Assembly (NCBI GenBank): GCA_023132135.1
Contig: JAGLYR010000149.1
Coordinates: forward strand, 1 to 6,798
Reading direction: 5' to 3'
DNA from: Candidatus Eiseniibacteriota bacterium
GTDB lineage: Bacteria; Arandabacterota; Arandabacteria; JAGLYR01
DNA: 6,798 nucleotides
The stretch's first letter is position 1. Each line of letters starts with the position of its first letter. The translations under genes were made by a program, and so were the position numbers. Positions 1-6,798 of this stretch are shown piece by piece. The notes under the pieces were generated by a model. That model saw only the letters and a list, made by a program, of their open reading frames with translations, was not told where the DNA came from and made no database searches.

Positions 1-143
1 TGGCTACGGCCGGGTTCTGGATCCTCACGAGTTCTCACTGTCCGAAGCGTGCAACCTGGCCAGTTGCCGGAGTCAGAATCCTTACCCTTCCACCCGACAC
101 CGTGTTTGTGCCGCGGGGCCTTCAATACCATGGATAACCCTTG

Positions 144-161
144 CCGCAAGATCACTTGCGG
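144..161. repeat. Perfect 7-bp inverted repeat with 4-base loop
   Basis: CCGCAAG at 144-150 and CTTGCGG at 155-161 are exact reverse complements separated by ATCA. No T-tract follows on either strand, so it does not look like an intrinsic terminator. It could be a small RNA hairpin or a protein-binding dyad. Confidence 0.5.
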
Positions 162-320
162 TCTCCGCCGACTCAGGCTGGTGAGAAATGCAGGCTGGCT
201 GGGGTAGAATTCCCCGGTGGTTCGATTCTCCCCGAAACCAACCCTTGGCAGACCTCAGGAACCTCAACCGGTCTCAGCAATAATAAACCCCGAGGATTTC
301 CGTACTGCCTTGATTTATTA

Positions 321-351
321 CGAGTTACTCCATGGCTCCTTCAGTAACTCG
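321..351. promoter_or_regulatory. Perfect 9-bp inverted repeat, candidate activator-binding site
   Basis: CGAGTTACT at 321-329 and AGTAACTCG at 343-351 are exact reverse complements around a 13-base centre, following an AT-rich patch (314-320). The dyad centre lies about 70 bases before the transcription start predicted from the sigma-54-type promoter at 378-394. Sigma-54 promoters need an enhancer-binding activator bound upstream, usually at a dyad, so this is the best candidate site. That role is inference from position and symmetry; the arms do not match the NtrC consensus as I know it. It could instead form an RNA hairpin if transcription starts further upstream. Confidence 0.4.
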
Positions 352-377
352 CGCTACCGCGCGCCGGGTGCAGGCAA

Positions 378-394
378 CTGGCACGAAGACTGCG
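378..394 (+). promoter_or_regulatory. Sigma-54 (RpoN) type -24/-12 promoter
   Basis: CTGGCACGAAGACTGCG matches the sigma-54 consensus YTGGCACG-N4-TTGCW closely. The -24 element CTGGCACG is exact, the invariant GG (380-381) and GC (392-393) are separated by the required 10 bases, and only the first T and the last position of the -12 element differ. Transcription would start near 405, leaving an untranslated leader of about 43 bases that contains the ribosome binding site at 431-440. Control of glutamate dehydrogenase by nitrogen status through RpoN and an enhancer-binding protein would follow, although no such regulator is in this window. Confidence 0.6.
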
Positions 395-430
395 TTAGCC
401 AGAGAAGTGGAAGCTATCATCCGAAACCTG

Positions 431-440
431 AGGAAGGAGG
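431..440 (+). promoter_or_regulatory. Strong Shine-Dalgarno site fixing the start at 448
   Basis: AGGAAGGAGG ends 7 bases before the ATG at 448. It rules out the longer frame from 217, whose extra residues show no family resemblance and would begin upstream of the predicted promoter. Confidence 0.8.
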
Positions 441-447
441 CACGACC

Positions 448-786
448 ATGGGAACCAAGGGAAACGCCGCACGGGCAACGCAGCTGCGTGACGCGCCCGC
501 AGAGGCCAGGGCCGCCGGGATTTGCTCAACCTGCAACCACGCGCGGGGCTGCATGCACATGCGGGAGAACCGCGGTCCGGTGTGGCACTGCGAGGAACAC
601 GAGTCCTACACGGAACTCGATATAACGGACAGCCACCTGAGCCTCCACAGATTCGATGAGAACATCGCCGTGGAGGACGAGGATTCGGCCATCTACGCGG
701 GCCTGTGCAGAAACTGCAAGCATCGCGCAACATGTACCCTGTCGAGGCCCGAGGACGGCGTGTGGTGGTGCGAGGAGTATGAGTAG
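448..786 (+). CDS. Small protein with two tandem Cys-rich WxCEE repeats, probable metal binder
   Basis: This 112-residue protein of unknown function has an internal duplication. Repeat 1 has C26, C29, H31, C35 and C48; repeat 2 has C87, C90, H92, C96 and C108, a 61-residue offset. The shared pattern is C-x2-C-x-H-x3-C, 11-12 residues, then C inside V-W-x-C-E-E-x-E. Four cysteines plus a histidine per repeat suggest that each binds one metal ion, zinc or iron; this is inference. An acidic linker joins the repeats, and the protein ends right after the second CEEYE. There is no signal peptide or membrane segment, so it is probably cytoplasmic. I recall short bacterial hypothetical proteins with a single such unit and no established role. 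A stop codon and 44 bases separate it from gdhA, with no terminator, so the two are probably co-transcribed from the sigma-54-type promoter. A redox or metal-dependent partner of the dehydrogenase is possible but unproven. Confidence 0.85.
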   Translation: MGTKGNAARATQLRDAPAEARAAGICSTCNHARGCMHMRENRGPVWHCEEHESYTELDITDSHLSLHRFDENIAVEDEDSAIYAGLCRNCKHRATCTLSRPEDGVWWCEEYE

Positions 787-830
787 GTAACAACCAAGTT
801 CGTCATCAAGCAGTAAGAAGGGAGGAAGAG

Positions 831-2123
831 ATGGCTGTCCCTGTCCCAACGACCTCAACCGTCATAGAGAAGCAGAGTCTGTACGATAACGTCATCTGGC
901 AGTTCGACAGATCCGCGGATCTGATGGGTCTGGATCCGGAGATCCGCAAGATCATGGCGGCAACCACCAACGAGATCCAGGTCCATTTCCCGGCGCGGAT
1001 GGATGAAGGCAATATCGAGATCTTCACGGGCTACCGCGTCCAGCACAACAACGCGCTGGGCCCGTACAAGGGTGGGCTCCGTTTCCATCCGGCAGTGGAT
1101 ATAGATGAGGTTCGAGCTCTCGCCATGTGGATGACTCTCAAGTGCGCCGTCGTCGACATCCCCTTCGGCGGTGCGAAGGGCGGCATCCGGATGGACCCAT
1201 CCCGATATTCGGCGGATGAGATCCAGCGGATCGTGCGCCGTTTTACTTTCGCCCTGGGAGACACCATTGGTCCTGAGTTCGACATTCCAGCCCCGGACGT
1301 AAACACCAACTCCCAGACGATGGCATGGATCGCCGACACATACGCGTCGACGATGCCCCCTCACGAGCGGTCACGCTGCACCCACGTGGTCACCGGCAAG
1401 CCCATAGAATCCGGTGGCAGCCTGGGACGGGAAAAGGCAACCGGCCAGGGCGTGGCGTTCACTCTCAGGGAGTGGGCGAAAGACCATGAGGTCGATCTGC
1501 GCAGTGCGACCTTCATCGTCCAGGGGTATGGCAACGTTGGCTCCTGGGCTGCGAGGCTGATGAAACGCTTCGGATCGAAGTTGCTTGCCGTCGAGGATGT
1601 CACCGGGGCCATCACCGCCCCGGATGGGATTGATCCCGACAGTCTTGCGAAGTACGTCGTGGAACACGGCGGAGTGGCCGGCTATCCCGGGACCAAGGAA
1701 ATCGACCACACGACCTTCCTGCGGACCAAGGCGGACATCTTCATCCCGGCCGCCCTGGAAAACACCATCACAGGCGCCACCGCTCCGTTGCTGGATGTCA
1801 AGGTTGTTGCGGAGGGCGCAAACGGGCCCACGGATCCGGACGGAGATGCCATCCTCGCCAAGAGAGGGATTGATGTCATTCCCGACATTCTCTGCAACTC
1901 CGGTGGTGTGGTCGTGAGCTACTTCGAGTGGCTCCAGAATAAGCGGAGCGAGTACTGGGAGCTGGTGGAAGTGGATGGAAAGCTTCTCAGGATCATCGTG
2001 AACGCCTACAGGAAGGTCCGCGACACAGCGAAGAGGTACAGGACGGACTGGCGGACGGCCGCATTCATCTGCGCCCTCGGGCGCCTGGAAACCGTCTACA
2101 AGGAGCGCGGGGTTTTCCCCTAG
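831..2123 (+). CDS. gdhA: Glutamate dehydrogenase (Glu/Leu/Phe/Val dehydrogenase family)
   Basis: This cytoplasmic enzyme interconverts glutamate with 2-oxoglutarate and ammonia using NAD(P)(H), linking nitrogen assimilation to the TCA cycle. The 430 residues are the usual length for the hexameric bacterial and archaeal type. The substrate domain carries PYKGGLRF (K80), MTLKCA (K104) and PFGGAKGG with catalytic K116; D156 in IPAPD is the partner acid. The Rossmann domain has GYGNVG at 232-237. The second strand ends in E255-D256 where many relatives have Ser-Asp; the extra acidic residue may favour NAD(H) over NADP(H), a tentative reading. The C-terminal part has AALENTIT, AEGANGPT and the family hallmark GGVVVSYFEWLQN (359-371). 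The start is supported by GGAGG at 821-825, five bases ahead. It is the second gene of a likely operon with the Cys-rich gene. No key residue is missing, so an active enzyme is expected. A preference for leucine or valine is unlikely given the conserved substrate residues. Confidence 0.96.
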   Translation: MAVPVPTTSTVIEKQSLYDNVIWQFDRSADLMGLDPEIRKIMAATTNEIQVHFPARMDEGNIEIFTGYRVQHNNALGPYKGGLRFHPAVDIDEVRALAMWMTLKCAVVDIPFGGAKGGIRMDPSRYSADEIQRIVRRFTFALGDTIGPEFDIPAPDVNTNSQTMAWIADTYASTMPPHERSRCTHVVTGKPIESGGSLGREKATGQGVAFTLREWAKDHEVDLRSATFIVQGYGNVGSWAARLMKRFGSKLLAVEDVTGAITAPDGIDPDSLAKYVVEHGGVAGYPGTKEIDHTTFLRTKADIFIPAALENTITGATAPLLDVKVVAEGANGPTDPDGDAILAKRGIDVIPDILCNSGGVVVSYFEWLQNKRSEYWELVEVDGKLLRIIVNAYRKVRDTAKRYRTDWRTAAFICALGRLETVYKERGVFP

Positions 2124-2173
2124 GCGGTTCGGCGAGTCCTTTCCGAGGATTCGAGGTGAGTGAGCAAACACTT

Positions 2174-2230
2174 GGCGGGGAACGCGGGGTGCACTCCGGA
2201 ATTGAAGCCGGACCACTCTGGTTCCCCGTC
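2174..2230. repeat. Long imperfect hairpin between convergent genes
   Basis: Bases 2174-2183 pair with 2221-2230 (10 pairs, one G-U). After a bulged G2184, 2185-2191 pair with 2214-2220 (7 pairs, two G-U). After a small internal loop, 2195-2199 pair with 2208-2212 around an 8-base loop. This gives 22 pairs in 57 bases. The G-U pairs favour folding in plus-strand RNA, so it would form in the 3' end of the gdhA transcript. No T-tract follows, so it is not a classical intrinsic terminator; it could still aid termination or protect the 3' end. Part of its sequence also resembles a cobalamin riboswitch core, described in the findings. Confidence 0.6.
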
Positions 2231-2257
2231 CGCGCGGTCCACCTGCCATTGTGTATG

Positions 2258-2284
2258 GCGCGGCGGCTCAGACGACCCCCGCGC
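2258..2284. repeat. GC-rich 6-bp inverted repeat downstream of the aconitase gene
   Basis: GCGCGG at 2258-2263 is the reverse complement of CCGCGC at 2279-2284, with a 15-base loop. It lies about 30 bases past the aconitase stop on the minus strand, where a terminator is expected, but it has no T-tract and is short. A five-pair stem, CATGC/GCATG (2292-2304), lies beside it. Either may contribute weakly to termination; the rest of 2124-2315 holds nothing else I can support. Confidence 0.25.
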
Positions 2285-2315
2285 TGTCGATCATGCAAAG
2301 CATGGGCCGGGGTTC

Positions 2316-4268
2316 TTACTTCCTCTTTCTCGCGGCCTTCTTCGCCTTCGCACTCGTGCAATTCAGAAGCCCGCCGGCGAGAAGAATCTCCTTCTGGCGG
2401 TCGGACAAGTCATAGTCCACTTCGAACTGGGTGCTCTTGGAATGATTCCGTACCAGGAATCTTTCGTTCCGCCCCAAGTGCCGGGGCACGTCCCGGATCT
2501 CGAGCCAGTCTTCCTGATCCAGTACATCATAGTCCCGCTCGTTGAGGAAGACCAACGGCAGGATGCCGCAGTTGATGAGGTCGGCCAGGTGCAGCGGGGT
2601 GAAGGACTTCGCCATCACGAACTGGATCCCCAGATACATCGGGGCCAACGCGGCATGCTCGCGGGACAATCCCAACCCGTAGTTGAACCCGCCGACGATG
2701 AATCCCCCACCGTGATCCCTGGCGCGGCGCGCGAAGGTCGGATCAACATTGCTGAAGACGTATTCCGAGATGGCGGGGATGTTGGACCGGAGAGGAATGA
2801 TACTGGCGGGGACCGGCATGATGTCGTCCGTAGTAGTATCGTCGCCTACCTTGAGAAGCACCTTGCTGGACAGGGTCTCCGGCAAGGTCTCCTTCCGCGG
2901 CAGCGGCTGGATATTTGGGCCCCGGCGGATTTTCACCTTGGAACCATCCCTCGGCGGCTTGATCACCATGTTGTCATCGACGACAAAGGTCTTGGGGATA
3001 GCAACCCGCGGAGGGCGGCCGGCAAGCGTTCTGGGATCGGTTATCCTGCCCTTGAGCGCTGTGGCAGCTGCCGTCTCGGGCGATACCAAGTAGATCGCGG
3101 CCGTCTTCGTCCCCGACCAGCCCTCGAAATTGCAGTTGCTGGTCCGGACCGAGACTTCGCCGCTGCCCGGCGCGTGGCCCATCCCGATACAAAATCCGCA
3201 GGCCGATTCTGCAATCCGGGCGCCCGAGGCAATCAGACTCGCCAAGCCGCCCGACTTGGCAATCATGCTGAAGACCTGCTTGCTCCCTGGAGCCACGATG
3301 AGGCTCACGCCCGGATGCACCGTCTTGCCCTTGAGAATCCCTGCAACCGTCATGAGATCCCGGTAGGACGAGTTGGTGCAACTGCCGACGCAGACCTGGC
3401 TGACCCCTACCTTCGTTAGCTTCCGGACGGGAACCACTCTGTCCGGCATATGGGGTTTGGCTGCGAGGGACTCGATCTTGTCCAGTTGGAGATCGATCAC
3501 CTCGTCGTACTCCGCATCCCTGTCGGCTACCAGCTCTTTCCAGAGCTTGACTCGCTTCTGCCCGGCCAGGAATGTGCGGGTCGCACGGTCGCTCGGGAAC
3601 ACGGAGGTCGTGGCGCCCAGCTCCGCTCCCATATTCGCAATGGTCGCCCGCTCGGGCACCGAGAGTGTTTGAACTCCGGGCCCACCGTACTCGAAGATCT
3701 TGCCAACCCCGCCCTCAACCGTGAGACGGCGCAGGAGATCCAGAATCACATCCTTGGCCGAAACCCAAGGTCTCAATTTTCCCGTCAGCCTAACCAGCAC
3801 AACCTGAGGCACGGTGAGATAGAAGAGCTCGCCCGCCATGGCCACAGCCACGTCAAGACCACTTGCCTCGATGCCGATCATCCCGATCCCGCCGGCTGTC
3901 GGGGTGTGATGGTCGGAACCCAGGAGGGTCATTCCGGGGATCCCAAAACGCTCCAGGTGAACCTGGTGGCAGATGCCGTTGCCCGGGCGCGAGAAACGGA
4001 CCCCGTACTTCGCAGCAACGGACTGCAGGAACAGGTGGTCATCAGGGTTCTCATACCCCGTCTGGAGGGTGTTGTGGTCCACGTAGCTCACGGAAATCTT
4101 CGTCTTCACTCTCGGGACCTTCATCGCCTCGAACTGAAGGTACGCCATCGTCCCGGTGGCATCCTGTGTCAACGTCTGGTCAATCCGGAGCCCGATCTCC
4201 CGCCCCGATCCCAGCTCACCCGAGACCAGATGCTCCGAGAGAATCTTCTGAACGATATTGTCCCCCAT
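2316..4268 (-). CDS. Aconitase-family [4Fe-4S] protein with altered active site
   Basis: This 650-residue protein aligns end to end with the Aquifex-type bacterial aconitase family, in which citrate and isocitrate are interconverted through cis-aconitate. Cluster ligands are intact: C297 (GSCTNS), C357 and C360 (CGFC). In mitochondrial aconitase numbering, Q72, D100, H101, H147, D165, H167, E262, R580, S643 and R644 have counterparts at Q35, D64, H65, H101, D119, H121, E193, R494, S535 and R536. Four other active-site positions are changed: S166 is H120, R447 is C379, R452 is W384, and the catalytic base S642 is L534. CGPC has become CGFC, and TTDHI is TTDDI. The frame is intact, and ATG 4268 has AGGAGG six bases ahead. 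The tail (641-650) is Lys/Arg-rich. It lies downstream of nifS-nifU-nifS, probably with its own promoter. The fold and cluster are secure; aconitase activity is doubtful. LeuC or homoaconitase is less likely because these are shorter or separate subunits and also keep those residues. Confidence 0.85.
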   Translation of the reverse strand: MGDNIVQKILSEHLVSGELGSGREIGLRIDQTLTQDATGTMAYLQFEAMKVPRVKTKISVSYVDHNTLQTGYENPDDHLFLQSVAAKYGVRFSRPGNGICHQVHLERFGIPGMTLLGSDHHTPTAGGIGMIGIEASGLDVAVAMAGELFYLTVPQVVLVRLTGKLRPWVSAKDVILDLLRRLTVEGGVGKIFEYGGPGVQTLSVPERATIANMGAELGATTSVFPSDRATRTFLAGQKRVKLWKELVADRDAEYDEVIDLQLDKIESLAAKPHMPDRVVPVRKLTKVGVSQVCVGSCTNSSYRDLMTVAGILKGKTVHPGVSLIVAPGSKQVFSMIAKSGGLASLIASGARIAESACGFCIGMGHAPGSGEVSVRTSNCNFEGWSGTKTAAIYLVSPETAAATALKGRITDPRTLAGRPPRVAIPKTFVVDDNMVIKPPRDGSKVKIRRGPNIQPLPRKETLPETLSSKVLLKVGDDTTTDDIMPVPASIIPLRSNIPAISEYVFSNVDPTFARRARDHGGGFIVGGFNYGLGLSREHAALAPMYLGIQFVMAKSFTPLHLADLINCGILPLVFLNERDYDVLDQEDWLEIRDVPRHLGRNERFLVRNHSKSTQFEVDYDLSDRQKEILLAGGLLNCTSAKAKKAARKRK

Positions 4269-4274
4269 GGGGTG

Positions 4275-4280
4275 CCTCCT
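4275..4280 (-). promoter_or_regulatory. Shine-Dalgarno site fixing the aconitase-family start
   Basis: On the minus strand AGGAGG lies six bases before the ATG at 4268-4266. It supports this start over the in-frame upstream ATG at 4316, whose extra 16 residues have no counterpart in the family. Confidence 0.8.
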
Positions 4281-4367
4281 GTGACCACGCGGAATGCTCA
4301 CACTCCACCACCGCACCGCGCCACATCAATATCCGCAAAAAACCACAAACATCGGCGCTCAGGGCGC

Positions 4368-4397
4368 ATGTTACGAGAAAGGGGGGCCGGAAGTCAA
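4368..4397 (-). promoter_or_regulatory. Sigma-70-like promoter for the aconitase-family gene
   Basis: Reading the minus strand, TTGACT (4397-4392, 5 of 6 to the -35 consensus) is followed after 18 bases by TAACAT (4373-4368, 4 of 6 to the -10 consensus). Transcription would start near 4361, giving a leader of about 90 bases. It sits in the 153-base gap after the nifS stop, where no convincing terminator is visible, so read-through from the Fe-S cluster genes is also possible. Confidence 0.45.
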
Positions 4398-4421
4398 GGA
4401 CGAGGGGAAGAGGCATTGCCC

Positions 4422-5591
4422 TCACCGCAGATTGAGAGGCGAGACAGCTCTCAGACGAGCAACAATCGGCGGCAGAGTCTCGATCACTCTCCGGACATCC
4501 TCTTCTGTCGTCCCAAGACCCAGGGAGAACCGGATGGAAGAGCGAGCCAGTTCCGGGGACAATCCCAGAGCTAGGGTCACATGAGAAGGCCCGAGGCTTC
4601 CGGAACTGCAGGCCGAGCCAGTGGATACAGAGATCCCCTCGATGTCCAAGGCCAGCATGGTCGCCTCCCCCTCCACGCCCTCGATGCAGAAGTTCACGTT
4701 GTTGGGTAGACGGAGGGTCGGGTGACCGTTGAGGAACACGTGGTCATTGTTCTGTTCGATCCCCCGCCACAGGTCGTCCCTGAGACCGGTCAGTCGTCGG
4801 ATTTCCCCCTCCATTTCCCCAGCGGCCAGATCCAGGGCAGTGGCCAGACCAACGATGGCCGGCACATTCTCTGTGGAGGCCCGGCGCCCCATCTCCTGCC
4901 CCCCACCATGGAGGAAGCGCGTCAGTTTCGTCCCCTCGCGGATGTAGAGGACTCCGACGCCCTTCGGCCCGTAGAACTTGTGGGCCGAGAGAGAAAGGAG
5001 ATCCACGTTAAGATCGTCAACCCGGACGGCCATGTGACCTGCGGTCTGAACAGCATCGGTGTGGAAGGGAATCCCGCGCTCGCGGCAGATGGCTCCAATC
5101 TCGGAAATGGGCTGAATGGTCCCAACTTCGTTGTTCGCATGCATGACGGTCACCAGAACCGTCTCGTCGGTAATCGCACTGCGCACATCGTCAGGATCGA
5201 CCAGGCCCGAGCTGTCGACCGGCAGCTCGGTAACCCGGAATGCCTGTGTTTCCAGAAACTGGCATGTCTCCAGAACTGCCTCGTGTTCGATCCGGGTTGT
5301 GACGATGTGGTTTCCGTGTTCGGCCCAGGCGTAGGCCGTTCCCTCGATTGCGTAGTTGTCCGCCTCCGTTCCCCCGGAGGTAAACACGATTTCCTGGGGC
5401 CGGGCGCCGAGATGCCGGGCCACAGTTCCCCTGGCCGACTCGATGGCCTCGCTGGCATCCCGGCCATCCGAGTGGAAACTGGAGGGATTACCGAAAGCAG
5501 TGGTGAAGTATGGTCTCATTGCCTTCACCACTTCCGGCCGGGTGGGCGTCGTGGCGGCGTGGTCCAGGTAGATTCGCTTGTTGTCCGGCAT
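4422..5591 (-). CDS. nifS: Cysteine desulfurase, NifS/IscS family (class I), complete
   Basis: This PLP enzyme converts cysteine to alanine and carries the sulfur as a persulfide for Fe-S cluster assembly. The 389 residues match the family length. The start reads IYLDHAATTP (7-16). H103 in IEHEAV stacks on PLP, D179 in FHTDAVQ contacts the PLP nitrogen, and K205 in SAHK forms the Schiff base. GRRASTENV (235-243) follows. The catalytic cysteine is C328 in TGSACSSG, on the long mobile loop of class I enzymes, and R354 in SIRFSLG should bind the cysteine carboxylate. The gene starts 41 bases after the scaffold gene stop, so the two are very probably co-transcribed and the IscU domain is the expected sulfur acceptor. 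The start is chosen because family similarity begins at residue 7 and a GAGGT site lies upstream; the open frame to 6122 is antisense-like noise over the scaffold gene. All key residues are present. Confidence 0.95.
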   Translation of the reverse strand: MPDNKRIYLDHAATTPTRPEVVKAMRPYFTTAFGNPSSFHSDGRDASEAIESARGTVARHLGARPQEIVFTSGGTEADNYAIEGTAYAWAEHGNHIVTTRIEHEAVLETCQFLETQAFRVTELPVDSSGLVDPDDVRSAITDETVLVTVMHANNEVGTIQPISEIGAICRERGIPFHTDAVQTAGHMAVRVDDLNVDLLSLSAHKFYGPKGVGVLYIREGTKLTRFLHGGGQEMGRRASTENVPAIVGLATALDLAAGEMEGEIRRLTGLRDDLWRGIEQNNDHVFLNGHPTLRLPNNVNFCIEGVEGEATMLALDIEGISVSTGSACSSGSLGPSHVTLALGLSPELARSSIRFSLGLGTTEEDVRRVIETLPPIVARLRAVSPLNLR

Positions 5592-5599
5592 TTCAGTGT

Positions 5600-5605
5600 A
5601 CCTCA
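5600..5605 (-). promoter_or_regulatory. Shine-Dalgarno site deciding the nifS start
   Basis: TGAGGT on the minus strand ends eight bases before the ATG at 5591. It is a partial but adequate match to the anti-Shine-Dalgarno sequence and supports this start over the longer open frame that overlaps the scaffold gene. Confidence 0.6.
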
Positions 5606-5632
5606 AGACAAAACACCAGGTTCGCTGTTTCA

Positions 5633-6226
5633 CTACCCCGTCACGGCAGCTCCGCAGCTCGGGCACTCCGCAGATTCGGCCCGCATGGGCTTGCCGCACT
5701 CCGGGCAGACCCTGAAGCTCTTGCCGCAAGGCGCGCAGGTGGCACCTTCCGGATCCACAGGGCTGTCGCAGTAGGGACAGGCGCAACCGGCCACGGGTTC
5801 GCGCACCTCCGCTTCTTCCCCCTCCGACTTCGAGAGCAGTGCGATGGGTTTGCCCTGCTTCTGGAGGTAGTCCGCTATAGCCTCGTGAAGAGCATCCGCT
5901 CCCAGGTTGGAGCAGTGCATCTTGTTCGTGGGCAGACCCCCAAGCTTCTTGGCGACGTCGCTCTTGGTAATCTTGAGCGCTTCGTCCAGCGTCCTGCCCA
6001 TGGCCATTTCGCTGACCATGCTGGAAACGGCGATTGCAGCCCCGCAGCCGAAGGTCTTGAACTTGACGTTGTCGATCTTCCCATCCTTCACCGTGATATG
6101 GAAAGTCATCATGTCTCCACACACGGGATTCCCCACCTCTCCGACGCCATCCGGGTGCTCAATCTCCCCGACGTTCCTGGGTTTTGTGAAGTGCTCCATG
6201 ACTTCCTTGCTGTACATCATGGCCAT
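5633..6226 (-). CDS. nifU: IscU/NifU Fe-S scaffold fused to a C-terminal double zinc ribbon
   Basis: The N-terminal part (about 1-126) is an IscU-type scaffold on which Fe-S clusters are built from desulfurase sulfur. C36 and D38 (VCGD), C61 (GCGAAIA) and C105 (KMHCSNLG) are the three cysteines and the aspartate that bind the nascent cluster. Classical IscU ends near residue 128. Here a charged linker (about 130-146) leads to a Cys-rich tail with four CxxC knuckles: C150/C153 with C164/C167, and C174/C177 with C188/C191, plus C148. The even spacing reads as two zinc ribbons. The tail is not the NifU central ferredoxin-like or C-terminal Nfu domain. The ATG at 6226 has GGAGG (6239-6235) eight bases ahead. 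The gene lies 17 bases after the stop of one desulfurase and 41 before the start of another. The scaffold role is secure; the zinc ribbons might contact client proteins, RNA or the desulfurases, which is inference. Confidence 0.93.
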   Translation of the reverse strand: MAMMYSKEVMEHFTKPRNVGEIEHPDGVGEVGNPVCGDMMTFHITVKDGKIDNVKFKTFGCGAAIAVSSMVSEMAMGRTLDEALKITKSDVAKKLGGLPTNKMHCSNLGADALHEAIADYLQKQGKPIALLSKSEGEEAEVREPVAGCACPYCDSPVDPEGATCAPCGKSFRVCPECGKPMRAESAECPSCGAAVTG

Positions 6227-6243
6227 CGCTGGTTCCTCCGGAA

Positions 6244-6798
6244 TCAGTTCTTGTCCCTTTGCTCCTTCGAGCGATAGACCGGAGACATCTCCCGCAACCT
6301 CTGGATTACTCTAGTCATCACATCCATCACATAGGAAACTTCGTCCAGGGAATTGTCCTGACCCAGGCTGTACACGATGGATCCCTGGGCCAGTGCCGTG
6401 TCCAGTCCCAGAGCCAGAAGAACGTGGGAAGCCTTGAGGGCCCTGGACGTGCATGCCGAACCGCTGGATCCAAAGATCCCCTCCTGGGCCATCAGGAGAA
6501 GCATCGCCTCGCCCTCCACGCCCTCCACACAGATGCTGACATGGTCGGGCAACCGCTTCTCCGGATGTCCGGTAAGGACAACCTCGTCGATATCTGTGGT
6601 CAGCCGGCGGATGAGCTCATCCCGGACCAGGATCAGGTGATCCCGCCTCCGGTCCAGGGATTCCGCCGCCAGCTGCGCCGCTTTCCCCATTCCAGCGATC
6701 CCGGGAACATTCTCCGTTCCGGCCCGCCGGCCCGCTTCCTGGATGCCTCCATCCACCAGAGGCATGATCCGGGTTCCCTTTCTCAACCAGAGCGCCCC
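6244..6798 (-). CDS. Cysteine desulfurase, NifS family, C-terminal part (cut by window edge)
   Basis: Only the last 184 residues are in the window; the N-terminal half with the PLP lysine lies beyond 6798. The visible part begins GALWLRKGTRI, the strand after the PLP lysine region, and continues with GGIQEAGRRAGTENVPGI, VEGVEGEAML and the catalytic-loop motif SSGSACTSRALKASHV, whose Cys is visible residue 116. The usual SIRFSLG motif reads SIVYSLG: visible residue 142 is Val (GTG, 6373-6375) where the family has the Arg that holds the cysteine carboxylate. After SACTS it has RALKAS, where the complete paralogue downstream has GSLGPS. The TTG at 6786 is an internal Leu codon, not the start. 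The stop lies 17 bases before the nifU start, so this is the upstream gene of the same operon. Family membership is clear; activity on cysteine is uncertain. Confidence 0.92.
   Translation of the reverse strand, partial: GALWLRKGTRIMPLVDGGIQEAGRRAGTENVPGIAGMGKAAQLAAESLDRRRDHLILVRDELIRRLTTDIDEVVLTGHPEKRLPDHVSICVEGVEGEAMLLLMAQEGIFGSSGSACTSRALKASHVLLALGLDTALAQGSIVYSLGQDNSLDEVSYVMDVMTRVIQRLREMSPVYRSKEQRDKN

Follow-up and report, generated by a model that had tools for sequence, protein, structure and literature searches.

A long aconitase homologue that keeps its Fe-S cluster cysteines and has lost the general base and three substrate-contact residues

The window analyzed here, a stretch of 6798 bases from a Candidatus Eiseniibacteriota bacterium, spans an entire contig (C56) and carries on its minus strand, at positions 2316–4268, an aconitase-family gene for a protein of 650 aa. 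The protein keeps the three cysteines of the Fe-S cluster and 13 other active-site residues, whereas the general base and three further residues that contact the substrate in mitochondrial aconitase are replaced. Aconitase function has probably been lost, as judged by the loss of these four residues and by a genome in which neither citrate synthase nor a second gene of the Iso_dh family was found. The reading that we tentatively favor, at close to an even chance, is a functional descendant of the long aconitases that may now act as an Fe-S protein without citrate chemistry. The active-site residues of aconitase rank among the most conserved in metabolism; if true, this reading would show the fate of an aconitase once the citrate constraint is lifted, in a genome that seems to have exchanged the citrate synthase route for another, and could reveal a noncatalytic Fe-S role in bacteria. 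The altered long aconitase is known from one genome, a single metagenome-assembled genome (MAG) lineage.

The identity of the gene was established from its intact reading frame, profile matches, and alignments. The frame opens with an ATG at position 4268 and closes with a stop codon at 2316–2318, giving 650 codons free of stops and frameshifts. The sequence CACAGGAGGCACCCC (4269–4284, minus strand) precedes the start codon and places AGGAGG, a good ribosome-binding site, directly 5' of the ATG. A promoter-like match upstream of the gene was at chance level and was discarded, and a search against Rfam gave no match. Among the NCBIfam profiles, the protein matches over its full length the Aquifex-type aconitate hydratase model NF005558/PRK07229 (909 bits against a cut-off of 612) and the aconitate hydratase model TIGR01342 (851 bits against 719), and it stays below every cut-off of the models for LeuC, homoaconitase, AcnA, AcnB, and mitochondrial aconitase. 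Homology to aconitase is certain. Assignment to the large subunit of LeuC or homoaconitase was rejected on scores (TIGR01343, 324 against 386 bits; TIGR02086, 315 against 410; TIGR00170, 168 against 560), and also because domain 4 is fused rather than supplied as a separate small subunit. Aconitase X was likewise rejected, with no AcnX match in Pfam or NCBIfam and with the serine base lost. The AlphaFold2 model, built on an alignment of six rows, is poor: the mean pLDDT is 64, and several active-site segments fall below 50.

Residues are numbered by means of a phmmer alignment to pig aconitase (5acn), in which chain index and customary numbering coincide. The four replacements that had been claimed in a sequence-only reading of this DNA are borne out: S166 corresponds to H120, R447 to C379, R452 to W384, and S642 to L534, and Ser, Arg, Arg, and Ser occupy these columns in 54/54 other family members, none of which carries any of the four replacements. 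Equally well founded were its lists of retained residues, namely the cluster cysteines C358 (C297), C421 (C357), and C424 (C360) and the counterparts of Q72 (Q35), D100 (D64), H101 (H65), H147 (H101), D165 (D119), H167 (H121), E262 (E216), R580 (R494), S643 (S535), and R644 (R536). To these, the alignment adds N258 (N212), N446 (N378), and D568 (D481). Phe359, put forward as unusual in the same reading, is not informative, since Phe occurs there in 4/54 relatives.

The replacements lie in four segments of the minus strand, recognized by translation and family alignment. The segment GSDHHTP (3885–3920) carries S166H; SNCNFEGW (3114–3147) replaces xNRNFxGR, with TGC for R447C and TGG for R452W; and YGLGLSREH (2658–2694) replaces YGQGSSREH through S642L and Q532L, both encoded by TTG, the column of Q532L being nearly as strict as the invariant ones. 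The fourth segment, SFTPLHLADLIN (2568–2606), replaces SFARIHxANLIN and adds R558P—mitochondrial R666, here P558—together with I559L and N563D. These three changes, along with G134E and G136S, affect invariant columns and were absent from the earlier list. That list had been accompanied by the statement that NRNFxGR is kept even in LeuC and homoaconitase, which holds in part: the motif is strictly kept in a LeuC-type protein encoded on contig C19 of the same genome, but reads NRNFxGK in an aconitase-family group represented on contig C20 and in its relatives, so that R452 is not universal in the superfamily.

The 54 members used for comparison are roughly 48% to 67% identical and stem from many families of bacteria and archaea. 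The protein is changed at 9 of their 93 invariant columns; leaving out each of the 54 in turn gives a mean of 0.56 changed columns and a maximum of 4, and the excess is not chance. Of 20 classical active-site residues, 16 fall in invariant columns, and 4 of these 16 are changed compared with 5 of the other 77, an enrichment that is only just significant (Fisher p 0.044). Measured against the consensus of 35 closer members, the identity is 71.1%, which lies within the 68.5 to 80.5% spanned by canonical members and makes decay of the whole protein unlikely. The general constraints of the family are thus kept and specific ones lost.

Mitochondrial aconitase uses S642 as its general base; C358, C421, and C424 hold the cluster, which serves as a Lewis acid and whose fourth iron interacts with D165, H167, and H147 (PMC8184944). 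The same serine acts as the base across the whole superfamily; its counterpart is kept even in aconitase X, the most distant branch, in which the S70A mutant is almost inactive (PMC8184944). In AtAcnX, Ser293 binds a carboxyl group and follows directly after Glu292, the counterpart of D165 (PMC8184944), and because Glu292 is equated with D165, Ser293 would occupy the S166 position. Exchange of one substrate arginine in yeast Aco1p, R604K, leaves 0.4% of the activity with aconitate (PMC3556520). Features present in even the most divergent relatives known to be active are therefore missing from this protein, although its cluster ligands and the greater part of its second shell are retained. On the catalytic features tested, its membership in the functional class of aconitases fails.

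Compared with the Aquifex-type aconitate hydratases, the protein features the same domain order, the three Fe-S cysteines, the second-shell residues, and R580, S643, and R644, and it differs by the replacement of S166, R447, R452, S642, and R666, with substitutions found in none of the 54 members checked. The match to mitochondrial aconitase (5acn, 7acn) covers residues 18–637 with a phmmer E-value of 1e-82, the identical positions including the cysteines and the 13 active-site residues, but the score is far below the cut-off of TIGR01340. Aconitase X, which acts on cis-3-hydroxyproline or mevalonate 5-phosphate, shows that the substrate site of an aconitase fold can be rebuilt (PMC8184944); it differs in that it has other cluster ligands and keeps the serine base and presumably the serine of the S166 position, whereas the present protein retains the cluster ligands and has neither serine. 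Most active-site residues of aconitase persist even in homoaconitase and isopropylmalate isomerase (PMC8184944). Another point of comparison is AcoB of Aspergillus, an aconitase paralogue inactive on any substrate tested and without a growth phenotype upon deletion (PMC3556520); AcoB, however, keeps virtually all catalytic residues except for one Arg-to-Lys change, in contrast to the five radical replacements seen here.

No close relative with the same residues was found. The best match reached at most 58% identity in a scan of genome contigs and at most 59% among plasmid records; two scans of viral contigs gave no match, and across 386 whole genomes the identity did not exceed 67%, the matches that were read having canonical residues. 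The clade with His, Cys, Trp, and Leu at the four sites that the sequence-only reading had suggested looking for did not emerge: the protein stands alone on a long branch, whose end branch of 0.59 to 0.64 is the longest among the closer relatives. It falls outside the strongly supported clade formed by the aconitases of its phylum. A tree forced to join the two is not rejected (p-AU 0.418), so that both vertical descent and transfer are possible. As a separate observation, a sister clade in the same aconitase family (L040:5001-6908, L041:5001-6932, L033, L036) features Ser in place of the first Fe-S cysteine, C358, together with a GC[LN]GC motif and Pro at N446, and keeps R447, R452, and S642; L029 shares GCLGC and Pro with this clade but keeps the first cysteine.

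The genes upstream on the same strand belong to Fe-S cluster assembly. A NifS cysteine desulfurase (4422–5591, minus strand; TIGR03402 above its cut-off) is separated from the aconitase-like gene by 153 bp, and it is preceded by a NifU-type Fe-S scaffold (5633–6226, minus strand) with a C-terminal double zinc ribbon of CxxC pairs and by the C-terminal part of a second cysteine desulfurase (6244–6786, minus strand) that runs off the contig edge. The fusion of a NifU N-terminal domain with a double zinc ribbon thus sits between two NifS-type genes. Given the 153-base gap, cotranscription of the aconitase-like gene with the NifS and NifU genes is possible. The relatives' canonical aconitases whose surroundings were read have no NifS or NifU beside them, and the neighborhood does no more than hint at a role connected with Fe-S clusters.

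The context was compared across eight genomes of the phylum, the window genome and seven relatives. Contigs below 3 kb of the window genome read as N (3/20 contigs sampled); this fraction, which by a rough estimate amounts to about 4% of the genome in addition to 3.6% incompleteness, could contain a gene for citrate synthase, isocitrate dehydrogenase, or a canonical aconitase. A long aconitase with normal residues occurs in six of the seven relatives; none was found in the seventh. A citrate synthase match is present in all seven, full length in six and as a contig-edge piece in one, whereas no citrate synthase was found in the window genome outside the masked contigs, only a citryl-CoA lyase of 258 aa. 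Matches of the Iso_dh family number two in six relatives, some of them partial, and one fragment in the seventh, compared with one in the window genome. The second dehydrogenase of the relatives scores best as NADP-dependent isocitrate dehydrogenase, yet under the model cut-off. In the relatives that were read, citrate synthase, aconitase, and the second dehydrogenase are encoded at a distance from one another or on separate contigs, so that their joint absence is not the loss of one missing segment.

Two further loci of the window genome encode aconitase-related pairs. On contig C19, an operon (L043:7187-12875) comprises the beta and alpha subunits of a succinyl-CoA-ligase-like enzyme that read as citryl-CoA-ligase-like, the citryl-CoA lyase (above its NCBIfam cut-off), an HD-domain protein, and a LeuC/LeuD-type pair with canonical residues; no citryl-CoA lyase was found in the other seven phylum genomes. 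A second, canonical aconitase in the same genome, as sought in the sequence-only reading, is therefore present only in the form of this pair, no other long aconitase being found on contigs of at least 3 kb. On contig C20, a divergent LeuC/LeuD-type pair (L044:1333-3147), changed at the H101, H147, and R452 positions, lies beside the single Iso_dh gene of the genome and is the ortholog of a fused protein of about 610 aa in the relatives. This group, which includes the fused L051:8582-10414 and L053:1037-2845, adjoins a homoisocitrate/isocitrate-dehydrogenase-like gene and features Cys at H101, IGSHV or IGTHI in the H147 region, and the motif GSSRQ in addition to NRNFxGK.

The simplest inference from this arrangement is that the C19 operon deals with citrate, be it in synthesis or in cleavage, and that the old aconitase was set free. 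The lineage would have swapped citrate synthase for a citryl-CoA ligase/lyase module with its own LeuC/LeuD-type pair. The freed protein would have stayed under selection, binding a [4Fe-4S] or [3Fe-4S] cluster without hydro-lyase chemistry, and its candidate roles include an iron or oxygen sensor, a binding protein, and a cluster reservoir. Having lost positive charges and gained the bulkier side chains of His, Trp, and Leu, the pocket would exclude tricarboxylates. The sequence-only reading had left the choice between a hydro-lyase for another substrate and a nonenzymatic Fe-S protein; its shared premise, the loss of aconitase function, is well supported, and the second alternative is favored by the loss of the base common to the whole superfamily. 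Against an Fe-S protein without chemistry counts the retention of the catalysis-tuning second shell (D100, H101, H147, D165, H167, N258, and E262) and of R580, S643, and R644, which would be unexpected in a purely structural or sensor protein.

A doubtful extension of the Fe-S reading is that the cluster iron that is normally open gains a fourth ligand, either C379, which stands in for R447, or H120, which stands in for S166. If true, a catalytic, substrate-binding [4Fe-4S] cluster would have become a closed redox, sensing, or donor cluster, and an aconitase-fold hydro-lyase would have turned into an electron-transfer or sensor protein by exchanging a substrate Arg for Cys. A second job of an aconitase is exemplified by IRP1, which binds RNA with the cluster as a switch; IRP1, unlike the protein described here, keeps its catalytic residues. 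No iron-responsive element was found here with Rfam. AcnA is a further case of a moonlighting aconitase (PMC3912134).

The same retained residues, together with the three cysteines, speak for an Fe-S hydro-lyase acting on a different, smaller or less charged hydroxy acid, the main rival reading, which we regard as less likely but give real weight. R580, S643, and R644 would hold one carboxylate, the cluster iron would take the hydroxyl, and H120 or another residue would act as base. The superfamily offers precedents for such a change in aconitase X (PMC8184944) and in Aco2p, which gained the use of homoaconitate through one Arg-to-Lys change (PMC3556520). The base serine that even aconitase X keeps is missing, however, and no adjoining catabolic or biosynthetic gene hints at a substrate, the neighbors being NifS, NifU, and a divergent glutamate dehydrogenase.

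Early nonadaptive decay after loss of the role, which would make the changes functionally meaningless, is improbable. Loss of citrate synthase and of the second Iso_dh gene would remove selection, and the long end branch fits; an open frame of 650 codons behind a good ribosome-binding site, conservation within the canonical range, and changes concentrated at catalytic columns instead of spread over the protein do not. Still less credible is an aconitase activity that persists through compensating changes: the profile scores are well above the aconitate hydratase cut-offs and no other long aconitase was found on contigs of at least 3 kb, but the protein has neither the general base nor either arginine of NRNFxGR, the yeast R604K exchange alone nearly abolishes activity with aconitate, and the canonical LeuC/LeuD-type pair of the citryl-CoA operon can stand in. 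With an 'aconitate hydratase' call at such a score, the gene illustrates that automated annotation can mislead on function.

The source genome is a single MAG of 3.4 Mb in 345 contigs, 96.4% complete and 0.42% contaminated. The contig has a GC content of 0.607 and a tetranucleotide correlation of 0.941 with the remainder of the genome, which ranks it among the upper half of the genome's own pieces (0.84–0.97) and above other organisms (0.23–0.80), which places it in its genome; misassembly or misbinning is unlikely. An assembly, sequencing, or binning artefact is the least probable explanation of all, for although the window is a whole 6.8-kb contig of one MAG whose glutamate dehydrogenase and NifS resemble genes of other phyla more than those of its own, its composition fits and nine invariant-column changes, multi-base changes and transversions among them, leave the frame intact. 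The sequence-only reading was thus justified in setting a sequencing artefact aside, S166H requiring two base changes and the R666 change a transversion.

The resemblance of glutamate dehydrogenase and NifS to genes of other phyla suggests some transfer. The glutamate dehydrogenase (831–2123, plus strand) is divergent and below all NCBIfam cut-offs; none of the seven phylum relatives yields a match to it at E 1e-60, and it is 70% and 61% identical to proteins of two unrelated genomes (G065 and G042), so that its transfer is likely. Positions 448–786 of the plus strand encode a small cysteine-rich protein (112 aa) that contains two motifs of the CxxC type; it matches no family with confidence and a zinc-ribbon model weakly, below the cut-off.
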